A stretch of DNA of 64,000 bases from a virus. Each line of letters opens with the position of its first letter. The first letter of the stretch is position 1. The stretch covers positions 1-64,000 of the IMG/VR virus record IMGVR_UViG_3300021962_008382. The stretch is one strand, 5' to 3'. Shown here piece after piece: positions 1 through 64,000 of the stretch. Under the pieces are notes generated by a model. The model was not told the DNA's origin and searched no databases. It worked only from the letters and a program-made list of their open reading frames with translations. The position numbers were made by a program, and so were the translations under genes.

Positions 1-2019
1 AACAATCTCCATACCCAGAACTTTGAGTTTAGGAGGATCGTATACCACCCCTTCAGCATTGTGTACGGTCAGGGCATATCTTTTCTTAGCAATCCATACA
101 CCCCTCTCGGCAATAACTTCCCGCTTGAACTTAATCTTACTCTGCAGAGTATTTAAGTAACTTGAAAATTCTTCGCATGTCTTACTGATAGCAGGTTCGA
201 TAACTTTCGTACAATATTTGTCGAGTACATCTACAGTTTCTTTTGTCGTCTTGTTAGGTATAACAGACTTAACTATCTCATTAAGAGTAACATAAGTCGA
301 ATCCGTATCGGAATAGAACGAGAAGTCTTTATCTGGAACTTTACCTGTAGACTTTGCTACCTCATTAGTAATGAGCTGATTAAGTTGCTTTGCTACAGAT
401 CGAATAATTAGCTGACCGGTCATTGTAATACCTTCAGCTATCCTGATATCATAGTACCGAAAGAAGATATTACCCATTGCACCGTATAGTGAGTTCATTA
501 AGATCTTTGCAGCCATCTGCTTCGAGTTCAAACTTGATATCTCACCCAGGTATTTCTTGTCTTTAGTCTTTTCGTAACTCGTCTGAGCCTCTAACATGGC
601 CTTTTTAGCTTTCTGCCTTCCTGCAAAATAAAATTCAACCAGCTCGGGGAAGATACCTAATCTATCTTTTCTAAAGCACTGACCGTTTGCAGTCATAGTG
701 ATTTGATCTTGATGCAGAGAGCTTGTATCGAACTCCCGATCAATAAGTTTCTGAATAGACTTATCGTCATCTGCAAGATACTTTTGACCATCAATCAAAG
801 TTTCCGGCGACATATTAAACGACATAATGATAGAAGGATACAGCGACGTGGCGTCAAACGAAACCACCCAGTCGTACTGACCAGGGACAGGCTCTTTTAC
901 ATATGCACCCATTATCTGTCGATCTCGTTCTGGGTCTACGTTAGGAGGGTTATGTACAATAATGTTACGCTTAAGCAGAGCGTTATATAATATACAGTCC
1001 CAGGTTCTTACAGAAGAGTAAATATCGGTGTAATTACATTTTGCATCGTATGCCATAGTAAGAATAAGATTGATAAGCTTCATCTTATCTTCTAGTTCGT
1101 CTACCAGCTCAACGTCGACGATATTATAATCTACAAACAGGTTCCAGTCTTTTGTATAAAATTCTTTAAATGATGTATACGGGTGTTTAACCTTCTCCTT
1201 GCCTAGCTCTTCTTTAGCAATGCTATCCAGTTTATAACTTTCTTGCATCTTAAAAGAAAACTTCTTATAGAGATCCATATAATCTAGAATACTGATACCC
1301 GTCCAGTTATACGCTATCTGAGTTCTACCTCTTGCAAACTCAACCTCGCTGTTGAGTACCACCCCATGAGGAGATAAGTCTTGCAGCGCCTTCTCCCCCA
1401 GAACGCGACGTATCCTGGAAGAGAGATATGCAACGTCAAACAACTGTACATTCCAGCCTGTAATTACATCGGGGTAACCACCATCTCTAAAGCTGTCGAT
1501 AAAACGGCGTAGAAGATCCATTTCATCTTTGCATTGTACATAGGTGCAGTAATCTTTCTTAGAGAGGAAAGGTTTGCAACCATAAGTTGTTATCTTCTTA
1601 GTATTGAAGTCTCTAACAGTGATAAGCAGTACTTCTTCTTGAGCTTCTCTTGTGTCCGGAAAACCATAATCAACAGTAGTCTCAATATCCACCGTTATTA
1701 TTTTCAGCAGAGACATATCAAAGGTTATAGTCTCTGGAAAGAGTTTACTTATGAATTGATAACCGTAGTTGGTATTCCCGTAGATAGGGAAGTTAGATAC
1801 TTCTTTATACTTACTGACGAAATCTCTAGCTTCTTGAATCGATGAGAATTTTATACTATCGAGATTCTCACCAAACAGAGATTTATACTTAGTTTCTTTT
1901 TTCGAGCGAACAAAGAGAGTAGGCTGAAAGTCTATTTTTTGACTTACACGCTTACCGTCTTTAAACCCTCGAAAATAAACTGCATTACCGCGTGCAAATA
2001 CATTCGTATAAAAAAACAT
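1..2019 (-). CDS. 43: T4-type family B DNA polymerase gp43, C-terminus outside window
   Basis: Replicative DNA polymerase with 3'-5' exonuclease. The reading frame stays open from the ATG at 2019 to base 1, giving 673 residues; T4 gp43 is about 900, so roughly the last quarter is missing. Visible motifs are exonuclease I (TVDIETT, about residue 110), exonuclease II (GWNVQLFDVAYL), polymerase motif A (SFDATSLYPSIIM), motif B (KILMNSLYGAMGN) and motif C (FYSDTDST). It abuts the upstream glycosyltransferase gene and follows RegA and the clamp genes, the usual T4-like neighbourhood. Identity is secure; only the 3' end is unseen. Confidence 0.97.
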   Translation of the reverse strand, partial: MFFYTNVFARGNAVYFRGFKDGKRVSQKIDFQPTLFVRSKKETKYKSLFGENLDSIKFSSIQEARDFVSKYKEVSNFPIYGNTNYGYQFISKLFPETITFDMSLLKIITVDIETTVDYGFPDTREAQEEVLLITVRDFNTKKITTYGCKPFLSKKDYCTYVQCKDEMDLLRRFIDSFRDGGYPDVITGWNVQLFDVAYLSSRIRRVLGEKALQDLSPHGVVLNSEVEFARGRTQIAYNWTGISILDYMDLYKKFSFKMQESYKLDSIAKEELGKEKVKHPYTSFKEFYTKDWNLFVDYNIVDVELVDELEDKMKLINLILTMAYDAKCNYTDIYSSVRTWDCILYNALLKRNIIVHNPPNVDPERDRQIMGAYVKEPVPGQYDWVVSFDATSLYPSIIMSFNMSPETLIDGQKYLADDDKSIQKLIDREFDTSSLHQDQITMTANGQCFRKDRLGIFPELVEFYFAGRQKAKKAMLEAQTSYEKTKDKKYLGEISSLNSKQMAAKILMNSLYGAMGNIFFRYYDIRIAEGITMTGQLIIRSVAKQLNQLITNEVAKSTGKVPDKDFSFYSDTDSTYVTLNEIVKSVIPNKTTKETVDVLDKYCTKVIEPAISKTCEEFSSYLNTLQSKIKFKREVIAERGVWIAKKRYALTVHNAEGVVYDPPKLKVLGMEIV

Positions 2020-2739
2020 TTACTCAACCTGATTTAACCACGGATACTTACCACTGTACTGCTTCCAGGTATGCTTGTTGCCTTCGAGGAAAAACTCCGG
2101 TTTGACAGAACCTTCATTACCTCCGAGTCTGTATTGTAGAGTATACTTACCTGTACAGCCATAGTTTTTATGCTGAATTTGATCTTTAACTACCGTATAA
2201 AAACGACGATCAGCTCCCCACCCGAAGTCCCAGATATGACCAACCATTCGTAGAAACGGTTTAGTAAAACAATATGAGCTAGTATCAATTAAATACTGAT
2301 CGGATTTAACCCAAACCGGCCATCTACCAAGGGACTCACAGTTATCTTCACAGATAAAGTTACCGTCTTTATCGTTAATAGTTCTCAGCGAGTGAGCCCA
2401 GTCGTATTTAAATCTCTTGATAATATCAACCAAGCTTTCAACGTGATCAGGTGCAAAAGTATTATCTTGATCTAAGAATAAAATATAATCATGATTTACT
2501 AGATGACTAAACCCGGCCATGATTCGATGACCATAAAATCCACCCCCACCTGTATTAAAGGGTAGATAACATACTTGAACGTCTGTACCTTCTACTATGC
2601 AGTTAGTCTGTTCTCTGAATTTTTCCCCGTCGCAAACCACTAGATGATCGACATGTACAGTTTGATTTTGTACCGAGCGGATAGCATCCATGAGTACATC
2701 GGCACCCGTGGTAGGGGTGATAACTAATATATCACTCAT
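2020..2739 (-). CDS. Family 2 (GT-A) glycosyltransferase
   Basis: 239 residues. The N-terminus (ILVITPTTG, then LVVCDGE) and the metal-binding DxD-type segment LFLDQDN near residue 95 mark a GT-A nucleotide-sugar transferase. Donor and acceptor cannot be read. The stop codon lies directly against the polymerase start and the start overlaps the 90-residue gene upstream by 4 bases, so it is translated with the replication genes. It is one of about seven glycosyltransferases in the window, most of which lie at 7-16 kb. Confidence 0.85.
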   Translation of the reverse strand: MSDILVITPTTGADVLMDAIRSVQNQTVHVDHLVVCDGEKFREQTNCIVEGTDVQVCYLPFNTGGGGFYGHRIMAGFSHLVNHDYILFLDQDNTFAPDHVESLVDIIKRFKYDWAHSLRTINDKDGNFICEDNCESLGRWPVWVKSDQYLIDTSSYCFTKPFLRMVGHIWDFGWGADRRFYTVVKDQIQHKNYGCTGKYTLQYRLGGNEGSVKPEFFLEGNKHTWKQYSGKYPWLNQVE

Positions 2740-3008
2740 TCTGCACCTACTTTTTTCAGAGCATCTTTACGAATAAGAAGCTGACGATTAGGAAGCTCTT
2801 CTTTAAATACCTTTACATATTCCACACCATCTATAGAGGTAATATCGAAATAATTTTCACACATCCAGACTTCCTGGTCTAGAACATTTTTGTATTTACC
2901 ACCGCTCTTTGAAGTAAAGATTTTATCCCAGTTATTAGAAAACTGCTTTCTAGTTACTGAAAGAGGTCTTTGCTTTGACCCTTTCCCTGCTTCTCTGCTC
3001 TTTGACAT
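2736..3008 (-). CDS. Small conserved phage protein, unknown function
   Basis: 90 residues, basic N-terminus (KGSKQRP) followed by a TRKQFSNNWDKIF segment. I recall this pattern from small proteins of T4-like marine phages, but no function is known to me. It sits in a tight run (4-base overlap with the glycosyltransferase, 1-base contact with the Sm-like gene), expressed from the promoter at 3311-3339. Soluble, with no membrane segment. Confidence 0.75.
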   Translation of the reverse strand: MSKSREAGKGSKQRPLSVTRKQFSNNWDKIFTSKSGGKYKNVLDQEVWMCENYFDITSIDGVEYVKVFKEELPNRQLLIRKDALKKVGAE

Positions 3009-3286
3009 TAGATTATTAACCCTGATCCAAACACTTTTTGATATTGATTATAAAGTTCATCTATTGGTTTACCTTGCCATACTACATGCGCGCGACCCAA
3101 TTCAATAGCATGATTCTCAGTATACGGCGCATAAGGTACGAGCCCCAACATAGGTCTTTCAGGATCTGCTCGGGAAGGAACCAGCTGTATATAACAAGGT
3201 CGTTTGATACGCAGGGTATCATTCACCTCGGTTAAGTCACCAATAACTTCTTCACCTGTAATAAGCTTAAGAATTTGAACAGACAT
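3008..3286 (-). CDS. Sm-like (LSM fold) phage protein
   Basis: 92 residues. The opening VQILKLITGEEVIGDL and the following beta-rich pattern resemble the Sm-like proteins annotated in T4-like cyanophages and pelagiphages. A paralogue begins in the same way at 60414-60815 (RIIKLISGDELLAQI). RNA binding is a family-based guess. It is the first gene after a strong sigma-70-type promoter and begins an operon of four genes ending in the DNA polymerase. Confidence 0.65.
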   Translation of the reverse strand: MSVQILKLITGEEVIGDLTEVNDTLRIKRPCYIQLVPSRADPERPMLGLVPYAPYTENHAIELGRAHVVWQGKPIDELYNQYQKVFGSGLII

Positions 3287-3310
3287 AATTTATCCTCGAA
3301 AAGGGACCTC

Positions 3311-3339
3311 ATTATAACATACAACTTTTTACTTATCAA
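3311..3339 (-). promoter_or_regulatory. Sigma-70-type promoter for the Sm-like to polymerase operon
   Basis: On the minus strand TTGATA, a 17-base spacer and a perfect TATAAT, starting about 25 bases before the Sm-like start codon. It lies directly after the Hsp20 terminator, so it restarts transcription toward gp43. Confidence 0.8.
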
Positions 3340-3345
3340 CAGAAA

Positions 3346-3361
3346 GGGGCCCGAAGGCCCC
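3346..3361 (-). terminator. Rho-independent terminator after Hsp20
   Basis: Perfect 6-bp GGGGCC/GGCCCC stem closed by a TTCG tetraloop, followed on the minus strand by TTTCTGTT. It ends 5 bases after the Hsp20 stop codon. The stem is symmetrical, so termination in the other direction (CTTTTG follows on plus) is also possible. Confidence 0.85.
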
Positions 3362-3366
3362 TTTTG

Positions 3367-3843
3367 CTACTCTTGCAGCAGCTGCGGTGTTTTGGGTGTA
3401 TCGTTATCGAGGATGGGTATCTTTCTTGGTTTTTTGTGTTCAGGATAAATCTTTTCTAGATTAACCCGTAGCATACCTCTGCTTAGCGATGTATCTTTTA
3501 CTACAGTAAAATCATCTAGCGTAAATACACGTTTAAATGTTCTTGCAGCTATGCCTTGATACAGGTATTCTTGCGATGATGGGTTAGAAGAACCAGATAT
3601 AGTTAGTTGATTGTCACGAACTTCAATTGAAAGGTCCTCTTTATCAAAACCAGCTACTGCCAGTTCAATTACATATTTAAACACATCTACTTTATAGATG
3701 TTATAAGGTGGGAAGTTACTAGAAGGGGTTTTAATGTCTGATGCTAGTTTATTAAACCGCTCAAACCATTCGTCAGATCCAATAAAAACTTTATTAAGAT
3801 CTTTGAACAAATCATTACCAAAAACGTCTTTTACGTAGGTCAT
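3367..3843 (-). CDS. hsp20: Small heat-shock protein Hsp20/IbpA family
   Basis: 158 residues. The alpha-crystallin domain covers about residues 45-145: KVDVFKYVIELAVAGF, DLSIEVRDNQLTISG, then GIAARTFKRVFTLDD and the G-x-L-type strand GMLRVNL. ATP-independent holdase that binds unfolding proteins; T4-like marine phages commonly carry one, presumably for capsid or host protein folding. A TATAAATA element and a hairpin lie upstream, suggesting late expression. C-terminal tail includes KIPI, similar to the IxI oligomerisation motif. Confidence 0.93.
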   Translation of the reverse strand: MTYVKDVFGNDLFKDLNKVFIGSDEWFERFNKLASDIKTPSSNFPPYNIYKVDVFKYVIELAVAGFDKEDLSIEVRDNQLTISGSSNPSSQEYLYQGIAARTFKRVFTLDDFTVVKDTSLSRGMLRVNLEKIYPEHKKPRKIPILDNDTPKTPQLLQE

Positions 3844-3879
3844 ATAGTCTCCTTAATTAAGCGAGTTAAAGTTGTGATA

Positions 3880-3904
3880 GTACCAGCCCCTAAGGCGCCG
3901 GTAC
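3880..3904 (-). promoter_or_regulatory. 5'-leader hairpin upstream of hsp20
   Basis: Imperfect inverted repeat with outer arms GTACC/GGTAC and inner GCC/GGC. It begins 3 bases downstream of the TATAAATA at 3908-3915 and 37 bases before the hsp20 start. It could be a terminator for the upstream 78-residue gene, but has no T-run; the same promoter-hairpin geometry recurs at 4215-4247 and 47237-47267. Confidence 0.5.
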
Positions 3905-3907
3905 TAT

Positions 3908-3915
3908 TATTTATA
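3908..3915 (-). promoter_or_regulatory. T4-type late promoter element TATAAATA
   Basis: Exact match to the T4 late -10 consensus on the minus strand, upstream of hsp20. The phage encodes a gp55-type late sigma factor (59876-60466), which is expected to read such sites. No -35 is needed at late promoters. Confidence 0.55.
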
Positions 3916-3916
3916 A

Positions 3917-4153
3917 TCAACCGTTAGAAATAAATCCGTTCAGCTGGGAAGCTGTTTTCATTATTTCTGATGCAGCTGGAAACGCAGGTAGGTCTGGATA
4001 CGCTGGCTTTTTTTCATTGTGAGATGCAGCTAAATCAACCTGACTGTTCCACCCCTGTATAATTGTATCTCTTGAGGCAAAGTAATCTGCTTCATGTATC
4101 TCTTTAGCCATTCTCAAAAGATCGAGGCGGATCTCGTACGGTGTCTTACTCAT
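3917..4153 (-). CDS. Small conserved phage protein, unknown function
   Basis: 78 residues beginning KTPYEIRLDLLRMAKEI, with a proline-rich middle (KKPAYPDLPAFP). I recall similar proteins next to hsp20 in T4-like cyanophages and pelagiphages; no function is known to me. Preceded by an AGGAG-like site (minus strand AAGGAGAAAATT before ATG) and, further up, by a TATAAATA element plus palindrome. Confidence 0.75.
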   Translation of the reverse strand: MSKTPYEIRLDLLRMAKEIHEADYFASRDTIIQGWNSQVDLAASHNEKKPAYPDLPAFPAASEIMKTASQLNGFISNG

Positions 4154-4214
4154 AATTTTCTCCTTGTGTGTGTTTGTGTGTTATAGGTCTCCATCCTTGG
4201 AGAGGGTGTCCTAA

Positions 4215-4236
4215 ATGTGAATCAATTGATTCACAT
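4215..4236 (-). repeat. 22-bp perfect palindrome in a gene leader
   Basis: Perfect dyad, half-site ATGTGAATCAA. It lies 3 bases downstream of TATAAATA (4240-4247) and about 60 bases before the 78-residue gene. It can act as a 5'-leader hairpin, a terminator for regA, or a dimeric protein-binding site. No long T-run follows on the minus strand, which argues against a plain terminator. Confidence 0.6.
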
Positions 4237-4239
4237 CTT

Positions 4240-4247
4240 TATTTATA
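4240..4247 (-). promoter_or_regulatory. T4-type late promoter element TATAAATA
   Basis: Exact TATAAATA on the minus strand between regA and the 78-residue gene. Together with gp55 in this genome it predicts late transcription of the 78-residue gene and possibly hsp20. Two other exact intergenic copies have a hairpin at the same distance. Confidence 0.5.
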
Positions 4248-4249
4248 TA

Positions 4250-4678
4250 TCAATCACCTTTCTTCTTACCAATATTATACTTGGCTTGTAATGTCCATTC
4301 ATTTTTTTCTTTAAACGAAATGACTTTGATCTGAGAAAGAGGTGCCTGATCTGATAGAATATCCGGGTAGTTTACTTTAATAAGACCCCAGTCGGCTAGT
4401 AGCTTAGCAATAGAGTTTCTACGCTGTATATCATTCTCAGTGATATCTGTCGACTTACCATCTAATGCAAATAGTTCTTTAAAATGTACGATGTAGTACT
4501 TTCCCTGCTTATGAAGAATATGGCAGGACTGATAAAGTATCTTATCTTTTCTAGAAGCAACACCTATGCGAGTGAGCGTTTCACGTATCTTTAAAAAATC
4601 GTCCGGGTGAGAAATGGTGACTTCAAGCGGGGTATACCCCGGTAAGTCAATTTTGAAAAACTCAGACATTAAGGCCAC
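4250..4678 (-). CDS. regA: Translational repressor RegA
   Basis: 142 residues, near the T4 length (122) with an extended N-terminus. It keeps long stretches of the family: DDFLKIRETLTRIGVAS, LYQSCHILHKQGKYYIVHFK and RRNSIAKLLADWGLI, ending in the basic NIGKKKGD. RegA binds around the start codons of early phage mRNAs and blocks their translation. The gene overlaps the end of the gp62 gene by 17 bases, as in T4 where 45-44-62-regA is one operon. Confidence 0.95.
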   Translation of the reverse strand: MALMSEFFKIDLPGYTPLEVTISHPDDFLKIRETLTRIGVASRKDKILYQSCHILHKQGKYYIVHFKELFALDGKSTDITENDIQRRNSIAKLLADWGLIKVNYPDILSDQAPLSQIKVISFKEKNEWTLQAKYNIGKKKGD

Positions 4679-5114
4679 CTTTATCTATTCTTTTTCTTAT
4701 TATATCAAGTTGCTGATCAGATAAGATTGATAAAACTTGGCGGGCTTTTTCTGTACTATATCCATAATAGGATTTTACTATATCAAGCGCTTCAATTTTA
4801 TCAGACTTTATCCATTTATTAAACCGTTTTCTCGGTCTAATACTATTTATAAGAAAACGAAACTGTAACTCTTTTTCCAGATGCGGTCTTGAGTTCATTT
4901 CATTAGCGAATATAACTGTATCCGAACCGTATGATAGTCCTTTGTTTACAATATACGGAACATACTGTTTTTCGGTGCTTTCATCGACAATTAGATTATC
5001 TTTACTGAAATTAATTGCATTAATAAAATCGAACGGTGATAGGTTATTTGTACTAACTTTCTCAACGGGTTCTTCTGGTTTTATTACACCAAATATCTCG
5101 TTAATATTGATCAT
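4662..5114 (-). CDS. 62: Clamp-loader small subunit gp62
   Basis: 150 residues (T4 gp62 is 187). Family features are the FANEMNSRPHLEKELQFRF region and the C-terminal basic helical part (IRPRKRFNKWIKSD, YYGYSTEKARQVLS). With gp44 it loads the gp45 ring onto DNA. Position between gp44 and regA fits. It overlaps the small membrane-protein gene by 4 bases. Confidence 0.9.
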   Translation of the reverse strand: MININEIFGVIKPEEPVEKVSTNNLSPFDFINAINFSKDNLIVDESTEKQYVPYIVNKGLSYGSDTVIFANEMNSRPHLEKELQFRFLINSIRPRKRFNKWIKSDKIEALDIVKSYYGYSTEKARQVLSILSDQQLDIIRKRIDKGGLNV

Positions 5115-5383
5115 ATCATTCTCGAAAAACCAACGATATCAATCGTGACGAGCAAGAGGTAATTTGCGAGCATTCCAAAAGATCCCCGAGTATAAGCAGC
5201 CCAAGCATACATACTGCAACCGCTAATCCAAGCCGGATAAAGAGCCATAAGAGGTGGGTTAGGAACTGTAATAGCCATAACAAGACTACAGCCAATACTA
5301 AGAGACCAAGCCACGAACTCGATAATAAATCTAAGAGGGTATGCGTGGTAATCATCTTTTATCCATTGTATAGTGTCGTTCAT
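5111..5383 (-). CDS. Small integral membrane protein in the clamp-loader operon
   Basis: 90 residues with three likely membrane segments: about residues 18-38 (FIIEFVAWSLSIGCSLVMAI), 44-62 (MALYPAWISGCSMYAWAAY) and 70-88 (GMLANYLLLVTIDIVGF). Coupled by 4-base overlaps to gp44 and gp62. It looks like the membrane protein found at this place in other T4-like marine phages. A PnuC-like transporter relation is conceivable but not shown. Confidence 0.7.
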   Translation of the reverse strand: MNDTIQWIKDDYHAYPLRFIIEFVAWSLSIGCSLVMAITVPNPPLMALYPAWISGCSMYAWAAYTRGSFGMLANYLLLVTIDIVGFSRMI

Positions 5384-6312
5384 TTTACATTCGCTGTTGC
5401 CATTATTTCAGTTAAACATGCTACTAAATTAATCTCTTGATCAGCTACAAAAGCAGACTTATACTGATAATCTGCAATAGTCATAATAACGTGAGGTACT
5501 TGATCTGTCAGCGGTATGATAGTATCATATATCTTTCGAAAGAGTACTGGAGGATCATTATCTAGATTATTTACTACCCACGATCTCATTTTTTTCCAAT
5601 CTTTTGTCTTGAGAGCTTGAACAAGCTCATCCATACTTTCGTCAGACAAACTAACCAGTATACCTTCGTTTATACTGCCCGACTGAGAATACCTCTGAAG
5701 CTCGTTTAACGTTCTTCGGAAGTCTGGAAAGTATTTTTCAACTACCTTTGCGAGTACTTTTTGATCGAAGGTAACATCTTCAACCTGTAGAATTTTCTGT
5801 ACCTTATTAAAGAAAGAAAAAGCTATTCTCTGCTTTTCATTCTTAGGTATTTTAAACTCTACAACAGTACTTCTTGAATGAAGAGGTTGAATGATTCTAT
5901 TCTTGTAATTACAGGTAAATATAAATCTACAATTCTCTGCAAACTCTTCTATGAAGCCACGCAAGGCAGGTTGAGTAGAATTAGGATTAAGATAATCCGC
6001 CTCATCAAGTATAACAACCTTGGTATTACCCGTAAACGAAACCGTGGACGCGAACGATTTAATCTTCGTCCTCAGAACATCAATACCCGATTCTTCAGAA
6101 CCGTTAATTACAATATAATCTAGATTAAGTTCTTCACATATGGCTCGGGCAACAGTAGTCTTACCTGTACCAGCAGACCCGCAAAAGAGCATATTCTGAA
6201 TATCCCCTTTGCGTATAACATCGTTGAAGAACGTTCTTAGACTATCAGGTAGAATACATTGATCAACCGTCTTAGGTCTATACTTCTCACACCACAAAAA
6301 CATATCAGTCAT
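5380..6312 (-). CDS. 44: Clamp-loader ATPase gp44
   Basis: 310 residues, AAA+ family, matching T4 gp44 (319). Walker A CGSAGTGKTTVAR near residue 45, Walker B VVILDEADYLN near residue 100, and a sensor region TCNYKNRIIQPLHSRS. ATP hydrolysis by gp44/gp62 opens and closes the gp45 ring at primer ends. It lies between gp45 and gp62 in T4 order. Confidence 0.96.
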   Translation of the reverse strand: MTDMFLWCEKYRPKTVDQCILPDSLRTFFNDVIRKGDIQNMLFCGSAGTGKTTVARAICEELNLDYIVINGSEESGIDVLRTKIKSFASTVSFTGNTKVVILDEADYLNPNSTQPALRGFIEEFAENCRFIFTCNYKNRIIQPLHSRSTVVEFKIPKNEKQRIAFSFFNKVQKILQVEDVTFDQKVLAKVVEKYFPDFRRTLNELQRYSQSGSINEGILVSLSDESMDELVQALKTKDWKKMRSWVVNNLDNDPPVLFRKIYDTIIPLTDQVPHVIMTIADYQYKSAFVADQEINLVACLTEIMATANVK

Positions 6313-6328
6313 AATATAAGTCGCCTAA

Positions 6329-6997
6329 TTAAACTACAGATCCTGGCTCACACGCAATCCAATATTGAAGAGGTCGGGTTTCACTCTTGAAGTGAAGAAA
6401 TTTAGCCCTACCATTAGGGGTCTTTGCTACCGATACCTCATAAGCATCAGGTAGAACTTTTAGATTTTCTACAGCAATAAAGACATCGAAATTTTCAAAG
6501 GATGTGCCGATAATCTTTTTAAAACTGTTTGCTGTATCGTTCTTTCTATCGCTAACAGCAACTACAACACTCTGATTTTTATTAGTAACTGAGATAGTAG
6601 GCGAACCAGTTATAGCGGCCGCTTTCATTAGCGTCTGTATATCATCTGCAGTCAATTTAAAAGAATAGACCGTTACATGTTCAATCTCCCCGGACGGAGC
6701 ACCCTTCACTATATCTGGATTCGAGTAGTAATATTCGAACGTACCTTTATCACTCGAAACTTCTATGCTTTTATCTTTGAACTCAACCTTCTGATCTCCA
6801 AGGGTAAGTATTGCTAGTAACGAATTAAGATCGTAGATAGCAAATCGCATCGGAAGATCTTCTTTGATAGAAGCTTTAGCAAATATATTGTTACCGCTAG
6901 AGATAGTACTAATTACATCCCCGGGATTAAAAACTATGTTTGTATTGATAGAAGAAAAGTTCTTCAGAAGAGAAAGCGTATCACTAGTAAATTTCAT
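6329..6997 (-). CDS. 45: Sliding clamp gp45
   Basis: 222 residues (T4 gp45 is 228). N-terminus MKFTSDTLSLLKNFSSINTN and the repeated beta-alpha-beta layout fit the trimeric phage clamp; SPTISVTNKN and a C-terminal LQYWIACE strand are family-like. It tethers the polymerase to DNA and, in T4, also activates late promoters with gp55, which this phage encodes. First replisome gene downstream of the glycan cassette. Confidence 0.94.
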   Translation of the reverse strand: MKFTSDTLSLLKNFSSINTNIVFNPGDVISTISSGNNIFAKASIKEDLPMRFAIYDLNSLLAILTLGDQKVEFKDKSIEVSSDKGTFEYYYSNPDIVKGAPSGEIEHVTVYSFKLTADDIQTLMKAAAITGSPTISVTNKNQSVVVAVSDRKNDTANSFKKIIGTSFENFDVFIAVENLKVLPDAYEVSVAKTPNGRAKFLHFKSETRPLQYWIACEPGSVV

Positions 6998-7014
6998 AAT
7001 ATAGCCTCACATTG

Positions 7015-7749
7015 TTAGACGTATTGTATAAGCTTTCGTTCAACCTCTCCACTAAATTTGTCCGCGCAGTATTGTCTTTCTTTAGCATCCAAAGCTGATA
7101 AATCTGGTCTCTTGAAGGCAGAGTCGCTATGATCTCGGAAGCATACAAGATATTCTTTAATAAGAATCGGGTCACCGTAGTGATAATAGGACCGATAAAA
7201 GTATTCCCCGTCAACTATCCATAACAGATTTTCATCCATCTCTAGAGCGCTTTCTCTTCGAACGGTATAATTGGAAGGGTTACCTGTTGTATTATCCCCG
7301 TTAACATACTTATTACCATACCATGGCATTCTATGATTGTAATAGGTACTTTTGTTTTGGTCACAGCACATGAAACCGGAAATCAACCAATGCTGGTTCG
7401 GATTGTTCTCAAACGCTTTTGCGATCTTTTCCAGAGCAAGAAAGTCTACAAAGAAATCATCAACATATAGCAGTTTAATTATATCACCAGATGCATGCTT
7501 TAAAGCGTAGTTTACATTAGCAGCCGCGGTTTTCTTACTACCCGGGTTGCGGATATATTTAATACTAAGGACATGAGAGAAAGTATTGCAAATATTTTTA
7601 AGACTATCATCCTCACTCTGATCTGAAACTACCACTTCGAAGTTACTAAATGTCTGAAACATTAATAGGGAAAGATATTCGACGAGAAACTTCTCCCCCA
7701 AACCGTCTTTCATTTTGTAAACTGGACATATTATAGAAATTTTAGACAT
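7015..7749 (-). CDS. Family 2 glycosyltransferase
   Basis: 244 residues, GT-A fold. Starts with ISIICPVYKMKDG, followed by FEVVVSDQSEDDSL and the metal site LLYVDDFFV near residue 103, all typical of GT2 enzymes. Start overlaps the next gene upstream by 8 bases. Belongs to the glycan cassette that runs to 15.9 kb; substrate unknown. Confidence 0.88.
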   Translation of the reverse strand: MSKISIICPVYKMKDGLGEKFLVEYLSLLMFQTFSNFEVVVSDQSEDDSLKNICNTFSHVLSIKYIRNPGSKKTAAANVNYALKHASGDIIKLLYVDDFFVDFLALEKIAKAFENNPNQHWLISGFMCCDQNKSTYYNHRMPWYGNKYVNGDNTTGNPSNYTVRRESALEMDENLLWIVDGEYFYRSYYHYGDPILIKEYLVCFRDHSDSAFKRPDLSALDAKERQYCADKFSGEVERKLIQYV

Positions 7750-8470
7750 ACTTCAATAACTCCGCGGAAAGATCTCTTGACTGAGGCATAAATTTATTCT
7801 GCCAGTCACTTGTTAATTTGTCGTGTGATGTGATATGCTCACCACCATATCCTCTAGCTTTATCAGATTCTGGTATGCGAGTTTGTATCTGTAGTTTTCT
7901 TTTAATTGTAAAGTCATTGAAAGGCGACCAACCATACCAAAGTATTTGCAGCTTATCGGTCATCCAATCGTTATAGTGTCTACCAAGTGGATAATTTTCA
8001 AATCTGTTGCAATGAGCTGTTCTACCTCTTCTTATCTTAGAACCGCCTTGTGAATAATATATGCCATGATATTTCTGTTCAATAAGAGATTTATCATAAG
8101 TAGGTAAATCATCAGGTTTGTTATCTACCATTACTGTACAGGGCATTGTAATACGTCTGTCACGCCAGATATCGAAAAGAGAATAATCACCGACTAAGAA
8201 TTCGGTTAAGTTAAGACATAGTTTCCACCCATCAATATTTTCTTCAATATCCTGAACTTCTTCATCTACTTTCTTAGCATCAAACACTGCGCCGTTTCTA
8301 GAATCTACAACTTCCCAATTTGGACATATATCTTTTATAATATCAACAGACCTATCAGTAGAAGCATAGTTTATTAATATACCGTGATCGAAAATTTTTT
8401 TATGGTGTTCCAGCCACCATGGGAGTAAATATTCTTCGTTATAAAATACTGCAGTAATAGTTTTACGCAT
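7742..8470 (-). CDS. Glycosyltransferase (GT2_4/GT92-like)
   Basis: 242 residues. The N-terminal ITAVFYNEEYLLPWWLEHH, then ILINYASTDRSVDI, is the signature of family-2-type enzymes often listed as Glyco_tranf_2_4 or GT92-like. Later aromatic and His-rich segments (GRTAHCNRFENY, RHYNDWMTDK) may form the acceptor site. Overlaps its neighbours by 8 bases each. Donor sugar unknown. Confidence 0.8.
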   Translation of the reverse strand: MRKTITAVFYNEEYLLPWWLEHHKKIFDHGILINYASTDRSVDIIKDICPNWEVVDSRNGAVFDAKKVDEEVQDIEENIDGWKLCLNLTEFLVGDYSLFDIWRDRRITMPCTVMVDNKPDDLPTYDKSLIEQKYHGIYYSQGGSKIRRGRTAHCNRFENYPLGRHYNDWMTDKLQILWYGWSPFNDFTIKRKLQIQTRIPESDKARGYGGEHITSHDKLTSDWQNKFMPQSRDLSAELLKYV

Positions 8471-10373
8471 TTATAACTTCCTGCTCAGGGAAATACTTAA
8501 AGAAGATTATATTATCTGTCTTACGTTGTAGTACTTTATTTTTAATCTCTTTAAAGAAGTTCCACGCAAGAGGTACTACACAGACCGGTTCGCCTTCTTG
8601 GCTGATCATATCAGGAGAGTAAATCGGCACCTTATTACCCGGTGTATATAGACCTACCTTAAGAGGGTTGTCGTCTACGATATAATCCAGGAGAATACCG
8701 GAGTAGTTTAAGAATGTATTACCTTTAGCAGCTGCACCGTATCCAATTACCTTATAACCTTTACGTTTAAGATCTGAAATCGCGCGATATGTATCTTCAG
8801 CTACATTATTACATTTCATTGCATACTGCAGCATGTTTTTGTAAGTTATTCTCGGTCCTTCCTGTGCAATGAGTAAGTCCGAATTATCCTCACCTGTCTT
8901 TGATAGTACAAATACAAAGCTTGTACCATGAACAGGGGTTCTTTCAACCGCTCGTACAACTAAACCTGCTCTTTTAGCGAGCGCGCAGAACGACTCCACA
9001 CTAAAAAAAGAAATATGCTCGTGGTAGATAGTGTCAAACTGATTATTTTTTATCATATCAGCTTGGGATGTTTGTATAAACACATGACCATTGTCGTTTA
9101 GAATTTCTTTACAAAATTTTAAAAATTCTAATGGGTAGTCGTTATGTGCAAATACATTTTGAGCGGTAATAATATCGAACTTAGTATTAACGGTATCGAC
9201 ATAATCTCGGTCAAAATATCCTAACCATACGTTATGGTTTTTAGAACTAGTTGGAAAAAGGTTTTCTGCTGGATCTACTCCGTAAGTTGTATACCCCTTC
9301 TTCTTATAAGCATCCAGCTGAGTACCGTCGTTACAGGCGATATCAAGAACGGTTTTACTACCATCTCCGAACTGGGTCGTATAGTCTACAAACCAATCAA
9401 AATAATCTTTTAAGGTTTTAGTAGTACCGCTAACATAAAGGTAATCTTTAAAAAGAAGATCAGGATTAACTCTGTGTGTGAGCTGCACGTGGGTACATTT
9501 TTCACAGTAGTTAATTGCTAGAGGGTACTTGTATTCGAATTCTTCTTTTGTTTTTGTATAGCTGTTAGCAAGAGGTTGATCTTTTAGATCTAATATGACA
9601 TCTAACTGCTTATTACCGCAGCATAAACATTCAGTTATTTTTCGAAAATTATTGTAATCAGATGAAATAATATTTTCAATTTCTTCTTTAGACTTCATAT
9701 TCCAGCGGCGGTGGGATCCTGCAACGTAATGCATACCCATGACTCTTTCCCCATCTCGGAAGAAACATTTACCGTAGTCGGTTGCATCTGTCTTCCAGGT
9801 ATATGTCTTTATTTTATTTTCTAGGATATGTTTTCTAATTCTATAACCTACTTCTACGAAGCCGGTTGAACGATTTTGATTTACTTCCTCAGCAGTTATT
9901 ATCCATGATTGCGATTTAGCCAGGTTAACGTTGTAATATGCCCCGAAACAGCAAGGTATGTTTTTAAAGTTTGCTGGGTTTATATTTACCCAGTTCTTAG
10001 TATCTCTACCGTCGTTATACTCACAGCCAACTGCCAAATATCCTTGATCAAATTTTTCTCGTACATAGTCATGTATATTATTGTCTAAAAGAAAAAAATC
10101 GGAATCAATAATACTAACGATACCAGAATTAATATAAGACAGACCGATATTAATCGCATTACCGTGAGACACTCCATCATGAGCTGGATGGCTATCGATG
10201 GAAACCATAATATCAATAATAGGATCTGGTTCGAACGTTTTTTTATTTTCATTAAGAGTGTTATCAACAACTATTAGTCGATAGTCTTTATTAGGTAGTC
10301 TTCTCTTAAAATTTTTTATTTGAAGGTCTAAGAGGTCGTAATTGCCGAAGATTACGATGAGGTAGTTAATCAT
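8463..10373 (-). CDS. Fusion: N-terminal glycosyltransferase, C-terminal sugar C-methyltransferase
   Basis: About 636 residues from the ATG at 10373, whose ATGATTAA overlap with the epimerase gene suits coupling; an upstream ATG at 10388 is possible. Residues 1-240 form a GT-A unit (IVVDNTLNE, SHGNAINIGLSY, SIIDSDFFLL). From about 245 a Cys4 zinc-type domain (CLCCGN, YCEKC) precedes a SAM methyltransferase core (VLDIACNDGTQLDAY) and a C-terminal domain with IGYGAAAKGNTFLNY. That second half is the layout of NDP-hexose C-methyltransferases such as NovU/TylCIII. One polypeptide thus may methylate and transfer a sugar. Confidence 0.85.
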   Translation of the reverse strand: MINYLIVIFGNYDLLDLQIKNFKRRLPNKDYRLIVVDNTLNENKKTFEPDPIIDIMVSIDSHPAHDGVSHGNAINIGLSYINSGIVSIIDSDFFLLDNNIHDYVREKFDQGYLAVGCEYNDGRDTKNWVNINPANFKNIPCCFGAYYNVNLAKSQSWIITAEEVNQNRSTGFVEVGYRIRKHILENKIKTYTWKTDATDYGKCFFRDGERVMGMHYVAGSHRRWNMKSKEEIENIISSDYNNFRKITECLCCGNKQLDVILDLKDQPLANSYTKTKEEFEYKYPLAINYCEKCTHVQLTHRVNPDLLFKDYLYVSGTTKTLKDYFDWFVDYTTQFGDGSKTVLDIACNDGTQLDAYKKKGYTTYGVDPAENLFPTSSKNHNVWLGYFDRDYVDTVNTKFDIITAQNVFAHNDYPLEFLKFCKEILNDNGHVFIQTSQADMIKNNQFDTIYHEHISFFSVESFCALAKRAGLVVRAVERTPVHGTSFVFVLSKTGEDNSDLLIAQEGPRITYKNMLQYAMKCNNVAEDTYRAISDLKRKGYKVIGYGAAAKGNTFLNYSGILLDYIVDDNPLKVGLYTPGNKVPIYSPDMISQEGEPVCVVPLAWNFFKEIKNKVLQRKTDNIIFFKYFPEQEVINA

Positions 10374-11286
10374 ACTGGAAATACTCATTACGAGAAACGA
10401 TCACAGGCGATTTTTTAGTGTAACATTCGATGACATCGTCTACTACGCTAGATAGTGTTTCTTTAAATGTATACCCGTAGCTATTTTGAAATTTACTAGA
10501 GTCGGTGGCGAAGTTATAAATTCCTTGAGTATTACCTTTGTCGGTTATAGGTACACCCGTCTTTTCGCTTACTACCTTAGATATTTCACCTACTGTTGAA
10601 TTAAAAGATACAAGATTGTAAATATCAGAAACACCGGGATTAACAAGAATAATATACACTGCTCTTACTAGATCTTTAATTGATAAAATAGGTCTATTAA
10701 TATGGCTATTAGTTACATTAATTAGATTTTGATATAGAGCTGTATACACCATGCAGTTTATCATAAGATCTCTGCGAATTACAGGTGATCCTCCGTTAAC
10801 GGTCCCGAATCTAAGACCTACTATCTTTCTACCTGACCCGGGTTTTTTATACGCATTAGCTACGAAGTCTAGAGTGAGTTTTGTAAGATCATAGTTGTTT
10901 ATGTATTCTAAGCAAATATCTTCTTCTGTAAATACTTTATTATTTCGATTACCATAAACTGAAGAACTACTAGCATAGATTATTTTCTGAGAGGGGGTCG
11001 TCTTTTCAATGAGATTGTGGAAATTACGCACATTATTCTTCCACGGTGATGATAACGGCCCGTCACACATTTGAACGCTAGAATGACCAGCAAGTAAAAC
11101 AATATTATTGAATTCTCTTAGAAAAGATTCTGAAAGATTATTATAATCGCAACCTCTATTACCAAAATTAATAACCTCTAATGGTATTTTATTTGCCCCG
11201 TCAATGTCAGTTGATGATTGTAAGTATGGTACTAAGTGCGACCCTATGTATCCATTACCCCCTAAAATAAGTGTTCTTGATCTCAT
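10366..11286 (-). CDS. NAD-dependent sugar epimerase/dehydratase (SDR family)
   Basis: 306 residues, extended short-chain dehydrogenase. The Rossmann motif LILGGNGYIGSHL is at the N-terminus, the catalytic Ser region is IYASSSSVYG near residue 108, and YDLTK supplies the Tyr and Lys. Interconverts nucleotide sugars (epimerase, dehydratase or reductase; not distinguishable here). Next to an aminotransferase and methyltransferases, so it likely makes the activated sugar for the cassette. Confidence 0.9.
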   Translation of the reverse strand: MRSRTLILGGNGYIGSHLVPYLQSSTDIDGANKIPLEVINFGNRGCDYNNLSESFLREFNNIVLLAGHSSVQMCDGPLSSPWKNNVRNFHNLIEKTTPSQKIIYASSSSVYGNRNNKVFTEEDICLEYINNYDLTKLTLDFVANAYKKPGSGRKIVGLRFGTVNGGSPVIRRDLMINCMVYTALYQNLINVTNSHINRPILSIKDLVRAVYIILVNPGVSDIYNLVSFNSTVGEISKVVSEKTGVPITDKGNTQGIYNFATDSSKFQNSYGYTFKETLSSVVDDVIECYTKKSPVIVSRNEYFQYD

Positions 11287-12116
11287 TCATTCACCATGTA
11301 CATATACTCTTCTAGATTACCTGTTGATTTCTTATCTGTAGAAGTAATAGGTATATACTTTTCGTTTTTTGTTATAGTTCTGTAATCAATGCTGAATCGA
11401 ACTAAGTTAGTAGTATTATTGTGCGACCCATGAACATGGTGAGCAGAAAAGACCGTCTCTGTACCTCTAGGATGAATTATTAAAAACTTATGCTCGTCTA
11501 ACACATCATCATAAGGTACAGGGTGAGGTCTATCTTCTTTGGTTACGTTTTCCCTCGCGATATTTCTATATTTTTGATCCCATGTATCTAAATCAAAGAC
11601 TTCAGAGTTATTTTCAATTTTAAGGTTAAAATACGCAGGTGCAATATAGAAAGTAGATTCAGGAGTAACGTTAGAAAGAGTCATCCAATGATTAACCTGT
11701 CTTTCAGTACCCCCATACCAAGTGTCTCGGTGTGGTTTATAATTATAAGAGATTCCTGAAGAAAGAAAAGATGAATTCGGTATAATACGAAGTCTCGGCT
11801 TATCAAACAACATTAATTCTACATCTTCAGTATTATAGCGATCTCGTATAAGTTGACGGGTAAGTTCCTTTGTTAGATCGCTTTCCGTAAACCGGGATTT
11901 AACCCAGGTACTTTTCTTTACAAAAAGATCTATATTTTCTTCATATGGTTTATGAGATATATTTTCGATCTTTTCTTCAAAGACTCCCTCTATTAAATCT
12001 TTTGCATATTCACAAAGAAGAAGACTAGCTTTATTTGCTGGGAGTGTTGCAATACTCCCGTTTAATATTTCTTGAATATTAACTTTGTTATCTAATCTAA
12101 ACGTTTTTGTTTTCAA
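11283..12116 (-). CDS. 2-oxoglutarate/Fe(II)-dependent oxygenase
   Basis: 277 residues. The facial triad is visible as YNYKPHRDTWYGG (HxD) and FSAHHVHGSHNN (second His); the 2OG-binding Arg is probably in LVRFSIDYR. Phytanoyl-CoA dioxygenase-like enzymes hydroxylate small molecules or side chains. Set inside the glycan cassette with 4-base overlaps on both sides, it may oxidise a sugar or an acyl group on one; substrate unproven. Confidence 0.8.
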   Translation of the reverse strand: MKTKTFRLDNKVNIQEILNGSIATLPANKASLLLCEYAKDLIEGVFEEKIENISHKPYEENIDLFVKKSTWVKSRFTESDLTKELTRQLIRDRYNTEDVELMLFDKPRLRIIPNSSFLSSGISYNYKPHRDTWYGGTERQVNHWMTLSNVTPESTFYIAPAYFNLKIENNSEVFDLDTWDQKYRNIARENVTKEDRPHPVPYDDVLDEHKFLIIHPRGTETVFSAHHVHGSHNNTTNLVRFSIDYRTITKNEKYIPITSTDKKSTGNLEEYMYMVNE

Positions 12117-13216
12117 GCTAAAGCCTCATATCGAAAATTGTTAAGTAATTTTATGATCTTATACTTATCTTTTTCTGTTAGCCAGCAACCTACTGGTATA
12201 CAGATTTGTGTTTCCGAAAATTTATCGACACCTGGTCTTTCATCACCACCATAATGAATAGTTGTATCGTACATATCGTTACGATAGTGAACCGGGCTTG
12301 TGGCTACATCATTTTTATGCATGTAGTCTGTAAATACCTGGCGCATACCTTTCTCAACATGCATACTGAATAACCAATAAGAGCAAGTATTATCCCATGT
12401 AGGTAGAGTTAAGCGGGGATTGTCTATATTTTCGATATACTTTTTTGCATTATTACGGTTGGCTACAACCGACTTAAAAGATAAGGGTAGATTAGCGATA
12501 CCTATAGCGGCATTAATATCATTCATGTGGTATTTAAAACCAACATTAGTAATATTTTGCGTGCATCTAAACGATTGATTTTTTGTTCTATCTAACCCAT
12601 ACCAACGTAAAGTTTTAGCTAGTTGAGTAGTTTCTTCATCCGGGGCAATCAAGATACCTCCGTCCCCACATGTCAAGAACTTGATAGCCTGAAAGCTATA
12701 GCAGATATAATCTCCTCGTTCAGGTTTATTTTCCGCAGATAGAAATACATCCCAGGTATGTGCTGCGTCTTCTATTACCGGTATATTAAACGACTTAAGC
12801 TGTTTATAATCGCAGAATTTACCTGCCCAGTTAACGGCTATAATAGCTTTCGTTCTTGGGGTGATAAGTTTTTTTACGGATTCTGGTTTAATTAGCCCTG
12901 TGATCGGATCAATATCAGCCCACTTTATAATAGCGTGACGATGAATAATATGTACGTTAGACGCAAAACATGTTTGAGGGGTAGTTATTATCTCATCACC
13001 AGGTTTAACACCAATAAGCTCTAGTGCAAGATCAATAGCTGAAGTACAACTATTTACTGTCACCGGTGAAGTTTTAGTACCGAGAAAACTTGAACTTTGA
13101 AGCATGTCTTCAAATTCATCTACCTTACTTCCTTGGCCAATATAACCTGAATTAAGTACAGCTGAGACGCTTGCTGCAGCTGTATCTGACATCACAACTT
13201 TAAATAAAGGTATCAT
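12113..13216 (-). CDS. DegT/DnrJ/EryC1/StrS sugar aminotransferase
   Basis: 367 residues, full family length. PLP site: SCTSAIDLALELIG, the Asp in PVIEDAAHTW, and the Schiff-base Lys in SFQAIKFLTCGDGG near residue 180. Family members transfer an amino group from glutamate to a keto-sugar nucleotide. With the SDR enzyme and the GNAT nearby this gives keto, amino, then N-acyl sugar chemistry. Confidence 0.93.
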   Translation of the reverse strand: MIPLFKVVMSDTAAASVSAVLNSGYIGQGSKVDEFEDMLQSSSFLGTKTSPVTVNSCTSAIDLALELIGVKPGDEIITTPQTCFASNVHIIHRHAIIKWADIDPITGLIKPESVKKLITPRTKAIIAVNWAGKFCDYKQLKSFNIPVIEDAAHTWDVFLSAENKPERGDYICYSFQAIKFLTCGDGGILIAPDEETTQLAKTLRWYGLDRTKNQSFRCTQNITNVGFKYHMNDINAAIGIANLPLSFKSVVANRNNAKKYIENIDNPRLTLPTWDNTCSYWLFSMHVEKGMRQVFTDYMHKNDVATSPVHYRNDMYDTTIHYGGDERPGVDKFSETQICIPVGCWLTEKDKYKIIKLLNNFRYEALA

Positions 13217-13893
13217 ACTCTTATTTTATCTAGTTTACCGAATATTTTTTCGTGATAACTTCTTTTTACAAACATAATATCTATCTGAAGTAGTACATTT
13301 TCAGAGCGATGTATTTCAAATACATCTACAGGAATAAAATCTTTTGATCCCATGTGTGCAATATATTCCCCGATTCTAGGTGCACCGCTATTGTAGTTAA
13401 TAATAGGGCATTCCATGTAGACCAGACTAGCATTATTTAGCGCTTTCTCCCCACCTAAGAAAATATCCAGTTCAGAACCCTGAGTATCAATTTTTATGAA
13501 ATCAGGCAAAGGTAGATTGTGTTGATTGATTATACTGTCGAGTGTTGTACAAGGCAACCTAGTTGGGATACTATTATCGTAATGAGCGGTAGTTTCTTTA
13601 TAATAGGAATCCCCAGTATCACCACTCTGATAGAAGTCTACAAATTTAGTATTTGGACTACTCAGCACACCGATGTTGTAAAAGAATGAAAGCTGATTAT
13701 TAAGTTGCTTAATATGCGGTTCATATTGTGGATTGGCTTCAAAAAGAAAAAAATCACTATCAAAAAGAACACTAGACTTCATTTGAGAAGTCCAAATACC
13801 TCTACATGCACCTACATCATAAACAGTCTTTAGACTGCCGCCATTTGCTTTTATTTGTCTTATGAAGTTTGTTAAATTAGATACCTGAGTCAT
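13213..13893 (-). CDS. FkbM-family methyltransferase
   Basis: About 226 residues from the ATG at 13893; a longer reading from 13929 would overlap the GNAT gene by 53 bases. SAM fold: TVYDVGACRGIWTSQM, FLFEANPQY and the FkbM hallmark DFIKIDTQGSELDIFLGG. Usually O-methylates sugars or similar hydroxyls, a common end-cap in glycan cassettes. Overlaps DegT by 4 bases. Confidence 0.88.
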   Translation of the reverse strand: MTQVSNLTNFIRQIKANGGSLKTVYDVGACRGIWTSQMKSSVLFDSDFFLFEANPQYEPHIKQLNNQLSFFYNIGVLSSPNTKFVDFYQSGDTGDSYYKETTAHYDNSIPTRLPCTTLDSIINQHNLPLPDFIKIDTQGSELDIFLGGEKALNNASLVYMECPIINYNSGAPRIGEYIAHMGSKDFIPVDVFEIHRSENVLLQIDIMFVKRSYHEKIFGKLDKIRV

Positions 13894-14335
13894 ATTTGTA
13901 TTCCATAGTATAGATTTTTTCGTTCTCACCGATGATACTAAAACCTAACTTTTCATATACCTTGAAAGCTCTTAAGTTTGTCTTCAATACTTCTAGTCTA
14001 ATGGGTTGCTGTTTGTTGCAGTTATCTACCAAGAACTTAAAGAGCGTTTGACCGAGGCCCTTGTCGCGATATTCCGGAATTAACCCTCCTGTAAGTAAAT
14101 ACTGACTTGGTTCAAGGTGAATAACCCCAAATCCAGCATCTACAGCAACCGCCCCGTACTCAATACTATACGCAATATACAACTCGTATTTCTTATAAGC
14201 AGTCTTAAACCATTCTCGCTGCTGCTCAGGAGTAATTTCATCGGTACTCCTCGTCATAAAAGAGGAGCATTTATTTCGAATTGTACGAAGAATCTCAGCT
14301 TCTGCTTCCGTAGTTACTCTCTTAAACACTAGCAT
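13877..14335 (-). CDS. GNAT N-acyltransferase
   Basis: 152 residues. GNAT motif A is LIPEYRDKGLGQTLFKFL near residue 85, with the later KVYEKLGFSIIGE strand-helix. Transfers an acyl group from CoA, here plausibly to the amino sugar made by the DegT enzyme. Overlaps the glycosyltransferase gene upstream by 7 bases. Confidence 0.87.
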   Translation of the reverse strand: MLVFKRVTTEAEAEILRTIRNKCSSFMTRSTDEITPEQQREWFKTAYKKYELYIAYSIEYGAVAVDAGFGVIHLEPSQYLLTGGLIPEYRDKGLGQTLFKFLVDNCNKQQPIRLEVLKTNLRAFKVYEKLGFSIIGENEKIYTMEYKYDSGI

Positions 14336-15279
14336 AAAAATACCTCGTCAAATTTCTTCATAACATCTTTAGGGTTAAATTCTTTTACACGTTGCGTCCA
14401 ATCTTCTTTAATATCTTTAACGTTGTGGAGTAGATAGTTAAGATCGTCTTCGTTGTTGTAGAGGGTATTAGACCCCTTTAGCATTTCTAAATGATTTTTG
14501 TCATGCCCTCCGTTCCATGCAATAACGGGCTTATTGAAATGTAGAAACTCTGCGATCGACAAACCAAATGACTCGCCGCGACCTCTTGCGTGAAGCATAG
14601 CATCACACATATGGATAAAGTTAGACTTTTTCACCGGGGAATGGGTTTCATTGAAGTACATTACATTATCATGTTGTACGAAAGGTTCAGTATTTAAGAA
14701 TGCAAAAACAAACTTATCTGTATCTAGTAATTTTTTAATCGTTTCCTTCACACCTGGAATGTCGAACGTATAGTATCCCCCCATTCTACCAATGACTGTT
14801 TGATCCGGTCTTATCATGAAAAATTCTCTTAGATCGGTATCACCCGGGGGTGGTAGATTTACTATATGAGGTACATAAGGAGTTTGCCCCTGCGACATCT
14901 CATCAGATAACCATTTCGAAATGTATGCATACTTATCGCCATGAGGTTGATTATACTGAAACACAGCATGAACAGCGGTCTTACAATTGGTAGGCAAGGG
15001 CTTTCGCTCACCTGAATCAATAAAGTAAGCCAGATCGACTTTTTCTTGGTCGATTTTCTTTTCTAGATCACCGGCCCTATATCCTACTACTTTAAATTTT
15101 TTTTCTAATTCATCTATTACTGCCTGCTCATTACCCATGTCTTTTTCTGGACCATAAGTCTTGCAGTAGGTAATTACTGACTCATTACCAAGTATTTCCT
15201 GGTTGTAGTGCGCATAGTCTGCAATCGCAACAGATGTGCCTCTGTAGTTGAGCGTATTAGCATGAAACAAAATTTTCAC
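14329..15279 (-). CDS. GT-B fold glycosyltransferase (family 1/4-like)
   Basis: 316 residues. N-terminal Rossmann half starts MKILFHANTLNYRGTS; the C-terminal nucleotide-sugar half carries the EX7E pattern GESFGLSIAEFLHFNKP near residue 240, as in retaining GT4 enzymes. Only GT-B enzyme of the cassette; acceptor unknown. The start overlaps the next gene by 4 bases. Confidence 0.85.
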   Translation of the reverse strand: MKILFHANTLNYRGTSVAIADYAHYNQEILGNESVITYCKTYGPEKDMGNEQAVIDELEKKFKVVGYRAGDLEKKIDQEKVDLAYFIDSGERKPLPTNCKTAVHAVFQYNQPHGDKYAYISKWLSDEMSQGQTPYVPHIVNLPPPGDTDLREFFMIRPDQTVIGRMGGYYTFDIPGVKETIKKLLDTDKFVFAFLNTEPFVQHDNVMYFNETHSPVKKSNFIHMCDAMLHARGRGESFGLSIAEFLHFNKPVIAWNGGHDKNHLEMLKGSNTLYNNEDDLNYLLHNVKDIKEDWTQRVKEFNPKDVMKKFDEVFLC

Positions 15280-15956
15280 GGGACGACTTTTCCTCTATAA
15301 TCTAGTGTCTTCGAATTAAAGTGGGTTGTATTATCAAATCTACCTTTTACTATTTCTTCACATCTTTCTGCAAACAGCTGCATGTTATTACCCATTCTAC
15401 CTTGATAGAGATGGTAGACTGTGTTTTCAAAAGTTGTACCTACCCCATAATAACCATAATTACCTAACGGCCAAACTCCTTCTACTGGTTCACGTTCGAA
15501 TGTAGTTGGATACAAACAGCGATACCGAATATTAAGTTCTTCTGCTCTATAGGTAACTTCTTCGGCTACGTCGCCGCGATTGCTTTCAGCAAATGATGTA
15601 TGCAGTTGTTGCCAACAGCTTTTCGTCATTACATAAAAAGCTGGTGCTGCATATATGTGTGTCTTAGGGGGTATGTGATTAGATACTTGAGTTATACCTA
15701 GAAAGGTCTTCGTTCTTTGTACATGCTTGATGCATTCAAGCATTTTAATCTTATCAATCGGTACACAGTCAGCATCAAAGAATACGACAATATCGGATGT
15801 AGAGTTGGCCATGACTCTATCCATCCATTGACCGTGAGGGGTATATTCTTCGTAATAATTTACAGGTATCTCGAAGTGATCGGTTACCCGTTTATGTGCT
15901 TTAATTTGAAGGGGGTCTGAGTTAGGCCAGTATAAGCAATTAAACTCAACTTTCAT
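15276..15956 (-). CDS. GT-A-like glycosyltransferase, first gene of the glycan cassette
   Basis: About 226 residues from the ATG at 15956, chosen because AGGA lies about 10 bases upstream and the promoter at 15987-16015 fits. DxD-type site IVVFFDADCVPID near residue 65; aromatic-rich C-terminus (GNYGYYGVGTTFEN). Sequence is more phage-like than standard GT2. It opens a gene run that continues without a clear break into gp45 and the clamp loader. Confidence 0.75.
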   Translation of the reverse strand: MKVEFNCLYWPNSDPLQIKAHKRVTDHFEIPVNYYEEYTPHGQWMDRVMANSTSDIVVFFDADCVPIDKIKMLECIKHVQRTKTFLGITQVSNHIPPKTHIYAAPAFYVMTKSCWQQLHTSFAESNRGDVAEEVTYRAEELNIRYRCLYPTTFEREPVEGVWPLGNYGYYGVGTTFENTVYHLYQGRMGNNMQLFAERCEEIVKGRFDNTTHFNSKTLDYRGKVVP

Positions 15957-15986
15957 AGTATAGTCATCCTGTAAAAGACACCACAC

Positions 15987-16015
15987 ATTATATAGGAGTT
16001 AAAACAGGAGTGCAA
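15987..16015 (-). promoter_or_regulatory. Sigma-70-type promoter for the glycan cassette
   Basis: Minus strand TTGCAC, 17-base spacer, TATAAT, about 30 bases upstream of the first glycosyltransferase. Its -35 overlaps the TonB receptor terminator. Confidence 0.75.
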
Positions 16016-16031
16016 TAGCTACACCCCTGTT
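16003..16031 (-). terminator. Terminator after the TonB-dependent receptor
   Basis: 10-bp stem (AACAGGGGTG against CACTCCTGTT, one G-T pair), 9-base loop, followed by TTAACTCC. It begins 11 bases after the receptor stop and ends the exported-protein operon. Confidence 0.65.
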
Positions 16032-16041
16032 TTTGGTTAAG

Positions 16042-18255
16042 TTAAATTGAATACTTTACCGATATTCCAAACGTTCTTGGTGCGTTGAAGTTACCATAAG
16101 TACCTAATACTGCGTCGTTAGACGGATCTCTTCTAAACACAAAGTGACCATCAAGAAGATTCCTCGCCCAGACTTGGAAAGATACTCCGGGTAAGTTATT
16201 TATTTCAGTAATATCAATACTACTGTTAACTATAAAAGAACCATCGTTGAAAATTTCAAATTCTGAAAATGGGTGAGACGGGTCTGATCTATTAGCGTCA
16301 ATATGAGTTTCCATTAAAAAAGATTTAAATTTTTTAGAATGGTCAAGACTTAAGTTCCAAACATTCTTAGGAGTGAAGACAATAAACACCGGCTGAATAA
16401 GGTTTTTGAAAGGGTTAATTGTAGGAGGTACGTAAGTGTCAGTATAAGTATACGCTAAAGTAACATCTAAATTATCTGTAACTAAAATAGTACCATCCAC
16501 TTCCAAACCTTCGATCTGAGTAACCCCCGGGGCGTTCATTGTTTCAAGAGTGTGTCTTGATGACCTAGAAACAGGATCATATATTACCTGGCTAAAATCT
16601 ATCTGGCTGCCAGTTCTCTCCATAGTGTAGGCAGCAACGTTTATTCTTGCAATACCTGCTTGTGCTTTAACACCCAGTTCATAAGAGATATTATCTTCCG
16701 GCCCGAAGGATCTAAAGGTGGCTGATCTTGAGCTTGCTCCCCCTGATCTATAGCCTGTAGCGTATTTTATATACACATTTACGTTATCAAATGCATCATA
16801 TGCAGCGATAGCCAGCGGATTAAATCTAGACGATTCTTCGATAAAGGTATAGGGGGAAGGAACATTTCTAAGTAAGTAGAGTGAACCATCTTTTTTGTCT
16901 TGAGTATATCTGCCCCCTAATGTAAGATGGAGTTTTTCTAGAAAACTAGGGGTATATGTAGCTTGTGAGAAAACCGCTCTACTTTCTGCAGTAGCCTCGC
17001 TACCTCTATCGATGAATCTTCTACCTGGTAAAGTAGGAGTAAGATCATTAATAGTATAATCTGTTAGTGTTGAGTTCCAGGTATTTGTAGAAGGGGTCGC
17101 CGCTTCTTCATAAGCATCTTCTATAAAATAGTATATTCCTGCAACATAATCAATGCTATCTGTACTACCTATAAGCTGAAATTCTTGACTAAACTGGGTC
17201 TGATGTAATTCCGAAATACTGTATCTACTAAACACGCTATTTGGCTTAGCTACTGGTATACGATGGGCTCCCCCAGCATTATCCCACTGAGTTGAGTCAA
17301 CATATCTTTTCGATGTAATAGATTTTATCTCTATGTTATCTGTAGCGTTCCAAGAAGCGGTGAGACTTGTTCCTCCTACATCTGCTACGCTGGGTTGTTG
17401 TGGTACACCAATATCTGCTACTTTCATAATGCTGGTACCATTCACAACTACCTGTGGAGGTAAGGGGGTAATTGTAGATACATTTAAAGGGTTAAAATTA
17501 AGAAGTTGGCTGTAGAAAGGGCTGCTTGCATCTTTACTGACATCATAAGAAAAATCAAGTGTTAGATTATCTGTTTCTAACCTATTAGAAAGCTTGAAAC
17601 CGGTTCTTTCAAAAAAGTTCCAACCTGTTTGACCTGCTAGGGGATTTCTTGTTGTAGGGTCTTGATACTGAGATAATGCATCTATCTTAGTACTAATGTT
17701 AAAAACCTCGGGTAAGTTTAAATGAAAATCAACATTATTACTATTATAGTTACCAACACCCGCATTGAATCTAAAATCGAATTCACCGATAGGTTTTTTT
17801 GTAACCATACTAAGAGCACCGCCTTCAGTATTGCGGCCAAATAAAGTACCCTGTGGACCTTTCAATACTTCTATGCGCTCTAAGTCTAATAATGCTGCAT
17901 TGAGACCATGTTGACGACCGAGATAAACACCGTCAATGTATATCCCTACCCCCTGTTCTCTAGCTGGTTGATTAGCATCAAGAGGCACAATACCACGAAT
18001 ACCTACTGTTACTGCAGATTGTCTAGACTCAAAAGGAGCTATATTAAGACCGGGGACAGACCCATCTGCAAGATCCATTAAACTCTGTACGTGCTTTTTT
18101 TCTATATTCTCAGAACTAAGAACTGACATTGATATAGGTGTATCAATGAGGTTAGTTTCTCTTTTTGTAGCGGTTACAATTATTTCTTCGAAGGCAGGTT
18201 GAGCGTAAAGAGGAGAAGAAAATAATAAGAAAAAAGAAAGATATTTTCGTAACAT
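16042..18255 (-). CDS. TonB-dependent outer-membrane receptor
   Basis: 737 residues. Signal peptide LRKYLSFFLLFSSPLYAQ, then a TonB box region EEIIVTATKRE at about 22-32, a plug with VGIRGI and LKGPQGTLFGRNTEGGALS near residue 140, and a long beta-barrel part with alternating aromatic strands ending GISVKYSI. TonB-dependent receptors take up siderophores, vitamins or glycans across the outer membrane using proton-motive force through host TonB. Full-length and intact, preceded by AAGGAG. Unexpected in a lytic phage. Substrate unknown. Final residue is Ile rather than the usual aromatic. Confidence 0.93.
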   Translation of the reverse strand: MLRKYLSFFLLFSSPLYAQPAFEEIIVTATKRETNLIDTPISMSVLSSENIEKKHVQSLMDLADGSVPGLNIAPFESRQSAVTVGIRGIVPLDANQPAREQGVGIYIDGVYLGRQHGLNAALLDLERIEVLKGPQGTLFGRNTEGGALSMVTKKPIGEFDFRFNAGVGNYNSNNVDFHLNLPEVFNISTKIDALSQYQDPTTRNPLAGQTGWNFFERTGFKLSNRLETDNLTLDFSYDVSKDASSPFYSQLLNFNPLNVSTITPLPPQVVVNGTSIMKVADIGVPQQPSVADVGGTSLTASWNATDNIEIKSITSKRYVDSTQWDNAGGAHRIPVAKPNSVFSRYSISELHQTQFSQEFQLIGSTDSIDYVAGIYYFIEDAYEEAATPSTNTWNSTLTDYTINDLTPTLPGRRFIDRGSEATAESRAVFSQATYTPSFLEKLHLTLGGRYTQDKKDGSLYLLRNVPSPYTFIEESSRFNPLAIAAYDAFDNVNVYIKYATGYRSGGASSRSATFRSFGPEDNISYELGVKAQAGIARINVAAYTMERTGSQIDFSQVIYDPVSRSSRHTLETMNAPGVTQIEGLEVDGTILVTDNLDVTLAYTYTDTYVPPTINPFKNLIQPVFIVFTPKNVWNLSLDHSKKFKSFLMETHIDANRSDPSHPFSEFEIFNDGSFIVNSSIDITEINNLPGVSFQVWARNLLDGHFVFRRDPSNDAVLGTYGNFNAPRTFGISVKYSI

Positions 18256-18326
18256 ATAAAGCTCCTTTAAATGTCGCTTTATATATTTTTTATATGTTAA
18301 AGAAGGGTTTAAGAAGAAATTAATTG

Positions 18327-18551
18327 TTAATTAATTGTTGTTCGAATACGAACTATGCCTTTATACAATATAGGTACGTACCACCAAGATCTTTTTCTTT
18401 GATCAGTTATAGTATACTCCCATGTTATATTTGTTGCCGGGTCGGTCCAAGAGGTATGAAAACCGAACCACGTCTTGGCTTTATGCCAATTAATAGTTCC
18501 CCCATGTTTAATTTTTTGATGAATAGCCCAGATAAGACAGTTACTATACAT
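18327..18551 (-). CDS. Small Trp-rich protein, unknown function
   Basis: 74 residues rich in Trp, His and Lys (WHKAKTWFGFHTSW, RSWWYVPILYKG). The same type of short aromatic protein occurs in other marine phages as far as I recall. It is the only protein-like frame between the receptor and the HXXSHH genes. No signal peptide or clear membrane helix. Confidence 0.55.
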   Translation of the reverse strand: MYSNCLIWAIHQKIKHGGTINWHKAKTWFGFHTSWTDPATNITWEYTITDQRKRSWWYVPILYKGIVRIRTTIN

Positions 18552-18589
18552 AACTGTATATATGGATAGAATTCTTAACGTTTTCTTAA

Positions 18590-19807
18590 CTAAACTTCTT
18601 GAAAAGGCCCGGTGCTATCTGCAAAAGATTCGATGGGAATACCAGCTTTAACAAGCATAGTGTGTATCAGATTTGCATGAGGTGTATTTTGAGGATACGC
18701 TAAATGTTGATTACCCCTTATACCTCCAGCTTTACCTATTAGAACACTTGGAAGCGGGTCATTATTATGCATATCGCTATTACTCATATTACTACCAAAA
18801 AGAATAATAGTATTATCAAGTAATCCAGCAGATTTAAGTCTATTGGCAAATTTTACAACTCTTTCCGTTTGCCATCTTTGTAGTCTTACCAGTTGCTCGT
18901 ATTTTTCTTCTTTTTGCTGATGGTGGCTGAGAGGATGAAAAGCTTCCTCAATACCTAAATTACTAAAGACTCTCATGCTAGCTTCTCGAACCATACGCAT
19001 TGAAGCTATACGAGTCTGTCCTGTTTGAAAAGCTAAAGTCATCATTTCGAACTGTATATCTAACAGCTCTTGAAAATCATCCGGAGGACCGATAGGTGCT
19101 TCTGGAACAGAATTTAAATTAGCTGCAGAAGATTCGAGCGCTCCTATGCGTTTTTCTATATCTCGAACACTAGTTAGATATTCATCTACTTTTAATCTAT
19201 CGCTGCTGTCTAGTTTTTTATTTAACTGCTGAGTTGATTCTAATACATAGTCTAATAGACTTGATTTTTGTTGCAATATAGAGATTCTATCTTCGTAATT
19301 ATCACCATCACCAAACATTGTGTAATATACTTTACGGGGATTACCTTCTAGTGGAAGTGGTACGTTTCCATCTCGATAATTTAAAGACCCACCAGGTTCA
19401 CCACACAGCTCTATAGATGATAGAGGTGTAGAGCCGGAAAAATGCTTAGCAGCTATCTGATCTGCACTCACTGATCTTTGATCTGGTGCAACACATGTCA
19501 GCCAAGTTTCTTCAATGATACCATGTGGATTAGTACTCTCACCACCTTTGTTTCTTAAACCGCTTACCACAGTGGTATATTCGCGAAGTTCTTCTAATGG
19601 TTGCAGTATAGGAGAAAATTTAAAATTAGACCCTGTTTGTTCAGGAGTCCAGTACTTCATTACTGCCCCGTGCGGAAAATAAACATAGGCGAGGTTAGAC
19701 TGAACAGGTGCATTACCATAAGCTCCTGGTATCATTGCATCTAACAGGGGCAGGCTTAATGTATAACCAGCCCCTCTTAGAACAGTACGCCTACTCAATG
19801 GTTTCAT
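18590..19807 (-). CDS. HXXSHH (DUF1552) family protein, Tat-type signal
   Basis: 405 residues. N-terminal LSRRTVLRGAGYTL is a twin-arginine signal, so the folded protein should be exported to the periplasm. The family motif is present as FHPLSHHQQ near residue 280. PHGAVMKYWTPE and TIILFGSNMSNSDMHN are further shared segments. DUF1552 proteins are known from Planctomycetes and marine Gammaproteobacteria; no reaction is established, though they resemble DUF1501/sulfatase-like folds in style. Overlaps its paralogue by 4 bases. Confidence 0.9.
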   Translation of the reverse strand: MKPLSRRTVLRGAGYTLSLPLLDAMIPGAYGNAPVQSNLAYVYFPHGAVMKYWTPEQTGSNFKFSPILQPLEELREYTTVVSGLRNKGGESTNPHGIIEETWLTCVAPDQRSVSADQIAAKHFSGSTPLSSIELCGEPGGSLNYRDGNVPLPLEGNPRKVYYTMFGDGDNYEDRISILQQKSSLLDYVLESTQQLNKKLDSSDRLKVDEYLTSVRDIEKRIGALESSAANLNSVPEAPIGPPDDFQELLDIQFEMMTLAFQTGQTRIASMRMVREASMRVFSNLGIEEAFHPLSHHQQKEEKYEQLVRLQRWQTERVVKFANRLKSAGLLDNTIILFGSNMSNSDMHNNDPLPSVLIGKAGGIRGNQHLAYPQNTPHANLIHTMLVKAGIPIESFADSTGPFQEV

Positions 19808-21213
19808 GTTTCTATAAGCCCGGTTGATTCTAACCTACTATCACCAAATCTTTTACCGTCAAATACTTCATCGTGAACTTTCCCAGTCTCCTCAATTTTT
19901 TCTGAATATAGAAGAGTGTTTTGTGGTATATCAAATATATTTAAAACATCGACAAGCATATCACAGTTAGTTACTGTTCTCTTTTCAAAAGCTAGGTGTC
20001 GATTACCTTTAAGCTTTTTTCCTGCGCCGCCTATAAATACAAGAGGTGTATCATAGTGTAAATGTTGATTGGGATTACCCATATTACTACCGTACATGAT
20101 TAAAGAATTATCTAATACAGTAGTACCATCAGTATCTTGCATCTCATTAAGTTTTATAGCTAAGCTAGCTACCATATCATTGTGGTAGCGGTTAATCTCT
20201 CCAAATTCTTTTATTCTAGACGGGTCTTCACCATGATGAGAACCCGAGTGAAAACCCAACGTAGGTACCTTGCTCATCGGGTATGTTCTGCCTGTTAAAT
20301 CTCGCGCCATCAGCATTGTACTAACTCTTGTGATATCACTTTGAAAAGCTAAAGACATAAGATCAGCCATAATATTGAAATGATCATGAAAATTATTGGG
20401 TATTCCTAAAGGCTTTTCCGGGGATTCAGCACCCATTTCATCCGATTTAGCTATTGCTAAATCTATTCTACGCTCAACTTCTCTTATATTAGTAAAGTAC
20501 TGATCAATTCTTTCAACATCAGGCTGCGATAAAGACTTTTCAAGTTTCTTTGTCTTATCCATCACACTGTCTAAAATACTTTGATCTCTTCTTCTATTTT
20601 TTAGTTGTATCTCTTTAGATGAGCCATAACCAAACATTCTCTCGTAAATAACTACCGGATTAAGTTCCATGGGATTAGGGCTCCACGGGTCTGACCAGCT
20701 TACGGTATTAGTATATACACATGAATAACCTTCTCCGCAGTTGCTTGATCCTGATCCTGGATCTTCCAAAGCTATTTGCATAGAAGGCATCAGACTGTTT
20801 TGCCCATGTATTTTTGCGATTACTTGATCAATGCTAGGCCCACAAATACCGCTCCCTGTGGTCTTGACAGGCTTAACCCCTGAAAAGAAACCTGCTGCTA
20901 CGAAGTGATCTGCCCCAGTAATACCAGGAGGATTATCACAGCTTTCGCTCCAAATACCAGATGTGATTACCATCTTATTTTTAATTTGCTCAAAACCCCC
21001 ATACAAGTAAGGAAGTTTTTCTAGTGTGGGACCTTGTGGTACCCAATAACCAGGAGCAGCTCCATGAGGTACAAATATGCCTACAAATCGCTGCGGAGGT
21101 TTAGGGGCTTCAGCAAAAGCGGGTATCATAGCAGAAAGGAAGGGTAGAGATACCCCTCCTAGCGCCCCTCTCAATACAGTTCGTCTATCTAACTTCTCTT
21201 TTGTAATAATCAT
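19804..21213 (-). CDS. HXXSHH (DUF1552) family protein, Tat-type signal, paralogue
   Basis: 469 residues. Tat signal DRRTVLRGALGG, then VPHGAAPGYWVPQG and the family motif GFHSGSHHGE near residue 320; NSLIMYGSNMGNPNQH mirrors the neighbour. The two proteins share order and motifs but differ in length and in many positions, so this is an old duplication or joint acquisition rather than a recent repeat. In bacteria DUF1552 genes sit beside cytochrome-like DUF1592/1588 genes; here the only haem protein is the peroxidase at 30.7 kb. Confidence 0.9.
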   Translation of the reverse strand: MIITKEKLDRRTVLRGALGGVSLPFLSAMIPAFAEAPKPPQRFVGIFVPHGAAPGYWVPQGPTLEKLPYLYGGFEQIKNKMVITSGIWSESCDNPPGITGADHFVAAGFFSGVKPVKTTGSGICGPSIDQVIAKIHGQNSLMPSMQIALEDPGSGSSNCGEGYSCVYTNTVSWSDPWSPNPMELNPVVIYERMFGYGSSKEIQLKNRRRDQSILDSVMDKTKKLEKSLSQPDVERIDQYFTNIREVERRIDLAIAKSDEMGAESPEKPLGIPNNFHDHFNIMADLMSLAFQSDITRVSTMLMARDLTGRTYPMSKVPTLGFHSGSHHGEDPSRIKEFGEINRYHNDMVASLAIKLNEMQDTDGTTVLDNSLIMYGSNMGNPNQHLHYDTPLVFIGGAGKKLKGNRHLAFEKRTVTNCDMLVDVLNIFDIPQNTLLYSEKIEETGKVHDEVFDGKRFGDSRLESTGLIET

Positions 21214-21234
21214 TATAACCCCGTAATGAGATTA

Positions 21235-21549
21235 TTAGCTTCTCGACATGTATGCAGAAGATCCAAAGAAGGTAGCTACAACACCAGCTTGAGCAATATA
21301 GAACATACTAAGCAGATTATCTAATGCAGCAAGTCTTTCTACACTAATCATTGGGAAAAACAATGCAATGGTAAATACAACCATGGATAGCATAGCCACC
21401 CAGGCCATTTGTCTAAGCTGATCTTCTTTCTTATCTTTGTTTTCGATTTCAGCTAACCGTTCACCTCTAGACATTTCCTCGTCTGTAACTACACCATCAC
21501 CATCTGAGTCAAACTGATTGTATATTGAATTAGATTCTAACTTCTTCAT
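21235..21549 (-). CDS. EF-hand membrane protein
   Basis: 104 residues. A canonical calcium loop DSDGDGVVTDEE at about residues 13-24 lies on a soluble N-terminus, followed by a charged linker and two membrane helices (about 48-67 and 78-98). Topology suggests calcium sensing or anchoring at the inner membrane. Part of the exported-protein run 16-26 kb. Function unknown. Confidence 0.75.
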   Translation of the reverse strand: MKKLESNSIYNQFDSDGDGVVTDEEMSRGERLAEIENKDKKEDQLRQMAWVAMLSMVVFTIALFFPMISVERLAALDNLLSMFYIAQAGVVATFFGSSAYMSRS

Positions 21550-21568
21550 ATATCCTCTTCTATTAAAG

Positions 21569-22084
21569 TTACTCTTCTGCTAAAGGATTTTCAAGTATTT
21601 GTTGTATTTTATCCTCTAGCTCATCCCTTGCTTCTCTCAACTGCGCATCAATCTCTCTCATACGATCATTTAATGTAGATTCCATTGCATACACATCGTT
21701 TCTTAGATCACGCTGTGTTACATTGGTGTTCTCGTCAATATTACGAACAAAAGCATCAACTGTATCTAGATCAGATCTTATTTCTTCAATGTCTGTTCTT
21801 GCTGAATCAAGTAATGTAGTTACAGTTTGAAACTGCTGTGCAACGTCTTCCTGTAATGCAGTAATTGATTCAGCTTGAACAGCCAGCTGCTGATTAATAC
21901 CTGACATATCTGGTGCTACATAGGTTGTAATTGCTTCTTCAGCGTCTAATAGACGTTGATATACCTCAAAACCACCCCAGAGTGCTCCACCTAGCGAACC
22001 CAATATTGGAACGAGCAACAGCATTTTGCTGCCTGTTAAACTCATTCCAGCAAATTCTATTTGAGCGCCATTCTCGTCACTCAT
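21569..22084 (-). CDS. Membrane-anchored coiled-coil protein
   Basis: 171 residues. One membrane helix (about 20-40, MLLLVPILGSLGGALWGGF) followed by a long acidic heptad-rich coiled coil to the end (ITALQEDVAQQFQTV, IDAQLREARDELEDKI). Could act as a periplasmic or cytoplasmic spacer or scaffold. AGGAG-type site precedes the start. Function unknown. Confidence 0.75.
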   Translation of the reverse strand: MSDENGAQIEFAGMSLTGSKMLLLVPILGSLGGALWGGFEVYQRLLDAEEAITTYVAPDMSGINQQLAVQAESITALQEDVAQQFQTVTTLLDSARTDIEEIRSDLDTVDAFVRNIDENTNVTQRDLRNDVYAMESTLNDRMREIDAQLREARDELEDKIQQILENPLAEE

Positions 22085-22102
22085 TTCTTTCTCCTGAAGA
22101 AC

Positions 22103-22384
22103 TTATGTTTTTATTTTCGATCTTGCTTTTTTAACACCTTTATCTACAGCATCTTTTACCTTAGTACCAGCAAGTTTCGCATCTTCTGTATTTACTACAC
22201 CATCTTTATTTAAGTCGGCTGTTGATTTAACCGTGTTAACGACTTTGTTAAGAGCATCCTTAGCGTCTTTTGAATCTACTACACCATCAGAATTAACATC
22301 TAATTTAGATGGGCTGCTAATGACGTAAATCAAGAAGCCAATAATTGCTACAACTACTAATATACCTAAGACTAAACTATCCAT
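22103..22384 (-). CDS. Membrane-anchored protein with two dockerin-like calcium loops
   Basis: 93 residues: N-terminal membrane helix (LVLGILVVVAIIGFLIYVI), then two near-identical loops DVNSDGVVDSKDA and DLNKDGVVNTEDA spaced by about 30 residues, and a Lys-rich tail. The paired F-hand loops are the dockerin type I pattern; dockerins bind cohesins, but no cohesin-like protein was recognised here. It may equally be a generic EF-hand pair. Confidence 0.75.
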   Translation of the reverse strand: MDSLVLGILVVVAIIGFLIYVISSPSKLDVNSDGVVDSKDAKDALNKVVNTVKSTADLNKDGVVNTEDAKLAGTKVKDAVDKGVKKARSKIKT

Positions 22385-22446
22385 ACTTTTCTCCTATAAT
22401 ATTAAAGATACAACCCTGTATTTTTTACAGAGTATGCCAATATGTA

Positions 22447-24390
22447 TCATTTAAATTGCATTTCTACCATTTGTTCATGTTTATTATCTACCCCAATAAG
22501 TTGGAGCATACTATTTCTATCGTTTTGAACTTTATTATTTAAATAAAGATCTTTGCTTTTATAGAATTCTACATCTTGTAATGTACCACCGTATGTATCA
22601 AACCCGGGCCTATAAGCGATAAGCTGCAACGCGATCGCCTGTGCTTCTGGGTCCATTGACCCAATTCGATCTTGAGCCTGCTGTTCTATTTCTTCTTGAC
22701 TCATTGTCTGAATAGCGTTTTCTACTTTAGCTGTTTGTACTTGCTCTTCTTGAGCTGGTGGTTTAATATCGTACTTGCTAAAATTAGGAACCACGGTATT
22801 AAGTATTTCTGTAATAGTACCCCCTGTCGCCAATACCTGTTGCATACTATTGTTTGAGAATACTGTTGCAGCGTTATTATTGACTACAACTAGATCAATA
22901 AGTGGCTGACTAATTTCTAATAGTTCATTTTCTGCTGATTCTAAGGTATTATCATCTTCCAGATTTTGTTGTAGGCTGAATAGTGTCTGGTCTTGCTCGG
23001 TTGTTTCATATGTCGTACTCTGAGTATCACCAAATATTAGATTATTATCATTAACTGTTTCCGCTGCAGTTTTATCTTCTATAGTAGAATTATTTTCCTT
23101 ATTACCTTCTTCCTGCGATATTACTTGATCTGTTGTGTTAGATATTTCTTTAATTTCTGTTATAACATCAGCTGTATCAGATATCTCTTGAATGGGTTCT
23201 AATTTTATTTCCTCTTCTACTGTAGTTTCAGTTACTATTAGCATATCAGGATCTAGATTATCTGTTTCAACGGTGATATCATTAGAGGGTTCTACTAATG
23301 CAGATATATCAGCTATTCTAGATTCAGATGTAGGCTTAGCATTAGATTGCTCGATAGTTTGATTAATAGCCAGCGGGGTAGCAGTAGTAGGGGGTTGAGA
23401 TAAAGAATCTTCACTGGTAGAAGTTTCTACTATACTTAATATTAGCTTAAGTAAGGAAGAAGAAGGTGTATCTTTATTTACTTCTGCAATTTCTTCCTCA
23501 TTATCTACCTCCTCTTCAAATACTTCTTCCTCAGATTCTTCTTGAGCTGTCTCAATCGGCTCATCAATATCATCTATTATCTCTTCTTGCAAAGGTTCCT
23601 CGATATCAGCTATAAGCTCTTCTTCCTCAATAGGCTCTTCATCTTCCTGTTCTGGTTCATCAACGTCTGCTGCTAGAGACGCTTCTAAATAACCAGGGCA
23701 TTCTATACTCGAAAGTGGGTCCGTGCTGCATTGTAATTCTAGAAGTGCTTCTTGGAAATTGGGGCAAGAAGGAGACGAAAAGGGATCGTTTGCGCAAGGA
23801 TCAGGACCGTAGTTTAGACTAAAGGACATACTATTGACTTCTGGACCGTAGAACCCAGCCCAGAAGTTAGCATCTCTTCCTACAAAACCAACTCTCACAT
23901 TATCTAGTTCATAGATTCTGTAGGGGTCAGCGAACGTCTCTGTATAGTTAAAATTAGACCAATTAAATTGATATTGCAGGTCGTAGTTATAAGCCTCAAG
24001 CAGGGTGTTGCTGCTGTCATAGAAGTTAGCATATGCTCGTAAATAATCAGTTCTCCCGTCGTCCCAGCCGTTTCCGTTTTTCGCAGTGAAGCTAAAATTG
24101 AAACCTGTTATTATAATACTATTCCCTGCAGCATTTAACGCAGTCTGAATACTTATTAACTGATATAGATCGGCCAGCCCGTAAGAGAAATTAATGGAAT
24201 CGGGGGTAAAGGCCCCTACTGCTGGCAGGGGCCCACAATAACCAGGATCAGCGGCAGACCAACAAGTTAACGGTTCATTTATCATACCGTAACCGTTCCA
24301 CTCATTATAATCTAATAAATTTTGAGTGGAGTCTTGGCTTCTACAAATAGATGAAACCAATAGCAATAAGATTACAATAACACCCTTCAT
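22447..24390 (-). CDS. Large secreted acidic protein with N-terminal beta domain
   Basis: 647 residues. Signal peptide VIVILLLLVSSICRSQ. Residues about 20-230 form a Trp/Tyr-rich, probably beta-sandwich domain (NGYGMINEPLTCW, NFWAGFYGPE) with Cys pairs at the end (DPFSSPSCPNF, DPLSSIECPGY). Then a very acidic Glu-rich linker (EEPIEEEE), a Ser/Thr/Asn-rich stretch and a C-terminal conserved-looking region (YRPGFDTYGGTLQDV). Adhesin-like or envelope-associated; function unknown. Overlaps the next gene by 4 bases. Confidence 0.75.
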   Translation of the reverse strand: MKGVIVILLLLVSSICRSQDSTQNLLDYNEWNGYGMINEPLTCWSAADPGYCGPLPAVGAFTPDSINFSYGLADLYQLISIQTALNAAGNSIIITGFNFSFTAKNGNGWDDGRTDYLRAYANFYDSSNTLLEAYNYDLQYQFNWSNFNYTETFADPYRIYELDNVRVGFVGRDANFWAGFYGPEVNSMSFSLNYGPDPCANDPFSSPSCPNFQEALLELQCSTDPLSSIECPGYLEASLAADVDEPEQEDEEPIEEEELIADIEEPLQEEIIDDIDEPIETAQEESEEEVFEEEVDNEEEIAEVNKDTPSSSLLKLILSIVETSTSEDSLSQPPTTATPLAINQTIEQSNAKPTSESRIADISALVEPSNDITVETDNLDPDMLIVTETTVEEEIKLEPIQEISDTADVITEIKEISNTTDQVISQEEGNKENNSTIEDKTAAETVNDNNLIFGDTQSTTYETTEQDQTLFSLQQNLEDDNTLESAENELLEISQPLIDLVVVNNNAATVFSNNSMQQVLATGGTITEILNTVVPNFSKYDIKPPAQEEQVQTAKVENAIQTMSQEEIEQQAQDRIGSMDPEAQAIALQLIAYRPGFDTYGGTLQDVEFYKSKDLYLNNKVQNDRNSMLQLIGVDNKHEQMVEMQFK

Positions 24391-25634
24391 TTAGTTCTCG
24401 GCATGTTAGGTGTATCGGTAAGATCTCTATCTCTTCTTTCATTATAACCTGGAACTTCAGTTCTATTCTCTTCCCAGGCCTGGGATGCCTCATCTCCAAT
24501 AAGACCTTCATACGGGCAAGGTGTTCCAGCCATTTTCATAGCGGTCCACACACGCTCATCTTGACACATTAATGATACGGCTGCAACTCTCATACCCATG
24601 TCGTATAAGGTTTTGCTCAGCTTAATTCTTTCGCAATTTTCATCTGTAACAGATTTACCACCAGATATACCTAGAATTTGAGTTTGAACCCCGCCACTAA
24701 TTCCCGTAGTACATAAGTCTTGCGAATAGCTACTTCCAATACTAGGGGCAATGGCGCTCGGAGGTGGTGAGTTAATATCCTGTTCCATTCGCTGTACACT
24801 TTCGTTTCTAGTTATATTTTCATTATAGTTAGTGTTAGTATTATCAGAGACACTTGAGTTTTGATTTATGTTGGTATTACTATTTGTATTAGTGCTAGTA
24901 GTATTTTGATTAATAATACTTTCACTGGTGCTGGTGCTAGTGTTTTGATTTACATTTAAATTTTCACTTACTGAAGTACTATTATTATTGCTATTAATTA
25001 CACTGTTGCTATTGCTTGTGTTAACTGTCTGGTTAAAGTTATTGTTGGTGTTTGTGCTAGTATTATTGTTATTGTTTGTGCTTACCGATTGATTAAAATT
25101 ATTATTAGTATTTGTACTTGTACTAACGTTGTTATTGTTATTAGTATTTACAGACTGTGTATAGTTAAAATTATTATTAGTATTTGTACTTGTACTAACG
25201 TTGTTATTGTTATTAGTATTTACAGACTGAGTATAGTTGTTGTTAGTACTATCAATAACGCTAGTACTCGTGTTAATGTTATTGTTGTTATTAGTGTTTA
25301 CAGAAGTGCTTGTACTTATGTTATTGTTATTATTGGTGTTGGTATTAACAGATGTACTATTGTTGGTGTTAGTGTTATTATTTGTAGAGGTTGTAGTATT
25401 AATATTAGTATTAAGGTTAGTGTTATCGCTAGTACTAGTACTATTATTGGTATTAATATTAGTAGAGGTACTCGTTGATGTAGAAACCGAGTCGTTAATA
25501 TTGGTATTAGTAGCCGTAGAGGTAGTTGTACCTGTATACGTAGTATTAGTATCGTTGGTCGTATTTACAGTTGTGGTCTGAGCATGTACAAAAGAGGTCA
25601 TCAGAAACATAATAAGAAAATGAACTAACTTCAT
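24387..25634 (-). CDS. Secreted Asn/Thr/Ser repeat protein with conserved C-terminus
   Basis: 415 residues. Signal peptide LVHFLIMFLMTSFVHAQ, then about 260 residues of repeats built from NTNNNNNVSTST-like units, including two near-identical copies with SVNTNNNNNVSTSTNTN. The last 120 residues are a normal globular-looking domain with four Cys (DLCTTGISGGVQTQILG, LMCQDERVW, GTPCPYEG). I recall that C-terminal domain in marine phages. The repeats could form an extended stalk or amyloid-like fibre. Antisense frames here are artefacts of the repeats. Confidence 0.8.
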   Translation of the reverse strand: MKLVHFLIMFLMTSFVHAQTTTVNTTNDTNTTYTGTTTSTATNTNINDSVSTSTSTSTNINTNNSTSTSDNTNLNTNINTTTSTNNNTNTNNSTSVNTNTNNNNNISTSTSVNTNNNNNINTSTSVIDSTNNNYTQSVNTNNNNNVSTSTNTNNNFNYTQSVNTNNNNNVSTSTNTNNNFNQSVSTNNNNNTSTNTNNNFNQTVNTSNSNSVINSNNNSTSVSENLNVNQNTSTSTSESIINQNTTSTNTNSNTNINQNSSVSDNTNTNYNENITRNESVQRMEQDINSPPPSAIAPSIGSSYSQDLCTTGISGGVQTQILGISGGKSVTDENCERIKLSKTLYDMGMRVAAVSLMCQDERVWTAMKMAGTPCPYEGLIGDEASQAWEENRTEVPGYNERRDRDLTDTPNMPRTK

Positions 25635-25654
25635 TTCCGCTCCGATGTTTTAAT

Positions 25655-26122
25655 TTATCTTATTAGGAGATTAAGGAAGAACACTAGAATTACAACAGTT
25701 GCTACACCTAAAAACCCTACAAATATCATATCCATCAGAAACTTATTTCTTTGGGCCTTTATTCTAGCTTGTTCTATCCTTGCTTCTCTTATATTTCTTC
25801 TTTCTCTCATCATATCTTCGTAAAATTGACCTTGACCGCTGTATATGAGAAATTCTCTTAGCTCTTTTTCCAGCTGAGCTGTCTTATACTTAGCAGCTGT
25901 AACTTCTAGAGCTTGAGCTTCTACACTTCTCCCGGTAAATAATTTCTTAACGAGAGGTACATTGCTGTTATACTGAGAAGCTTCGATTATCGATTCTTTA
26001 GCTTCAAAGAATCTCGAGAAATATCCGGCAACATCTTCAACCTCTCTACCTGCTTCTACAGCTTTTTTAATTCCGTTGAAGGCTGATACAGCCATATTCA
26101 TGGCTACTGCAATTTCAATCAT
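25655..26122 (-). CDS. Helical protein with C-terminal membrane anchor
   Basis: 155 residues from the ATG at 26122, chosen for the GGGGGG run 4 bases upstream; the frame itself opens 24 bases earlier. Mostly helical and charged (EKELREFLIYSGQG, RERRNIREARIEQARI), with one C-terminal membrane helix (FVGFLGVATVVILVFFLNLL). Tail-anchored topology. Translationally coupled to the upstream small ORF. Function unknown. Confidence 0.7.
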   Translation of the reverse strand: MIEIAVAMNMAVSAFNGIKKAVEAGREVEDVAGYFSRFFEAKESIIEASQYNSNVPLVKKLFTGRSVEAQALEVTAAKYKTAQLEKELREFLIYSGQGQFYEDMMRERRNIREARIEQARIKAQRNKFLMDMIFVGFLGVATVVILVFFLNLLIR

Positions 26123-26210
26123 GATACCCCCCATGATATAGATCATGTATAGCTAAGGTTAGCAAATTGGGGATCATCAGAAACATAACAATGAAACTAA
26201 TCTTGTTCAT
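26115..26210 (-). CDS. Small hydrophobic leader protein
   Basis: 31 residues, essentially one signal-peptide-like helix (NKISFIVMFLMIPNLLTLA) and a short HDLYHGGYHD tail. GAGG precedes the ATG and the stop lies 5 bases inside the next gene, so it may be a coupling leader. It starts just after the tmRNA coding piece. Confidence 0.5.
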   Translation of the reverse strand: MNKISFIVMFLMIPNLLTLAIHDLYHGGYHD

Positions 26211-26227
26211 TGCTGCCTCTATAGAGA

Positions 26228-26401
26228 ATGTGCTGGTTGATTCTGTTGCCAAGTTCAACCAGCAAAACTCCGACTAATGCTTAAGCAGCAAGAGCCAGGT
26301 TATAAACGTCATCGTTTGCGTTTATTTTAAGTTTAGTTTTTACGTCTACTCTGACGATTCTCCACATGCCTTCAGTCGTCTGTCGAATCCAGAACAGCCC
26401 C
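26228..26401 (-). ncRNA. ssrA: Permuted tmRNA, coding (5'-half) piece
   Basis: Starts at 26401 with GGGGCTGTTCTGGATTCGAC, the near-universal tmRNA 5' end, including the D-loop-like TTCGAC. Next come a GACGA/TCGTC helix and the tag reading frame at 26281-26319: resume codon GCA, tag ANDDVYNLALAA, stop TAA. A 9-bp hairpin follows at 26232-26263. The 3' boundary is an estimate. The gene order is inverted: the CCA half is encoded upstream at 26453-26515, so the mature RNA must be two pieces. Confidence 0.9.
26281..26319 (-). other. tmRNA proteolysis-tag reading frame
   Basis: Thirteen codons including stop, encoding ANDDVYNLALAA. It keeps the AND start and the LAA end that ClpXP/ClpAP adaptors recognise in bacterial tags (E. 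coli ANDENYALAA), so tagged proteins should go to host proteases. Confidence 0.9.
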
Positions 26402-26452
26402 ATCAAATAACCTCTCAGCCGACCTTTCGGTATTCTACGGAGAGAGGCCATT

Positions 26453-26515
26453 TGGTGGAGCTGGGGGGAGTTGAACCCCCGTCCAAACTTCCTATTACAT
26501 GCTTCAACGAATACT
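26453..26515 (-). ncRNA. ssrA: Permuted tmRNA, acceptor (3'-half) piece
   Basis: Ends at 26453 in CCA. T-arm GGGGGTTCAACTCCCCC and acceptor strand CAGCTCC pair with GGGGCTG of the coding piece, giving a G3-U70 pair, the alanine identity signal. Upstream GAAGCATGTAATAGG resembles the same part of E. coli ssrA. A 51-base intervening segment (26402-26452, itself with a CCTCTC/GAGAGG stem) joins the two halves and is presumably cut out. The 5' edge is uncertain; a hairpin at 26518-26538 overlaps the stop of the structural gene. Confidence 0.9.
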
Positions 26516-26534
26516 ATATAACCATTATTTATGG

Positions 26535-27545
26535 TTATGCTGGCTCCGGTACCCCTTCCGGTAGTGTTATAGATGATGGAATACCAATAAGATTCATAAA
26601 ATCACAGAACGTAAAGGTAATCCAATCTACTAACGCACTTAAACCTATTGCATTAAAGAAAGAAGTTACTAAATTCATCCATTCTTGAATAAGCTTCTTA
26701 GGAAATTCAACAGCAAAGTTTCTAAGCGATTCTACAATTCTATCTATAATTCTTTCAGGATTAGTAATTTTATCTCTTATCTCCCCACCTATCATAGTGA
26801 GTACGTTAAAACCAGCAATAGTTAAATTCTCTAGTTGTTGTATCTTTTCTTGAGCAGTAGTTTCAAGATTGCTAAGTATGGAATCTATTAACCCTGGTAT
26901 GTCAATCACAGTAAGTGTCGGCAAGGCAGGTAGACCTAAAGAGTTCCACGTACTTTGAAATGTAGATATAAGTGTTCCTAGCTTCTGATAAAGTAAGTTT
27001 AATAAACCACCGTTAATTAAACTTACAAAATTAGACCATGCAGCTTCTACCTTTAATGCTAAACTATCATAACCATACTTACCAGTAAACGACTGGAAGG
27101 AACTTTCAATGCTAGAAATAAAGGTATCTATATCTTCAGCTATTTGTGCTTTGAGGTTCTGCACATATTCTTTATCTGTAAAGATCTTCACGATATCAAC
27201 AGTAATACCTAGAACATTGATAGACAGTGTTACCGGAATTACAGTTGATATAATCTCAATCATTTTAGCCATTACATAACCGTGAAACTCTTGAACAACG
27301 CGGGTCATTTTTGCTTCCCACTCAAACTCCGGGCATTCAAAGTTAATATAAAAGGGATCTGAAGACCCCATCGGGAAGTTACCCAAGGCTGATTCAATAC
27401 TGTCGAGCAGTTGCTGAACTTTGAGCGCTTCCTCTTCTAGCCCCTGAATAATGAGCTCAGACGGCAGTCGCGCTAAATCAACAAACGTATTTACTAAATT
27501 AGCTTTAGTTGGGAAGAACGTTGCTTGGCAGATTGGTTGTTCCAT
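26535..27545 (-). CDS. Probable structural protein, unknown family
   Basis: 336 residues, helical, amphipathic, Cys-poor, without signal peptide. Segments such as FPMGSSDPFYINFECPEFEW and the C-terminal GIPSSITLPEGVPEPA look like a virion or tail-associated protein, but I do not recognise the family. The start overlaps the ferredoxin gene by 41 bases and the stop lies in a hairpin next to the tmRNA acceptor piece. Confidence 0.6.
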   Translation of the reverse strand: MEQPICQATFFPTKANLVNTFVDLARLPSELIIQGLEEEALKVQQLLDSIESALGNFPMGSSDPFYINFECPEFEWEAKMTRVVQEFHGYVMAKMIEIISTVIPVTLSINVLGITVDIVKIFTDKEYVQNLKAQIAEDIDTFISSIESSFQSFTGKYGYDSLALKVEAAWSNFVSLINGGLLNLLYQKLGTLISTFQSTWNSLGLPALPTLTVIDIPGLIDSILSNLETTAQEKIQQLENLTIAGFNVLTMIGGEIRDKITNPERIIDRIVESLRNFAVEFPKKLIQEWMNLVTSFFNAIGLSALVDWITFTFCDFMNLIGIPSSITLPEGVPEPA

Positions 27546-27699
27546 TTACTACTCTATAGTTGGGTTTGTTCCGGCTTGTGTTAATATCTATATTTTTATC
27601 CCGCACGCATATACCACACTTACTACCCACAATATTGATTAACTCAGGGTTCTTTTCCAAGTCTTTTTCTGAAATATTATTACACACACATACTATCAT
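27505..27699 (-). CDS. BFD-like [2Fe-2S] ferredoxin
   Basis: 64 residues. MIVCVCNNISEKDLE with CxC, then VGSKCGICV with CxxC, is the four-Cys pattern of bacterioferritin-associated ferredoxin. BFD proteins help release iron from bacterioferritin; similar short versions occur in marine phages. The C-terminal 20 residues are Asn-rich and unlike BFD, and overlap the next gene. Confidence 0.75.
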   Translation of the reverse strand: MIVCVCNNISEKDLEKNPELINIVGSKCGICVRDKNIDINTSRNKPNYRVVNGTTNLPSNVLPN

Positions 27700-27902
27700 T
27701 TTACTTTTGAAAGTTTAAGCTCTTTACGGGCATAATATTCAAGCATCATACGCTGCATAGTACCTAAAGGATTAGCTGTACCAGGTACTTTAAATCTATA
27801 CGGGCTATTACCCCAGGTATTACTAAGTACAAAAGTATTAAAATGCTGACGATGCTCTTTTTTACTAACATCAAAAAATACTTCAGGTCTCATATTATCC
27901 AT
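27696..27902 (-). CDS. Small conserved phage protein, unknown function
   Basis: 68 residues: RPEVFFDVSKKEHRQHF, then SPYRFKVPGTANPLGTMQR. Soluble, basic. I recall close relatives in T4-like marine phages. Overlaps the ferredoxin gene by 4 bases and follows the transglycosylase gene by 2 bases. Confidence 0.7.
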   Translation of the reverse strand: MDNMRPEVFFDVSKKEHRQHFNTFVLSNTWGNSPYRFKVPGTANPLGTMQRMMLEYYARKELKLSKVK

Positions 27903-27904
27903 AT

Positions 27905-28597
27905 TTACTCTGATTTAGCTGCTACTAAGTTGTTAGTCCATTTACACGCTTTGATTTTACCTATAATTTGACGTATATCAGATGCATACTCCTTACCGCG
28001 AGTTGAGCTAGCACCACCAGTACCAGCGTGGTATGAGGCCCATGTAGACATCCAATTATAGGTAGTATTACGTCTCCAAGACTGTAGTTCCTTTACTGCT
28101 AATTCTGCTGCAAGCTCGGGTTTATTAACCAGTTCTTGCATTGCTCGATTCAGATTATACGGGGTATTTTTCCACCGGTAATATCTAAGAACTTTATCAA
28201 GGGTGACATGATAGTATCCTCCAGATGGGTCACCGATGTTAACGTTAATGCGACCCCCGTTACTTTCTTTAAGAGCGATCGCAGCAAGAGTATATCCCAG
28301 ATCATACTTTACACCATATTCATAAGAAAAATTAACTACATCAAGCTGATCTTTTTCGATATAACATTCTTCCGTTACCATAGGACCGATCTCTTGAGCT
28401 ATCGGCTCTACCGGTTCTACCGGTTCTAAATACGGTTCGTAGAGATCGGATATCTCAAGCGGAGATATCTCACTTTCAAATACTACCTCATCCTCGCTAT
28501 CTAGAACCTGTTGTGCTATAACACCTATGAATAACCCGGTAACAACCCAAAAAATTATAGTATCTACTTCTACTTTTAACGGCTTAGATACTGACAT
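27905..28597 (-). CDS. Membrane-anchored lytic transglycosylase-like protein
   Basis: 230 residues. One N-terminal membrane helix (IIFWVVTGLFIGVIAQQVL), an acidic proline-rich linker (PYLEPVEPVEPIAQ), then a soluble lysozyme-like fold with the SLT catalytic motif LAAIALKESNGG near residue 112 and STWASYHAGTGG near 195. Cleaves peptidoglycan; the anchor suggests an outer-face inner-membrane location, as in a lysis or DNA-entry enzyme. AGGA precedes the start. Confidence 0.8.
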   Translation of the reverse strand: MSVSKPLKVEVDTIIFWVVTGLFIGVIAQQVLDSEDEVVFESEISPLEISDLYEPYLEPVEPVEPIAQEIGPMVTEECYIEKDQLDVVNFSYEYGVKYDLGYTLAAIALKESNGGRINVNIGDPSGGYYHVTLDKVLRYYRWKNTPYNLNRAMQELVNKPELAAELAVKELQSWRRNTTYNWMSTWASYHAGTGGASSTRGKEYASDIRQIIGKIKACKWTNNLVAAKSE

Positions 28598-28723
28598 TTA
28601 GGAGTCCTGTGTTACTGTCTTTTCTTTGCTCTTGAGAAAAGCCAGATAGTTTGACCTCTGTAATGCTACTTTATATCTACTATTCTTGTTACGATTAACG
28701 AAGTGTTTATTTACCGGTTTCAT
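28598..28723 (-). CDS. Small basic protein, unknown
   Basis: 41 residues, basic (NKHFVNRNKNSRYKVAL). The stop abuts the start of the transglycosylase gene and the start overlaps the membrane-protein gene by 17 bases. GGAAAG lies very close to the ATG, so initiation is not ideal. Found by reading short frames; plausible rather than proven. Confidence 0.5.
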   Translation of the reverse strand: MKPVNKHFVNRNKNSRYKVALQRSNYLAFLKSKEKTVTQDS

Positions 28724-28937
28724 CTTTCCACACCGCAAAGAACCATTCTGTGAAATTATAATAGTCATTTTTATATTTAGCCTCCCATTCAGTTAACAAA
28801 GTCTTTAGAGCTTCGATCAAGGTGTATACTGCAATTACAAAAACATACCAGCTAACTACTACAACTGTGAATGCAACGAGCGTAAATCTACGAACAATTA
28901 CATTTTTTATAGAGGAAACTGCATCATATAGATTCAT
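28707..28937 (-). CDS. Small membrane protein
   Basis: 76 residues from the ATG at 28937, which makes an ATGA overlap with the upstream gene; a longer reading from 28964 is less likely. One strong membrane helix (LVAFTVVVVSWYVFVIAVYTL) with a charged C-terminal half (EWEAKYKNDYYNFTEW). It lies beside the lytic enzyme, so a role in lysis is possible but not shown. Confidence 0.65.
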   Translation of the reverse strand: MNLYDAVSSIKNVIVRRFTLVAFTVVVVSWYVFVIAVYTLIEALKTLLTEWEAKYKNDYYNFTEWFFAVWKDETGK

Positions 28938-29230
28938 AGTAAAATATTTCCAGGCTTTACACAATTACACTTAATATAACCACTATAACTTACTCTTAGA
29001 TTATGCTCTTTCGGGTCAATCCCAACGCATTGCATAATACGAGAAACTTTTTCAACTATCGCATCAGGGTCAGTTGTTACATTATAAGTAACAATTCGCT
29101 TAGATGGATCTTTGTTAGTCTTCTTATTGCGATAAGTCTTGTCTGTCCAGGTGCAGTAGATGCTACCAGAGAGCTCCCCACATACCAGGCGAACAATATT
29201 ACGAAATGTAGTAGTATACAACGTTTTCAT
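28934..29230 (-). CDS. Small phage protein, unknown function
   Basis: 98 residues, basic, with four Cys including KCNCVKPG. Begins KTLYTTTFRNIVRLVCGEL and contains CTWTDKTYRNKKTNKD. First gene after the promoter at 29260-29288, heading the small operon that includes the lytic enzyme. No family recognised. Confidence 0.65.
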   Translation of the reverse strand: MKTLYTTTFRNIVRLVCGELSGSIYCTWTDKTYRNKKTNKDPSKRIVTYNVTTDPDAIVEKVSRIMQCVGIDPKEHNLRVSYSGYIKCNCVKPGNILL

Positions 29231-29259
29231 TCTTCCCTCACTCTCTTTATAATGAACAT

Positions 29260-29288
29260 ATTATAGCTAGTTACTTATTACGGTTCAA
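29260..29288 (-). promoter_or_regulatory. Sigma-70-type promoter for the lysis-type operon
   Basis: Minus strand TTGAAC, 17-base spacer, TATAAT, 30 bases before the 98-residue gene. GAGTGAGGGAAGA between them supplies the ribosome site. Confidence 0.75.
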
Positions 29289-29295
29289 CTGTAAC

Positions 29296-29778
29296 TTAGT
29301 TAGCTTGAAGTAAACTTATACCGCGATCAGCTGCGAAAGAAGCTGCAAAAGCGTTGGGTTTGATAAGAGGAATTACGTTACAAGTTCCTCGTATATAACC
29401 GATAGCTTGTTGAACAACGCAAGACGAACCATGCGACTTGTCAGGATTAATATCCAAGTGAACTTCCATCTCACGATCGTAAATAACTTCTTTAAGTTTA
29501 GAAAAAACTTCTGCAACTTTGTAGACTTCATTCATGAGTCTTTGAGCTGGTCTATCTTTACGTTGATCGTAATCCCGCTCACGAGTAACTTCACCGAAGA
29601 CCTTACACCCATGACGACCGTCAATATGTACGCAGATAGCAATCATATAGTCAGCGTACCATTCCCCGTTCATTCTAAAGCGTTCAGAATCCGAGCCAAT
29701 GTAGACCTTGGTCTGAGGAGATTGAGCATCGATGAATGCTTTTACTTCCTCGATATTAAGTTTTTTTAATACTCTCAT
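29296..29778 (-). CDS. RNase H-like YkuK (DUF458) family protein
   Basis: 160 residues. VYIGSDSER supplies the first acidic residue, EMEVHLDINPDKSHGSS the later ones, and the fold matches DUF458/YkuK, a predicted RNase H-like group. Present in other T4-like marine phages. Reaction not established. Directly follows the tRNA genes on the minus strand. Confidence 0.8.
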   Translation of the reverse strand: MRVLKKLNIEEVKAFIDAQSPQTKVYIGSDSERFRMNGEWYADYMIAICVHIDGRHGCKVFGEVTRERDYDQRKDRPAQRLMNEVYKVAEVFSKLKEVIYDREMEVHLDINPDKSHGSSCVVQQAIGYIRGTCNVIPLIKPNAFAASFAADRGISLLQAN

Positions 29779-29784
29779 ATACCT

Positions 29785-29862
29785 TGGAGCTCAGGGCCGG
29801 ATTCGAACCGGCGGCTTTACGGTTTTGCAGACCGTTGCATTGGGCCTCTCTGCCACCTGAGC
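29785..29862 (-). tRNA. tRNA-Cys (GCA)
   Basis: Full cloverleaf with CCA encoded. Acceptor GCTCAGG/CCTGAGC; anticodon loop CTGCAAA. Confidence 0.93.
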
Positions 29863-29921
29863 ATTAATTACCTACTTACTCACTCCGACCAGGGCAAGTT
29901 TAAAGTGCTTCCGACACTATC

Positions 29922-29998
29922 TGGTGCGTCTGAGAGGACTCGAACCTCTGACCCTGTGCTTAGAAGGCACATGCTCTATCCAGCTGAGCTACAAACGC
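29922..29998 (-). tRNA. tRNA-Arg (UCU)
   Basis: CCA encoded. Acceptor GCGTTTG/CAGACGC; anticodon loop CTTCTAA. Reads AGA, a codon frequent in this low G+C phage. Confidence 0.93.
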
Positions 29999-30003
29999 AT
30001 GTA

Positions 30004-30079
30004 TGGTAGGGATAGATGGAATCGAACCATCGACCCGCAGCTTATAAGACTGCTGCTCTCACCACTGAGCTATACCCCC
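30004..30079 (-). tRNA. tRNA-Ile (UAU)
   Basis: CCA encoded. Anticodon arm GCAGT-CTTATAA-GCTGC gives UAU, which reads AUA directly without lysidine. Acceptor GGGGGTA/TATCCCT with two G-T pairs. Confidence 0.85.
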
Positions 30080-30090
30080 GTTGCGTATAC

Positions 30091-30119
30091 ATTATACTAT
30101 ATTACGTTCTACCATGCAA
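30091..30119 (-). promoter_or_regulatory. Promoter inside the tRNA cluster
   Basis: Minus strand TTGCAT, 17-base spacer, TATAAT, 12 bases before tRNA-Ile. Should drive Ile, Arg and Cys tRNAs and the YkuK-like gene. Confidence 0.75.
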
Positions 30120-30128
30120 GGTTTATTA

Positions 30129-30206
30129 TGGTGCCCTCGGTGGGATTCGAACCCACACTGTACTGGTTCTAAGCCAGCTTCCTCTGCCTGATTGGGATAC
30201 AAGGGC
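30129..30206 (-). tRNA. tRNA with UAG anticodon (Leu), short variable loop
   Basis: CCA encoded. Acceptor GCCCTTG/CGAGGGC; anticodon arm CTGG-CTTAGAA-CCAG. Anticodon UAG reads CUA (Leu), but the variable region is only a few bases instead of the long arm normal for bacterial tRNA-Leu. Confidence 0.85.
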
Positions 30207-30210
30207 GGTA

Positions 30211-30279
30211 TAGAAGTCTTAGAAGGAATCGAGCCTTCGTCTTCGCAGTTGCGTTGTTTTACCATTAAACTATAAAACT
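30211..30279 (-). pseudogene. tRNA-like remnant lacking its anticodon loop
   Basis: Acceptor AGTTTTA/TAAGACT, D-stem GTTT/AAAC and T-arm GAAGG/CCTTC all pair, but between D- and T-arms there are only about 18 bases, where CGCA-AC-TGCG folds into a loopless hairpin. About 7 bases that would hold the anticodon are absent. 3' end is CTA, not CCA. Its 5' end overlaps the stop of the lipoprotein ORF by 10 bases. Confidence 0.65.
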
Positions 30280-30404
30280 TTAATTCTTCCGTAGCAGTCT
30301 TCAATATCAACATGAGGCCAATGCAAAATTTTGCATTCGCCGTTTTCTTTTACTGATGCACAACTTGTTAAAAGTAACATTACCATACACAGGTATTTTT
30401 TCAT
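30270..30404 (-). CDS. Small lipoprotein (possible outer spanin type)
   Basis: 44 residues too short for most gene callers. Basic start KKYLCMVMLLLTSCAS with lipobox LTSC, so Cys15 would be lipidated; the mature part is 30 residues (KENGECKILHWPHVD). Small phage lipoproteins next to lysis genes are often Rz1-type spanins, but the mature part lacks the usual proline-rich character. Inserted between tRNA genes. Confidence 0.6.
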   Translation of the reverse strand: MKKYLCMVMLLLTSCASVKENGECKILHWPHVDIEDCYGRIKVL

Positions 30405-30418
30405 TTATTCTACTTAAG

Positions 30419-30495
30419 TGGTCGGAGATGAGGGATTCGAACCCACGACCCTCTGCTCCCAAAGCAGATGCTCTACCAAGCTGAGCTAATCTCCG
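30419..30495 (-). tRNA. tRNA-Pro (UGG)
   Basis: CCA encoded. Acceptor CGGAGAT/ATCTCCG; anticodon arm TCTGC-TTTGGGA-GCAGA. Confidence 0.93.
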
Positions 30496-30501
30496 AAAAA
30501 T

Positions 30502-30589
30502 TGGCGGAGAGAGAGGGATTTGAACCCCCGTGGCTGTTACACCCATCTGTTTTCAAGACAGCGCCGATAAGCCTCTCCGGCATCTCTCC
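30502..30589 (-). tRNA. tRNA-Ser (UGA)
   Basis: Type II tRNA with long variable arm, CCA encoded. Acceptor GGAGAGA/TCTCTCC; anticodon arm CTGT-CTTGAAA-ACAG. Confidence 0.92.
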
Positions 30590-30594
30590 TTATG

Positions 30595-30668
30595 TGGTGC
30601 CGAAACTCAGAATCGAACTGAGGATAGAGGGTTACAAAGCCTCTGTTATACCACTTAACTATATCGGC
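30595..30668 (-). tRNA. tRNA-Thr (UGU)
   Basis: CCA encoded. Anticodon arm GAGGC-TTTGTAA-CCCTC has a C-C mismatch next to the loop. Acceptor GCCGATA pairs with TTTCGGC only partly (one mismatch region), so function is likely but not certain. Confidence 0.8.
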
Positions 30669-30693
30669 GTTACAACGTTGTAACTTATTTATC
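30669..30693 (-). promoter_or_regulatory. GATAAATA element plus palindrome before the tRNA cluster
   Basis: GATAAATA at 30686-30693 is one base off the late consensus. One base further on starts the perfect palindrome GTTACAACGTTGTAAC, which ends at the tRNA-Thr 5' end. It may be a late promoter with leader hairpin or the peroxidase terminator. Confidence 0.4.
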
Positions 30694-31689
30694 TTAGAAC
30701 GGTTTCGGCTCCGGTGTAGCTTCTGTTGACGGGGGTAGTACCGGTAACGTAATAGTCGGTAACTCACCAGTCAAAGTTTTAAGAAACGCTACGATCTTTT
30801 GTGTTTCTTCCTCACTAAACTCATATCCCAACTGAATCTTACCCATTATGTTTACGGCTTCAGATAAGGTTTTAACTTGACCGTCATGGAAGTAGGGGTA
30901 AGTAAGTTCTACATTTCTAAGCATAGGAACTTTAAATACGTTACGGTCGTCATCGTCGTTAGTTACATCATAGCGACCCTGAGAAGGATTGGCAGTTTCG
31001 TATTCTCCCACAATACCCAACTTCATAAACATCGTACCACCAAAAGTAGGACCGCTGTGGCAGGCTGTACAACCGGTTGTGGTAAACAACTGATAACCAT
31101 CCAGCTCTTCAGGGGTAATAGCTTCTTGATTACCCATCGCAAACTGATCAAATCTAGAATTTGTAGTTACTAATGAGCGCTCAAACTCAGCAATGCTATT
31201 TGCTACGTTATCGATATTAACATATTCTTCTGCGGTAGCTTTACTGTCTGGTGTATCGTAGATATCTTCAAACTCTTGAACATAAGCTGGAATAGACTTC
31301 AATACCGCAATCGTGAGATCATGATTAGATGCCATTTCGCCTGGTTCCTGTATTGGACCTTTAGCCTGCTCTTCTAAAGTAGCAGCGCGACCATTCCAAA
31401 ATTGCGAGGTCTGAAATCCAGAATTAAACACCGTAGGTGAATTCATTCCCACATCTTCCCACTCATGACCAACTGAAGTTTCGAGGTTATCTGTACCTGA
31501 CAATGCAAGATTATGACAAGAATTGCAAGAGATTATGCCTGACTTAGATACTCGTGTATCGAAGAACAGTTTCTTACCCAACTCAACTTTATCTGGATTG
31601 AGATCGTCCGGTGCGACCAGGGTTAAAGCCTGCTGGGCAAGTACCTGGTTAGCAGCTAGTATCGAAAGAGCAAGTAATTTTTTAAGCAT
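30694..31689 (-). CDS. Di-haem cytochrome c peroxidase (CcpA/MauG family)
   Basis: 331 residues from the ATG at 31689, which has TTAGGAG 4 bases upstream; an earlier ATG is unlikely. Signal peptide KKLLALSILAANQVLAQ. Two c-type haem sites: SCNSCHNLALSG and GCTACHSGPTFGG, with the MauG/CCP landmarks FWNGRAATLEEQAKGPI and LTYPYFHDG. Reduces hydrogen peroxide (or oxidises a substrate) in the periplasm and needs host cytochrome c maturation. A lytic phage with its own CCP is unusual. The C-terminal proline-rich tail (LPPSTEATPEPKPF) is extra. Confidence 0.93.
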   Translation of the reverse strand: MLKKLLALSILAANQVLAQQALTLVAPDDLNPDKVELGKKLFFDTRVSKSGIISCNSCHNLALSGTDNLETSVGHEWEDVGMNSPTVFNSGFQTSQFWNGRAATLEEQAKGPIQEPGEMASNHDLTIAVLKSIPAYVQEFEDIYDTPDSKATAEEYVNIDNVANSIAEFERSLVTTNSRFDQFAMGNQEAITPEELDGYQLFTTTGCTACHSGPTFGGTMFMKLGIVGEYETANPSQGRYDVTNDDDDRNVFKVPMLRNVELTYPYFHDGQVKTLSEAVNIMGKIQLGYEFSEEETQKIVAFLKTLTGELPTITLPVLPPSTEATPEPKPF

Positions 31690-31696
31690 AAGTCTC

Positions 31697-31924
31697 CTAA
31701 TTAATAATTTCAATATCTGATTCTGTAATAACCGCTACTCTGGCACCACACGAAAGCAACATCTTATCGTTACCCGAGTAAATAACTTCACTAGGTCCTA
31801 AAATACGAACCCCACGGCAGTATGTATTCTTTCTTCCTTCTTTAATAGTGATGACAGGTTCATCTTCCCCTGTCTTTTTGTTCTGCCTAATTACATGCTG
31901 ATTAACGTGTATGTATTTTTTCAT
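31697..31924 (-). CDS. Conserved small phage protein, unknown function
   Basis: 75 residues: KYIHVNQHVIRQNKK, then GRKNTYCRGVRILGPSEVIY and LLSCGARVAVITESDI. Beta-rich, two Cys. The central pattern recurs in small proteins of unrelated tailed phages as I recall. It lies 7 bases from the peroxidase start. Confidence 0.75.
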   Translation of the reverse strand: MKKYIHVNQHVIRQNKKTGEDEPVITIKEGRKNTYCRGVRILGPSEVIYSGNDKMLLSCGARVAVITESDIEIIN

Positions 31925-31949
31925 ATCAGTTTTTCAGTTATAACGAATT

Positions 31950-31986
31950 TGGTGCCCGAGGCCGGACTTGAACCGGCATGTCTTAT
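31950..31986 (-). pseudogene. 3' half of a split tRNA (Leu-type)
   Basis: T-arm GCCGG-TTCAAGT-CCGGC, acceptor strand CTCGGGC, discriminator A and CCA, preceded by AAGACAT that fits a variable-arm strand. No 5' half is adjacent. The matching half GCCCGAG plus D-arm lies 550 bases upstream at 32538-32562. Confidence 0.75.
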
Positions 31987-32073
31987 TGGTGCGGGTGGTG
32001 GGAATCGAACCCACAAGGGATATACCCGACAGATTTTAAGTCTGTTCTGTTTACCTAGTTTCAGCACACCCGC
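31987..32073 (-). tRNA. tRNA-Leu (UAA)
   Basis: Type II tRNA, CCA encoded. Acceptor GCGGGTG/CACCCGC; anticodon loop CTTAAAA; variable arm present. Its 5' end overlaps the HNH gene by 13 bases. Confidence 0.93.
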
Positions 32074-32495
32074 TTATTCTTACCTCTATAGGTGTCTGTC
32101 GTTGCATGACAGTTAGGACAAAGAATACGAAGATTTTCCAATCTATGATCATATGTGTCACCGTTTATATGATCTAGCTCTAGTCCTATTTTAACACCTC
32201 CCCATTCAGAAATCCCGCACATTTCACACTCATTCTTTTTAATACCTTCATCAAAGAGCCTTTTTTTAATTCCTCTTCTCTGGTACTGCGGGTGCTTTCC
32301 TGCTAAAATATCTTCTGTTTCAATTACTGCTGGTCTGACTTTACTTACACCTTTACCAGGCTGATTAGTATTCCATACACCAAGTTTCTTCGCATACTTG
32401 CGATACGTGTCATATTGTATCCCCAGCGATGCTGCCGCTTGAGCAGCTGATGGCAATTTCGATGCTTCAACAATCTTTTCTGCTGTAACTTTCAT
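32061..32495 (-). CDS. HNH homing endonuclease
   Basis: About 144 residues from the ATG at 32495 with GGAGG 6 bases upstream. C-terminal HNH domain: CEMCGISEWGG, LELDHINGDTYDHRLENL and ILCPNCHA; N-terminal helix-turn-helix-like part (AQAAASLGIQYDTYRKYAK) for DNA binding. Makes site-specific breaks that spread its own gene. It stands between the two halves of a tRNA and ends inside an intact tRNA-Leu. Confidence 0.9.
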   Translation of the reverse strand: MKVTAEKIVEASKLPSAAQAAASLGIQYDTYRKYAKKLGVWNTNQPGKGVSKVRPAVIETEDILAGKHPQYQRRGIKKRLFDEGIKKNECEMCGISEWGGVKIGLELDHINGDTYDHRLENLRILCPNCHATTDTYRGKNKRVC

Positions 32496-32537
32496 AGACA
32501 CCTCCATGTACTATATGTATGTGTCTACTACTTTTGA

Positions 32538-32562
32538 GCGTATACCATTTCACCACTCGGGC
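32538..32562 (-). pseudogene. 5' half of a split tRNA (Leu-type)
   Basis: GCCCGAG acceptor strand followed by a D-arm (TGGTGAAATGGTATACGC). GCCCGAG is exactly complementary to CTCGGGC of the 3' fragment at 31950-31986. The HNH gene and tRNA-Leu(UAA) lie between the halves. Confidence 0.7.
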
Positions 32563-32568
32563 TTAAGT

Positions 32569-32845
32569 GCTAGTCTTTCCTAGCTGTCAATAACGCCACT
32601 GTTCTACCTGTATCTCTCATACCGCTGTTTCAGATATGCAGTTCCCTAATTACTAGGCCACCAGTTAAGGGAGGCGTTATCTCCACCCATCAATTCTTTA
32701 GTTAGTGCTACACTAGGACAAACTTTCCAGTCGATGGCCGATCGTGGTAAGCCTTTGTCAGGGTTATATCAGACTTCGAAGAAGGCCCTTTGATGTCGCG
32801 TAGTTGGTGTTCCTGCCAACGGTACCCCTTGTAGCACTAACTAAA
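32569..32845 (-). ncRNA. Candidate structured RNA of unknown class
   Basis: No gene in this 330-base gap, but dense base-pairing: a 16-bp perfect closing helix (32697-32712 with 32830-32845) around a 117-base domain holding at least three hairpins (e.g. GTTGG/CCAAC at 32803-32820, CGAT/ATCG, CTTC/GAAG); a second domain closed by ATAACGCC/GGCGTTAT (32590-32597 with 32673-32680); and a final GCTAG/CTAGC hairpin (32569-32584). Located beside tRNA genes like the large ornate phage RNAs GOLLD and ROOL, but shorter and not matched to them by eye. Confidence 0.65.
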
Positions 32846-32867
32846 AAATACCGGTTACGGCTCCGGT
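32844..32867 (-). terminator. Terminator after the DUF932 gene
   Basis: Minus strand ACCGG, 8-base loop, CCGGT, then TATTTTTT. Lies 25 bases after the DUF932 stop. Its T-run runs into the structured RNA helix. Confidence 0.7.
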
Positions 32868-32891
32868 GTCTGCTCAACAGACCGATTACGA

Positions 32892-33869
32892 TTAAGCTGC
32901 TTTCGAATACTCCAGAGCCAGATCCAACGCTTTCTCTTTCTTAGCTCGGTTCAGACCATACCAGGCCGAAGTCAGGCGTGAATCTTTCGAACGACCCAGC
33001 GTATGATCGGTCATATACGTTACCGTATTGAACGCCTGCCACCAAGACCCTTCAGCAAACTTAGCACCCGGCTGCACATGAATCACAGCCATAGCTTCCT
33101 CAGCATTAGCCGATACGGCAGTTTTGCGAAGATCGATTTTCTTCAGCTCTTCCGGTTCCATGATCGGTGGGAAGACACGATTGAAGTACTCGGTCAGCGT
33201 CTCCTTATTATAACGTTTCGAGCCCAGGTATTTAGCCTGCTCACGATAACCGACCAGGCGATCCTTAGCGATACCTAGAGTCTCTTTCACCATATCACCA
33301 TCAAACTGACTGCGGTGATTCAATCGAACGGCGTGCTTAGCGCGATCCGACAGAGCCATAGTCAACGTATTGTTGCATACTACGCGGACCGGTGTAAATC
33401 GAATATCGATCGAGCGACCGAATTCATGAGGGTTAGAGAAGAGCAGATACCCCTCTACCTTATCCCCACCAAACAGCTCGAACGATTCTTTAATCTGAGC
33501 CAGCGCCCAGACCATCTTACCACCTCGCAAAGAACCAGCCGTATGCATCTCCATATCACCGGTCATTACGAAGTCGTTGAAGAACTCAAAGGCTTCCTGA
33601 TTCTGTACCGGTTTCCAGTTCTTGGAAATAACCGTCAGAAGCTTCTCATCAGAAGTCCGAATCAGAGCTTGCTGATTGGATTTTACCGGGCCGTTAGCCG
33701 TATCGTAGTACAGATCGCGTTTCTCGACCGTCCAATCCAGTCCAGCCGTAATCAACACCTGCTCAGGCGTCAGATCTGCCGGAACTTTCTTACCCAGACC
33801 GTGCCAGGGCGTTTCACCTGCATAGACCATCTGAGCTTCGCCGTTTACAATTTCAAGTTCATGTGCCAT
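32892..33869 (-). CDS. DUF932 phage/plasmid-like protein
   Basis: 325 residues. Family landmarks: ETPWHGLGKKVPADLTPEQ, TVEKRDLYY, NWKPVQNQEAFEFF and FTPVRVVCNNTLTMAL, ending LTSAWYGLNRAKKEKAL. DUF932 proteins are widespread on phages and plasmids; function not known to me. Has its own promoter and terminator. Base composition is visibly more G+C-rich than the genes at 1-31 kb. Confidence 0.92.
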   Translation of the reverse strand: MAHELEIVNGEAQMVYAGETPWHGLGKKVPADLTPEQVLITAGLDWTVEKRDLYYDTANGPVKSNQQALIRTSDEKLLTVISKNWKPVQNQEAFEFFNDFVMTGDMEMHTAGSLRGGKMVWALAQIKESFELFGGDKVEGYLLFSNPHEFGRSIDIRFTPVRVVCNNTLTMALSDRAKHAVRLNHRSQFDGDMVKETLGIAKDRLVGYREQAKYLGSKRYNKETLTEYFNRVFPPIMEPEELKKIDLRKTAVSANAEEAMAVIHVQPGAKFAEGSWWQAFNTVTYMTDHTLGRSKDSRLTSAWYGLNRAKKEKALDLALEYSKAA

Positions 33870-33908
33870 AATATAATCCTCAGTTAAGTTATTTGTTCCT
33901 ACAACGTT

Positions 33909-33937
33909 ATTATAATCTGTTACGGGTTACAAATCAA
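33909..33937 (-). promoter_or_regulatory. Sigma-70-type promoter for the DUF932 gene
   Basis: Minus strand TTGATT, 17-base spacer containing CGTAAC, TATAAT. The CGTAAC before the -10 is shared with the repeated promoters at 36-43 kb. Confidence 0.8.
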
Positions 33938-33944
33938 CTTTATT

Positions 33945-34361
33945 TTAAGCATCGAGCCAGGCAGTATCGGTAAGAAGTTCAATTTTCTCATCCCACTCAC
34001 CGTAACGAGTTTTTTCGACAATTCTAAACTTCTCCCCCAGCGCAACCCACTCCACTCTTAAAGTAAACCCTGCCATAGGGGGAAACGATATATGAGGATA
34101 CTGCTGTTTCAGATATTGATCGATAATATCATTGATTTTATCAGTTTCTCGACTCCATTCGGACTCATCTTCTATAGACTCCAGACTATCTATCTGCTCT
34201 ATCATCTCAACCAGAAACGGATCAAACAATAGATCATAGTTATGGTATTCGGTCCACCAGCCGTCACAAGAAAGAATCACGGCTACCTTATCATCACGAA
34301 TCTCTTTCTGCTTACTCATAGTAATAGTAATCTTATCCTGAACGGCAGTAGAGTCTTTCAT
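33945..34361 (-). CDS. Small acidic phage protein, unknown function
   Basis: 138 residues, acidic and Trp-rich (DGWWTEYHNYDLL, DDIIDQYLKQQYPH is close to what follows the middle). No family recognised. It is the last gene of a three-gene early unit and contacts the next gene by one base. Confidence 0.7.
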   Translation of the reverse strand: MKDSTAVQDKITITMSKQKEIRDDKVAVILSCDGWWTEYHNYDLLFDPFLVEMIEQIDSLESIEDESEWSRETDKINDIIDQYLKQQYPHISFPPMAGFTLRVEWVALGEKFRIVEKTRYGEWDEKIELLTDTAWLDA

Positions 34362-34612
34362 TATTCCTCACCAAAATACTGATTAATCGAGTATACCAGC
34401 TTCATGGCTTCATCATACGACAGCCTAATTACATCTTTACATTCGGTCTTAGATCCATTCTCATCGGTAGTTACATCATAATACCGAATCTCAATGGCAT
34501 CTACGTTACTTCCTACCAAAGGATTACCCACTTCATAGTAGTAATCTATGGTCTCCTTGCCTTCATCTTTAGTTGAGATAGTATAAGTAAGGTTTCTGTA
34601 TAGTTCAGTCAT
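34361..34612 (-). CDS. Small phage protein, unknown function
   Basis: 83 residues from the ATG at 34612, chosen because GGAGAG precedes it; the frame opens 24 bases earlier. Beta-rich, acidic (TELYRNLTYTISTKDEG, DVIRLSYDEAMKLVY). Overlaps the gene upstream by 8 bases. Confidence 0.7.
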   Translation of the reverse strand: MTELYRNLTYTISTKDEGKETIDYYYEVGNPLVGSNVDAIEIRYYDVTTDENGSKTECKDVIRLSYDEAMKLVYSINQYFGEE

Positions 34613-34991
34613 TTTTCTCTCTCCATTCCAGTTCACGTGTTAAAAGAATCTTAAATTGTGGATGAATTCTGAGCTGAGTACTCAAAATCGCTTGAATATG
34701 CTCTTCAGTCATATCCTTCACTAGTATATAGTGCAGCTTCTCCCGACCACTCTTACCATAAGTACCCCAAGTAACCAAATTTCTTGCAGTTTCATGGTCA
34801 GTTTCCAAGGTTACACTGCTGTCCTTAGCTGGAACTTTGTTAACCGACCGCCTCAGATAGTCTAGACCCCCATCTACCATGTAAATCTCACCGGAAATGG
34901 TGTCAGTATGTGATCGAAAATCATGTCTATGGCGGGATTCCAATACAGTCCCATCAGGAGTTATGATAGCATTACGGATAATATTAGTCAT
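34605..34991 (-). CDS. Conserved phage protein, unknown function
   Basis: 128 residues. IRNAIITPDGTVLESRHRHD, then EIYMVDGGLDYLRRS and LVTWGTYGKSGREKLHYIL. I recall this pattern from many large myoviruses; no function known to me. First gene of its unit. Confidence 0.78.
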   Translation of the reverse strand: MTNIIRNAIITPDGTVLESRHRHDFRSHTDTISGEIYMVDGGLDYLRRSVNKVPAKDSSVTLETDHETARNLVTWGTYGKSGREKLHYILVKDMTEEHIQAILSTQLRIHPQFKILLTRELEWREKND

Positions 34992-35150
34992 ATGGTGTTA
35001 CTCTATAGTTTTCCATGTTTGCGCGCGGAAATTTTTCTATATTTCTCTATATCGCGCGGGAAAAAATTTTTAAGTAAGATGGTAACTACTCCTGAAACCT
35101 AGTTATACAGAGTAACTATACTTTTTTTGAGAAGTTGTACTACTGTTTTT
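34992..35150. other. AT-rich intergenic segment with GCGCGG repeats
   Basis: No gene. Two GCGCGG-A-rich copies (near 35021 and 35054) flank a run of CTATAT/TTTCT. A hairpin with a T-run on the plus strand lies near 35101-35130. Likely promoter or processing signals, none assignable with confidence. Confidence 0.4.
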
Positions 35151-35309
35151 CTATACCTCTTCTATACCGTCTATCTGACTCAGGCAGCCTTCTACTATCC
35201 ACACCTCAAAGCCTGTCTTAGCTGCTATCTCTTGTACGGAGAGCCCCTGATCATACAGCGACTTCACCATGTCCTTGAACTCGAACCACATGTTCTGTGT
35301 ATAGGTCAT
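35151..35309 (-). CDS. Small helix-turn-helix-like protein
   Basis: 52 residues from the ATG at 35309 (ATGA overlap with the preceding ORF). GLSVQEIAAKTGFEVWIVEGCL reads as a short helix-turn-helix and resembles the proteins at 36885 and 38911. Possibly a regulator. Confidence 0.65.
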   Translation of the reverse strand: MTYTQNMWFEFKDMVKSLYDQGLSVQEIAAKTGFEVWIVEGCLSQIDGIEEV

Positions 35310-35401
35310 GGAGTCACCACCAGGAACATCCAGGCTACGCCTACCCACATGACCATGGCTACTAGTGCCATGCCTACATCTACTATATCTTTCATTGTCA
35401 T
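35306..35401 (-). CDS. Small single-span membrane protein
   Basis: 31 residues, almost all one hydrophobic helix (VGMALVAMVMWVGVAWMFLV). Sits between the AAA ATPase gene (1-base gap) and the helix-turn-helix gene (ATGA overlap), which supports translation. Confidence 0.5.
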   Translation of the reverse strand: MTMKDIVDVGMALVAMVMWVGVAWMFLVVTP

Positions 35402-35402
35402 A

Positions 35403-36293
35403 TCAAGCACCTTGAGTCAGGACGTATTTAGCCAGCGCCTTCCACTCGCCACCTTCATGAGCGATCTTCGATACAGCGATCAACGAGCGCAAGGACATGT
35501 TCGACACCTGGCCTACCATGGACTTCAGGAAGGCTACGGCGGCTTGCTTGTGCAGAGGCGGGATCTCGGGGAGGAACTCGTCGGACTTAGCGATGACTTC
35601 CATGCGCTCGATCTTCTGCTGCTCGGTCATGGACAGATCTACACACATGGCACGAGTACGTACGGCCTGATCGATCTTATCCATCTGACGATTCGAGATG
35701 AAGATCACGCGACCGGTGAACTGAAACGACTTGGGAAGGTCGTCATCACGCATATCGGCCATCCAGGAGATGTAACGCTTGGAGTATGAGTCCAGAGCAC
35801 CCTTCAGCAGGTTCGTCGCTACATCGTCCTTGAGGATTGAATCGCAGTCGTCGAATACGATCGTCGAACCGTTCGATTCGAAGAGAGTACGATACAGACC
35901 CTTGGCTGTCGAGAAGCCCTTCACCACGCGATAGCACTTGGATACGTTGAACGTGGTACCTACGGCAAACTCGGCCAGGTCGGTGATGTTCTTGAGACCG
36001 GCACGCTCGAGGGCTTTCAGAACCGTATAGGTTTTACCCAGGCCACCCTCACCGGTGATGATAACCGAAGGCATCGACGCCTTGGCCACCATGTTGACCA
36101 TCTGAGTCACGAAGTCAAAGCGCTGGTTGATCGAGAATTCCGATGGGCGAGCCTGGGCTTCTTTCACCGCACCAGACATCTCTTTGACCTTGGCTTTGAC
36201 GTAGTACTGCGAGGTCGACTTGACCACTACCTTGCCGGCTACGATGCCGTGATACTTACCGGAAACTGCGTCGTACTTAACTTCGTTCATCAT
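35403..36293 (-). CDS. AAA-type ATPase, phage early protein
   Basis: 296 residues. Walker A VIITGEGGLGKTYTV near residue 80, Walker B STIVFDDCDSIL near 145, sensor FISNRQMDKID and an Arg-rich VRTRAM. N-terminal 50 residues are separate and basic. A MoxR- or helicase-loader-like remodeller is possible; target unknown. Clearly high G+C compared with the replisome genes. Under repeated promoter copy a. Confidence 0.8.
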   Translation of the reverse strand: MMNEVKYDAVSGKYHGIVAGKVVVKSTSQYYVKAKVKEMSGAVKEAQARPSEFSINQRFDFVTQMVNMVAKASMPSVIITGEGGLGKTYTVLKALERAGLKNITDLAEFAVGTTFNVSKCYRVVKGFSTAKGLYRTLFESNGSTIVFDDCDSILKDDVATNLLKGALDSYSKRYISWMADMRDDDLPKSFQFTGRVIFISNRQMDKIDQAVRTRAMCVDLSMTEQQKIERMEVIAKSDEFLPEIPPLHKQAAVAFLKSMVGQVSNMSLRSLIAVSKIAHEGGEWKALAKYVLTQGA

Positions 36294-36323
36294 CTCGTTA
36301 TCCTCTTCTCAATTTGTACAGCC

Positions 36324-36352
36324 ATTATACTACCGTTACGACCAAAAGGCAA
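36324..36352 (-). promoter_or_regulatory. Repeated early promoter, copy a (AAA ATPase)
   Basis: TTGCCT, 17-base spacer TTTGGTCGTAACGGTAG, TATAAT, then the shared GGCTGTAC leader. Member of the 36-43 kb promoter family. Confidence 0.85.
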
Positions 36353-36365
36353 CTGTTTTTTCAAG

Positions 36366-36411
36366 AAAAAACACTAAGGAAATCAACAAGTTATAACCCA
36401 TTGATTTCCTT
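36366..36411 (-). terminator. Terminator between early units
   Basis: 11-bp stem (AAGGAAATCAA with TTGATTTCCTT), 14-base loop, then TTTTTT on the minus strand. Directly follows the 36419 gene and precedes promoter a. Confidence 0.85.
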
Positions 36412-36418
36412 GGAGAAA

Positions 36419-36772
36419 TTACCGACCTACGTAGCGCTGGAAGTTACTCGACACCGTAGTGGGTTTCATGAACGGATTCGGCATAACCGATTCTGACGCA
36501 TGCGGATCGCGATCCTTACCTGACTTAGCAACCATATTCTTGACTGCTGCTTTGCGGTCTTCACTCGCTTCCATGTCACTCTCGACGTCGCGAGTGTCGA
36601 CCACCGGCTTAGCTCTAACACCGGACTTCAGCAGCTTCGAAGCTTTGGTGTGGTATACGAAGGCATTGCCTTTCTTCACACCCAGCTCATTCATCAGACG
36701 CTCGATGCAGGCCTGCTTATTCGGGGTTACACGTACAATCTCTACTGCTTTCTGAAGGTTCGTCGTTTTCAT
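36419..36772 (-). CDS. Small basic phage protein, unknown function
   Basis: About 117 residues from the ATG at 36772 (GGAG 7 bases upstream; an ATG directly before it is also possible). N-terminal helical part MKTTNLQKAVEIVRVTPN, then LGVKKGNAFVYHTKASKLL, followed by a charged tail. The middle pattern is known to me from T4-like phages and may bind DNA. Under promoter copy b. Confidence 0.75.
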   Translation of the reverse strand: MKTTNLQKAVEIVRVTPNKQACIERLMNELGVKKGNAFVYHTKASKLLKSGVRAKPVVDTRDVESDMEASEDRKAAVKNMVAKSGKDRDPHASESVMPNPFMKPTTVSSNFQRYVGR

Positions 36773-36798
36773 CATATATCTCCTCAATTGGTACAGCC

Positions 36799-36827
36799 AT
36801 TATACTACAGTTACGACCAAAATGCAA
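36799..36827 (-). promoter_or_regulatory. Repeated early promoter, copy b
   Basis: TTGCAT, 17-base spacer with TTGGTCGTAAC, TATAAT, GGCTGTAC leader, then GGAGATAT before the start. Confidence 0.85.
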
Positions 36828-36840
36828 CTGTTATTTTCTT

Positions 36841-36878
36841 CAATGAAATCAACAAGTTATAACCCATTGATTTCATTG
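36841..36878 (-). terminator. Hairpin after the 36885 gene
   Basis: 12-bp perfect stem CAATGAAATCAA/TTGATTTCATTG. On the minus strand no T-run follows (GAAGAAAATAAC), while the plus strand has GTTTTT, so it may end transcription in either or only the plus direction. Confidence 0.6.
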
Positions 36879-36884
36879 GAGTTT

Positions 36885-37130
36885 TTAGAACGGTGCATCT
36901 TCACCGTAGCAGCCGTAGTCCTCATCGGTACCCCATCCGGCAGAGGCCAGAGCCGAAGCGTGGTCTCCGTCCATGGAATCATCACCGATGTACTCCTCAG
37001 ATTCCATAGCCTCCAAAACCGTCTGTACCCATTCAATCGGTACGGACAATCCTTTAGATACCTGCTCTACACTGTAGCCAGCGCACAGCATCTCTTCAAT
37101 ATCAATCATCACATCAGAAATACGTCCCAT
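36885..37130 (-). CDS. Small helix-turn-helix-like early protein, family A
   Basis: 81 residues. MGRISDVMIDIEEMLCAGYS, a helix-turn-helix-like VEQVSKGLSVPIEWVQTVL, and an acidic C-terminus WGTDEDYGCYGEDAPF. Nearly the same layout and ending as 38911-39177. Probably duplicated regulators. Under promoter copy c. Confidence 0.75.
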   Translation of the reverse strand: MGRISDVMIDIEEMLCAGYSVEQVSKGLSVPIEWVQTVLEAMESEEYIGDDSMDGDHASALASAGWGTDEDYGCYGEDAPF

Positions 37131-37166
37131 CTTAGATCTCCTCTTGGTTTCTCATTTTGTACACGT

Positions 37167-37195
37167 ATTATACTACCGTTACGACCAAAAGGCAA
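37167..37195 (-). promoter_or_regulatory. Repeated early promoter, copy c
   Basis: TTGCCT, 17-base spacer, TATAAT; leader ACGTGTAC instead of GGCTGTAC. Confidence 0.82.
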
Positions 37196-37286
37196 CTGTT
37201 TTTTACAGAAGAATACCTGAGCAGATCGATAGGATATAGAGGTACTCGCCCTGTTTGTCTCCCCCCGTCTCCGGTTGCCGTACGGC

Positions 37287-37316
37287 ATTATACATCATTT
37301 CGGTCGGAAAATCCAC
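37287..37316 (-). promoter_or_regulatory. Divergent relative of the early promoters, no ORF behind it
   Basis: GTGGAT, 18-base spacer, TATAAT, then palindrome GCCGTACGGC. About 90 bases with no start codon follow before promoter c, so it may make a short RNA or feed the 37130 gene. Confidence 0.5.
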
Positions 37317-37332
37317 TAGAAAAACCCTAAGG

Positions 37333-37360
37333 AAATCAATGGGTTATAACTTATTGATTT
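37333..37360 (-). terminator. Terminator after the 37351 gene
   Basis: 8-bp stem AAATCAAT/ATTGATTT, then GGGTTTTTC on the minus strand. Overlaps the stop codon of the gene. Confidence 0.65.
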
Positions 37361-37671
37361 GCAAGGCCTTTTGTAGCTACCACCAACATAGCCATAGCTC
37401 GATCGATCACGCGGTGTGCACCACCGGCCACCCAGCCAGCTTCCTCGCAGAAGTCGACACTGGAGGACTTGTAGATGTCATCCTTCGTGGTAATACCGTT
37501 AGCGATGAACAGATCCAGCAACTCAGAGGCTGAGGTAGCTCGACCCACTCTCACTCGATTGACGTCTACTTCTAACGCCGATGCACGTGCACTGATGAAT
37601 ACATGGTTGATCATGGTACGCTCCCATTCACCGTTTACTTTTTTGAAGCCAGGTGGAGTAAAATAGGCCAT
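37351..37671 (-). CDS. Small early protein, unknown function
   Basis: 106 residues. AYFTPPGFKKVNGEWERTM, then a helical part with SASELLDLFIANG and GAHRVIDRAMAMLVVATKG. No family recognised. Joined to the next gene by a one-base contact. Confidence 0.7.
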   Translation of the reverse strand: MAYFTPPGFKKVNGEWERTMINHVFISARASALEVDVNRVRVGRATSASELLDLFIANGITTKDDIYKSSSVDFCEEAGWVAGGAHRVIDRAMAMLVVATKGLANQ

Positions 37672-37904
37672 TACGCTTGCTCCGCATATTCCTGAACTTC
37701 ATCGATGCAGTTCATGAGATCTTCACACATTCCGAACATCTCATTGAACGCCTGGCGTTCTTCGCGTGACATGTCGTTCAAAAACTCATGAGCCCCTTCT
37801 CGACCGTTTTCCAACGCTTCTCGCATATTATCGATTAGCTGATCCATGGCTTGCTTGGTGTTCTCGAACATGCAGTATGACATATTAGGGTAACGGCTTG
37901 ACAT
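37671..37904 (-). CDS. MSYCRFENT-type small phage protein
   Basis: 77 residues, helical. Contains PNMSYCMFENTKQAMDQL, the core of a widespread short phage protein usually reading MSYCRFENT; paralogue at 40142-40351. Acidic helical C-terminus. TAATG overlap with the gene upstream. Function unknown. Confidence 0.78.
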   Translation of the reverse strand: MSSRYPNMSYCMFENTKQAMDQLIDNMREALENGREGAHEFLNDMSREERQAFNEMFGMCEDLMNCIDEVQEYAEQA

Positions 37905-38137
37905 TAGATAGTCTCCAGTTGTTTTTCAGTATCGCGAAAGAGAACAGTGAATCTCATGAGACTCAGGTTCAGGTCAGTACCACAGATTTCAACCCGGTTC
38001 GAACCGTATTCAATCGTCAACCACGGTACCAGCTCTTCATTGGCATTTAGAACTAGTCTAATATCTACGATCTCACCACGAATAACACCCGCAACGCATT
38101 CCCAACGAACCCTATCACCAATCTGTATACTTTTCAT
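37904..38137 (-). CDS. KOW/SH3-like small early protein
   Basis: 77 residues from the ATG at 38137 after AGGAGATAGAT; the longer frame only translates the shared promoter leader. KSIQIGDRVRWECVAG, then GEIVDIRLV and VLFRDTEKQ; same plan as 39367-39618. Looks like a small beta-barrel. Confidence 0.7.
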   Translation of the reverse strand: MKSIQIGDRVRWECVAGVIRGEIVDIRLVLNANEELVPWLTIEYGSNRVEICGTDLNLSLMRFTVLFRDTEKQLETI

Positions 38138-38162
38138 ATCTATCTCCTCATTTCGTACAGCC

Positions 38163-38191
38163 ATTATACACCAGTTACGACCAAAAGGCCA
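38163..38191 (-). promoter_or_regulatory. Repeated early promoter, copy d
   Basis: Weak -35 (TGGCCT), spacer with TTGGTCGTAAC, TATAAT, GGCTGTACGAAATGAGGAG leader. Confidence 0.8.
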
Positions 38192-38198
38192 CTACTTT

Positions 38199-38420
38199 TT
38201 ACTGGAAGTCAGGATAACCACCAATGATTTTGATCTGGTCGTATGCCTGCTGAATAGAGATGGGCCTAATACCGGCCGCGTCCAGATACTCCGGACCTAC
38301 GTACATCACCGGACACCAGCGACCGGTCTGACCCTGAGCTACTATCCAGGCACCCTTCACCGGTACCGGGTACTTGCGTTCGGTGAAGTCGCACTCTGTT
38401 ACCATGGCTCTCACGTACAT
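38199..38420 (-). CDS. Small early protein, unknown function
   Basis: 73 residues, Tyr/Pro/Gly-rich: RAMVTECDFTERKYPVPV, WIVAQGQTGRWCPVMYVG. Probably a compact beta fold. Single gene between promoter copies d and e. Confidence 0.7.
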   Translation of the reverse strand: MYVRAMVTECDFTERKYPVPVKGAWIVAQGQTGRWCPVMYVGPEYLDAAGIRPISIQQAYDQIKIIGGYPDFQ

Positions 38421-38450
38421 ATCGATCTCCTCTTCTCAATTTGTACAGCC

Positions 38451-38479
38451 ATTATACACCAGTTACGACCAAAATGCCA
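38451..38479 (-). promoter_or_regulatory. Repeated early promoter, copy e
   Basis: TGGCAT, 17-base spacer with TTGGTCGTAAC, TATAAT, GGCTGTAC leader, AGAGGAGATCGAT before the start. Confidence 0.8.
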
Positions 38480-38482
38480 CTG

Positions 38483-38785
38483 TTATTTTACAATGCTCGT
38501 AGATGCATCTACAAACCCTTCCGAATCGACGGTGATATCCCGAACGAGAACTTTGGATCGCAACACTGCCTGAGTAAATTCATCCCGAATAACGCTGGTG
38601 ATTTCATCGATGTATTCATCCAACATACCGCATTCTACCTCAACTTTAATTGCATCCTCTAGTACCGAACTCGCACTTACATATGAGGCATAATCGCCGG
38701 GCATATCTGACATCATTTCCTTAGCGCGCGCCACGCAGAATTCCGTAAAATTTTCAACCAGCTGATTAATATATTCTTTTTGCAT
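38483..38785 (-). CDS. Small acidic helical early protein
   Basis: 100 residues from the ATG at 38785 (GGAG 7 bases upstream). Helical, acidic: INQLVENFTEFCVARAKEMM, then VECGMLDEYIDEITSVI. No family recognised. Under promoter copy f. Confidence 0.7.
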   Translation of the reverse strand: MQKEYINQLVENFTEFCVARAKEMMSDMPGDYASYVSASSVLEDAIKVEVECGMLDEYIDEITSVIRDEFTQAVLRSKVLVRDITVDSEGFVDASTSIVK

Positions 38786-38815
38786 AACCATCTCCTCTTC
38801 TCAATTTGTACACGT

Positions 38816-38844
38816 ATTATACTACCGTTACGCCCAAAAGGCAA
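38816..38844 (-). promoter_or_regulatory. Repeated early promoter, copy f
   Basis: TTGCCT, 17-base spacer with one change (TTGGGCGTAAC), TATAAT, ACGTGTAC leader as in copy c. Confidence 0.82.
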
Positions 38845-38867
38845 CTGTTTTTTCAAGAAAAAACTCC

Positions 38868-38903
38868 AATGAAATCAATAGGTTATAACTCGTTGATTTC
38901 ATT
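38868..38903 (-). terminator. Terminator after the 38911 gene
   Basis: 11-bp stem AATGAAATCAA/TTGATTTCATT, then GGAGTTTTTTC on the minus strand. Confidence 0.85.
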
Positions 38904-38910
38904 AGACTTT

Positions 38911-39177
38911 TTAGAACGGTGCTTCTTCACCGTAGTACCCGTAATCCTCATCGGTACCGTAGCCAGCCGAAGCCATAGCCGTGTCCCAATCACCATCCAT
39001 TTCAGCCTGATATCGATCGATGCGGTGGGATTCCTCTTCGATCATCTCTTGGATCATCTCTTGGATTGGAGTTACCCATGAAGTCGGGATACCCAGCGCT
39101 TTCGCGGTTTCCTCGACCGTCTTTCCGTTCAACAGCATGTCTTCAATATCGATAGCAAGATCACTCATACGGCTCAT
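38911..39177 (-). CDS. Small helix-turn-helix-like early protein, family A
   Basis: 88 residues from the ATG at 39177 (AGAGGAAAGTGAT before it). SDLAIDIEDMLLNGKT, VEETAKALGIPTSWV and the ending YGTDEDYGYYGEEAPF parallel the protein at 36885. Between them an insert IQEMIQEMIEEESH. Paralogues within one early region suggest regulator diversification or host targeting. Confidence 0.75.
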   Translation of the reverse strand: MSRMSDLAIDIEDMLLNGKTVEETAKALGIPTSWVTPIQEMIQEMIEEESHRIDRYQAEMDGDWDTAMASAGYGTDEDYGYYGEEAPF

Positions 39178-39215
39178 ATCACTTTCCTCTTGTGGTTTCC
39201 TCATTTCGTACAGCC

Positions 39216-39244
39216 ATTATACTACAGTTACGACCAAAAATCCA
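39216..39244 (-). promoter_or_regulatory. Repeated early promoter, copy g
   Basis: TGGATT, 17-base spacer with TTGGTCGTAAC, TATAAT, GGCTGTACGAAATGAGG leader. Confidence 0.8.
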
Positions 39245-39261
39245 CTACTTTTTACAAAAAA

Positions 39262-39309
39262 AACTCCAATGAAATCAATAGGTTATAACTCGTTGAATTC
39301 ATTGGAGTT
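39262..39309 (-). terminator. Terminator between early units
   Basis: 17-bp stem with one mismatch (AACTCCAATGAAATCAA against its partner), 14-base loop, then a T8 run on the minus strand. A second GGGTGC/GCACCC hairpin sits just upstream, right after the 39367 stop. Confidence 0.85.
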
Positions 39310-39366
39310 TTCGAAGAAGCGAGGGCCCGGGTGCAAAGAGGAGGAGAAGCACCCAGACCCCCTTAA

Positions 39367-39618
39367 CTAGCAGGTGAATCGACAGCGACTCTGCATAGCC
39401 ACGTCGCGGAACAACACCTTAATATCTTTAGTAACATCTACCATGGCAATACGGTTATAGCTGCCATCCATATACGAGATCTCTGCCACCGGTACGAGCT
39501 TACCACTGGCCGTCTCCTGAACCACGATGTTAGTAACCTCACCAAACCAATCGCTTGGATGATTCTTCAACGGGAACCGCACTCGATCCCCTACGCTCAG
39601 ATTGAATCGCTTACTCAT
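39367..39618 (-). CDS. KOW/SH3-like small early protein
   Basis: 83 residues. FNLSVGDRVRFPLKNHP, GEVTNIVVQE, IKVLFRDVAMQSR; a paralogue in plan of 37904-38137. One-base contact with the gene upstream. Function unknown. Confidence 0.7.
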   Translation of the reverse strand: MSKRFNLSVGDRVRFPLKNHPSDWFGEVTNIVVQETASGKLVPVAEISYMDGSYNRIAMVDVTKDIKVLFRDVAMQSRCRFTC

Positions 39619-40073
39619 TACGCAGCCTCCACAATAGAACCCAACCGCTTCACCAGATCACGACCGTAATCCGTGAAGAGAATGCCCTGCATGTAAACCC
39701 AATGCTCTAAATCCTGTTCGCCCTGAACTAACCAGCGAAGTGCAGTCTCCTCGTCACCTGCTCCCATCTCAATGGTGTGTTGAACCAGAGCTTTGAACTT
39801 CTCTACTGCCTGAGCAGCTTCCTTCTTTTCGAAGTCGATAGATTCTACCACGCGATCCGACCATGCGATGCACTCTTCCTCGAGCTCAGCAATGGTCATG
39901 TTTGTGATATCCATCCGAACACGCCAGCCCTGAGCGTCCTTAGATGCATCTGAGATATATTGATACAGCTCCACTGCGTAGGCCTCCATTGCTACTTCAG
40001 GAGTGCTATAGCGGCTGGCATCAACGCCATCGGCGATTACGGTGTATCCTACGTAGTCTTGTGTGGTGTTCAT
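39618..40073 (-). CDS. Early protein, unknown function
   Basis: 151 residues from the ATG at 40073 (GAGGAGATCGAT before it); the longer frame only translates the leader. DYVGYTVIADGVDASRYSTP, then acidic helices (IAELEEECIAWSDRVV) and WLVQGEQDLEHWVYMQGILF. No family recognised. Under promoter copy h. Confidence 0.72.
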   Translation of the reverse strand: MNTTQDYVGYTVIADGVDASRYSTPEVAMEAYAVELYQYISDASKDAQGWRVRMDITNMTIAELEEECIAWSDRVVESIDFEKKEAAQAVEKFKALVQHTIEMGAGDEETALRWLVQGEQDLEHWVYMQGILFTDYGRDLVKRLGSIVEAA

Positions 40074-40098
40074 ATCGATCTCCTCATTTCGTACAGCC

Positions 40099-40127
40099 AT
40101 TATACCATGGTTACGACCAAAAGGCAA
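40099..40127 (-). promoter_or_regulatory. Repeated early promoter, copy h
   Basis: TTGCCT, 17-base spacer with TTGGTCGTAAC, TATAAT, GGCTGTACGAAATGAGGAG leader. Confidence 0.85.
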
Positions 40128-40141
40128 CTGTTTTTTCAGGG

Positions 40142-40351
40142 TTACTCGTCGAGTACATGGTGCATAGTTTCGCTCAGGCGATCATATTCCTCGAGGAACT
40201 GTTGACAAAGGCTTCTCATGTATCGATAAGCACTGTACTCAGTTGAGTTCAGATCTAGATCTTGCCAGGTATTAGACTCTATCATAGCATCGACGCAATC
40301 ACGAAGATCCCCACTGGTATTCTCAAAACGACAATAGCTCATGTTCGGCAT
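40142..40351 (-). CDS. MSYCRFENT-type small phage protein
   Basis: 69 residues from the ATG at 40351. MPNMSYCRFENTSGDLRDC is the standard start of this widespread family, then an acidic helical rest. Paralogue at 37671-37904. Its leader, including CCACAAGAGGAAAGTGAT, is shared with the 38911 gene. Confidence 0.8.
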   Translation of the reverse strand: MPNMSYCRFENTSGDLRDCVDAMIESNTWQDLDLNSTEYSAYRYMRSLCQQFLEEYDRLSETMHHVLDE

Positions 40352-40389
40352 ATCACTTTCCTCTTGTGGATTCCTCATTTCGTACAGCC

Positions 40390-40418
40390 ATTATACGGCA
40401 GTTACTTCCAAAAATCCA
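40390..40418 (-). promoter_or_regulatory. Repeated early promoter, copy i
   Basis: TGGATT, spacer diverged to TTGGAAGTAAC, TATAAT, GGCTGTAC leader kept. Confidence 0.78.
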
Positions 40419-40432
40419 CAACAATAACATGC

Positions 40433-40455
40433 GGTATTAGTTTAAGTTAATCAAA
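40433..40455. repeat. 23-bp direct repeat, left copy
   Basis: Begins GGTATTAG; identical to 40851-40873. The two copies bracket the plus-strand NUMOD3-like gene, suggesting insertion or a paired signal. Confidence 0.8.
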
Positions 40456-40494
40456 CGGATAAATACGTATATCCACTCTGCTTATTTCGAGAAT

Positions 40495-40815
40495 ATGATA
40501 TCTTTCAAAGTGTTTATAATAGAAGGTGGTGATACACTTTCACCACAGCACAAACAAGCTATAGCTAGAGGCAGAAGAGGTTCTAGACATTCGAGCACTA
40601 CTAAGCTTAAGATAGCTAAGTCCATGGAAGGTAAAAAGAACTTCGAAGGTGAAGAGCACACCGAAAGATCTAAAGATCTTATAGGCGCTAAGCGTGGCTC
40701 AGCCGATAGAATTAAAGGCAGGCGATGGATAGTCAATCGCCGCGGCAAAACTTACCGCAAGTATCAAGCCCCCGTAGGCTATAAGCTAGGCAAGCGTGAA
40801 TTTAACCGACGATAA
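40495..40815 (+). CDS. NUMOD3-like basic DNA-binding protein (free-standing)
   Basis: 106 residues, strongly basic, on the opposite strand to all neighbours. GRRGSRHSSTTKLKIAKSM and ERSKDLIGAKRGSADRIKG are NUMOD3-like helices found in homing endonucleases, followed by a WIVNRRGKTYRKY cap. No nuclease domain is present, so it is a fragment or a free DNA-binding part. Flanked by a 23-bp direct repeat. Confidence 0.65.
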   Translation: MISFKVFIIEGGDTLSPQHKQAIARGRRGSRHSSTTKLKIAKSMEGKKNFEGEEHTERSKDLIGAKRGSADRIKGRRWIVNRRGKTYRKYQAPVGYKLGKREFNRR

Positions 40816-41153
40816 GTTTCTGTATATTCTCTTCGCGATCTCTTACTTGTGGTATTAGTTTAAGTTAATCAAAACAACGTATACCTGTATATACTACGAC
40901 CAAAAGGCAACTGATTTTAAACTATTGATTTTAGTGGAGTTTTACCCTGTTTTTTCTCGATTTGCAATATTTTCCGACACTTACTCGATATCGCCGTAGT
41001 ATAATCGATTACGCGCAGTTTTTCTTTTTCTATATAATACCAATGTATCAGTTTAACGTTCTTAAATAGTAGTGTAATCTACTAACTAGTAGTGTATTCT
41101 ACTACTATTCGATCTCTTCAGCGAAGCTTCCAGCGATGTGGTCTAGCGAAGTG
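40816..41153. other. Gene-free region with repeats and a promoter remnant
   Basis: No protein gene seen. It holds the right 23-bp repeat (40851-40873), a broken copy of the early promoter (TTGCCTTTTGGTCGTA on minus near 40890-40910, no -10 match), half of an early terminator stem, and two tandem TAGTAGTGTA-TCTACTA hairpins near 41067-41110. Could be a recombination scar or an origin-like site. Confidence 0.5.
40851..40873. repeat. 23-bp direct repeat, right copy
   Basis: Perfect match to 40433-40455, 418 bases apart. AACGTATACC-like bases follow this copy and ATACGTATATCC-like bases follow the other, so homology may extend loosely. Confidence 0.8.
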
Positions 41154-41420
41154 TTATAGCGAATAGCCATACTCTTCTACTAGTTTATCAAAGCGTTTCA
41201 GGGCTTTTTTGAGTCCTTTGCGAAGAGCTTTCACTTCATCTCTATGGCATTCTTTAATAGGACCACCGAAAGTATAATACTCAATATTCCTTTGAATGAT
41301 CTCTTCCCAAGTCTCTACTTCATTGACCTGACTCTGATCAGTATCACCGATCCATACAGTTTTACGAATACCCTTAGGGTCTAGATCTGCGGTACATACT
41401 ACGTCTAATACTGTTTTCAT
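41154..41420 (-). CDS. Small phage protein, unknown function
   Basis: 88 residues: VLDVVCTADLDPKGIRKTVW, then EVETWEEIIQRNIEYYTFGG and a basic helical end. Last gene of the MNERI array, one-base contact. No family recognised. Confidence 0.68.
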   Translation of the reverse strand: MKTVLDVVCTADLDPKGIRKTVWIGDTDQSQVNEVETWEEIIQRNIEYYTFGGPIKECHRDEVKALRKGLKKALKRFDKLVEEYGYSL

Positions 41421-41671
41421 TATTCAACTCCGAACTTTTTTTCCACCGCTTCCATAGACTTATACCAGGCCGGTAGATTAGAAAGATCTATATGGTGTTT
41501 ATCCATCTGATCGCATAACTCATTTAAGCAATCTTTTACAATCAACTCGGCGAACTTTTGTACTTCTTCTAGGTCAGCATGACCATGAATGAAACATCTT
41601 CGCGGAGTTTCGTTATCCACATAGTTGAGCAATCCTGCATCTAAAGCAAGTTCACGAATTCGTTCATTCAT
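41420..41671 (-). CDS. MNERIREL-type small protein, array member 4
   Basis: 83 residues. Starts MNERIRELALDAGL, contains FAELIVKDCLNELCDQ, ends KKFGVE. Widespread short phage family with unknown function; here four tandem copies share the start, FAELIVKEC and the FGVE end. The copies touch by one base. Confidence 0.78.
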   Translation of the reverse strand: MNERIRELALDAGLLNYVDNETPRRCFIHGHADLEEVQKFAELIVKDCLNELCDQMDKHHIDLSNLPAWYKSMEAVEKKFGVE

Positions 41672-41895
41672 TATTCAACTCCGAAATGTTCTTTAATGTG
41701 TCTAGCAATGATAGCACCCATATCATCATCACGATGACTATGTTTTAGTGATACTTGTTTACATTCCTTCACAATCAGCTCGGCAAACTTTTCTATTTGT
41801 TCATCAGTGAAAGCGGTAACTGTTCCGTTAGTGTAATAATCGTTTATCCGTTGGTATCCAGCTTGTAGAGCAAGTTCACGAATTCGTTCATTCAT
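41671..41895 (-). CDS. MNERIREL-type small protein, array member 3
   Basis: 74 residues. MNERIRELALQAGYQ, EQIEKFAELIVKECKQ, ending KEHFGVE. Tandem paralogue of its neighbours; middle parts differ, so the copies are not recent duplicates. Confidence 0.78.
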   Translation of the reverse strand: MNERIRELALQAGYQRINDYYTNGTVTAFTDEQIEKFAELIVKECKQVSLKHSHRDDDMGAIIARHIKEHFGVE

Positions 41896-42131
41896 TATTC
41901 AACTCCGAAATGTTTTCTAATCTGTTTGATATGTTTCATTGACCGTAGATACTTTTCAGTATTGTGGCCATCACGAGTAATGCCCATTTGAATAGTTAGA
42001 ATACATTCCTTCACAATCAACTCGGCGAATCGTTCTACTTCAGTCTGACTTAATCGCCAGTCTCCCTCGGCATCATATGATAACATACCTCCAGCAGCCT
42101 GATTTGCAAGTTCTTTAACTCGATTATTCAT
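41895..42131 (-). CDS. MNERIREL-type small protein, array member 2
   Basis: 78 residues. MNNRVKELANQAAGGML, VERFAELIVKECILT, ending RKHFGVE. Tandem paralogue. Confidence 0.78.
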   Translation of the reverse strand: MNNRVKELANQAAGGMLSYDAEGDWRLSQTEVERFAELIVKECILTIQMGITRDGHNTEKYLRSMKHIKQIRKHFGVE

Positions 42132-42355
42132 TATTTTACACCAAAATGTTCTTTAATACCTCTCGCAATCTGCTCTTGACTGGGTTGGAACATCCATCGT
42201 GTTTCTTCTACAAACTTAGCGCATTCCTTCACAATCAGCTCGGCGAACTTTTCTAATTCAAACTCGGTGAATAACACACCATCATGCCTTCCCATAGCCA
42301 TTACATTACGCACGGCACCGACTTGCTTGGCAAGTTCTTTAATTCGTTCGTTCAT
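42131..42355 (-). CDS. MNERIREL-type small protein, array member 1
   Basis: 74 residues from the ATG at 42355, matching the paralogues' starts. MNERIKELAKQVGA, FELEKFAELIVKEC, ending KEHFGVK. Overlaps the small ORF upstream by 17 bases. Confidence 0.76.
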   Translation of the reverse strand: MNERIKELAKQVGAVRNVMAMGRHDGVLFTEFELEKFAELIVKECAKFVEETRWMFQPSQEQIARGIKEHFGVK

Positions 42356-42488
42356 CTTTATCACCATATAATGCAGCGTGTAGTCTCTCAATTCGTTCTG
42401 CTGCTATAATCAATAACATCTGCAAAGCAATGTTATCTTGACTTTCACTGGCTTTTTTCAAGGTACTAATCAATTCTTGATTAGTCAT
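42339..42488 (-). CDS. Small helical phage protein
   Basis: 49 residues: MTNQELISTLKKASES, then LQMLLIIAAERIERLHAAL. Overlaps the stop of the gene upstream by 8 bases (ATGACTAA) and the next gene by 17, the pattern of real coupled genes here. Function unknown. Confidence 0.6.
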   Translation of the reverse strand: MTNQELISTLKKASESQDNIALQMLLIIAAERIERLHAALYGDKDERTN

Positions 42489-42741
42489 TTTTTACCTCTA
42501 CAAAAATACCCTCTTTGGTACTCGAAATACGAGTAATAGGCTTATTATCTACCTTATAGCCAATACTAACAAAGGGTCCACCTGAAGGATCAAAATAACC
42601 CAGATCAGTTTCGTCTAATTCTGTTTGCCCATCCTGAACACCAAACCTCATCCATTCGTCAGCACCTTCTTCCATATGGAATCGATAAGTGGTCTCAGAG
42701 ACCTTCTCAAACCAGTATTCTTTACCGTATCTATTCTTCAT
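42481..42741 (-). CDS. Small acidic phage protein, unknown function
   Basis: 86 residues, beta-rich: KEYWFEKVSETTYRFHMEEG, LGYFDPSGGPFVSIGYKVD. Overlaps the zinc-ribbon ORF by 11 bases. No family recognised. Confidence 0.68.
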   Translation of the reverse strand: MKNRYGKEYWFEKVSETTYRFHMEEGADEWMRFGVQDGQTELDETDLGYFDPSGGPFVSIGYKVDNKPITRISSTKEGIFVEVKND

Positions 42742-42871
42742 TAATTACCCCAGTACCACCACAGGCATAGCAGATGTACTCATTCCCAGATTCTTCTTCA
42801 AATCCGTGATTACCAAACCCACCGCAACTGGGGCAGTATTCAAGCTCAGTCTTCTTACAGTATACGTTCAT
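42731..42871 (-). CDS. Small zinc-ribbon protein
   Basis: 46 residues with paired CxxCGG knuckles: EYCPSCGGFGNHGFE and YICYACGGTGV, like half of a DnaJ-type zinc finger. Upstream, at 42855-42929, a 24-residue hydrophobic frame (LIMLLIGIACVVYY) overlaps its start and may be a leader peptide. Confidence 0.65.
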   Translation of the reverse strand: MNVYCKKTELEYCPSCGGFGNHGFEEESGNEYICYACGGTGVINEE

Positions 42872-42958
42872 AATAAACCACACAAGCTATTCCTATTAAT
42901 AACATAATCAACATATATACTCCCATCATCGAGCAGAAATCAATCGTGAATGACTCTG

Positions 42959-43054
42959 TTAAAGGTTAAAGTCATGATAGTCACCCATGATTTGACCAAT
43001 ACAGTATCCTATTACAAAAGAAATCGATACTGCCATCAACAACAAAAATAACAT
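42959..43054 (-). CDS. Small single-span membrane protein
   Basis: 31 residues: LFLLLMAVSISFVIGYCIG helix and short polar tail (QIMGDYHDFNL). Read from a short frame in an otherwise empty 180-base gap. Confidence 0.45.
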   Translation of the reverse strand: MLFLLLMAVSISFVIGYCIGQIMGDYHDFNL

Positions 43055-43058
43055 ACCA

Positions 43059-43376
43059 TTAAGATCCTGTAGTCAGTATAAGTACGCCAGGTTGTCCCCT
43101 GCTTTTACTGAATCTCTCAATATACACATGATGTAAGTCATTACTCGTAAGAATACACTTATCTGCAGCTGCCCATAAATCTAACCAGCTTTTTCCGCAG
43201 ATAGGGGCTGATACATCGTTATACACTAACTCTACAGCATTGGGAAAAGGGTGAGGTTGATGGATTCTATTACCACACCAGACTTCGTAAATCGACCAGC
43301 ATGACGTAAAACCATAGCTAACTCGAATCGCTTCGAAGTAACTTAGTTTTTCTAAAAAGTTGTCCTTGTATTCCAT
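43059..43376 (-). CDS. Small phage protein, unknown function
   Basis: 105 residues, Trp/Cys-rich: FTSCWSIYEVWCGNRIHQ, ICGKSWLDLWAAADKC. No family recognised. Under the last repeated promoter, copy j. Confidence 0.65.
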   Translation of the reverse strand: MEYKDNFLEKLSYFEAIRVSYGFTSCWSIYEVWCGNRIHQPHPFPNAVELVYNDVSAPICGKSWLDLWAAADKCILTSNDLHHVYIERFSKSRGQPGVLILTTGS

Positions 43377-43400
43377 AATGTATCCTCTTATCGTACAGCC

Positions 43401-43429
43401 ATTATACCATGGTTACTACCTAAAATCAA
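43401..43429 (-). promoter_or_regulatory. Repeated early promoter, copy j
   Basis: TTGATT, 17-base spacer with AGGTAGTAACC, TATAAT, GGCTGTACGA leader. The most distant copy, 3 kb from the main array. Confidence 0.8.
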
Positions 43430-43433
43430 GAGG

Positions 43434-43517
43434 CTAGGTATCGTGAAGGAAGTAAGCTATTAAGTAACCACTCACGAAAGCAATAAAAAATGCCAACAGT
43501 ATAGACAAATCACTCAT
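43434..43517 (-). CDS. Small single-span membrane protein
   Basis: 27 residues, one helix (LSILLAFFIAFVSGYLIAYF). ATGAGTGA overlap with the kinase gene stop supports coupling. Confidence 0.45.
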   Translation of the reverse strand: MSDLSILLAFFIAFVSGYLIAYFLHDT

Positions 43518-43944
43518 AATCTTTTTTCTTTACGATTTGTTCTACCAGATAATCTGACCAGCTATCTGAATGATGGCTTATCATTAAATCGTAACGTTCA
43601 GGTGGTTCGAATACCCTATTAGTATCTTCGTACCGTCCCTCTGGTATAGTATTAAGCCATACCGTGTAGTCAGGTTTTAAAATATCTCTCATATCAGCTA
43701 AAGGAGCTACCAGGTCTAACAGTATAACATCAGCTTTAGAATTGTTCGCTAGATATAACATCCTATAGCTTTGTCTAAGTCTGCCTTCTCGACTGAAATC
43801 CCAATCGTTGTGATCTTTTCTTACTTCATCAGCATTGAACCAGTCCACCGAGACATATCTCTCTAGTTTTTCTTTTAATTCTCTTGCTAGAGTGGTTTTA
43901 CCTGATCCTGGTAATCCCATAATTAAAACGGTTCTATACGGCAT
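43510..43944 (-). CDS. P-loop kinase, APS-kinase-like
   Basis: 144 residues from the ATG at 43944 (a TTG start at 43962 is the alternative). VLIMGLPGSGKTTLARELKE is Walker A; WFNADEVRKDHNDWDFSREG is the substrate-binding region of adenylylsulfate kinases. Shorter than CysC and without the full C-terminus, so the substrate may be another nucleotide or sugar. Confidence 0.82.
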   Translation of the reverse strand: MPYRTVLIMGLPGSGKTTLARELKEKLERYVSVDWFNADEVRKDHNDWDFSREGRLRQSYRMLYLANNSKADVILLDLVAPLADMRDILKPDYTVWLNTIPEGRYEDTNRVFEPPERYDLMISHHSDSWSDYLVEQIVKKKDYE

Positions 43945-44575
43945 TGGATTCTGATTTTCCAAATTCTGTCATGTAGCTGCTGTCTGTAAACGTTACTCGA
44001 GTATTTTCTACTGTATATTCCGTCATATCAATTCGATAACCTGGGTTTTTAGAGATGGGATTATGTATCCAAGCATCATCATGCCAAATTATACGGTTGT
44101 TAGGGTAAAGAAAATAGTTACCTGAATCCTCTTTTATAAAATGAGCACACTTATGTTCTGGAGTCTCAGAAAAATTAGTGTTGAGATTGGTTCTGTTTTC
44201 CCATGACCAATCGAGAGTAAACATATAAACCCCGTAATGAATATCCCCTTTCCAATCTATCAGCTTGCATCGAAGACCCTGAAGTCTAGATCTCACGTTA
44301 ACATCAATATAAGGAGAAAAACAATCCCAGTACTGATGAATGTTTAAATCATAAACTGGAGCTTCTTTCTTCCAGGCAAAAGCTGTAATGGGGCGACGAG
44401 TCCAGTTTACCCCATTTTCTAACAAAGCTTCAAATAACGGAACTCTTTTTTCAATAGAGGCTACGGTATGAATATCACAGGGAGTATATTCACCGTGACC
44501 TTTTTCATGATTAAACAAATACTCGTTGCGAATATATCCAGTAACTGTAGGTATAGAATGATTAAGATACGCCAT
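43934..44575 (-). CDS. Conserved phage protein, unknown function
   Basis: 213 residues. PTVTGYIRNEYLFNHEKGHG, WDCFSPYIDVNVRSRLQG, HYGVYMFTLDWSW. I recall relatives in large myoviruses without function. Follows the exonuclease/small protein run; overlaps by 11-14 bases both sides. Confidence 0.72.
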   Translation of the reverse strand: MAYLNHSIPTVTGYIRNEYLFNHEKGHGEYTPCDIHTVASIEKRVPLFEALLENGVNWTRRPITAFAWKKEAPVYDLNIHQYWDCFSPYIDVNVRSRLQGLRCKLIDWKGDIHYGVYMFTLDWSWENRTNLNTNFSETPEHKCAHFIKEDSGNYFLYPNNRIIWHDDAWIHNPISKNPGYRIDMTEYTVENTRVTFTDSSYMTEFGKSESNAV

Positions 44576-44786
44576 TTTTTAATAGTTGTACGTGAAGGAC
44601 CATATTTTCTACCAGAAGACTAACTAAACAGGCTTTTAGCATTATCGGATCATCATCCATCTCTTGACAGTGTAACGCCATTAAACGATACGCATCCTCT
44701 TTAGATACCTGAATTTCTGACCAATCAAATGAAATTTGCGATTCAGATTCTTTAGCTAGATCAACTAACTGATTAAGGGGAATCAT
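44562..44786 (-). CDS. Small helical phage protein
   Basis: 74 residues from the ATG at 44786 (the longer frame lies in the exonuclease gene). MIPLNQLVDLAKESESQ, EDAYRLMALHCQEM, LLVENMVLHVQLL. No family recognised. Confidence 0.6.
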   Translation of the reverse strand: MIPLNQLVDLAKESESQISFDWSEIQVSKEDAYRLMALHCQEMDDDPIMLKACLVSLLVENMVLHVQLLKNGVS

Positions 44787-45240
44787 GGAACGGGTTGTCG
44801 TACATATGTTCATAGGGAAGAAGAGATAACTCTCTGCTGAGCATAGCAATTGCTCGACAGTCTTCTAGTGCATTATGCGGTATTTTAGATTTACTAGAAG
44901 ACAGATCACGTCTTACCTCGCAGGAAAAAGATGGAACAGACATCATCTCCCCGGGTTTAGTTATAATCGATTGCATAAAATATTTAATATCCTCAGGCCA
45001 ATCTGATATCAGATTAAAGTCTGTATACCAAGCTAGAAAATACCAGAGTTTTTGTTGAAATATATAGTTAGGGATAGGTTCTTTATTGAGATAGGGTATT
45101 ACATGTTGCTCTACCCAAGGTTGAATTGGTTCAGATGTGTTTAATACTTCGTAAAATTCTGCTCCGTCCTCTGCCACTAAAGCCATGGAAATTAATTCAC
45201 CCCCATGTCCGTTAAATTCACAGTCGATGTATATGTTCAT
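44773..45240 (-). CDS. DEDD-type 3'-5' exonuclease
   Basis: 155 residues. First acidic pair in NIYIDCEFNGHGGELISMAL, later PHNALEDCRAIAML with the His/Asp of the DEDDh type. Same class as small phage exoribonucleases; RNA or DNA preference is not readable. 4-base overlap with the gene upstream. Confidence 0.82.
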   Translation of the reverse strand: MNIYIDCEFNGHGGELISMALVAEDGAEFYEVLNTSEPIQPWVEQHVIPYLNKEPIPNYIFQQKLWYFLAWYTDFNLISDWPEDIKYFMQSIITKPGEMMSVPSFSCEVRRDLSSSKSKIPHNALEDCRAIAMLSRELSLLPYEHMYDNPFHDSP

Positions 45241-45467
45241 ATTATTTTCTCTACAGATACCGCTTGTCTATATTCAGATTGAACTATAAAAACATGAAGA
45301 TTGTTGTTGCTATCCCAGATATTTAGTTCACCAGTGTAATCGTAATCAATAGCTTGTCGGGTTATTATTTCAGCTAGAATAATTGCATCTTGAGTTGATA
45401 GATCAAAATTTAAATGAGTACAAAAATGAGATCTAGTTCCATCAATTTCAAAATAAAATTTATTCAT
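45237..45467 (-). CDS. Small phage protein, unknown function
   Basis: 76 residues, beta-rich: NKFYFEIDGTRSHFCTHL, then LAEIITRQAIDYDYTG. No family recognised. Confidence 0.65.
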   Translation of the reverse strand: MNKFYFEIDGTRSHFCTHLNFDLSTQDAIILAEIITRQAIDYDYTGELNIWDSNNNLHVFIVQSEYRQAVSVEKII

Positions 45468-45588
45468 TATATTTTCTCTCTAGAACTGTAAATTCAAATC
45501 CTGAGTTACGGCCATAATGATAAGCTTCTTCGCGTGTGTTAAACCAAATAGTATGACCCATAGTATAAAAATAACAGCCGAACTTCAT
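45460..45588 (-). CDS. Small phage protein, unknown function
   Basis: 42 residues: KFGCYFYTMGHTIWFNTREE, AYHYGRNSGFEFTVLE. Overlaps the next gene's start by 8 bases and the upstream stop by 4. Coding by context and amino-acid make-up. Confidence 0.6.
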   Translation of the reverse strand: MKFGCYFYTMGHTIWFNTREEAYHYGRNSGFEFTVLERKYNE

Positions 45589-45749
45589 TGATACCTTCTA
45601 TTAGAGTGTTTTTTGTAATGATATTTTATATTGTTACTGGTTAATTTACCAGCGCTCTGTAAAGTTTTAAGTACCTCTATAAGTTCTTGTATATCTTTAG
45701 AATCTTTTTTAGGATCAATCTCGATATTAATCTCAATTTTTACTTTCAT
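45585..45749 (-). CDS. Small basic phage protein, unknown function
   Basis: 54 residues from the ATG at 45749 (ATGA overlap with the gene upstream). KVKIEINIEIDPKKDSKDI then a helical basic end. No family recognised. Confidence 0.6.
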   Translation of the reverse strand: MKVKIEINIEIDPKKDSKDIQELIEVLKTLQSAGKLTSNNIKYHYKKHSNRRYQ

Positions 45750-45913
45750 CCGATCTGGAATCCCTGGTTGTACTTTACTCGATTCCAACCCATTACATAC
45801 ATTTCACTCTTACCTTTAAGTAACTCTCTATCTTCCGGATCAACCATTTTAAGTCTATCTGAAGACATTCGAGAAGGAGTGACAATGTCTTTCTTTTTTT
45901 CTTTCTTAGCCAT
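45746..45913 (-). CDS. Small basic/acidic phage protein, unknown function
   Basis: 55 residues: AKKEKKKDIVTPSRMSSDRL, then DPEDRELLKGKSEMYVMGWN. Stop overlaps the next ATG by 4 bases. This frame is better supported than the longer one at 45793-45981 because of coupling and composition. Confidence 0.62.
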   Translation of the reverse strand: MAKKEKKKDIVTPSRMSSDRLKMVDPEDRELLKGKSEMYVMGWNRVKYNQGFQIG

Positions 45914-45922
45914 ATAGATTTA

Positions 45923-46219
45923 TTAAAAAGAGGCCCATTCGTATATAGAGTTATTGGTTTTAAACCGAACATAATCACCATATTCCGTCTTACGAGACTC
46001 TATAATTTCTGTAATTACTGTTGTCTGCCACCAATCTTGACCGTACGTTCTAGTAAACCGGCTACCTACTCGCATAGCAACTCCAACAGCAGGGCGAGCA
46101 TCCTCTTTAACTTCCATGTGCTCTTTTCCCGTACTCGGATCAATAGTAAAGATTAAAGCCTGGCTCATAGAGCCACTATCTCCAGCACCATCCTGTGTAC
46201 GTCGCAAACTATATGTCAT
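45923..46219 (-). CDS. Small phage protein, unknown function
   Basis: 98 residues from the ATG at 46219, just past the upstream stop. TYSLRRTQDGAGDSGSMSQ, VGVAMRVGSRFTRTYGQDWW. Beta-rich. No family recognised. Confidence 0.65.
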   Translation of the reverse strand: MTYSLRRTQDGAGDSGSMSQALIFTIDPSTGKEHMEVKEDARPAVGVAMRVGSRFTRTYGQDWWQTTVITEIIESRKTEYGDYVRFKTNNSIYEWASF

Positions 46220-46220
46220 A

Positions 46221-46838
46221 TTAGTCCCATAAATGCTGATAGTATTTACCAAATAATACAAGACCGTTGTGAATACGATCCTGATGTGCTTTTAATCCTT
46301 TTCTATCTACTTTTAGATTTCTTAAATAATCTTCAAAAGAAGAACCTGCTTTAAATTCATCTTTGCTGTAAAATTGAGCTTCATTATCCTCTTTATTAAT
46401 GATCTGCTCAAATGACCAGATCATTTCATCCATTACCCAGTTCCATCGTTCTTCTAAAAAACTATCTTCTTCCTCAGTTACAGGAAATTGAGATCGAATA
46501 TTTCTGGGAAGATCTTTATCATTTACATAGCAGCAGCCATGCTGGGTTTCTTTAAGTTGTTTAAGCATAGGAACAATAATTAAAGCTAAAGTATGATCCA
46601 TACTCCAGGTATCATACTTATCAATTTTTATTTTAATTTTTCTTTCTTTATGGGCTTCCAACCATTCAAGAGCAAAACCCACCCAGGTATTACTTAGCCA
46701 TTCACCAAAATCTTCGACCCAGTTAGGATATATTTCTACTCCATACTTATCTTCCACCCGATCAACCCAAAAGCACAACAGTCGCGCTAGCTGATAAGGA
46801 CCGAAATAATTAGTATAAGGGCCAATGTTAATTTTCAT
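46221..46838 (-). CDS. Conserved phage protein, unknown function
   Basis: 205 residues. KINIGPYTNYFGPYQLARLL, DFGEWLSNTWVGFALEW, and the Asp/His pairs DTWSMDHTLALII. Found widely in tailed phages as I recall; function unknown. Confidence 0.78.
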   Translation of the reverse strand: MKINIGPYTNYFGPYQLARLLCFWVDRVEDKYGVEIYPNWVEDFGEWLSNTWVGFALEWLEAHKERKIKIKIDKYDTWSMDHTLALIIVPMLKQLKETQHGCCYVNDKDLPRNIRSQFPVTEEEDSFLEERWNWVMDEMIWSFEQIINKEDNEAQFYSKDEFKAGSSFEDYLRNLKVDRKGLKAHQDRIHNGLVLFGKYYQHLWD

Positions 46839-47098
46839 TTCAAAAACTCTTTAAGAGTAAAATGAGCATCAAGAACGGATTGACCGTAGTTAAGAAGGGC
46901 GATAAACTCTTTTTCTGGTAAACAGGCAATTAACCTACCTCCTACCGATTCAACATAATAACCTTCTTTATTCAAACGCCAAAATGCTATAGTATAGCAA
47001 GTCCCGTTTTCTAGAAATTTAACAATTTCCGGGTCTCGATTACGGTCACTTTCCGATTCACCATGACGATATTCAAATGATCCAATACGAAGTTTCAT
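46835..47098 (-). CDS. Small phage protein, unknown function
   Basis: 87 residues: KLRIGSFEYRHGESESDRNR, TCYTIAFWRLNKEGYYVES. Compact beta-type. 4-base overlap with the next gene. Confidence 0.65.
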   Translation of the reverse strand: MKLRIGSFEYRHGESESDRNRDPEIVKFLENGTCYTIAFWRLNKEGYYVESVGGRLIACLPEKEFIALLNYGQSVLDAHFTLKEFLK

Positions 47099-47103
47099 AT
47101 ATT

Positions 47104-47208
47104 TTACATTAAAGTGATAAGAGGGGCCACATATGGAAATAGAATAATTACAGCGAAAGTACTAATTGTAATAACAGTTTCAATACAGATTTGATTTACA
47201 GTTTTCAT
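47104..47208 (-). CDS. Small single-span membrane protein
   Basis: 34 residues with helix TVITISTFAVIILFPYVAPL; AGGAAACCC before the ATG. Downstream of a TATAAATA element and a leader hairpin, so probably late-expressed. Confidence 0.55.
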   Translation of the reverse strand: MKTVNQICIETVITISTFAVIILFPYVAPLITLM

Positions 47209-47236
47209 TGGGTTTCCTATGAATTAATTTCGTTGA

Positions 47237-47267
47237 GTTGACTCTTGTAAAGTCAACCCTATTTATA
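47237..47267 (-). promoter_or_regulatory. TATAAATA late promoter with leader hairpin
   Basis: TATAAATA at 47260-47267, then 2 bases later a 7-bp stem GTTGACT/AGTCAAC with 7-base loop (47237-47257), then the small membrane gene. Same geometry as at 3880-3915 and 4215-4247. Confidence 0.55.
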
Positions 47268-47297
47268 TTCTCATATGGTTATACGAGAATAATTAAA

Positions 47298-47531
47298 TTA
47301 TAAATTGTTACTGCTTAATGTTCTACTATTTTTTTTTAACCTCTCTTTTTCTTGTTCCGTCTGTTCGTTACGAAGTCTAATAGTAGTAGGGCTTAAATAA
47401 CATAAAGCTTCTACCAAATGCTGTCTAGTAAGCTCGCTGATCTCACCTTTACCATCCAACAACGCTTTGGCAATATAACACCTAGCATTGTGAAGGCATA
47501 CAATATCTTCATCAGTTACTATATACTTCAT
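47298..47531 (-). CDS. Small phage protein, unknown function
   Basis: 77 residues from the ATG at 47531. KYIVTDEDIVCLHNARCY, then a basic helical end. Start overlaps the gene upstream by 20 bases. No family recognised. Confidence 0.6.
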   Translation of the reverse strand: MKYIVTDEDIVCLHNARCYIAKALLDGKGEISELTRQHLVEALCYLSPTTIRLRNEQTEQEKERLKKNSRTLSSNNL

Positions 47532-47694
47532 GGTTAGCCTCTTGTCGCACTTTATAATATTTAGTAAGCACCTCGAGGGTAGAAGTATTGTATTCCATAG
47601 CAATGTCTCTCATTACTTCCCTAAACTCATCTTTAGTGTCAAAACCACGAAGCATTTCGGTTTTTAACGTATCTTCTAGACTTATTCTTACCAT
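47512..47694 (-). CDS. Small phage protein, unknown function
   Basis: 60 residues, helical: VRISLEDTLKTEMLRGFDTK, EFREVMRDIAMEYNT. Its start lies 10 bases from the plus-strand NUMOD3 gene start, so any promoter must lie inside that gene. Confidence 0.6.
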   Translation of the reverse strand: MVRISLEDTLKTEMLRGFDTKDEFREVMRDIAMEYNTSTLEVLTKYYKVRQEANHEVYSN

Positions 47695-47704
47695 ATATAT
47701 TTTA

Positions 47705-48259
47705 ATGATCCATTACTATTGTTTTCACAAAACTAGACAAATAATCGTTTCTGATCTTCCTGTAGAAAAGATCAGAAAGAAATATGGTCATGAGTACGAA
47801 ATTCTTACTTCTGTAAAAGAAAAATCTTCTGTAGAAGTAATTAATGCTCGTACTGCTCGATCTTATTCCAAATATATTATAACTGAAGACTATTTAGTAA
47901 TCAAGAAGAGAAATACCGAAAAAGCTGTAGCTGCTGCAATTCTAGCTACTAAAGGTAAACCGAGAAGTGAGGAAGTAAAACGTAAAATATCTTTAAAGCT
48001 TAAAGGCCGGGGTAGATTTACGGGTAAAAAACATAGACCAGAATCTAAACAAAAAACTTCTGAAGCTATGAAAGGCAATACTAATTCTAAAGATTTATAT
48101 TGGGTTTACGATCCTAATTCTGATTATGAAACTCGTATTAAAAATAGAGAGGACCTTCCCCCAGGCATGAAGTTTGGTAGAGATTATTATTCTACTGAAG
48201 CAATATCTATGTTTAAATCTTCTACCAGGCCTCCCACCAATTCTCCCAAGGAAAAATAA
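47705..48259 (+). CDS. NUMOD3-containing homing-type protein
   Basis: 184 residues from the ATG at 47705, on the plus strand. Middle region has GKPRSEEVKRKISLKLKGRG and HRPESKQKTSEAMKGN, classic NUMOD3 helices of phage homing endonucleases; C-terminal LYWVYDPNSDYETRI cap. No GIY-YIG or HNH catalytic part is visible. Overlaps the PRTase gene end by 38 bases. Likely an inserted selfish gene or its remnant. Confidence 0.72.
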   Translation: MIHYYCFHKTRQIIVSDLPVEKIRKKYGHEYEILTSVKEKSSVEVINARTARSYSKYIITEDYLVIKKRNTEKAVAAAILATKGKPRSEEVKRKISLKLKGRGRFTGKKHRPESKQKTSEAMKGNTNSKDLYWVYDPNSDYETRIKNREDLPPGMKFGRDYYSTEAISMFKSSTRPPTNSPKEK

Positions 48260-48659
48260 CCCAGCAAGGGTCTTCTAGCTTGTTAATTGTAAGCCCGGAA
48301 AAATCTGCCGTAAAAGTAGAAGACTCATTATCAATTAAATAGCAATACTTTACATTTAGTTTTGCATATCTAGAATCTAAATCTTGTTTTATTTTATGGG
48401 ATGATGACCCGGTGTCGTTTATATCATCTATAAACAATATCTTAATGTGAGGAAATATTTGAGGGAGGATTATTCCTACCCCTTTATTAATAATATAACA
48501 AGGTATATCATAATATTGACTGATGTAGTTCGCAGGAACGATGCCTCCTCTCGCTGGCCCTAAAACCAGATCCGGTCTCCAGTTTTTAAGAGTAAGTTGC
48601 CGAATAATATCAGAAGTATATTTTTTTACTTGTGTATCACTGATATACAATTTTTTCAT
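48222..48659 (-). CDS. Phosphoribosyltransferase
   Basis: 145 residues. PRPP-binding loop KILFIDDINDTGSSSHK near residue 75 and an N-terminal LGPARGGIVPANYIS. Type I PRTase, nearest in look to xanthine/hypoxanthine enzymes; nucleobase not certain. Salvage of bases during infection is the likely role. Confidence 0.85.
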   Translation of the reverse strand: MKKLYISDTQVKKYTSDIIRQLTLKNWRPDLVLGPARGGIVPANYISQYYDIPCYIINKGVGIILPQIFPHIKILFIDDINDTGSSSHKIKQDLDSRYAKLNVKYCYLIDNESSTFTADFSGLTINKLEDPCWVIFPWENWWEAW

Positions 48660-48661
48660 AT

Positions 48662-49066
48662 TTAAGATCGAGTAATAGATATAATTTTATCTATTTGTTT
48701 TTGAATAAGGGCTGATCTGTTCGGCCAATGTATATAGTCTTTCTCTGGATTCTTCATTAAGTTAACCAGCAGAGGCATGATCATACTTTCTAACAGTTTA
48801 AGCTTTTCATTAATATCTTTACTAATTAATGCTTTATACTCTTCAGTGTCTAGGTTAGGAGTACTGGCTTGTTCTATTCGTTCTAAAATATTTACGACTT
48901 CTTCGATATTGGTTTCTAATTTTTTAATACGCTCTAGAATAGGTCCAGAAATTTCTTCTGTGCTTACTGCAGGAGCAGAAGGTACTGGGGTTTTATCTGG
49001 GTCGTCTACAGCAGAAAAACCAAAATCGAAACTTGATTCTAGATATTCTTTCGGTATGGTCGACAT
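48662..49066 (-). CDS. Conserved T4-like phage protein near gp46
   Basis: 134 residues. EYLESSFDFGFSAVD at the start, then a coiled-coil-like helix (ILERIKKLETNIEEVVNIL) and WPNRSALIQKQI at the end. I recall such proteins beside gp46 in T4-like marine phages; no function known. Confidence 0.72.
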   Translation of the reverse strand: MSTIPKEYLESSFDFGFSAVDDPDKTPVPSAPAVSTEEISGPILERIKKLETNIEEVVNILERIEQASTPNLDTEEYKALISKDINEKLKLLESMIMPLLVNLMKNPEKDYIHWPNRSALIQKQIDKIISITRS

Positions 49067-49073
49067 ATTACCT

Positions 49074-50786
49074 CTAAGCTATAGTACTGAAGTTATTTTT
49101 CTTTACAAATCTAATGACAGATCTAAATTTATCGAATAACGCATCTTTATGACTAATTACAAAGATGTTACTCTCTTCACCTATAGTATTTAGAATATTC
49201 ATTACATAATCTGTACCATTAAGGTCTAGAGACCCATCAAATACTTCATCCAGCAGAAGTAAATTAGTATTGGTAGAATTTTTCATCCTAGCAATAGTTC
49301 TCCAGGTAAATAACAATGCCAAGTCAATTTTAGCTTTTTCGCCTTCAGAAAACGAAGCATAGCTAAATTCATCTCGGTGTCTAGATTTAATAGTTTCGTT
49401 AAATGACTCATTTAGTTCAAAAGAAACAAAAAAATCCATAGATTGTAAAAATTTATTTACTAGTTTATTAATCAACGGTAGATATTGTTTAATAATTTTA
49501 GTCTTGATGCCCGTATCTTTTAATAAAATTTCTGCCATATTTAAATATTGACGTTCTTCAGCTGCAGCGGCTTTCTCTTCGTTAAGTTTTACGACCTCTT
49601 TAGCTATTTCTTTTAGTTTTAACTTCTCATCATCTATATTACCAGTATTAGTTCGACATTGTTCAATCTCTTTATTCATTCTACCAATGAGAGATTGCTC
49701 TGTAATAATATCGCTCGAGGTTTTATTAATTAAATTTTGATTAGCAATAATTTCATTTTTAATTTCATTTATTTGTTCTAATCTACTCTCTACATCCAGA
49801 ATTTGATTTTCAATCTGCTCTATAGCAGCTGCTAATTCATTCAATTTTTCTTCATGACTATGTACAGCTTGTACTTTAAACTCTTCATCTAAAGTTTGAC
49901 TGCATGTAGGACAGGTATCGTTATCTTTATAAAAATTAATCTCTTTAATAGAGTCTTTCTTTTTTAACTTTAACTTATCTAAAATAGCTTTTAGTTTACT
50001 CTCTTTTGATGTATTAGCGTCCAGATCAGTAATAGAGTTTTTTAGATTATCGATAATGCTTTGTTGCTTATCTCTAGTATCGATTAAGACTTGTATCTTT
50101 TCATTACACTTTTCTATCTCTGCTGTGAGTAGATTTACTTTTTCCAGCTTATCATTCTCTAGCGTTTCTATATACCCTTGCTGCAGTTTAGCTTTAGACT
50201 TTCCTAGCTGAATATTATTTTCTAATAAAGTTATATTATTTTTATTCTCGTTGTGCTTTTCTTTCAGCACATCGTTCATATACGAAAATATTTTAATATC
50301 CAGAAGATCTTCGATGATCTCTCGACGGTGACCGGCTGGTAGTTGCATGAATGGAGTAAAAGAAGCCGACCCCAGAATTACTATCTGAGTAAACGATTTA
50401 TAATTAAGCTTTAATACATGCTCTTCTAGATATTGCTGATAATCTCTAGAATCAGCTACTTGGTTTACCAGATCACCGTTTAGATATATTTCAAACACAG
50501 TAGGCTTAGCTCCCCGAACAATTTTATATTGCTTGGGACCTACATTAAAATCTATCTCCACCACCATTTGCTTTTGATTAATACTATTAACCAGCTGTGG
50601 CTTATTAATATTTCTAAACGGTTTATTAAACAGAACATAACAAATGGCATCGAGTATTGTACTCTTGCCAGCACCGTTTTCCCCTACAATAAGTGTAGTA
50701 GGAGATCTATCTAGCTTGATTTCAGTAAATTGTGCGCCCGTAGATAAAAAGTTACGATAGCGCACTGCTTTAAAGTGTACAGACAT
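49074..50786 (-). CDS. 46: Recombination nuclease subunit gp46 (Rad50-like)
   Basis: 570 residues (T4 560). Walker A TLIVGENGAGKSTILDA near 35, coiled-coil arms, zinc hook DTCPTCSQ near 290, signature region SFSEGEKAKIDLAL and Walker B NLLLLDEVFDGSLDLNG. With gp47 it processes DNA ends for recombination-dependent replication and degrades host DNA. Overlaps gp47 by one base. Confidence 0.96.
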   Translation of the reverse strand: MSVHFKAVRYRNFLSTGAQFTEIKLDRSPTTLIVGENGAGKSTILDAICYVLFNKPFRNINKPQLVNSINQKQMVVEIDFNVGPKQYKIVRGAKPTVFEIYLNGDLVNQVADSRDYQQYLEEHVLKLNYKSFTQIVILGSASFTPFMQLPAGHRREIIEDLLDIKIFSYMNDVLKEKHNENKNNITLLENNIQLGKSKAKLQQGYIETLENDKLEKVNLLTAEIEKCNEKIQVLIDTRDKQQSIIDNLKNSITDLDANTSKESKLKAILDKLKLKKKDSIKEINFYKDNDTCPTCSQTLDEEFKVQAVHSHEEKLNELAAAIEQIENQILDVESRLEQINEIKNEIIANQNLINKTSSDIITEQSLIGRMNKEIEQCRTNTGNIDDEKLKLKEIAKEVVKLNEEKAAAAEERQYLNMAEILLKDTGIKTKIIKQYLPLINKLVNKFLQSMDFFVSFELNESFNETIKSRHRDEFSYASFSEGEKAKIDLALLFTWRTIARMKNSTNTNLLLLDEVFDGSLDLNGTDYVMNILNTIGEESNIFVISHKDALFDKFRSVIRFVKKNNFSTIA

Positions 50787-51847
50787 CAGTCATCGCCCTT
50801 ATTCTGAGCTTCAATATAAAGTGTTTTCATTAGAGTCTTCAAACGATTTTTATCACCCATAATATCAACACTGTCAATATATTGAGAAAGTAATGACATA
50901 GTATCTTCTACATCTAGATTATCATCCTGAAGTATGTCTGCTTCAAATTCTGACATATCTTCTATTATTTTTAACTCGATAGGACCATAATTATTAATCC
51001 TATCGATTAATTGATCAAACTTATAATAGTCTGTTTTATTTACTACCACCAGCTTCACGTGTTTATCTTTAAAATCATCTTCTGAATATCCCCAATCTTT
51101 AGTATCATCGTAATATACTTTTGTAAAGATAGTGAAGGGGTTTGGAATAAATTCTAGCTCAGCAGTATCAGTATTAAATAGGTGAAAACCTCGAGGATCA
51201 TCATAATCTGACCATGTCATTTCATACGGATTGCCCAAATAGGTAATATTACCTTCTGTAGATCTATGATGAAAATGACCTGAGCAAACTAAATCAAATT
51301 TATCGAATACTTTACGATCAAATCCTTCATGGTTATCATGGCCTTTATACATCTGAAACCCGGCAATCTCAAAATGACCAAACATAACTTTAGAGTTAGT
51401 TTCTTTTATTTTAGTCTGAAAGAGCTGGTAATTATCAGTACACACCCAAGGCATAAGTAATATTTGAGTATTACCTACTTTAATCTCAACTGGTATTGAG
51501 TGTGATATTACATTATTATACTCTCTAAGAAGAAGATCAGGAGAATTAACATCATTAGTATTCTTATGGTAGGTATCGTGATTTCCTACAATCATAACAA
51601 TACGAACATCACGTTTCTTAGCTTGATCAAAAAAATATTCTCTACAAGACTTAAGCGTGTTGTAGTTAATATATTTCCTTCTATCAAAACAGTCCCCTAG
51701 ATGAAAGATAGTTTTAATACCTTTTGCATCTATAGTTGGCCAGAAGCATTCTTCGTAAAACTTTTTAAAGAATGAATCGAAAGGAAGGGAATCTGATCTA
51801 GCTCCAAAATGAGTATCTGTTACTAAAGCTACTAGCTTATCCTTCAT
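50786..51847 (-). CDS. 47: Recombination nuclease subunit gp47 (Mre11-like)
   Basis: About 353 residues from the ATG at 51847 (51883 possible but would overlap QueD by 47 bases). Phosphoesterase motifs: LVTDTHFGARSD, LGDCFDRRKY, VGNHDTYHK, SGHFHHRST. Partner of gp46. Confidence 0.95.
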   Translation of the reverse strand: MKDKLVALVTDTHFGARSDSLPFDSFFKKFYEECFWPTIDAKGIKTIFHLGDCFDRRKYINYNTLKSCREYFFDQAKKRDVRIVMIVGNHDTYHKNTNDVNSPDLLLREYNNVISHSIPVEIKVGNTQILLMPWVCTDNYQLFQTKIKETNSKVMFGHFEIAGFQMYKGHDNHEGFDRKVFDKFDLVCSGHFHHRSTEGNITYLGNPYEMTWSDYDDPRGFHLFNTDTAELEFIPNPFTIFTKVYYDDTKDWGYSEDDFKDKHVKLVVVNKTDYYKFDQLIDRINNYGPIELKIIEDMSEFEADILQDDNLDVEDTMSLLSQYIDSVDIMGDKNRLKTLMKTLYIEAQNKGDD

Positions 51848-52355
51848 AGATAGCGGAGTTTCCGGCATGTTCAAATACTTCAACAGATTTAACTCTTACT
51901 GTATGATTTAACAACTTACCATCGAAGAGTTTAATATGTAGGATTCTAGATAGCTCTTGATAGGCCATTTCGGCAAATCTCTCACAACCTACCCCAGGTA
52001 CGATTCTAAGATCACAAACAGCACCACGTTTATAAGCAACTGAACTTTCGAGATCAAGTGCTGTCATATCTACTATATTAGATAGTTCGCGAAAGGTACT
52101 AATATGAGGATCGTCTTCTGCAATGAGTAGAGTATGATCGAACATATAGTCTAGCCAATTTTTGAAATCTTTAAGACCGCCGAAATCCATTACCCAGTTT
52201 CTTTCATCTAAACTTTCACACTCAAAAATAACTTTAACACCGATAGAATATCCATGCAACGTAGAGCAGTGTGAATGCTTAGCTCGCCACTGACGAAAAC
52301 AGCACGACAGCCCACGATCAGTTCCATATGTCTTTGTAGAATAAAATTTGCCCAT
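51837..52355 (-). CDS. queD: QueD, 6-carboxytetrahydropterin synthase
   Basis: 172 residues, PTPS family. Zinc ligands appear as AKHSHCSTLHGYSIGVKV; FGGLKDFKNWLDYMFDHTLLI is the usual catalytic Asp-His segment. Converts dihydroneopterin triphosphate to 6-carboxytetrahydropterin, the second step toward preQ0. Other pathway genes are at 54-60 kb. Confidence 0.92.
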   Translation of the reverse strand: MGKFYSTKTYGTDRGLSCCFRQWRAKHSHCSTLHGYSIGVKVIFECESLDERNWVMDFGGLKDFKNWLDYMFDHTLLIAEDDPHISTFRELSNIVDMTALDLESSVAYKRGAVCDLRIVPGVGCERFAEMAYQELSRILHIKLFDGKLLNHTVRVKSVEVFEHAGNSAIYEG

Positions 52356-52361
52356 ATTATC

Positions 52362-52712
52362 TCACATTTTGCAATTAGTAAAGTCTGCAGTATACCAATT
52401 AGCTTGTGCTTCAGGTGATTTATCTTTCTGCCATTTTTTACTTACCGGGTCGTATTGGCCTACTCGAGAAGATATTTCTTTGATTACTTCGTTCATAACT
52501 TTATCGCCATTATAACCGTACTTAGCAATCTCCCCATAAGCAAATACAATAATATCTGCCATAGCATCTATGCGACCTTCTGTATCGGGAGCTGCAATAA
52601 ATTCTCCAAGCTCTTCGACGATCATAGAAACGAAACCATTACGATCAGGTGTTTGAAACGTAATCAGACGTTCATCAGACCAGTCTCTAATACGTTCAAA
52701 ATTAGTTTTCAC
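52362..52712 (-). CDS. MazG-like NTP pyrophosphohydrolase
   Basis: 116 residues, starts with GTG (52712) after GAGAGG. All-alpha NTPase pattern: VSMIVEELGEFIAA and MADIIVFAYGEI supply the EExxE...D residues. Cleaves NTPs to monophosphates; in phages linked to nucleotide pool control or ppGpp lowering. Confidence 0.78.
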   Translation of the reverse strand: MKTNFERIRDWSDERLITFQTPDRNGFVSMIVEELGEFIAAPDTEGRIDAMADIIVFAYGEIAKYGYNGDKVMNEVIKEISSRVGQYDPVSKKWQKDKSPEAQANWYTADFTNCKM

Positions 52713-52878
52713 TCTTAACCTCTCGATCTTTAACTAAACTCATTTTTCTAGCCTGATCAGCACACAATTGAGCTGATACCACCGAACGCAGGTATTTACC
52801 TCTTTCGTGTTTATCTAGATATCTAGATGCGATAATTTTATTTTCCTTATTTAGTTTAAATGTATCGGTAGGTTTCAT
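52702..52878 (-). CDS. Small basic phage protein
   Basis: 58 residues: KPTDTFKLNKENKIIASRYL, then GKYLRSVVSAQLCADQ. TAATG overlap with the amidotransferase gene and an 11-base overlap with MazG. Not known to me by function. Confidence 0.68.
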   Translation of the reverse strand: MKPTDTFKLNKENKIIASRYLDKHERGKYLRSVVSAQLCADQARKMSLVKDREVKSEN

Positions 52879-53477
52879 TAGAACTCCATGAAGTACGGGT
52901 TTTCAAAAGTGTTAAATTCGTGTATTGATATTAATTTTCTTTGCGCTAGATCTATTTTAAAGACATGATTAGGAATAAGTGACTGACTATTCTCAAATTT
53001 AGTAGAAGAAAAATTCATCTGACTATCATAATACATAGGAGATATTTCATTACGAAAAACATACAGCCCGTCGTTATTATATAAGATACAAGCAAATGTT
53101 CCATCTATTTCGGAAAGAGAATCCCATCCCTGTTCTTTAATTTTTTGTAGTAACCAAATAGTATCCCACTGACCGGGTACTAAGGTTTTCTGTTTTACTA
53201 TACCATTATGCCAGAGATAAGAACCTCTATACACAGCAGGATGTATATTACTTGCTTGAGTAGTAGGAGCCTGTGAGTGACAGACTGTAAAATACGATTT
53301 ATCATTAAATAAAAAATCAGGAGCTACGCCTTTACCTCTTACTAACTCTTGCATAGTAAACTCTTCTTCCCACAAAGTAAAGTATGCAAAAGAATAACTC
53401 AAAGATCCTCTGTACGAATTTAGCGTATAAAGATCTTTGAGTTTATTAGAAGAGAAAGATGCGATTATAGAGCACAT
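52878..53477 (-). CDS. Class II glutamine amidotransferase-like protein
   Basis: 199 residues. Begins MCSIIASFSS, so Cys2 becomes the N-terminal nucleophile; VCHSQAPTT and YLWHNGIVK are typical of asparagine synthetase/PurF-type Ntn domains. No synthetase half is present. Could feed ammonia to a partner, possibly in nucleobase modification. Confidence 0.8.
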   Translation of the reverse strand: MCSIIASFSSNKLKDLYTLNSYRGSLSYSFAYFTLWEEEFTMQELVRGKGVAPDFLFNDKSYFTVCHSQAPTTQASNIHPAVYRGSYLWHNGIVKQKTLVPGQWDTIWLLQKIKEQGWDSLSEIDGTFACILYNNDGLYVFRNEISPMYYDSQMNFSSTKFENSQSLIPNHVFKIDLAQRKLISIHEFNTFENPYFMEF

Positions 53478-53479
53478 AG

Positions 53480-54067
53480 TTATTTTTTCTTACAGTTATC
53501 AAAATGCCATCTCTTAGCATTACCTATAGTAGTAGTATAGTTGCAATAAGGACAAGTTGCCATAAGTTTAGCAGGGTGTTTACCGGAACTAATAGCGTTT
53601 TTTGCTGCTATACTTTTTGCTGCCCGATCTTCTTTTGATCTAGTTTTACCTTTCCACCATTTATTAATACCTAACTTAATAAACGTTTCTCTAGCATCTG
53701 GTCTAGGTCTTCCTCTGTTAGCTTGAGAGATTTTTTGTTTCGATTCTTCGGAATGATAAAATACTCTTTCTAAATAATATGTGTAGCCTCCGTGACCCCC
53801 TATCGCTAAATTATAGCATGCTGGATCCTTAACAACATCTTCTGTAATAATTTTTTGCTCTTCCAAAATTAATTCTTTTTCTGTACTATGTATGGAAATA
53901 ATTTTTTTATTAAAATTTTGTTTACCGTATTTTTTAATAGCGGCTTTTAACCTCTTACCTGAACCAAAATATAAATCTTGCTCAGGGTCCTTTCCATCGA
54001 AAGCTCTTCTACCGTAATAATAATGATTATTTAAAACGTTAGTTATTTTATAAATGTAGTAAACCAT
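53480..54067 (-). CDS. GIY-YIG homing endonuclease
   Basis: 195 residues from the ATG at 54067 (TAGGAAAAAAA before it). YIYKITNVLNNHYYYGRRAF is the GIY-YIG core; SEESKQKISQANRGR a NUMOD3 helix; CPYCNYTTTIGNAKRWH a C-terminal zinc finger. A seg-like mobile gene placed inside the deazaguanine gene set. Confidence 0.92.
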   Translation of the reverse strand: MVYYIYKITNVLNNHYYYGRRAFDGKDPEQDLYFGSGKRLKAAIKKYGKQNFNKKIISIHSTEKELILEEQKIITEDVVKDPACYNLAIGGHGGYTYYLERVFYHSEESKQKISQANRGRPRPDARETFIKLGINKWWKGKTRSKEDRAAKSIAAKNAISSGKHPAKLMATCPYCNYTTTIGNAKRWHFDNCKKK

Positions 54068-54117
54068 TTTTTTTCCTAATAAACGTATATAATATATAGC
54101 TATTAGGATCTTTAGAT

Positions 54118-54852
54118 TTACCATGTAATTTTTATATTATACGGGGCGGGGTCTTTAAGTTTTAATTTTAAGAAAGCATTGATTCTTTCAGCACACGAGG
54201 GACACTTTCCGCATGAATAGCCGTTTTTTCCGGGGTTATAACACGTTATCGTGTTAGCTAAAAGGTCGGTATTACCATCAAGCTCCTGTAGAATTTTTAT
54301 TTCTTCATATTTACTTAAACTACTAAAAGGTGCAATAAGCTTGATTTTTATTATTCTATTTTCAGACAACAAGTCATTAACCTTACCAATCCATCGCGCT
54401 GTAGTGTCGTGATAATTATATTCATCCGTTGATTGAAGACCGCAAAGAATAGTATCTACATTTTTAGTCTCTGCATATGCAGCTGCAATCGACATAAGTA
54501 TCATATTGCGATTAGGGACATACGTTGGAGGACGAGGGTCCCCTAGAACATCTCTAATAGTAGGCATCTCAATGTTTTTATCTACATTAGCTGAGAAACC
54601 TTGAGATATATCTCCTAAGAAAGAAGCATCTACTACTTTATGACAGACCCCTAACATGCTTGTTGATAGCTTGGCGCATTCTATTTCAAATGCCTGTTTC
54701 TGACCGTAAAAAAAAGTAAGAGCCGAAACATTTTCAGCCCCATACTTTTCTACAGCCAGTCGCATGGTAATAGTAGAATCTAAACCACCGGAAAGAATAA
54801 CTACACAACCCTTGGTATCGGGTAGTAAATTAAGAGCTTCACTTAAGATCAT
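54118..54852 (-). CDS. queC: QueC, 7-cyano-7-deazaguanine synthase
   Basis: 244 residues. ATP pyrophosphatase loop VVILSGGLDSTITMRLA at the N-terminus and four-Cys zinc site CGKCPSCAERINAFLK near the end. Converts CDG to preQ0 using ATP and ammonia. Overlaps the small gene upstream by 14 bases. Confidence 0.95.
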   Translation of the reverse strand: MILSEALNLLPDTKGCVVILSGGLDSTITMRLAVEKYGAENVSALTFFYGQKQAFEIECAKLSTSMLGVCHKVVDASFLGDISQGFSANVDKNIEMPTIRDVLGDPRPPTYVPNRNMILMSIAAAYAETKNVDTILCGLQSTDEYNYHDTTARWIGKVNDLLSENRIIKIKLIAPFSSLSKYEEIKILQELDGNTDLLANTITCYNPGKNGYSCGKCPSCAERINAFLKLKLKDPAPYNIKITW

Positions 54853-55051
54853 CTTTTACTCTCATCAACTCTTTTTGAATTCTATGAATATACACACAAG
54901 AATCCATAAGCTCTTCCTTGAGGTGTTGTATCCAGTCTTCCAATGATAGATCATTACGCTCAGTGGTAACACCGTATTTGGTAAATCCTTTTTGTGATCT
55001 GCTTACAAACTCTTCACATAGTTCATTTACATTCTTATCAGGTGAGTTCAT
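54839..55051 (-). CDS. Small phage protein in the queuosine-type operon
   Basis: 70 residues from the ATG at 55051, which has GAGG upstream and forms TAATG with the QueF stop. Helical: NELCEEFVSRSQKGFTKYG, EDWIQHLKEELMDSCVYIH. Similar small proteins occur in phages near nucleotide genes; MazG-like in look. Function unknown. Confidence 0.7.
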   Translation of the reverse strand: MNSPDKNVNELCEEFVSRSQKGFTKYGVTTERNDLSLEDWIQHLKEELMDSCVYIHRIQKELMRVKDDLK

Positions 55052-55968
55052 TATTGCCTCGGTGTCTTTTGACATGGACGAGTAACGTTAAGAATATTCG
55101 ATTGACGGTAAGCTAATTCATATGAAGAAGCTCGTATAGGGTTGATATCAATGCCCCCTCTCCGAGTATAGAGGCACATCACTAATAGCTCCTCGGGTTG
55201 TATTAGATCCCACAAACGCTTATAAATGCATTCGGTAATCTCTTCATGAAAGTGGTTCTCTTTTCGCATCGATACAATATACTTAAGTAAAGATTCCGGT
55301 GTAACCGCCTTATCCCCTTTAATATGGATATAGACATCTCCCCAATCGGGCTGATTAGTTACACGACAGTTCGATCGAAGTGAGTGTGAACGCCATCTTT
55401 CATACCGTCCAATGGATGGTACTACTTCAAGAATATCAGCTGATTCATTATAATCTGTAAATACCATTTTTTCAATATTACAATACTTCTCAAGCGAGAT
55501 GAAATCGCCTGTGACTGGTTTAAACGTATCTACATCACCTATATGGATAGTTACATTAACTTCACCGCCTACTACATCTGATAAATCCATAGAGATTTTA
55601 TCTTCTATGATCCATAAATCATCTAATGTGGTCATAATCTTATCCATATTATATGAATTAAGATATAACTTGACAGATTTAGATTCTACGATATTAGGTG
55701 TATTAGATTGGTATTGAAATTTTAACCAACCGGATACTGGAAATCCATTCTTAAGAAGAGTGGAAAATTCATACGCGTTCCAGGCATCACCACCTACGAA
55801 AGGCAGATTATCATCTTCGATACCGTAAGCAGTTCTATTAAGAGAACGAGGAACACCGACTAAGAGACTGCTGTCTACTTTATCGGGCGTAACGTATGGT
55901 TTTACTACAGATCCATCTCCAGCTTTACCAAGATGGACCGAAGCTAGTTCGTTAATTTTATCGACCAT
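55051..55968 (-). CDS. queF: QueF, preQ0 reductase (two-domain type)
   Basis: 305 residues, long (E. coli-like) form. VESKSVKLYLNSYNM is the substrate/NADPH signature; LRSNCRVTNQPDWGDVYIH holds the catalytic Cys. Reduces preQ0 to preQ1 with NADPH. In a DNA-modification setting this shifts the product from dPreQ0 to dPreQ1. Confidence 0.92.
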   Translation of the reverse strand: MVDKINELASVHLGKAGDGSVVKPYVTPDKVDSSLLVGVPRSLNRTAYGIEDDNLPFVGGDAWNAYEFSTLLKNGFPVSGWLKFQYQSNTPNIVESKSVKLYLNSYNMDKIMTTLDDLWIIEDKISMDLSDVVGGEVNVTIHIGDVDTFKPVTGDFISLEKYCNIEKMVFTDYNESADILEVVPSIGRYERWRSHSLRSNCRVTNQPDWGDVYIHIKGDKAVTPESLLKYIVSMRKENHFHEEITECIYKRLWDLIQPEELLVMCLYTRRGGIDINPIRASSYELAYRQSNILNVTRPCQKTPRQ

Positions 55969-56491
55969 TAATCACCTCAAGTACTTGATTGACTCTTTCT
56001 CTTACGGAGCCGGATACATAATGCACCGGTATGTTATGTTCTTCAATTACATCTATGAAGGATCTATTGATCTGATTCCGAAATGATGTATTGGTAGAAC
56101 GAACACCATCTGAAACTATATCAAACTCTGGTTTAATAAAGAACAGATAATCATAATAAGAAATAAGCTTATGAAACACATTATAGGCTATTTCCATAGT
56201 TTCTTCTTTTATGTTACCGCTCTGTCTTAGCCATTTCGTATACACTAAACCATCTAATACAGTTCGATCAGTAATCATATTCTTATTTAAAAATATATTA
56301 TAAACATGTTTCATCATGATTAACTCTTGAGTATGGTCATTACCTTGCTCGTTAATTGGTAGACCGATTTTTTTTACCCATCGAGTTACTTCGTCACACA
56401 CTACGTAATCTTGAAATTCCTTTTCTGATCTTAGAGCGTTAAGCAGAGTTGTCTTACCTACTGACTGCGACCCCGTTATTCCAATACGCAT
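55958..56491 (-). CDS. NadR/AAA_28-like P-loop ATPase
   Basis: 177 residues. Walker A RIGITGSQSVGKTTLLNAL, then VVCDEVTRWVKKIG and a helical KHVYNIFLNKNMITDRTVLD. Family members phosphorylate nucleosides or similar. Wedged between QueF and the formyltransferase; whether it belongs to the modification route is unknown. Confidence 0.8.
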   Translation of the reverse strand: MRIGITGSQSVGKTTLLNALRSEKEFQDYVVCDEVTRWVKKIGLPINEQGNDHTQELIMMKHVYNIFLNKNMITDRTVLDGLVYTKWLRQSGNIKEETMEIAYNVFHKLISYYDYLFFIKPEFDIVSDGVRSTNTSFRNQINRSFIDVIEEHNIPVHYVSGSVRERVNQVLEVINGR

Positions 56492-57023
56492 TAGTTCTCA
56501 TCCTCATGAATTGTGTCCACGATTGTAATGACAATTCCTTTAAAGTTCCATATACTTCATCTAAGTTTTTTGCCAGATTCTTTTGGTGCTTCTTAGTATA
56601 AATCTCACCAGCATCTACTTCAGGTATTACTCTATGAACTACTGATCCCAGAGTATTATATTTACCCTCCCATGTTCTTACTTGCGGGTCCTTACCTTTG
56701 AGTTCTGGGTAGATATCAATAGCTGCAGGGTGGCCATTATAAATCTCATACATTTCACAAACGTCTTGTGGTACAAGTCGAAGATATCCATGCAGGGTAA
56801 TTATAGTATCACAGGGTCGCCAAAGGGTCTGTTCTCGTAAGAAGGTCATCAGCATATCGTGACTGCCATACTGAATCGGCGCACCAATCATTCTAAGCTT
56901 AGGGTTAATTTTTAATGTCGTCTCGTAATTATTAGTAGCAATTAAATCCGGTACTTTGTTTAAAGATTGGGATAACTGAACAATCTCAGAACCGGTCTGA
57001 CTAAAAAATGCAATCCATTTCAC
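56454..57023 (-). CDS. Formyltransferase (PurN/Fmt-like)
   Basis: 189 residues. IITLHGYLRLVP and EIYNGHPAAIDIYPELKGKDP carry the Asn-His-Pro active-site pattern of 10-formyltetrahydrofolate-dependent formyltransferases; GSVVHRVIPEVDAGEI follows as in PurN. Likely formylates an amine. Between QueF and the DpdA-like gene (4-base overlap), preQ1's aminomethyl group is the natural candidate. Confidence 0.85.
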   Translation of the reverse strand: MKWIAFFSQTGSEIVQLSQSLNKVPDLIATNNYETTLKINPKLRMIGAPIQYGSHDMLMTFLREQTLWRPCDTIITLHGYLRLVPQDVCEMYEIYNGHPAAIDIYPELKGKDPQVRTWEGKYNTLGSVVHRVIPEVDAGEIYTKKHQKNLAKNLDEVYGTLKELSLQSWTQFMRMRTNAYWNNGVAVSR

Positions 57024-57829
57024 TCATAATCTCCTGTTACAATTTGTCTAAACACATCAATATTCAAGTCAATAATATCAGAAGAAATATTATCAGGTTG
57101 AGCATTAATAAGGTTAACCAGCTTGGTAGATTCTTTAGTCATCAGACCGGTAGATTCATACATTATATTTTTTAGACCATGTACTATAGGGTTAGATGTA
57201 TCGACTGATTCTATCCAATCAAACCCGTTACGATAAAATAGGAATTCAATAGGAAGAGAACAACCTAACAGATGATGTGGTTTACTTTGATTTATAATAC
57301 CTTCTTCCAACATCCTACTCAGTACATGAACTCGGCCTAGCGCAAATGATACCCACTTATTAGGGTGTGGAAATACTTTTTGATAATAAGAATAATCAAA
57401 AGAAATAGCCAACTTATCTACGTTGATTATTTCATCTAGATACCGATAACAGCCAACAATTTCTTCATATGATCTACCCTGAGCCACTCCAATACTTTTA
57501 CATTGCTGTGGAATACTATCTGCATAAGTAGTCTTCCATTTAACCGCATTAGTAATAGTAGAGATACTATCTTCTAACGCATCTGGAAGAATATATTCGG
57601 TTGGAACTAGTTTCTTAACCCACTCTGCATACTTATTCATATCGAATGCAGTTCCTAATTCGAATATCGAGTTATCTAAAATAACCTCTCGACCCATTTT
57701 AAGAGAATCAACAAAGAACTCATGATATTGTGGTATTTCATCTAGAAGGTGTACTAAACAATAATCATAGTCATTATACACTCTCGAATGTTCGAGCATC
57801 GATAGAGGGGATTCATGTGAAATTTTCAT
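57020..57829 (-). CDS. dpdA: DpdA-like DNA guanine transglycosylase
   Basis: 269 residues, TGT-like barrel. VILDNSIFELGTAFDM, YILPDALEDS, CKSIGVAQGRS and HHLLGCSLPIEFL match the phage DpdA type, which swaps guanine in DNA for a 7-deazaguanine base. Much shorter than tRNA TGT and lacking its zinc site. Coupled to the formyltransferase and nuclease genes. Confidence 0.85.
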   Translation of the reverse strand: MKISHESPLSMLEHSRVYNDYDYCLVHLLDEIPQYHEFFVDSLKMGREVILDNSIFELGTAFDMNKYAEWVKKLVPTEYILPDALEDSISTITNAVKWKTTYADSIPQQCKSIGVAQGRSYEEIVGCYRYLDEIINVDKLAISFDYSYYQKVFPHPNKWVSFALGRVHVLSRMLEEGIINQSKPHHLLGCSLPIEFLFYRNGFDWIESVDTSNPIVHGLKNIMYESTGLMTKESTKLVNLINAQPDNISSDIIDLNIDVFRQIVTGDYE

Positions 57830-58263
57830 TGTAATTGCTCAATTATCTCTGTTTTTACTGGGACCCACAACAATAAATCACCAAATTTATTAGGTTTTTT
57901 CCTAGATAAATTTGCCCGTATATAATCTATCATATCATTAACTTTATAACGGTAGATGGATTTTGTTTCAGTATCTACACCATAAATTTCTTTTGCTGCA
58001 GATGAATATATCCACCCAACATTTTCACGTCTTTTATTATAAAGTTCAACACCAAGGTAACCTTTAAAATAATTGGACTTTACATCTACCGGTACACCAT
58101 TAATAATAAAGTCAATCTTTAAATTAACTTGACTGTTAGGATCTACTTTGTGTTCGTAATTAAGCTTATTATGCTCACAGTAAATACGAACAATCTCTTC
58201 ACCCTCGTCCCCTTTGGCTCCGTTAGTACCGTATCTACCTTCTGAATTATTATACCAGGTCAT
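57826..58263 (-). CDS. PD-(D/E)XK-like nuclease
   Basis: 145 residues. Acidic GDEGEEIVRIYCE, then LKIDFIINGVPVDVKSNYF with the D-x(n)-(D)xK core. A likely endonuclease; coupled by 4 bases to dpdA. It could cut unmodified DNA or be a general phage nuclease; the fold call is from pattern only. Confidence 0.7.
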   Translation of the reverse strand: MTWYNNSEGRYGTNGAKGDEGEEIVRIYCEHNKLNYEHKVDPNSQVNLKIDFIINGVPVDVKSNYFKGYLGVELYNKRRENVGWIYSSAAKEIYGVDTETKSIYRYKVNDMIDYIRANLSRKKPNKFGDLLLWVPVKTEIIEQLQ

Positions 58264-58264
58264 A

Positions 58265-58942
58265 TTAGCGTTTAATTAAAGACATAAACTCAGCACGGGC
58301 TTCAGGTTCAGTTCTAAAACACCCACCCAGCTTAGCAGTGTAAGTATAAGAGGAATGATCTTCCACCCCTCTCGACTTTACACAATAATGAACCCCTTCA
58401 ATAACAACTGCAATATCCTCAGTACCAAGAATAAATGCAAGAGAATGATATACTTGCTCAGCAATGCGTTCTTGGACCTGCGGTCGTCGAGCAAAATATT
58501 CAACGATACGATTAAGCTTAGACAAACCGAGAACTTTATCTTTAGGAATATATGCTATATGGGCTTTACCGTCAATAGTTACAAAATGATGTTCGCAGTT
58601 AGACATTAATGTAATGTCTTTTTCAATTACCATCTCATCGTAACCCATCTTATTCTGAATTACAGTTACCTTAGGAAAATTATCTGGTTTCAACCCCCAG
58701 AAAATTTCATTTACATACATCTTTGCAACACGTTTAGGGGTATCAATAAGAGAATCATCTTGAAGATCTAAACCCAAAGTTTCCATAATAGATGTAAAAT
58801 ATTTTTCGATCTTTTTAATCTTCCATTCTTCTTTCTTAAGAAGAGGATCAATCAGCGTAGGGGTATGAACCCCTTTCGATTTTAAATACTCTTCCACTTT
58901 ATAACCGAGCTCGGCATCGGTTTTACCTTTTTGAAACGACAT
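58265..58942 (-). CDS. folE: FolE, GTP cyclohydrolase I
   Basis: 225 residues. Zinc/catalytic segments: SNCEHHFVTIDGKAHIAYIP, VLGLSKLNRIVEYFARRPQ, VVIEGVHYCVKSRGV. Makes dihydroneopterin triphosphate from GTP, the first step of the 7-deazaguanine route. N-terminal 40 residues are an extension. Confidence 0.95.
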   Translation of the reverse strand: MSFQKGKTDAELGYKVEEYLKSKGVHTPTLIDPLLKKEEWKIKKIEKYFTSIMETLGLDLQDDSLIDTPKRVAKMYVNEIFWGLKPDNFPKVTVIQNKMGYDEMVIEKDITLMSNCEHHFVTIDGKAHIAYIPKDKVLGLSKLNRIVEYFARRPQVQERIAEQVYHSLAFILGTEDIAVVIEGVHYCVKSRGVEDHSSYTYTAKLGGCFRTEPEARAEFMSLIKR

Positions 58943-58960
58943 ACTTTACTCCTTAGTTAA

Positions 58961-59797
58961 TTAAGTTCCCCACTCGTTTTTGAAAAGAGGAACCTGCAAT
59001 CTATCTGAATATCTCCATCCTCTCTTCATAGCCATCTCAGCTACTGTTCGATTATTGAGATGATATACTGATTCCACACCACCTACGGGCATCAAGTATA
59101 CAGGACCTTTAAACCCAGCTTGCCTGTATAGTTTAACAGCTTTCTCGGCATCCTCTGCATCTTCTTTTGTTGCTACCACAAACTTAAGATAAGTATACCC
59201 TACCTCTTCATAAGATGCTACGATATCCGGTAGAATAGCATCTTCCCATTTTTCACCTGAGACCGGTAGTTTAGGTGATACGGAAAATGTGATACCATCC
59301 CATTTAAAACCGTAAAGTGAACGCTCAAGTTCTTCAGTAATTACTTGTGTTCCGTTAGTTTCAAAAGTGACATCTGTCAACGTCATCATCTTTTCGTTTT
59401 CTAACAAAGCCGGGTAAGCTCGTTGCCACCCGAGAAGTGGTTCCCCACCAGTTATAACTAAATGCTCTCCATCCCATACACCATGGGGAAGTAATTGTAT
59501 AATCTTTTCTACGATAGTTTCAACCGACAGCATCGGTGAAAGATGTTTAAACCTTACGTCCCAAGATGCGTAAGAATCACATCCTGTAGAGACTAAAGGT
59601 AACTCTTCGTATTTTTTGAAAGACTTTGCATCGGTAGCGATTATATCACGCTCAGTAGAAACTTCACCTATAGGCATACCGAAGCCTGAGCAAGTAAAGT
59701 TACAACCGAAGGTACGGAGAAACACAGACGGTACGCCCATGTACCGCCCTTCACCCTGAATAGAGTAAAACAGTTCTGCTATTTTTATCTTGGACAT
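58961..59797 (-). CDS. queE: QueE, 7-carboxy-7-deazaguanine synthase, with split radical-SAM motif
   Basis: 278 residues. Starts with the QueE phrase FYSIQGEGRYMGVPSVFLRT; GCNFTC gives the first two Cys (32 and 36). The usual third Cys two residues later is absent; GCDSYASWD, equivalent to the canonical CDxxxxW part, comes 36 residues after Cys36 (Cys73). Then ITGGEPLLGWQ. Makes CDG from 6-carboxytetrahydropterin. Confidence 0.9.
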   Translation of the reverse strand: MSKIKIAELFYSIQGEGRYMGVPSVFLRTFGCNFTCSGFGMPIGEVSTERDIIATDAKSFKKYEELPLVSTGCDSYASWDVRFKHLSPMLSVETIVEKIIQLLPHGVWDGEHLVITGGEPLLGWQRAYPALLENEKMMTLTDVTFETNGTQVITEELERSLYGFKWDGITFSVSPKLPVSGEKWEDAILPDIVASYEEVGYTYLKFVVATKEDAEDAEKAVKLYRQAGFKGPVYLMPVGGVESVYHLNNRTVAEMAMKRGWRYSDRLQVPLFKNEWGT

Positions 59798-59846
59798 TTA
59801 TGCTCCTAGTTTTGTTAATAGGTGGAAGGGCACCTATCACCTGCAC

Positions 59847-59876
59847 ATTATAAATTATAACAATCAGAAAATCCAC
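59847..59876 (-). promoter_or_regulatory. Sigma-70-type promoter before queE
   Basis: Minus strand GTGGAT, 18-base spacer, TATAAT. Same -35 variant as some repeated early promoters. Should drive queE, folE and the genes after them. Confidence 0.65.
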
Positions 59877-60466
59877 TACTCCATATCTGAATTATCCGAT
59901 TCATCGTAACTATCAACCTTTTTTTCACGCTGCTTAATCATCTTGCGTTCTGGTTCGATAGTATCATTATGTTTCTTTACTAGCTCCAAAAGATAATTTA
60001 CAAATTCTTCATTATCTTCTGCTTGCGAGACAATTTGATCGATATCAATATTATCTAGTAACCTATATTTAGTTGCCTGATACTTTTTTTCTTTCTGAAT
60101 TCTTCTTACGAATGCAAAAAAAGTTATCTGAGTGTAGTAAGCAAAGGGGTTTGAAAATCTCGTAGGGTCAAATTTATCGACTGCAGATAAGCAATTTTCT
60201 ATACCGTCAGATATCATATCATCTTTAAAAGTATAGTTAATAAAATTACCCTTATAAGAAAGGTGAGTTGCTATCTTAATGAAGCAATCGCCTATGTAGT
60301 TACTTACTTTAGGTTTGGGCAAACCCTTGGCAGCTGCATCTGCAACTTGAGCTCTATACTCAATTAAAGCTTCGAGAAATTTTTTATTATCAACGTAGTG
60401 AGCATTTCTAAGCTCAATGGATTGTTGGCTTTTCTGCGACTTCGCTTTCTTCTTCATCATCTGCAT
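59876..60466 (-). CDS. 55: Late sigma factor gp55
   Basis: 196 residues (T4 185). Sigma region 2-like part: DDMISDGIENCLSAVDKFDP, then NPFAYYTQITFFAFVRRIQKE. Directs host RNA polymerase with the gp45 clamp to TATAAATA promoters. Start uncertain: in-frame ATGs also at 60460 and 60457. Overlaps the Sm-like gene by 53 bases. Confidence 0.93.
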   Translation of the reverse strand: MQMMKKKAKSQKSQQSIELRNAHYVDNKKFLEALIEYRAQVADAAAKGLPKPKVSNYIGDCFIKIATHLSYKGNFINYTFKDDMISDGIENCLSAVDKFDPTRFSNPFAYYTQITFFAFVRRIQKEKKYQATKYRLLDNIDIDQIVSQAEDNEEFVNYLLELVKKHNDTIEPERKMIKQREKKVDSYDESDNSDME

Positions 60467-60815
60467 TACTAATATAGTCCATGAGTTCGTTTAGATAAGA
60501 ATATTCTTCGGAATCTTCTTTGCCTACCATTCTAATATATTCTTCGTACTTATTAGAAGCTTCTTGAGATAGCCTTGCAACAGCAAGAATAGAACTACCT
60601 TTGATGTGTATTATACTATCATCAGTCATATTAATCCACGGGTTTATAGAACAACCTTGATATACTCTGCCATTTTTATCAGCAGTTCTATAATAATTAA
60701 CGAGCATAGGGTGATGAAGTTCAACTAGTTCTGAATCTTCAAAATAAAAAATATCCTCAGCAATTTGTGCTAAAAGCTCATCACCGCTTATGAGTTTAAT
60801 TATTCTATTATACAT
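60414..60815 (-). CDS. Sm-like phage protein, second copy
   Basis: 133 residues. MYNRIIKLISGDELLAQIAED parallels the 3008-3286 protein; longer, with an acidic C-terminus (SNADDEEESEVAEKPTIH). Sits between uvsW and gp55. RNA-binding is a guess from the fold family. Confidence 0.65.
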   Translation of the reverse strand: MYNRIIKLISGDELLAQIAEDIFYFEDSELVELHHPMLVNYYRTADKNGRVYQGCSINPWINMTDDSIIHIKGSSILAVARLSQEASNKYEEYIRMVGKEDSEEYSYLNELMDYISNADDEEESEVAEKPTIH

Positions 60816-62293
60816 TAGATATCTACCTTTACAGTATTGTAATCGAATTTTTCATCGTTGTAGATTTTAATTCTTTCGATCATATGAAGCAAGGTATAGT
60901 TTTTTCTACCTTTCCATTCCATATCATCACCAATATCGTAAAGCTTGCATTGCTCTTTCTGATCACCTTTTCTCAGCCCTCGGCCGATAGACTGAAGATT
61001 TCTAATTCTTGATTTACCAGAGGATGCAAATATAATATTATGAAGGTTTTTTATATTTATACCCGTACTATAAGTACCATATGATGCGACAATTATAGCA
61101 TCAGTTTCTTTCTCTATAATCTTTCTTATTTGTTCTCTTGACTCAGTTTCAGTAGCACCTGATACAAAAAATACTTTTCGATTTTCAGCTTTCTTAGATA
61201 TCATATCATGTAATAGCTTACCGTGCTTCTCAACATACTGAAACAGTACCAGTGTGTTACCTTGCTGAGAGGTAGCAAGGTTTCTTATAAACTTATTTCT
61301 TGCTTCGTATTGTAGTAGAAAGTCTACCTCTTCCTGATATTTAAGTTTGGAGTTTTGTTTTCTTATTTCTGGTGAGTAAGACAATACTAAGCAAAATATT
61401 TTTATATCTGCAAGTTGATCTTTATCAATTAACTCTCTTGTTGTAGTAACATGATACACTTGACCGAACATACCTTCTAAAACTAGCTTGTGAGTCTTAG
61501 TGCCGTCTAGCGTACCGGTTGTACCTATCCTGTATTGAGCTTTAGTTAACTTACCCATGATACTGGTAAGAGACTTTGCTTTGAAAGTATGACTTTCATC
61601 ACCTACGACGACATCGAATACCTCAAACCATTTCTTAGGCAATTCATAAACCGATTGCCAAGTAGATATTACAATTGGCAGATCCGTTATCTTTTCATGA
61701 CCCGAATATATTCGATGGCAGTTAGTAATTACATCCCAACCATTTAAGCAGGAATAATCCTGAAAGTCAGAATACATTTGTTCAACTAGTGACGTAGTAG
61801 GTACCAGGATAAGCTGTCTCTTTTCAAATTGTTCGTACCATCTAAGTAGACAATAGATTATTAGAGATTTACCAGACCCTGTTGGAGATAGTAGCAAGCG
61901 TCTTTCATCACAAATAGCTTTGTATACTGCCTCTATTTGATAGTCGCGAATCAGAAGAGGGTTACCTCCTGATCCTAGATTTAGATTGCTGCAAAACTCA
62001 GCAACTTGATCGTAAGTAACATCAGTATCTTTAGTCGGAAGATCTGTACTATCGATAGGGTAGTTATTTACTTCACAAAAATGCTTTAAGTAAGGAAGAA
62101 GACCGACATACAGCTCTTTTGTCACTAATGAGTATAGTCGAAGTTTACCATCCCACATTTTGTTGCGATACATAGGTGTAAATTTCGCACCAGGTACTTC
62201 AAAAGTAAAGTGCTCAGAAATCTCTTGTGCGATAGACATCTCGCACAAAACTTTCATATAGACTTCATCGCGCTTAATTATTTTTACAGACAC
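60815..62293 (-). CDS. uvsW: UvsW helicase
   Basis: 492 residues (T4 503). Walker A LLLSPTGSGKSLIIYCL near 140, box II VVGDESHTFKAKS, IGTTGTLDGTKTHKL and motif VI NLQSIGRGLRKGDQKEQ. Superfamily 2 helicase that resolves branched DNA and R-loops and switches origin to recombination-driven replication. Touches uvsY by one base, as in T4. Confidence 0.95.
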   Translation of the reverse strand: MSVKIIKRDEVYMKVLCEMSIAQEISEHFTFEVPGAKFTPMYRNKMWDGKLRLYSLVTKELYVGLLPYLKHFCEVNNYPIDSTDLPTKDTDVTYDQVAEFCSNLNLGSGGNPLLIRDYQIEAVYKAICDERRLLLSPTGSGKSLIIYCLLRWYEQFEKRQLILVPTTSLVEQMYSDFQDYSCLNGWDVITNCHRIYSGHEKITDLPIVISTWQSVYELPKKWFEVFDVVVGDESHTFKAKSLTSIMGKLTKAQYRIGTTGTLDGTKTHKLVLEGMFGQVYHVTTTRELIDKDQLADIKIFCLVLSYSPEIRKQNSKLKYQEEVDFLLQYEARNKFIRNLATSQQGNTLVLFQYVEKHGKLLHDMISKKAENRKVFFVSGATETESREQIRKIIEKETDAIIVASYGTYSTGINIKNLHNIIFASSGKSRIRNLQSIGRGLRKGDQKEQCKLYDIGDDMEWKGRKNYTLLHMIERIKIYNDEKFDYNTVKVDI

Positions 62294-62733
62294 TAAAATG
62301 CACCATTAGTAAACTTAGTATATTCTATTGCTGACTTAATATCCCAAGTTCTAGAATTTATCGAGCGTATAATTTGCTCAAGCGTATAAATTACAGTTTT
62401 AAAATACTCGACTTTGTCGACTAGCTCTACCAGGTCAGTATCGCTTTGCAAGAATTCATCCATCTCAGCTTTGAGAGGTTTATTGCCTTGGTACTGCAAC
62501 CAGTCCATCGCTTGAAGTTCTTCTTGAGTTAGTTCGCCTCGATAGTAACGATACTTTATCTTGCGAGTACGTAGATAATCTGACTCTGCTTTTCTAAGCT
62601 GTAACTTAGCTTTAGATAACAGAGTCAGATACTTGGCGTGTAAAGTTGGAACCTTAGTTGCTTCTCTACCAAGGTTCAACTCATCAATGGCCGAATCAAT
62701 AGCCCATTGATCGGTGATATCAGTTAATTTCAT
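62293..62733 (-). CDS. uvsY: UvsY recombination mediator
   Basis: 146 residues (T4 137). LHAKYLTLLSKAKLQLRKAE, a basic RTRKIKYRYYRGELT, and IRSINSRTWDIKSAIEYTKF at the end fit UvsY, which loads UvsX on gp32-coated DNA. Gene order uvsW-uvsY as in T4 supports it. Confidence 0.88.
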   Translation of the reverse strand: MKLTDITDQWAIDSAIDELNLGREATKVPTLHAKYLTLLSKAKLQLRKAESDYLRTRKIKYRYYRGELTQEELQAMDWLQYQGNKPLKAEMDEFLQSDTDLVELVDKVEYFKTVIYTLEQIIRSINSRTWDIKSAIEYTKFTNGAF

Positions 62734-62751
62734 AATATAAGATTAATCTAC

Positions 62752-63621
62752 TTAGTCAGGAAGATCAATCGTTTTTACTTCTTGTGGTACCGGTTGTTGT
62801 TGTTGTGGTTTTTCCCAGTTAATGATCGCTTGCGGGTTACCCTGGAAGCAGAAATGACCGTAATGGTTTAGAGAAATAGTAGGATCTAACCAGATATCAC
62901 CGCCAATATCCTGCCAGCGACGACAGAACGTATAATCTTCTGAAAGGTATCGACGATCTACCGGGTCAATCATAGTATCAAATAGCGCATAGAAATTATC
63001 TTTAAGATCGCCGTTATTGATTACTACATCGTTGTTGTACTTAATTTCCGGGTAAGCGCGAATCAGCTTTAGAATAGCGTCTCGCTTGATCATCATGAAA
63101 CCGGTGCCTGCGTCGTGTAATTTAACAAGACCATTCTCTACAGCGATTGATTTGGTTTCACGATTAGTAAATTTAAAGTTAACAGCGTAGTCAGAACCGT
63201 GAGCTGCTATTTCTTTATCTGTAAGCGGTTGGTCGAGAGGAGTAGTGTGCATATTTTGACGAATACGATTCCAGGCAACTCCTTTCTTAGGATACGCCCC
63301 TACAGCCACTTCTTTATCTGCTGCGTAGAGCTTCAACACATCCTCTACACTAAACTCGATATCTGCGTCAATAAAGAGAAGATGTGTATAATCTGAATTA
63401 AGGAAATACGCTAGTAGTACGTTACGGGCTCTAGTAACTAGAGACTCGTTAGCAATTGTACCGAATGCTAGAGGAATTTGATGCTGGTTGAAAAAGGTCA
63501 TCATTCTGATGGTAGACCTAAAATAAGGCTCCATCAATTGACCACCATAGCAGGGGGTTGCGATAAAGAATTTATTCTTGCGGATTTCTTCCAGACTAAT
63601 CTGGCGAGTTTGGTTTTGCAT
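62752..63621 (-). CDS. Glycosyltransferase of T4-like marine phages
   Basis: 289 residues. FFIATPCYGGQLMEPYF at the start, HLLFIDADIEFSVEDV as DxD near residue 92, LHDAGTGFMMIKRDAIL and SEDYTFCRRW later: Anp1-like GT-A enzyme common in this phage group. Ends in a Gln/Pro-rich tail. Lies next to a tail gene, so virion glycosylation is possible. Confidence 0.82.
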   Translation of the reverse strand: MQNQTRQISLEEIRKNKFFIATPCYGGQLMEPYFRSTIRMMTFFNQHQIPLAFGTIANESLVTRARNVLLAYFLNSDYTHLLFIDADIEFSVEDVLKLYAADKEVAVGAYPKKGVAWNRIRQNMHTTPLDQPLTDKEIAAHGSDYAVNFKFTNRETKSIAVENGLVKLHDAGTGFMMIKRDAILKLIRAYPEIKYNNDVVINNGDLKDNFYALFDTMIDPVDRRYLSEDYTFCRRWQDIGGDIWLDPTISLNHYGHFCFQGNPQAIINWEKPQQQQPVPQEVKTIDLPD

Positions 63622-63639
63622 GATCTACTCCAAGGTTAA

Positions 63640-64000
63640 TTATAATGTTTCAATTGTTAACGTTCTGAACTTAAAAGTTGCTCTTGAGGTTAGATACTCT
63701 AAAGAACCACCCGCAGTAGTAGTATCGAAATCCAAAGGCTCTACTGATATAGGGAATAAGTCTTTGAGTATTATATTAGTTTTAGCATTATTATTGCTAT
63801 CTAAAATGGTCAAAGTTCCGTCTGAATATCCCAAAACTTCATTATTAGATGAACCAGCTTTAAAGGGAAATCTATTAAGTCTTTCATTTGCAAAGTTTTT
63901 AAATTCAGCATAATTGTTAGGAAACCCTAATGCTGTAACCCATTCATATAGCTCAACGTAATTGCTTAGATCTTCTGCAATAATAAATTTAATAGTTAAA
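63640..64000 (-). CDS. Tail-type structural protein, N-terminus outside window
   Basis: At least 120 residues; the frame is open to the window edge. ELYEWVTALGFPNNYAEF, GYSDGTLTILDSNNNAKTN, LKDLFPISVEPLDFDTT and a final FKFRTLTIETL resemble a tail-tube-like virion protein seen in T4-like cyanophages. Exact gene name not assigned. Confidence 0.7.
   Translation of the reverse strand, partial: LTIKFIIAEDLSNYVELYEWVTALGFPNNYAEFKNFANERLNRFPFKAGSSNNEVLGYSDGTLTILDSNNNAKTNIILKDLFPISVEPLDFDTTTAGGSLEYLTSRATFKFRTLTIETL

Follow-up and report, generated by a model that had tools for sequence, protein, structure and literature searches.

A two-piece tmRNA gene with a conserved, exchangeable hairpin in its spacer in a T4-type phage

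The DNA analysed here, referred to as the window, is a stretch of 64,000 nucleotides (positions 1 to 64,000 of IMG/VR record IMGVR_UViG_3300021962_008382), and the virus record as a whole comprises 158,915 bases. The locus had been attributed to a T4-type phage, and the record indeed carries head and tail genes of that type (major head protein, portal, tail sheath and terminase), the head protein being most similar (66%) to those of the T4-type phages Melnitz and Mosig. On the minus strand, at approximately 26512-26231, lies a permuted tmRNA gene that matches the whole of the Rfam model RF04321 (tmRNA_permuted), scoring 112.5 bits (cut-off 47) with E=3.8e-21 over 64 kb, far above chance. The original prediction had proposed such a permuted, two-piece tmRNA here, leaving the strand unnamed, and had suggested ARAGORN and the alpha_tmRNA covariance model as checks. 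ARAGORN calls a permuted tmRNA on the same segment, and alpha_tmRNA (RF01849) gives 58 bits over a cut-off of 50; beta_tmRNA (RF01850) gives 77.3 bits, below its own cut-off of 84, and the gene falls between the older Rfam subtypes (alpha, beta and cyano, RF01851).

The layout is that of the permuted form, in which the CCA-bearing piece comes first and ends at 26453, followed by a 51-nt spacer (26452-26402) and then by GGGGCTG from 26401; the piece ends and the length of the gap had been predicted exactly. The acceptor piece (26453..26512, minus strand, its 5' end approximate), delimited by the RF04321 alignment and backed by covariation in the acceptor and T stems, comprises the 3' strand of the tmRNA helix P2, the T arm, CAGCUCC, A73 and the encoded CCA (26455-26453). 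The coding piece (26231..26401, minus strand), outlined with RF04321, RF01849, RF01850 and a cofold, starts with the 5' acceptor strand GGGGCUG (26401-26395) and contains the D-loop motif UUCGAC, the 5' strand of P2, the tag frame and a closing 3' hairpin (26231..26264, minus strand), whose 10-bp stem UGCUGGUUGA/UCAACCAGCA was read from the sequence and is also seen in the cofold. As anticipated, the acceptor strands GGGGCUG and CAGCUCC pair across the break (7/7 pairs, G3-U70 included), and an intact tag frame ending in LAA is present: ANDDVYNLALAA, followed by the stop codon UAA, at 26281..26319 on the minus strand, with a degron-like end. The resume codon, GCA at 26319, was placed by comparison with relatives, and ARAGORN prints the tag as VKTKLKIN-ANDDVYNLALAA. 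The full-length RF04321 match, the conservation of acceptor and T stems among relatives and the cofold all agree with the earlier view that every key element is intact. Judged from its sequence, the locus is almost certainly a two-piece tmRNA gene, and its product is very probably functional in infection.

Comparison with relatives points in the same direction. A scan with a pattern for the permuted arrangement, in which CUCCACCA/GGGG was fixed, returned 39 viral stretches, all of them (39/39) called as permuted tmRNA by ARAGORN; conservation of acceptor positions 1-4 is inflated in this subset because these letters were fixed in the pattern. The acceptor stem was compared in 119 distinct permuted genes among the matches listed, nearly all viral: seven of seven pairs were found in 116 of them, G3-U70 was retained in 116/119, and paired changes occurred at acceptor positions 4, 5 and 6. 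RNAalifold, applied to 100 rows, recovered the T stem and the acceptor stem across the break, the latter with several pair types, and P2 less cleanly.

Permuted tmRNAs in T4-type phages are already known (Melnitz/Mosig-type; PMC9004378) and Rfam models the gene form. According to a 2022 report, 53 phage genomes encode two-piece tmRNAs (50 of these genomes were obtained from marine or aquatic samples), and 17 of 47 contigs related to Melnitz have a permuted tmRNA (PMC9004378). The window gene resembles the RF04321 type in its permuted order, acceptor, T and D elements, G3-U70, CCA and tag frame ending in LAA. Melnitz (a Methylophilales phage) and Mosig (a Pelagibacter phage) likewise carry a permuted tmRNA according to RF04321, but their spacers (142 and 44 nt) have other sequences and their tags are different. 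A glutamine riboswitch is reported to accompany the tmRNA gene of Melnitz (PMC9004378), whereas no glnA RNA scored above the Rfam cut-off in the window. Permuted tmRNAs were also called by ARAGORN in the isolated phages Stenotrophomonas Moby, Xanthomonas X1 and Rb1, Pseudomonas PA_L9, Alcaligenes QDWS595 and Synechococcus BUCT-ZZ01, with RF04321 also giving the permuted form in Moby, X1 and Rb1; the tags and spacers of all these phages differ from those of the window. Gammaproteobacteria, the hosts of several such phages, as a rule have a one-piece tmRNA. Some records of isolated Pseudomonas, Alcaligenes, Stenotrophomonas and Xanthomonas phages contain permuted tmRNA genes that carry no tmRNA annotation (L042, 3940-4360; L043, 3840-4216; L231, 571-959; L232, 566-1016; L233, 567-995).

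The segment between the two pieces had been described as an intervening stem. It does fold (predicted -20.9 kcal/mol, z=-3.45), but it is not a plain stem, and no other part of the gene is as strongly conserved in one set of relatives. Fold, covariation and conservation delineate in this 51-nt segment (26402..26452, minus strand) a hairpin, here named family A, with an outer stem P1 (arms at 26452-26442 and 26416-26406, minus strand, from fold and covariation) and a core UCCGUAGAAUACC-GAAA-GGUCGGCU (26441-26417, minus strand) that is conserved among copies. From the outside inwards, P1 is followed by a U/CU loop, the hairpin helix P2 (CCG/CGG), a fixed bulge UAGAAU, P3 (ACC/GGU) and a variable tetraloop. 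The spacer is 96% identical to those of four relatives (L164, L170, L174 and L175) in which the mature RNA is only 59-66% identical, and the two positions at which it differs from them pair with each other (C-G to U-A); the closest relatives in the mature RNA (L141, with 79%, L025 and L072) have unrelated spacers of 10-29 nt. Spacers are thus exchanged as units, given that near-identical spacers accompany divergent mature RNAs and close mature relatives have unrelated spacers.

Among copies, the core is invariant and P1 covaries: in seven distinct copies, 7 of its 11 pairs are changed on both sides, a covariation score reached by none of 500 shuffles, with slid controls scoring far lower. A covariance model of the hairpin gives 66-77 bits for true copies and at most 15 bits for noise over 945 kb, a gap that shows only a sharp family boundary because all true matches were training sequences. 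The hairpin is, on this comparative evidence, very likely under selection as RNA. Rfam tmRNA models do not describe it, and it is the conserved exchangeable spacer hairpin that constitutes the new feature here, the tmRNA gene itself being of a known sort.

Searches for a described counterpart gave negative results. Rfam at permissive thresholds yielded nothing credible for 26452-26402 or for copies of families A and B (the latter discussed below) elsewhere (E<=10), nor was there a credible match on 12 loci at E<=3, and no known ribozyme model in Rfam matches the spacer. Spacers A and D gave no blastn match in isolate phages, core A was absent, with up to one mismatch allowed, from 369 genomes of one bacterial class, and no published description of such spacer hairpins was found in the literature searched, the coverage of which was incomplete. 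Two specific assignments were considered and rejected. The hairpin was not flagged as an intrinsic terminator, which would moreover be odd inside a precursor, and hammerhead and hairpin-ribozyme cores did not seem to fit by eye.

The distribution of the hairpin was analysed with patterns in which one helix at a time was left free. Leaving P3 and the loop free, blind to P1, returned 30 contigs: 13 had ACC/GGU (14 including the window), all with a P1 of 8-11 bp, and the other 17 had a P1 of 0-2 bp. When P2 of the hairpin was left free in an equally blind test, 31 new loci were returned, 30 of which had a P1 of at most 3 bp and lay more than 60 bases from any called tRNA. Only the remaining one, L314, formed all three P2 pairs, through a paired change to ACG/CGU; it had an 8-bp P1 and sits between tRNA-His and tRNA-Asp. 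The core was also found in the 24-tRNA array of L171, where it is flanked by tRNA-Thr and tRNA-Asp. A few copies of the hairpins lie outside tRNA or tmRNA spacers (L168, L276 and L294), that of L168 being intergenic in a contig with a terminase-like gene. Just upstream of this last copy there is a 23-codon ORF, MWTSPSVSEMRFGFEVTMYVMNK (L168, 1051-980, minus strand), similar on visual inspection to the PQQ precursor peptide PqqA. No family A hairpin is present in the tRNA array of the window, and nothing similar was seen when the spacers of this array were read by eye. A further tRNA, absent from the ARAGORN list, was detected by Rfam at 30214-30279 of the window (minus strand, 51.2 bits).

Family A is one of several unrelated hairpin families that occupy the same tmRNA spacer position. 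Family B, CCUCUGCAGNAAUGUACG, is a GNRA-capped stem with a 3x1 loop and was found in 66 viral contigs, with 51 copies falling inside a tmRNA call, 11 next to a tRNA or tmRNA call (including L252 and L298, where the neighbouring tmRNA call is doubtful) and 4 elsewhere, among them a copy just before a start codon in L294. Its P1 also covaries (22 two-sided cells, with 0/500 shuffles as good), and blastn of spacer B in isolate phages gave only chance-level matches. Further spacer families are common to tmRNAs of low mature identity, as in L058 and L113 (spacer 92%, mature RNA 59%). Some relatives have spacers of only 4-13 nt, so the gene form needs no particular hairpin; spacers of 4-5 nt were noted in L064, L071, L121, L199 and others, L199 being a 4-nt-spacer permuted gene and a single case in the GTDB set. 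A tandem series of several long, perfect inverted repeats (L239, around position 700, minus strand) immediately precedes a tRNA-like sequence, and one of these repeats has the core of spacer family D in its apex.

The occurrence of the tag type was evaluated with a pattern covering only the tag start (ANDDVY in context), with the acceptor and the tag end left free. At least 119 viral stretches were found, about 100 of which, among the matches listed, were called as permuted tmRNA. In bacterial and archaeal genomes the same pattern gave 1 match in 84,980, located in a one-piece gene (L049, 945-1299) with the tag ANDDVYALAA. The contig is short and belongs to a Methylococcus MAG, so that the gene may be that of a host or may have entered the MAG by mis-binning. 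Of the 24 distinct ANDDVY tags among the matches listed, 23 end in LAA and one in MAA, and this end is kept while the tag middle differs in sequence and length. RF04321 passed its cut-off in only 4 genomes of the bacterial class mentioned above, which is therefore a poor control for host tags.

Just upstream of the tmRNA gene, an octamer resembling late promoters, CATAAATA (T4/cyanophage type NATAAATA; 26526..26533, minus strand, from the sequence), overlaps the stop codon of the upstream ORF (26535-27545). The NATAAATA octamer was present at the upstream site in 19 of 142 distinct genes, compared with a frequency of 1.0% in control windows, and 13 of the 19 share one offset; we infer that CATAAATA may act as a promoter. 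As a separate observation, six ORFs of ~450 aa lie in a row in L045 (554-9406; 84.5-93.4 kb of its record), and the one scanned (554-1903) matches regulator-of-chromosome-condensation families.

With these elements, a working two-piece tmRNA whose spacer hairpin serves as an exchangeable processing element is the explanation we favour for the whole locus, with a probability of around 60%. A single precursor, probably transcribed from the late-type promoter at 26533-26526, would be cut after CCA (26453) and before G1 (26401), and the two pieces would be held together by acceptor stem and P2 pairing. According to a review, the cutting of two-piece tmRNA precursors is 'probably' done by RNase P and tRNase Z (PMC3985003). 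The molecule would be charged with alanine by alanyl-tRNA synthetase via G3-U70 and, with the help of host SmpB, which would be needed since searches of the phage record and 12 related records turned up no smpB, could rescue ribosomes stalled during infection and add ANDDVYNLALAA, leading to ClpXP-type proteolysis; rescue and tagging, as well as the competition with host ssrA also put forward in the original prediction, are plausible roles for a phage tmRNA of this kind. The removed 51-nt hairpin may assist in parting one stable RNA from the next, either by offering a site to a nuclease or another protein or, with lower probability, by cleaving itself. A function in RNA processing has, for the hairpin taken separately, about even odds. 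The hairpin resembles tRNA and rRNA processing hairpins (e.g. RNase III or RNase E sites) in its location between stable RNAs and its long stem, but it has an invariant apical core and a bulge, neither of which such sites need. What speaks most against a strict processing role is that some copies lie outside tRNA clusters and that spacers elsewhere can be very short. More tentatively, the hairpins could represent a new class of RNA element, self-cleaving or recognised by a dedicated nuclease, which aquatic phages would pass in cassette form from tmRNA spacers to tRNA arrays and back, and which would separate stable RNAs without relying on normal host processing.

Other explanations for the spacer have to be weighed against this one. 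The independent movement of spacers and mature parts, the identity of several spacer copies and the presence of other or tiny spacers in many relatives would also be expected if the tmRNA were an ordinary two-piece molecule with a functionless spacer that looks conserved only through recent whole-spacer recombination between phages; this seems improbable, as copies with different outer stems show paired changes around an invariant core, which is unlike neutral drift, and the sole variant of the hairpin helix P2 is a paired change located between tRNAs. It is somewhat less improbable, although still unlikely, that the end product is the excised hairpin, which would be released by tmRNA or tRNA maturation and bind a host or phage protein as a small RNA or decoy. 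With its invariant bulge and internal loop above an outer stem that is free to vary, the hairpin has the look of a binding site, and L168 and, for family B, L294 carry copies in transcripts of other kinds, but the finding of several unrelated families in the same spacer favours a shared local role over one partner.

The function of the tmRNA itself could also differ from the rescue proposed above. Rather than aiding translation, it might mainly disturb host quality control, by titration of SmpB or through a phage-specific tag, which would fit with ANDDVY tags being common in phages and nearly absent from bacterial and archaeal genomes, with the negative smpB searches, and with phage DS6A, whose tmRNA, reduced to the tRNA-like part, is said to resemble a tmRNA-inhibiting molecule (PMC4131195). 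A mere decoy, however, would have no need of a tag frame with its LAA end, and both are kept, so that we regard such a role as rather improbable. Prophages often contain partial ssrA copies that serve as attachment sites (PMC9004378), and by analogy the gene might be an inert passenger, whether as a pseudogene or as what is left of an integration into host ssrA; its completeness, its intact key elements, the strong constraint across relatives and the virulent-type, T4-like genome make this very hard to sustain.

The near-absence of the ANDDVY tag type from bacterial genomes suggests that phages keep a tmRNA lineage of their own, and do not borrow the gene repeatedly. The hairpin that we favour as a processing element, being located exactly in the tmRNA spacer and also between tRNAs, provides a short RNA with which to test how these precursors are cut.
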